From Actinomycetes bacterium (GTDB lineage: Bacteria; Actinomycetota; Actinomycetes; Propionibacteriales; Propionibacteriaceae), in NCBI GenBank assembly GCA_023432725.1, contig JAEYUH010000161.1, forward strand, positions 1 through 7,456: a stretch of DNA of 7,456 bases. The letters run 5' to 3'. The notes below the pieces were generated by a model. It ran no database searches. It saw only the letters and a program-made list of their open reading frames with translations, and was not told the DNA's origin. The position numbers and the translations under genes are program-made. Below, piece by piece: positions 1-7,456 of this stretch (its first letter is position 1; each line of letters begins with the position of its first letter).

Positions 1-685
1 CCCACCACGTCAGGACGAGCAGGCCGATAGCGATCAGGGTCAGCACGTTCACGCCGGTGGTCATCGCCCGCAGGATGCCGGCGAGGTCGGCCACCAGCCA
101 GGTGCCGGACCGCTCGAGTTGCAGCAGCGGCTCCCCCAGCCCTGGGACGCTGAGGTCGGGCAGCTTGGCCAGGGGTGGCGACTGGGTGGGTCCGCCGCCG
201 GGCAGCCCACTGAACGTGCGGGCCGCCAGGTAGGCGCCGGCACCGGCGCCCAGCAGGTTCACCGCGACACCGGAGACGATGTGGTCGACGCCGAACACGA
301 CAGTGGCAAGGGCGTGGACGGCACCGCCCAGCATTCCCATGGCTGCCGCACCGAGGATGCCCGCCCACGGCCCGTAGTGGAAGCCGAAGAAGCCGGCCCC
401 CCAGGTACCGAGGATCATCATGCCCTCGAGGCCGATGTTGACCACGCCGGCCCGCTCCGACCACAACCCGCCAAGGCCGGCCAGCGCGAGCGGTACCGCC
501 AGGCCGATGGCTGCGGCCAGCGCCCCCGAGGAGACCATGTCGTTGGCCCCGGTCAGGACGCGGACCGTGGCGACCACCAGCAGGGAGCCGATGATCATCG
601 ACGGCCAGTACCACCGCGGCCGGTGGCGCCGGACCGGGGGAAGCGTCTGGGACAGTCCGCCGGCGACGCCGAGGTCGGCGCTCAT
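1..685 (-). CDS. Nucleoside ABC transporter permease 2 (NupQ/BPD_transp_2 type), 3' end outside window
   Basis: Inner-membrane permease, second of the pair forming the channel of a BMP-type nucleoside importer. Translating the minus strand from the ATG at 685-683 gives 228 uninterrupted residues, and the frame is still open at the left edge, so the C-terminal part is missing. After a basic N-terminus (RRHRPRWYW, about residues 19-27) come hydrophobic segments near 29-41, 54-74, 86-100, 106-131, 139-155 and 211-228. The motif GLWSERAGVVNIGLEG (about residues 73-88) is the family hallmark, equivalent to the LFNIG..GQ segment of the partner permease. The Pro/Gly-rich stretch at about 160-185 looks like an extended extracytoplasmic loop. 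The start is firm: GGAGGT lies about 6 nt upstream, and the ATG overlaps the previous gene's stop as ATGA, which indicates translational coupling. Family assignment is strong. The exact nucleoside specificity cannot be read from the sequence. Confidence 0.93.
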   Translation of the reverse strand, partial: MSADLGVAGGLSQTLPPVRRHRPRWYWPSMIIGSLLVVATVRVLTGANDMVSSGALAAAIGLAVPLALAGLGGLWSERAGVVNIGLEGMMILGTWGAGFFGFHYGPWAGILGAAAMGMLGGAVHALATVVFGVDHIVSGVAVNLLGAGAGAYLAARTFSGLPGGGPTQSPPLAKLPDLSVPGLGEPLLQLERSGTWLVADLAGILRAMTTGVNVLTLIAIGLLVLTWW

Positions 686-1797
686 GCCGCCACCTCCTCG
701 GAGGTCCGGGACTGGGCTGCGAGTTCGCGAGCCACCCGGCGCTGCTCGATGGTCTGCTCGGCCCTGCGGACCAGCTCGTAGGCGACCACGACGCTCAGCA
801 CGATGATCCCCTGGATCACCAGCACGAGCCGGTCGGAGACACCGGCGCCGATCTGCAGGCCGTTGCTGAGCTGGTTGAGGTAGCCCCACAGCACGGCGGC
901 GATGGCCATCCCGATGGCGTTGTTGCGTCCCAGCAGGGCGACCGCGATCCCGGCGAACCCGAGTCCCGCCTGGAAGGTGTCGCCGTAGGCGTAGTCCTGG
1001 CCGAACAGCAGCGGCATGCCGACCAGGCCCGCCACGGCGCCCGACATCACCATCGAGATGACCACCATCCGCTTCACCCGCACCCCGCTGGCCAGGGCCG
1101 CGGACTCCGAGGCGCCGGCTGCCCGCAGATCGAAGCCGAACCGGGTCTTGCCGACGATGAACCAGTAGGCGATGCCGACAAGGATCGCCAGGACTATCAG
1201 CCCGTAGATCTTGTTGGGAGTGTTCAGGAAGCTGTCCACAGGGATGCCGGGGACTCGTGAGCTCTCCGGGATCGGCTGGGTGCTGGTGACGTTGCTGCCC
1301 TCGATCTTGACCGCTGTCTGGCGCAGGAAGTAGGCGACAAGGTAGGTGGCGATGTAGTTCAGCATGATCGTCGAGATCACCTCGGAGACGCCACGACCCA
1401 CCTTGAGGACGCCGGCGATCAGCGACCACAGGGCGCCGGTGACCATCGCGACCAGGATCGAGACGATGATGTTCAGCCAGCCCGGGAGGAACGCCTGGCC
1501 GGCGAACAGCGCCGCGGCGAACGAGGCGACCCGGTACTGACCGTCGACACCGATGTTGAACAGGTTCATCCGGAAGCCGATCGCCACCGCGACCGCGGAC
1601 AGGTAGAGGACTGTCGCCTCGTTGATGATCGCCACCACCTGGCGGGGTAGCGGAACCTTGAACAGCACAGCCCACACGTCGAGCACCGGATCGCCGGCAG
1701 CCAGCAGGATCACCGTGGTGAGCGCGAGGGCGGACACCATCGCGACCACCGGTGCCGCCGCGCCGAGCGCGATCCGGGTCCAGTCGAACCGTTTCAT
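682..1797 (-). CDS. Nucleoside ABC transporter permease 1 (NupP/BPD_transp_2 type)
   Basis: Membrane permease of 371 residues, partner of the permease that follows it. Hydrophobic segments lie near residues 9-35, 62-80, 90-105, 108-131, 140-158, 197-215, 245-265, 277-290, 293-310 and 323-341, consistent with an 8-10 helix importer channel. The segment GFRMNLFNIGVDGQ (74-87) is the family signature. GFDLRAAGASESAALASG (221-238), just before a hydrophobic pair, resembles the cytoplasmic coupling loop (EAA-like) that docks on the ATPase. The tail from about 343 is charged (RRAEQTIEQRRVARE) and probably cytoplasmic. The ATG at 1797-1795 overlaps the ATPase stop as ATGA and is preceded by GAGGTGGAGG. 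Gene order ATPase-permease-permease matches the Bacillus subtilis nupNOPQ guanosine importer and the streptococcal BMP-linked nucleoside importers (known from the family). Substrate is inferred to be nucleosides. Confidence 0.95.
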   Translation of the reverse strand: MKRFDWTRIALGAAAPVVAMVSALALTTVILLAAGDPVLDVWAVLFKVPLPRQVVAIINEATVLYLSAVAVAIGFRMNLFNIGVDGQYRVASFAAALFAGQAFLPGWLNIIVSILVAMVTGALWSLIAGVLKVGRGVSEVISTIMLNYIATYLVAYFLRQTAVKIEGSNVTSTQPIPESSRVPGIPVDSFLNTPNKIYGLIVLAILVGIAYWFIVGKTRFGFDLRAAGASESAALASGVRVKRMVVISMVMSGAVAGLVGMPLLFGQDYAYGDTFQAGLGFAGIAVALLGRNNAIGMAIAAVLWGYLNQLSNGLQIGAGVSDRLVLVIQGIIVLSVVVAYELVRRAEQTIEQRRVARELAAQSRTSEEVAA

Positions 1798-3374
1798 GCC
1801 TCCACCTCGGTTCCGCTCGTTGCCCGCCGGGGTGCCGCGGCCGGTTCCTCGTTACTCGCTCCCGTCATCGCCGCGCCCAGTTCCTCGCGGGTCACGGTGT
1901 CGGGGTCGAAGCTGGCGGCGATCCGGCCGCGCAGGATGACGTGCAGGGTGTCGGACAGGCCGACGAGCTCCTCGAGATCGGCCGAGATCAGCAGGACCCC
2001 CATCCCGGCTCGGCGGGCCTCCTTGATCAGGTCCCAGATGGCTGCCTGCGCCCCGACATCGACCCCACGGGTCGGGTGGGCTGCCAGCAGCACGCGCGGG
2101 GTATGGCTCATCTCGCGACCCACGATCAGCTTCTGCTGGTTGCCGCCGGACAGCGAGCCCGCGGTGACATGGATCGACGGGGTGCGGACGTCGTACTCCG
2201 CGACGATCTGGGTGGTGCTCTTCTGCGCCCCTGCCGCGTCGATCAGGGGACCCTTGCTGCCGGGAGCCTGGGTCTGGTGGCCGAGGATGACGTTCTCCCA
2301 CAGCGGCGCTTCGAGCAGCAGGCCGTGGCGGTGGCGGTCCTCGGGGATGAATCCGACGCCTGCCTCCCTGACCCGGCGGGTGTCCCAGCTGGTGATGTCC
2401 TCGCCGTCGAGCAGGATCACTCCCGAGCTGGGTCGGCGCATGCCCATCACGACGTCGACCAGCTGGGCCTGGCCGTTGCCCTCGACCCCTGCGATCCCGA
2501 CCACCTCACCCGCGTGGACGACGATGTCGATGTCGTCGAGCTGGCGTGGCCCGCCGGGCGTCGCCAGGCCGACCCCGCGGAACTCGAGCACGGTGGTGTC
2601 GGTGACCGTCGACTCCTCGGTCGCCGGGGTGGGCAGTTCGGAGCCGACCATCAGTTCGGCGAGTTGCCGCGCGGTGACCTGTCCCGGGTCGACAGCGGCG
2701 ACGGTGGTGCCGCGGCGGATCACGGTGATGTCGTCGGCGACGCTCAGCACCTCGTCGAGCTTGTGCGAGATGAAGATCACCGTCAGGCCCTCGGCCTTCA
2801 GTTCCTTGAGGTGGCCGAAGAGGTCGGTCACCTCCTGCGGCACGAGGACGGCCGTCGGTTCGTCGAGGATGAGGATGCGCGCACCCCGGTAGAGCACCTT
2901 GAGGATCTCGATCCGCTGCCGGTCGCCGACCCCGAGGTCGGCCACCAGCGCATCGGGGTCGATGGCCATGCCGTACTCGTGGCCGATCTCACGGATCCTG
3001 CTGCGGGCGCGCTCCCCGATGCCGTGGAGCTTCTCGGCTCCCAACACGACGTTCTCGAGGACGGTGAGGTTGTCGGCCAGCATGAAGTGCTGGAACACCA
3101 TCCCGATGCCCGCCTGGATCGCCCGCTGGGGACTGGTCAGGACGGTCTCGACGCCGTTGACCCTGATGGTTCCCTCGTCGGGCAGCTGGACGCCGTAGAG
3201 GATCTTCATCAGCGTCGACTTGCCGGCGCCGTTCTCGCCCACTATCGCGTGGATGGTGCCGCGCCGCACGGCGAGTGAGATGTCCTTGTTGGCGACGACT
3301 CCGGGGAACCGCTTGGTGATGCCCTGCAGTTCCACAGCCAGTGGTTCGCTCGAGTTCACCTCGGCACTGGACAT
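1794..3374 (-). CDS. Nucleoside ABC transporter ATP-binding protein, two fused nucleotide-binding domains
   Basis: Cytoplasmic ATPase (526 residues) that energises the importer. It has tandem ABC domains, as in sugar and nucleoside importers of the RbsA/NupO type. Domain 1: Walker A GENGAGKST (46-54), Q-loop Q95, variant signature LGVGDRQR (147-154), Walker B ILILDEP (167-173), H-loop SHKLDEV (203-209). Domain 2: degenerate P-loop GVEGNGQAQ (296-304) without the GKS/T, canonical signature LSGGNQQK (408-415), Walker B replaced by LLAAHPTRGVDVG (429-441), and ISADLEE (463-469) without the switch His. This asymmetry is usual in the family: one composite site hydrolyses ATP while the other is degenerate. 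The ATG at 3374-3372 has AGGGA 6 nt upstream. The gene is separated from the receptor gene by 145 nt containing three hairpins, but is tightly overlapped with the downstream permease. The Pro/Ala-rich C-terminal tail (about 508-526) is variable sequence. Confidence 0.96.
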   Translation of the reverse strand: MSSAEVNSSEPLAVELQGITKRFPGVVANKDISLAVRRGTIHAIVGENGAGKSTLMKILYGVQLPDEGTIRVNGVETVLTSPQRAIQAGIGMVFQHFMLADNLTVLENVVLGAEKLHGIGERARSRIREIGHEYGMAIDPDALVADLGVGDRQRIEILKVLYRGARILILDEPTAVLVPQEVTDLFGHLKELKAEGLTVIFISHKLDEVLSVADDITVIRRGTTVAAVDPGQVTARQLAELMVGSELPTPATEESTVTDTTVLEFRGVGLATPGGPRQLDDIDIVVHAGEVVGIAGVEGNGQAQLVDVVMGMRRPSSGVILLDGEDITSWDTRRVREAGVGFIPEDRHRHGLLLEAPLWENVILGHQTQAPGSKGPLIDAAGAQKSTTQIVAEYDVRTPSIHVTAGSLSGGNQQKLIVGREMSHTPRVLLAAHPTRGVDVGAQAAIWDLIKEARRAGMGVLLISADLEELVGLSDTLHVILRGRIAASFDPDTVTREELGAAMTGASNEEPAAAPRRATSGTEVEA

Positions 3375-3391
3375 GAACGCTCCCTGATCGA

Positions 3392-3409
3392 CCCCCGCAG
3401 CCGCGGGGG
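3392..3409 (-). promoter_or_regulatory. Short G/C hairpin just upstream of the ATPase ribosome-binding site
   Basis: A perfect 7-bp inverted repeat (CCCCCGC, 3392-3398; GCGGGGG, 3403-3409) with a 4-nt loop. In the operon transcript it would end about 6 nt before the AGGGA ribosome-binding site of the ATPase gene. It has no U-tract. Its position suggests either a mild block to ribosome loading or a 5' protective structure on a processed mRNA; this role is inferred. Confidence 0.5.
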
Positions 3410-3434
3410 GTGTGACGGCACTCTAGCGCCAAGA

Positions 3435-3479
3435 CCGGCTCCTCCGGGATGCGGCGGTGCCGCAAACCGGAGGAGCCGG
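3435..3479 (-). terminator. Long stem-loop after the receptor gene (terminator or processing hairpin)
   Basis: A perfect 13-bp inverted repeat: CCGGCTCCTCCGG at 3435-3447 and its complement at 3467-3479. The 19-nt loop contains a second small hairpin (GCGGC 3451-3455 / GCCGC 3459-3463). On the transcribed minus strand it begins 40 nt after the receptor stop and is followed by TCTTGG rather than a full U-run. It is likely a partial terminator or a 3' stabilising structure that separates high receptor mRNA from the transporter core. Confidence 0.65.
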
Positions 3480-3488
3480 GAGGTTGGC

Positions 3489-3512
3489 CGGCGTGGGCCG
3501 GAGCCCACGCCG
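3489..3512 (-). terminator. First stem-loop after the receptor gene
   Basis: A perfect 10-bp inverted repeat (CGGCGTGGGC 3489-3498 / GCCCACGCCG 3503-3512) closes a 4-nt loop that reads UCCG in the transcript. It begins only 7 nt after the receptor stop codon and is followed by a pyrimidine-rich CCAACCTCCC, not a U-tract. With the next hairpin (3435-3479) it makes a tandem structure typical of leaky intra-operon termination in receptor-first ABC operons. Confidence 0.6.
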
Positions 3513-3519
3513 TCGGTCG

Positions 3520-4599
3520 TCAGGAGACCGTGTCGGGAACGACGATCGAGCCGGCGATGATCTGGTCGCGCAGCGCGTCCAGGTCGGCCTTGATGTCGTC
3601 CACGTTGCCGCCGGTGGTGGAGTAGCCCACACCGTCAGCCTTGAGGTCGAAGACCTTCGGGCCCGCCTGGAAGGCGCCGTCGTGCACGGACTTGATGAAG
3701 TCGTACACGCCGACATCCACGCGCTTCAGCATCGAGGTGAGGATGACGCTGCGAACGTCCTCGGCGGCGGTCAGGGCCTGGTCGGAGTCGACACCGATGG
3801 CCCAGCCACCGGCCTCCTTGGCGGCGGTGAAGACGCCGCCACCCGAGCCACCCGCGGCGTGGTACACGATGTCCGCGCCGGCCTGGAACATGCCGTCAGC
3901 GGCGGTCTTGCCCTTGGCCGGGTCACCGAAGCCGCTGAAGTCCGGGGGCTGGGTGAGGTAGGTGGAGTCGATCTTGATGTCGGCCTTGACAGCCTTGGCC
4001 CCGGCCTCGTAGCCGGCCTGGAACTTCTTGATCAGGTCGGTCTCGACGCCACCGACGAAGCCGATGTGCCCGGTCTTGGACTTCATGGCAGCGGCAGCGC
4101 CGACCAGGAAGGAACCCTCGTGCTCGGCGAACACGATGTTCATGATGTTCTCACCGGTCGAGGCCTCCGAGGCGTCGTCCACGATGGCGAACTTGACGTC
4201 GGGGTTGGCCTTGGCGACCTCGCCGACGGAGTTGGCGTAGGCGAAGCCGACGGCCACGATGTTGGTGAAGCCGGCGTCGATCAGCTGCTGGAGCCGCTCG
4301 GTGCGGGCCGACTCGGCCTCACCGGCAACGGCGGCGACGTCCATCGCCTCGACACCGAACTCGCTGGCGGCCTTGTCCAGGCCGGCTGCGGCGGAGTCGT
4401 TGAAGGACTGGTCACCACGACCGCCGACATCGAAGGCCATACCGACCTTGATCTTGGCCTCGGGCGCCGGGGCCTCGGAGGTGGCGCCGCCGGTGGTGGT
4501 GGTGGGCGCGGGGGAAGCTGCTGGTGTGCCCGCACAGCCAGCCAGACTCAGGGTGGCTGCGGTGGCTGCCGCGATAGCGATCTTCATCACCTGTCGCAC
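3520..4599 (-). CDS. BMP/PnrA-family nucleoside-binding lipoprotein (substrate receptor of ABC importer)
   Basis: Extracytoplasmic substrate receptor of 359 residues, anchored to the membrane by lipid. The N-terminus MRQVMKIAIAAATAATLSLAGC is a lipoprotein signal peptide with lipobox LAGC and lipidated Cys22, followed by a Thr/Ala/Pro-rich linker (about 23-48). The mature domain begins KVGMAFDVGGRGDQSFND (51-68); the DxSFND segment is the hallmark of the BMP family, where the Phe stacks on the base in PnrA. IGVDSDQ (268-274) holds the conserved Asp271 equivalent to the ribose-contacting Asp of PnrA (family knowledge). Other family segments are QQLIDAGFTNIVAVGF (104-119), GFVGGVE (180-186) and DIVYHAAGGSGGGVF (243-257). 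The start is GTG at 4599-4597, because AAAGGAG sits exactly 6 nt upstream; the internal ATG at codon 5 would be too far from it. It is the first gene of the minus-strand operon. Purine or pyrimidine nucleosides are the likely ligands; the precise ligand is not determinable here. Confidence 0.95.
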   Translation of the reverse strand: MRQVMKIAIAAATAATLSLAGCAGTPAASPAPTTTTGGATSEAPAPEAKIKVGMAFDVGGRGDQSFNDSAAAGLDKAASEFGVEAMDVAAVAGEAESARTERLQQLIDAGFTNIVAVGFAYANSVGEVAKANPDVKFAIVDDASEASTGENIMNIVFAEHEGSFLVGAAAAMKSKTGHIGFVGGVETDLIKKFQAGYEAGAKAVKADIKIDSTYLTQPPDFSGFGDPAKGKTAADGMFQAGADIVYHAAGGSGGGVFTAAKEAGGWAIGVDSDQALTAAEDVRSVILTSMLKRVDVGVYDFIKSVHDGAFQAGPKVFDLKADGVGYSTTGGNVDDIKADLDALRDQIIAGSIVVPDTVS

Positions 4600-4605
4600 G
4601 AATGT

Positions 4606-4612
4606 CTCCTTT
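4606..4612 (-). promoter_or_regulatory. Strong Shine-Dalgarno (AAAGGAG) fixing the GTG start of the receptor gene
   Basis: The minus strand reads AAAGGAG with a 6-nt gap to GTG (4599-4597). This selects the GTG rather than the in-frame ATG four codons later. Confidence 0.8.
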
Positions 4613-4647
4613 GGAACGAGAGTGCGGAGTTGTGCCCCGCGCGAGGA

Positions 4648-4653
4648 ACTTTA
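4648..4653 (-). promoter_or_regulatory. Candidate -10 element of the transporter operon promoter
   Basis: The minus strand reads TAAAGT, matching the actinobacterial TANNNT consensus. It predicts transcription starting near 4641 and a leader of about 42 nt that contains the AAAGGAG site. No good -35 hexamer is seen at the 17-nt position. A more A/T-rich stretch at 4691-4720 could hold an alternative upstream promoter. Confidence 0.4.
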
Positions 4654-4699
4654 TCCCTCTGCGGGGAATCCCACCTGCCGGGAGGGCCCGATGCAACCA

Positions 4700-4720
4700 A
4701 CCGTTATCCAAAAGTAAGGT
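4700..4720. promoter_or_regulatory. Imperfect dyad in the divergent control region (possible operator)
   Basis: ACCGTTA and TAAGGT flank an 8-nt centre (ACC-g-TTA...TAA-GGT, one bulged base). It lies in the most A/T-rich part of the 198-nt region between the divergent receptor and yjjI genes, so a shared regulator could act on both. No known operator was recognised. This is a weak, position-based suggestion. Confidence 0.25.
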
Positions 4721-4785
4721 CCGGGCGCCTCCGGCTCTCCATCCGCCACCTTCGCCGTGTGGGGAATTGCGCCCGCCGTCAGCGG

Positions 4786-4797
4786 TAGGCTGACTCT
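4786..4797 (+). promoter_or_regulatory. yjjI: Candidate -10 (TAGGCT) giving a leaderless yjjI transcript
   Basis: TAGGCT (4786-4791) fits TANNNT, and its last T lies at -7 relative to the GTG at 4798. Transcription would therefore begin at the start codon itself. No convincing Shine-Dalgarno lies upstream (only GGTAGG), which agrees with leaderless translation. The -35 region is poorly matched. Confidence 0.5.
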
Positions 4798-6351
4798 GTG
4801 GACGCATTGCAACTCGCCGTCGACGCCGAGGCGATCCTCACCAGCCCGGCGCTCGGGTACGACCAGAAGCTCCGGCAGCTCGCCGGCCTCGCCACCAGCG
4901 CACTCCCCTACCCCGCGTTGTCACCCCAGGCCCGGCAGGCCCTGGCCGAACGCGTGATCTGCGACATGTACGAGGGGCATCGCCCCTTCACGCCGCGCTA
5001 CGTGCTGCCGGACTACGCCAAAGCGCTGCGCCAGGGCGTCCGGCACCTCGAACTCGAACCGCCGGCCGACCTCGACGACGCGCTGAGCTTCCTCACCGTC
5101 CTGTACGGCCACGTCCCCTCGGTCACCACCTACCCCGTCTACCTCGGCGACCTGGACAGCCTGCTCGAGCCCTACGTGCCCGCGTCCATGAAGGACGAGG
5201 AACTGGACGCGCGGCTGCGCAGGTTCTGGCTCCAGCTCGACAGGTTGCTCCCCGACGCCTTTGTGCACGCCAACCTCGGCCCGCGCGACGGCAGGGTGGT
5301 GCGCTCGATCCTGCGCGTGGAGCGGTCGCTGCGCCAGGTGGTGCCGAACCTGACCCTCAAGGTCGACCCCGGGCTGACCCCCGACGACCTCGTGCTGGAC
5401 GCGGTGAGGACCGTCTTCGAGACCGGCAAGCCGCACTTCGCCAACCACCCGATGATGGTCGCCGACCACGGCGAGGAGTACGCAGTGGTGAGCTGCTACA
5501 ACTCGCTGAAGGTGCGCGGCGGCGCCCACTCGCTGGTCCGGCTCAACCTCAAGGAGGCGGCGCTGCGCCACACCGGCGACGCGGCGTCCTTCCTCGCCGA
5601 CGCGCTGCCGCACTGGGTGGAGCTGACCTGCGAACTGGGCGAGGCGCGGATCCGCTCCCTCGTGGAGCAGCAGGGCTTCTTCGACCACCACTTCCTGGCC
5701 ACCGAGGGCCTGGTCGACCTGGACAGGTTCTCGCTGATGTTCGGTGTCTTCGGGCTGGCGGAGGCGACGAACCTGCTGCTCGAGCGGGCAGAGACTCCGG
5801 GCCGCTACGGCCACGACGAGACGGCGAACTCCCTCGCCCTGCAGCTCACCACCCGCCTGGCCGAACTGGTGGCGCGGCGTCCGCTGCCGTACTGCGACGG
5901 GGGCGGTGGCTACGCCTACCTGCACTCCCAAAGCGGGATCGACCTCGACCTGGACGTCACCGCGGGGACCCGGATCCCGATCGGCGAGGAGCCGGGGATG
6001 CGTGCCCATATCGCGGTGTGCGCGCCGCACCACAAGCTGTTCCCGGCCGGGATCTCCGACATCTTCCACGTCGACGACACCGCGGTCGGCAACCCGCAGG
6101 CGATGGTGGACATCATCAAGGGGGCGCTCCGGGCAGGGATGCGCGACTTCACCTTCAACCTCGACTCCAACGAGTTCATCAGGATCACCGGCTATCTGGT
6201 GCGCAAGTCCGACCTCGTGGGGATCGACGAGCACGGCGCGCGGCATTCCAGCGACTACCTCGCGGCGACCGCGGAGCAGAACCACACAGTGACCACGCGG
6301 GCCGTCAAGCGCGTCACGGCGGTCGAACTCGCGCCCGCGGGCCGTGGCTGA
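4798..6351 (+). CDS. yjjI: YjjI-family (DUF3029) glycyl radical enzyme, substrate unknown
   Basis: A 517-residue glycyl radical enzyme, near the 516 residues of E. coli YjjI. The C-terminal motif RITGYLVRK (462-470) carries the predicted radical glycine, Gly465, in the RV(S/T)GY context of glycyl radical enzymes. This residue is converted to a radical by the activase encoded immediately downstream. Cys233, in YAVVSCYNSL (228-237), is the best candidate for the active-site thiyl Cys. Other family-like blocks are ERVICDMYEGHRPFTPRYVLP (51-71), SVTTYPVYLGDLDSLLEPY (108-126), YCDGGGGYAYLHSQSG (365-380) and CAPHHKLFPAGISDIFH (408-424). The YjjI family is much shorter than pyruvate formate-lyase or diol-dehydratase members (about 760-850 residues), and its reaction is not known to me. 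The start is GTG at 4798; the upstream -10 spacing suggests leaderless translation. The gene overlaps the activase by 8 nt. It sits divergent to a nucleoside-type importer, echoing its deo-operon neighbourhood in E. coli. It is cytoplasmic and oxygen-labile once activated. Confidence 0.93.
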   Translation: MDALQLAVDAEAILTSPALGYDQKLRQLAGLATSALPYPALSPQARQALAERVICDMYEGHRPFTPRYVLPDYAKALRQGVRHLELEPPADLDDALSFLTVLYGHVPSVTTYPVYLGDLDSLLEPYVPASMKDEELDARLRRFWLQLDRLLPDAFVHANLGPRDGRVVRSILRVERSLRQVVPNLTLKVDPGLTPDDLVLDAVRTVFETGKPHFANHPMMVADHGEEYAVVSCYNSLKVRGGAHSLVRLNLKEAALRHTGDAASFLADALPHWVELTCELGEARIRSLVEQQGFFDHHFLATEGLVDLDRFSLMFGVFGLAEATNLLLERAETPGRYGHDETANSLALQLTTRLAELVARRPLPYCDGGGGYAYLHSQSGIDLDLDVTAGTRIPIGEEPGMRAHIAVCAPHHKLFPAGISDIFHVDDTAVGNPQAMVDIIKGALRAGMRDFTFNLDSNEFIRITGYLVRKSDLVGIDEHGARHSSDYLAATAEQNHTVTTRAVKRVTAVELAPAGRG

Positions 6352-7228
6352 CCAGAGCGCCGTGCTGGCACGGGCGCGCCGTGCCCTGGTGACCGACTGG
6401 ATCGAGTTCTCGGCGGTGGACGGTCCCGGCAACCGGTTCGTGCTGTTCCTGCAGGGCTGCACCTTCGACTGCCTGGCCTGCCACAACCCGTACACCATCA
6501 ACCCGTGCATCGACTGCCTTGAGTGCGTGGCGACCTGCAGCTCGGGTGCCCTCGGGGTGGACGCCGACGGCCGGATCACCTGGGACCAGGCGCGATGCAG
6601 CGGCACCGACGCGTGCCTGGCCACCTGTCGCTACGACTCCACCCCGAAGGCTCGCCGGTTCGAGGTCGAGGAGGCCCTGACGCTGATCCGCCCGTCCGCG
6701 CCGTTCCTGTCCGGAATCACCGTCTCGGGCGGGGAGGCCACCCGTCAGGCGGTCTTCCTTCGCGAGCTCTTCCTCGCCGTCAAGGCCGACCCCGAGCTTC
6801 GCGGCCTGACCTGCTTCGTCGACACCAACGGCGACGTCAACGCCCCGATCTGGGACGTCGTCCTCGGCCCGGTCATGGACGCCGCGATGGTCGACCTGAA
6901 GTGCCTGGACAACGACATCCACCGTCTGCTCACCGGCGTCGACAACACCAAGGTGCTGGCGACGATCCGCAACCTGGCCCGGCGCGGGAAGCTGTACGAG
7001 GTGCGGCTGCTGATGCTGCCGGGCCACAACGACGCCGACGCCCTGGTCAGCCGGACCGGGGCCTGGCTGGCGGGGGTGGACCCGCGGCTGCGGGTGAAGG
7101 TGATCGGCTACCGCCACCACGGTGTCCGTCCGAGCCCCGTCCCGCTGGTGGAGCCGACGCCCGAGCAGCTGGCCCACTACCGCGACCTGCTCGCCGCCGA
7201 GGGCGACTTCGAGCTCGTCCTGGTCTGA
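6344..7228 (+). CDS. yjjW: YjjW-family glycyl radical enzyme activase (radical SAM)
   Basis: A cytoplasmic radical-SAM activase (294 residues; E. coli YjjW is about 287). It uses S-adenosylmethionine and a [4Fe-4S] cluster to abstract hydrogen from Gly465 of the YjjI protein. FSAVDGPGNRFVLFLQGC (22-39) leads into the radical-SAM motif C39-X3-C43-X2-C46. This is followed by a ferredoxin-like insert: C55-X2-C58-X2-C61-X3-C65 is a complete four-Cys motif, while the second reads C85..T88..C91-X3-C95, with Thr at the place of the usual second Cys. VSGGEA (128-133) is the GGE motif for SAM binding, and DTNG (160-163), MVDLKCLD (182-189) and LLMLPGHND (222-230) are activase-like segments. The GTG at 6344 overlaps the yjjI stop by 8 nt without a clear Shine-Dalgarno, so translation is probably coupled. 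GTG codons at 6362 and 6389 are alternative starts; nothing conserved lies before about residue 18, so the N-terminus is uncertain. Confidence 0.93.
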   Translation: MADQSAVLARARRALVTDWIEFSAVDGPGNRFVLFLQGCTFDCLACHNPYTINPCIDCLECVATCSSGALGVDADGRITWDQARCSGTDACLATCRYDSTPKARRFEVEEALTLIRPSAPFLSGITVSGGEATRQAVFLRELFLAVKADPELRGLTCFVDTNGDVNAPIWDVVLGPVMDAAMVDLKCLDNDIHRLLTGVDNTKVLATIRNLARRGKLYEVRLLMLPGHNDADALVSRTGAWLAGVDPRLRVKVIGYRHHGVRPSPVPLVEPTPEQLAHYRDLLAAEGDFELVLV

Positions 7229-7234
7229 GCCCGT

Positions 7235-7335
7235 CCACCTTCTGCCAGATAGCCGCGCCGGCCGACAGCTACGTCAGCCAGGCCACGCAGGTGACAGAAG
7301 TTGGCGGGACGAGGTCCGTCCCCGGCAGAAGTGGG
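7235..7335. repeat. Three copies of a CAGAAG-centred motif between convergent genes
   Basis: CCACCTTCTGCCA (7235-7247) is inverted relative to TGACAGAAGTTGG (7292-7304), with 11 of 13 positions complementary. A third, direct copy is GGCAGAAGTGGG (7324-7335). The first two could fold as a stem around a 44-nt loop that contains further short dyads. There is no U-tract in either direction. It may serve as a bidirectional transcription end, or be a small dispersed intergenic repeat. Nothing coding is seen here. Confidence 0.5.
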
Positions 7336-7336
7336 A

Positions 7337-7456
7337 TCAGCCGATCGGGGGGCCCTGGGGTTCGGGGACGGGTGTGCGGTCACCCGCCCTGGCGGCCAGG
7401 TCGGCGTAGAACGCGGCGAGGATCTGCTCGGCGGCCTCGAGGGCGGAGAGCTCGCC
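7337..7456 (-). CDS. C-terminal 39 codons of an unidentified protein, 5' end outside window
   Basis: Read leftward from the right edge, the minus strand is open for 39 codons and ends at TGA (7339-7337). The peptide starts GELSALEAAEQILAAFYADL, an Ala/Leu/Glu-rich probable helix, and ends in a Pro-rich tail (PVPEPQGPPIG). Third codon positions are nearly all G or C, and the frame stops cleanly before the repeat-bearing gap, so a real gene is likely. The family cannot be identified from this fragment. It converges on yjjW with a 108-nt gap, so it is not part of that operon. Confidence 0.55.
   Translation of the reverse strand, partial: GELSALEAAEQILAAFYADLAARAGDRTPVPEPQGPPIG

What the first reader, a model, noticed from the sequence alone, without database searches (positions are those of the whole stretch)
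3520..7228. Orphan glycyl radical enzyme pair YjjI/YjjW divergent from a nucleoside-type ABC importer
Seen: complete yjjI-yjjW genes lie 198 nt from, and divergent to, a BMP/PnrA-type importer operon. Known: in E. coli, yjjI-yjjW is adjacent to and divergent from deoCABD, the deoxyribonucleoside catabolic operon. Inference: the same enzyme pair next to nucleoside metabolism in a distant phylum suggests a functional link, such as an anaerobic step on a nucleoside, deoxyribose/ribose derivative or downstream aldehyde. The reaction of YjjI is, to my knowledge, unassigned.
Basis: partly seen in the sequence, partly recalled or inferred. Interest (0 to 1): 0.7.

Follow-up and report, generated by a model that had tools for sequence, protein, structure and literature searches.

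The report
Radical enzyme tied to nucleoside breakdown
YjjI, a predicted glycyl radical enzyme of unknown reaction whose predicted fold is closest to anaerobic ribonucleotide reductase, has its gene beside nucleoside import and breakdown genes in several unrelated bacterial groups, so it likely carries out a radical step in nucleoside breakdown without oxygen.

The parts
2..685 (-). second permease of the BMP importer, cut by the window edge
   Evidence: PF02653 hit in 2-781; gene; in relatives it is followed by cdd and add
682..1797 (-). first permease of the BMP importer
   Evidence: PF02653, 135.8 bits
1794..3374 (-). two-domain ABC ATPase of the importer
   Evidence: PF00005, 2 stretches
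3520..4599 (-). BMP/PnrA-type substrate-binding lipoprotein (LAGC lipobox, read by eye)
   Evidence: PF02608 203.1 bits; similar to solved PnrA/TmpC, BmpD and BmpA; N-terminus
4702..4717 (+). conserved intergenic element CGTTATCCAAAAGTAA, candidate shared regulatory site (function inferred)
   Evidence: one exact match, 0.00 expected; exact in 6 further relatives, only in this intergenic region
4798..6351 (+). yjjI, predicted glycyl radical enzyme; predicted thiyl Cys233, glycyl motif RITGY with Gly465
   Evidence: TIGR04040 642.1 bits; C233 in 148 and G465 in 149 of 149 relatives; NrdD-like model
6344..7228 (+). yjjW, radical SAM activase with CxxxCxxC motif (CTFDCLAC)
   Evidence: TIGR04041 302.8 bits; PF04055; motif read

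Best explanation
yjjI-yjjW lies beside nucleoside import and breakdown genes in several unrelated lineages, and YjjI, whose predicted fold is closest to class III ribonucleotide reductase but which lacks that enzyme's second catalytic cysteine, is likely a catabolic glycyl radical enzyme that acts on the pentose part of imported nucleosides without oxygen. Predicted course in this organism: the BMP importer (likely nucleoside-specific) brings in nucleosides, Cdd and Add (seen in sister genomes) would deaminate them, YjjW would place a radical on Gly465 of YjjI, the radical would pass to Cys233, and the thiyl would take a hydrogen from the sugar. Because only one cysteine is conserved nearly throughout, a redox-neutral elimination or rearrangement is likelier than a reduction. 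Shown: gene content, recurrence of the linkage, residue conservation. Predicted: the fold. Inferred: substrate, reaction, regulation.
Against: 32 of 45 loci in the phylum draws show no core nucleoside gene nearby, nor do the Proteus, Vibrio, alphaproteobacterial and Acidimicrobiia loci. Loci in a draw are related, so the Fisher values overstate independence, and the draws include the centre genomes, chosen because they carry yjjI. deoC is in 101 of 121 genomes of one family, so genome-level co-occurrence with yjjI says little there (20 of 21 with versus 81 of 100 without yjjI). The fold preference for NrdD is not seen in every measure: query-normalised TM-scores are 0.71 for the best NrdD and also for PflD-type enzymes. 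N250, which aligns with an NrdD active-site Asn (role recalled), is kept in only 121 of 149 relatives. No expression or substrate data on nucleosides were found.
Confidence: 0.6

Rival explanations
1. YjjI is a true reductase: an anaerobic ribose-level cousin of ribonucleotide reductase that removes the 2'-OH of a nucleoside or ribose phosphate, feeding DeoC.
For: Closest fold is NrdD; deoC is a recurrent neighbour.
Against: The NrdD second cysteine aligns with Tyr68, Tyr in 149 of 149 relatives; the only other widespread cysteine, C55, is missing in 10 of 149; no Cys column of NrdD's C-terminal CxxC type is conserved in YjjI.
Confidence: 0.13
2. YjjI works downstream or on the base: on the C2 aldehyde released by DeoC or a Ru1P-type aldolase, or on a nucleobase.
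For: DeoC and, in L123, a MtnA-type isomerase plus class II aldolase lie beside yjjI; both routes end in a C2 aldehyde plus triose phosphate (recalled).
Against: In the 7 further loci of the window's family draw no deoC or class II aldolase hit lies near yjjI; no base-degradation gene recurs (one weak PreA-like hit, 24% identity, in L008); the predicted fold points to a ribosyl substrate.
Confidence: 0.15
3. The neighbours are accidents of gene order inherited in a few lineages; YjjI serves another anaerobic task.
For: 32 of 45 loci of the phylum draws lack nucleoside genes; label changes are far fewer than in shuffles, so linkage is inherited in clades (8 versus 20.5).
Against: At least 7 forced label changes, different orders and strands, and different importer types (BMP, NupC) with the same enzyme pair; 0 of 35 random regions.
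Confidence: 0.08
4. YjjI belongs to nitrogen assimilation or anaerobic respiration, as predicted in 2011 from co-expression with narG.
For: PMC3228777 (passages); FNR control.
Against: Co-expression with nar genes is what shared FNR control would give; no nar or nitrogen gene was recognised among the neighbours scanned against Pfam or NCBIfam, which are a small part of all neighbours.
Confidence: 0.04

Closest known systems
E. coli yjjI-yjjW beside deoCABD
   Same: Same enzyme pair, order and overlap; divergent from nucleoside genes
   Different: Neighbour operon is deoCABD in E. coli; a BMP importer, then cdd and add in relatives, here. The YjjI proteins are 47% identical
Class III ribonucleotide reductase NrdD
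   Different: 517 versus 712 aa (E. coli); second catalytic Cys is Tyr68; NrdD C-terminal CxxC cysteines not conserved; genes recurrently beside catabolic genes
PFL-type glycyl radical enzymes (PFL, glycerol and propanediol dehydratases, CutC)
   Same: Same barrel fold; thiyl Cys plus glycyl radical site (active-site roles recalled)
   Different: Lower Z among the rows shown (at most 26.2) though similar query-normalised TM (0.71 for PflD); chains of about 750-840 aa; the C-x-E motif of the eliminases (recalled) reads C-Y-N here
PnrA/BmpD/BmpA nucleoside-binding proteins
   Same: PF02608; phmmer E 3.7e-39 to PnrA/TmpC, 9.5e-35 to BmpD, 2.3e-39 to BmpA; best hit is 7x0r 'Lbp', 2.4e-55; BmpD binds adenosine and inosine (PMC7093131, passages)
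   Different: Nucleoside preference of the window protein is not known

Membership tests
YjjI family (TIGR04040 / PF11230) | curated model score | tested here: met
   642.1 bits versus 498.3; 614.9 versus 23
YjjI family (TIGR04040 / PF11230) | C-terminal glycyl motif and active-site Cys | tested here: met
   R462-T464-G465 and C233; G465 149 of 149, C233 148 of 149
YjjW activase (TIGR04041) | curated score and CxxxCxxC | tested here: met
   302.8 versus 250.2 bits; CTFDCLAC
Class III ribonucleotide reductase (NrdD) | fold of the catalytic barrel | tested here: met
Class III ribonucleotide reductase (NrdD) | PF13597 gathering score | tested here: not met
   23.2 versus 26.2 bits; some relatives carry PF13597 as a precomputed domain
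Class III ribonucleotide reductase (NrdD) | second catalytic Cys (E. coli C175; role recalled) | tested here: not met
   aligns with Tyr68, Tyr in 149 of 149
Class III ribonucleotide reductase (NrdD) | reduction of ribonucleotides | not testable with these tools
   needs purified, activated enzyme
PFL-type glycyl radical enzymes | PF02901 glycine radical domain match | tested here: inconclusive
   no match at E 0.001 for the window's YjjI, but precomputed for a number of its close relatives
PFL-type eliminases | C-x-E at the thiyl Cys (recalled) | tested here: not met
   C233-Y234-N235; N235 in 148 of 149
BMP/PnrA nucleoside importer | PF02608 protein with ATPase and two permeases | tested here: met
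   second permease cut by the edge, whole in relatives
BMP/PnrA nucleoside importer | binds and imports nucleosides | not testable with these tools
   inferred from solved relatives and from cdd/add in the operon of relatives
putative B6 importer (NF047927-NF047930) | curated score | tested here: not met
   binding protein 100.2 versus 400; ATPase 461.8 versus 670; permease 111.8 versus 400

The most novel reading that the evidence does not exclude
YjjI is a catabolic twin of ribonucleotide reductase: it starts the same 3'-hydrogen abstraction on a ribosyl unit but, having no reducing cysteine pair, ends as a ribose 2',3'-diol dehydratase (or equivalent elimination) that opens an oxygen-free route for the sugar of RNA- and DNA-derived nucleosides, pseudouridine included, in E. 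coli and across phyla.
Probability: 0.28. Interest if true: 0.9.

Novelty: new variant of a known kind. Interest (0 to 1): 0.72.

Why it matters
YjjI is carried by E. coli and, in the three phylum draws, by 20 of 299, 9 of 396 and 16 of 398 genomes, yet its NCBIfam model is still of the hypothetical kind and no solved relative was found by sequence. Tying it to nucleoside catabolism, with a predicted fold next to ribonucleotide reductase, gives a short list of substrates to test and would place RNR-type chemistry in the breakdown of nucleosides rather than in the making of DNA precursors. It also predicts an anaerobic, FNR-controlled branch beside the classic deo operon, which none of the papers seen here describes.

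Tried and rejected
Nitrogen assimilation (PMC3228777): kept as a low rival. Vitamin B6 importer: scores far below cut-off. YjjI as a plain NrdD: second Cys missing. C55 as replacement cysteine: missing in 10 of 149. Sequence search of solved structures with YjjI: one antibody chain at E 0.14, taken as chance; with its profile: none up to E 1. Genome-level co-occurrence with deoC: uninformative. Neighbours of loci without nucleoside genes: HMG-CoA reductase and a UvrA-like protein, ECF and BPD transport proteins and a PfkB kinase, U32 peptidases and P450, a two-component system, a helicase, a YtfJ protein, a chemotaxis receptor, an EAL protein, an Lhr helicase, an APH-type kinase, an ABC exporter; no common theme. 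The conserved intergenic element was not found in the rearranged L155 with up to 3 mismatches, nor exactly in L151 and L156. Caveats of the survey: the gene tables rest on a gene caller written here, while the counts rest on tblastn; one locus (L013) was called in the wrong frame, made a long branch and was dropped. In the tree, 23 rows with short flanks and no hit were left uncounted, rows over 90% identical with the same label were merged, and the window was labelled by hand. L122 has only an importer permease at its contig end and counts as a miss. The 35 random regions come from yjjI-carrying genomes of the draws whose contig was long enough, on the same contig as yjjI and more than 18 kb from it. 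Of 47 genomes with yjjI in the family of G1165, 20 were fetched. Other phyla were not surveyed: no genome handle to centre on.
Full report
What is there. The window (69% G+C) carries, on the minus strand, a BMP-type importer operon: binding lipoprotein 3520-4599, two-domain ATPase 1794-3374, permease 682-1797 and a second permease cut by the left edge; and on the plus strand yjjI 4798-6351 and yjjW 6344-7228. The 198-nt gap and divergent order are as described. Among the 120 hits listed the nearest that bear an organism name are from Propionicimonas and Propionibacteriaceae MAGs; the closest genome-contig locus (L001, Propionicimonas) is 85% identical in YjjI. No whole genome is held for the window.

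Importer. The binding protein matches PF02608 and solved binding proteins: 7x0r (Lbp, best), 6yab (a lipoprotein; pneumococcal PnrA by recall), BmpA (9q1u), PnrA/TmpC (2fqw) and BmpD (6shu). BmpD was found with adenosine bound and also binds inosine (PMC7093131, passages). The window's importer stays far below the cut-offs of the NCBIfam 'putative B6' importer models. Nucleoside import is thus likely, not shown. What lies left of the window is answered by relatives: L002 continues permease-permease into a cytidine deaminase (NF004064 122.7 bits, cut-off 74) and an adenosine deaminase (NF006847 511.4 bits, cut-off 412), and 6 of the 7 further loci of the family draw carry both cdd and add.

Survey. 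Each draw contains its centre genome, chosen because it carries yjjI. Regions of up to 9 kb on each side were fetched and scored by tblastn against a reference set made from E. coli K-12, the window, L002 and L123 (built from regions). With the same rule, a core nucleoside gene lies within 8.75 kb in Bacillota 4 of 20, Actinomycetota 3 of 9, Pseudomonadota 6 of 16, the family of L002 7 of 7 further loci, the class of G305 0 of 2 further loci: 20 of 54, against 0 of 35 random 17.5-kb regions of yjjI-carrying genomes of these draws (Fisher 8e-6). The three phylum draws alone give 13 of 45 (2e-4), without their centre genomes 12 of 42 (3e-4). Later draws: 16 of 19 fetched loci in the family of G708 and 11 of 20 in the family of G1165 (20 of 47 yjjI genomes fetched there). 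Among the other 76 loci, weighted to Enterobacterales, 28. Loci are related, so I also built a tree of 86 YjjI rows: 27 labelled with and 36 without nucleoside genes need 8 changes of label, at least 7 forced by well-supported branches, against 20.5 in shuffles: linkage is inherited within clades and has been gained or lost repeatedly. 32 of 45 loci in the phylum draws lack the genes; the link is recurrent, not universal.

Arrangements. (a) Window lineage: divergent BMP importer, then cdd and add; in L155 the order is yjjI-ATPase-permease-permease-BMP-yjjW on one strand, with 4-nt overlaps from yjjI to the second permease. (b) Family of G708 (YjjI 38-41% identical to the window's): BMP importer, deoD, deoB on one strand, psuK, psuG, yjjI, yjjW on the other, then deoC, in five loci add. 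In L264 and L265 deoD, deoB and deoC pass NCBIfam cut-offs, psuG matches PF04227 (455.6 bits) and the binding protein PF02608 (278.5 bits); the kinase stays below the pseudouridine kinase cut-off (224.6 versus 540). This island joins the E. coli neighbours (deo) and the window's neighbours (BMP importer, add) in one place. (c) Class of G305: BMP-ATPase-permease-permease upstream of yjjI-yjjW on the same strand, overlapping yjjI in L119; in L120 and L121 a glycosyltransferase-family-4-sized gene (Pfam-confirmed in L120) and a gap of over 600 nt come between; two further members of the class lack the importer there (L166, L167). (d) L123: yjjI-yjjW, MtnA-type isomerase (TIGR00512 448.6, cut-off 279), class II aldolase (PF00596; below the NCBIfam cut-offs shown), a regulator nearest the Bacillus DeoR model (310.5, cut-off 420), then the BMP importer, all on one strand. 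(e) E. coli, Citrobacter, Kluyvera: divergent deoCABD. (f) Gilliamella: deoB, deoD, nup, add, cpdB, cdd, deoA, in many ushA, then yjjI-yjjW on the same strand. (g) Providencia L063: nupC-type gene 34 nt before yjjI; the other Providencia locus (L062) has none.

Oxygen and regulation. E. coli yjjI is listed among operons directly activated by FNR (PMC3688515, passages), yjjI and yjjW are marked FNR-activated in PMC2634741 (passage), and both are in a table of the anaerobic transcriptome study of Yersinia intermedia (PMC3792023, passage). In the window lineage a 16-nt element, CGTTAYCNAAMAGTAA, lies in the divergent intergenic region: exact in the window (4702-4717) and in L001, L002, L150, L152, L153, L154 (the other five listed loci are shorter fetches of places already named), not exact in L151 and L156, absent in L155, and nowhere else in the 242 loci then held. 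It may serve both promoters; that is untested.

In print. The held library was searched for YjjI (22 papers), with YjjW, deoCABD and nucleoside, genome-neighbourhood terms, DUF3029/HI0521, glycyl radical plus nucleoside catabolism and yjjI plus thymidine, pseudouridine, deoD. I saw listings, and short passages of PMC3228777, PMC9068703, PMC3688515, PMC6643234, PMC3792023, PMC4390871, PMC11587861 and PMC2634741; none of these ties YjjI to nucleosides. Subscription papers are not held.

Verdict. Observation confirmed; the proposed functional link is supported by an independent survey; the reaction remains unassigned and is narrowed to radical chemistry on nucleoside-derived pentoses as the best bet.

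Noticed in passing
L155 2877-10524: Importer genes sit between yjjI and yjjW in one same-strand run (yjjI-ATPase-permease-permease-BMP-yjjW), a rearrangement that keeps all partners together.
   Followed up: partly
L123 57-10524: Same-strand run of yjjI, yjjW, MtnA-type isomerase, class II aldolase, DeoR-like regulator and BMP importer; recalls the DHAP-shunt or ribulose-1-phosphate route for nucleosides.
   Followed up: partly
window 4702-4717: Conserved 16-nt element in the yjjI/BMP intergenic region of relatives; candidate shared operator.
   Followed up: partly
L161 10622-11353: CRP/FNR-family regulator gene 131 nt upstream of yjjI on the same strand, next to psuK-psuG.
   Followed up: no
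L117 7543-8106: ECF transporter substrate-binding component right after yjjW in a Bacillota genome without core nucleoside genes nearby.
   Followed up: no
L125 8001-8906 (similar-sized genes in L126-L128): About 300-aa protein directly upstream of yjjI; the L125 one has no Pfam match at E 1e-5.
   Followed up: no
L152 and L153, beyond add: A second, YjjW-like radical SAM protein (28-30% identical to YjjW) lies next to add in two relatives.
   Followed up: no
G1400 C1: One genome has an intact yjjI and a second copy split into two frames.
   Followed up: no
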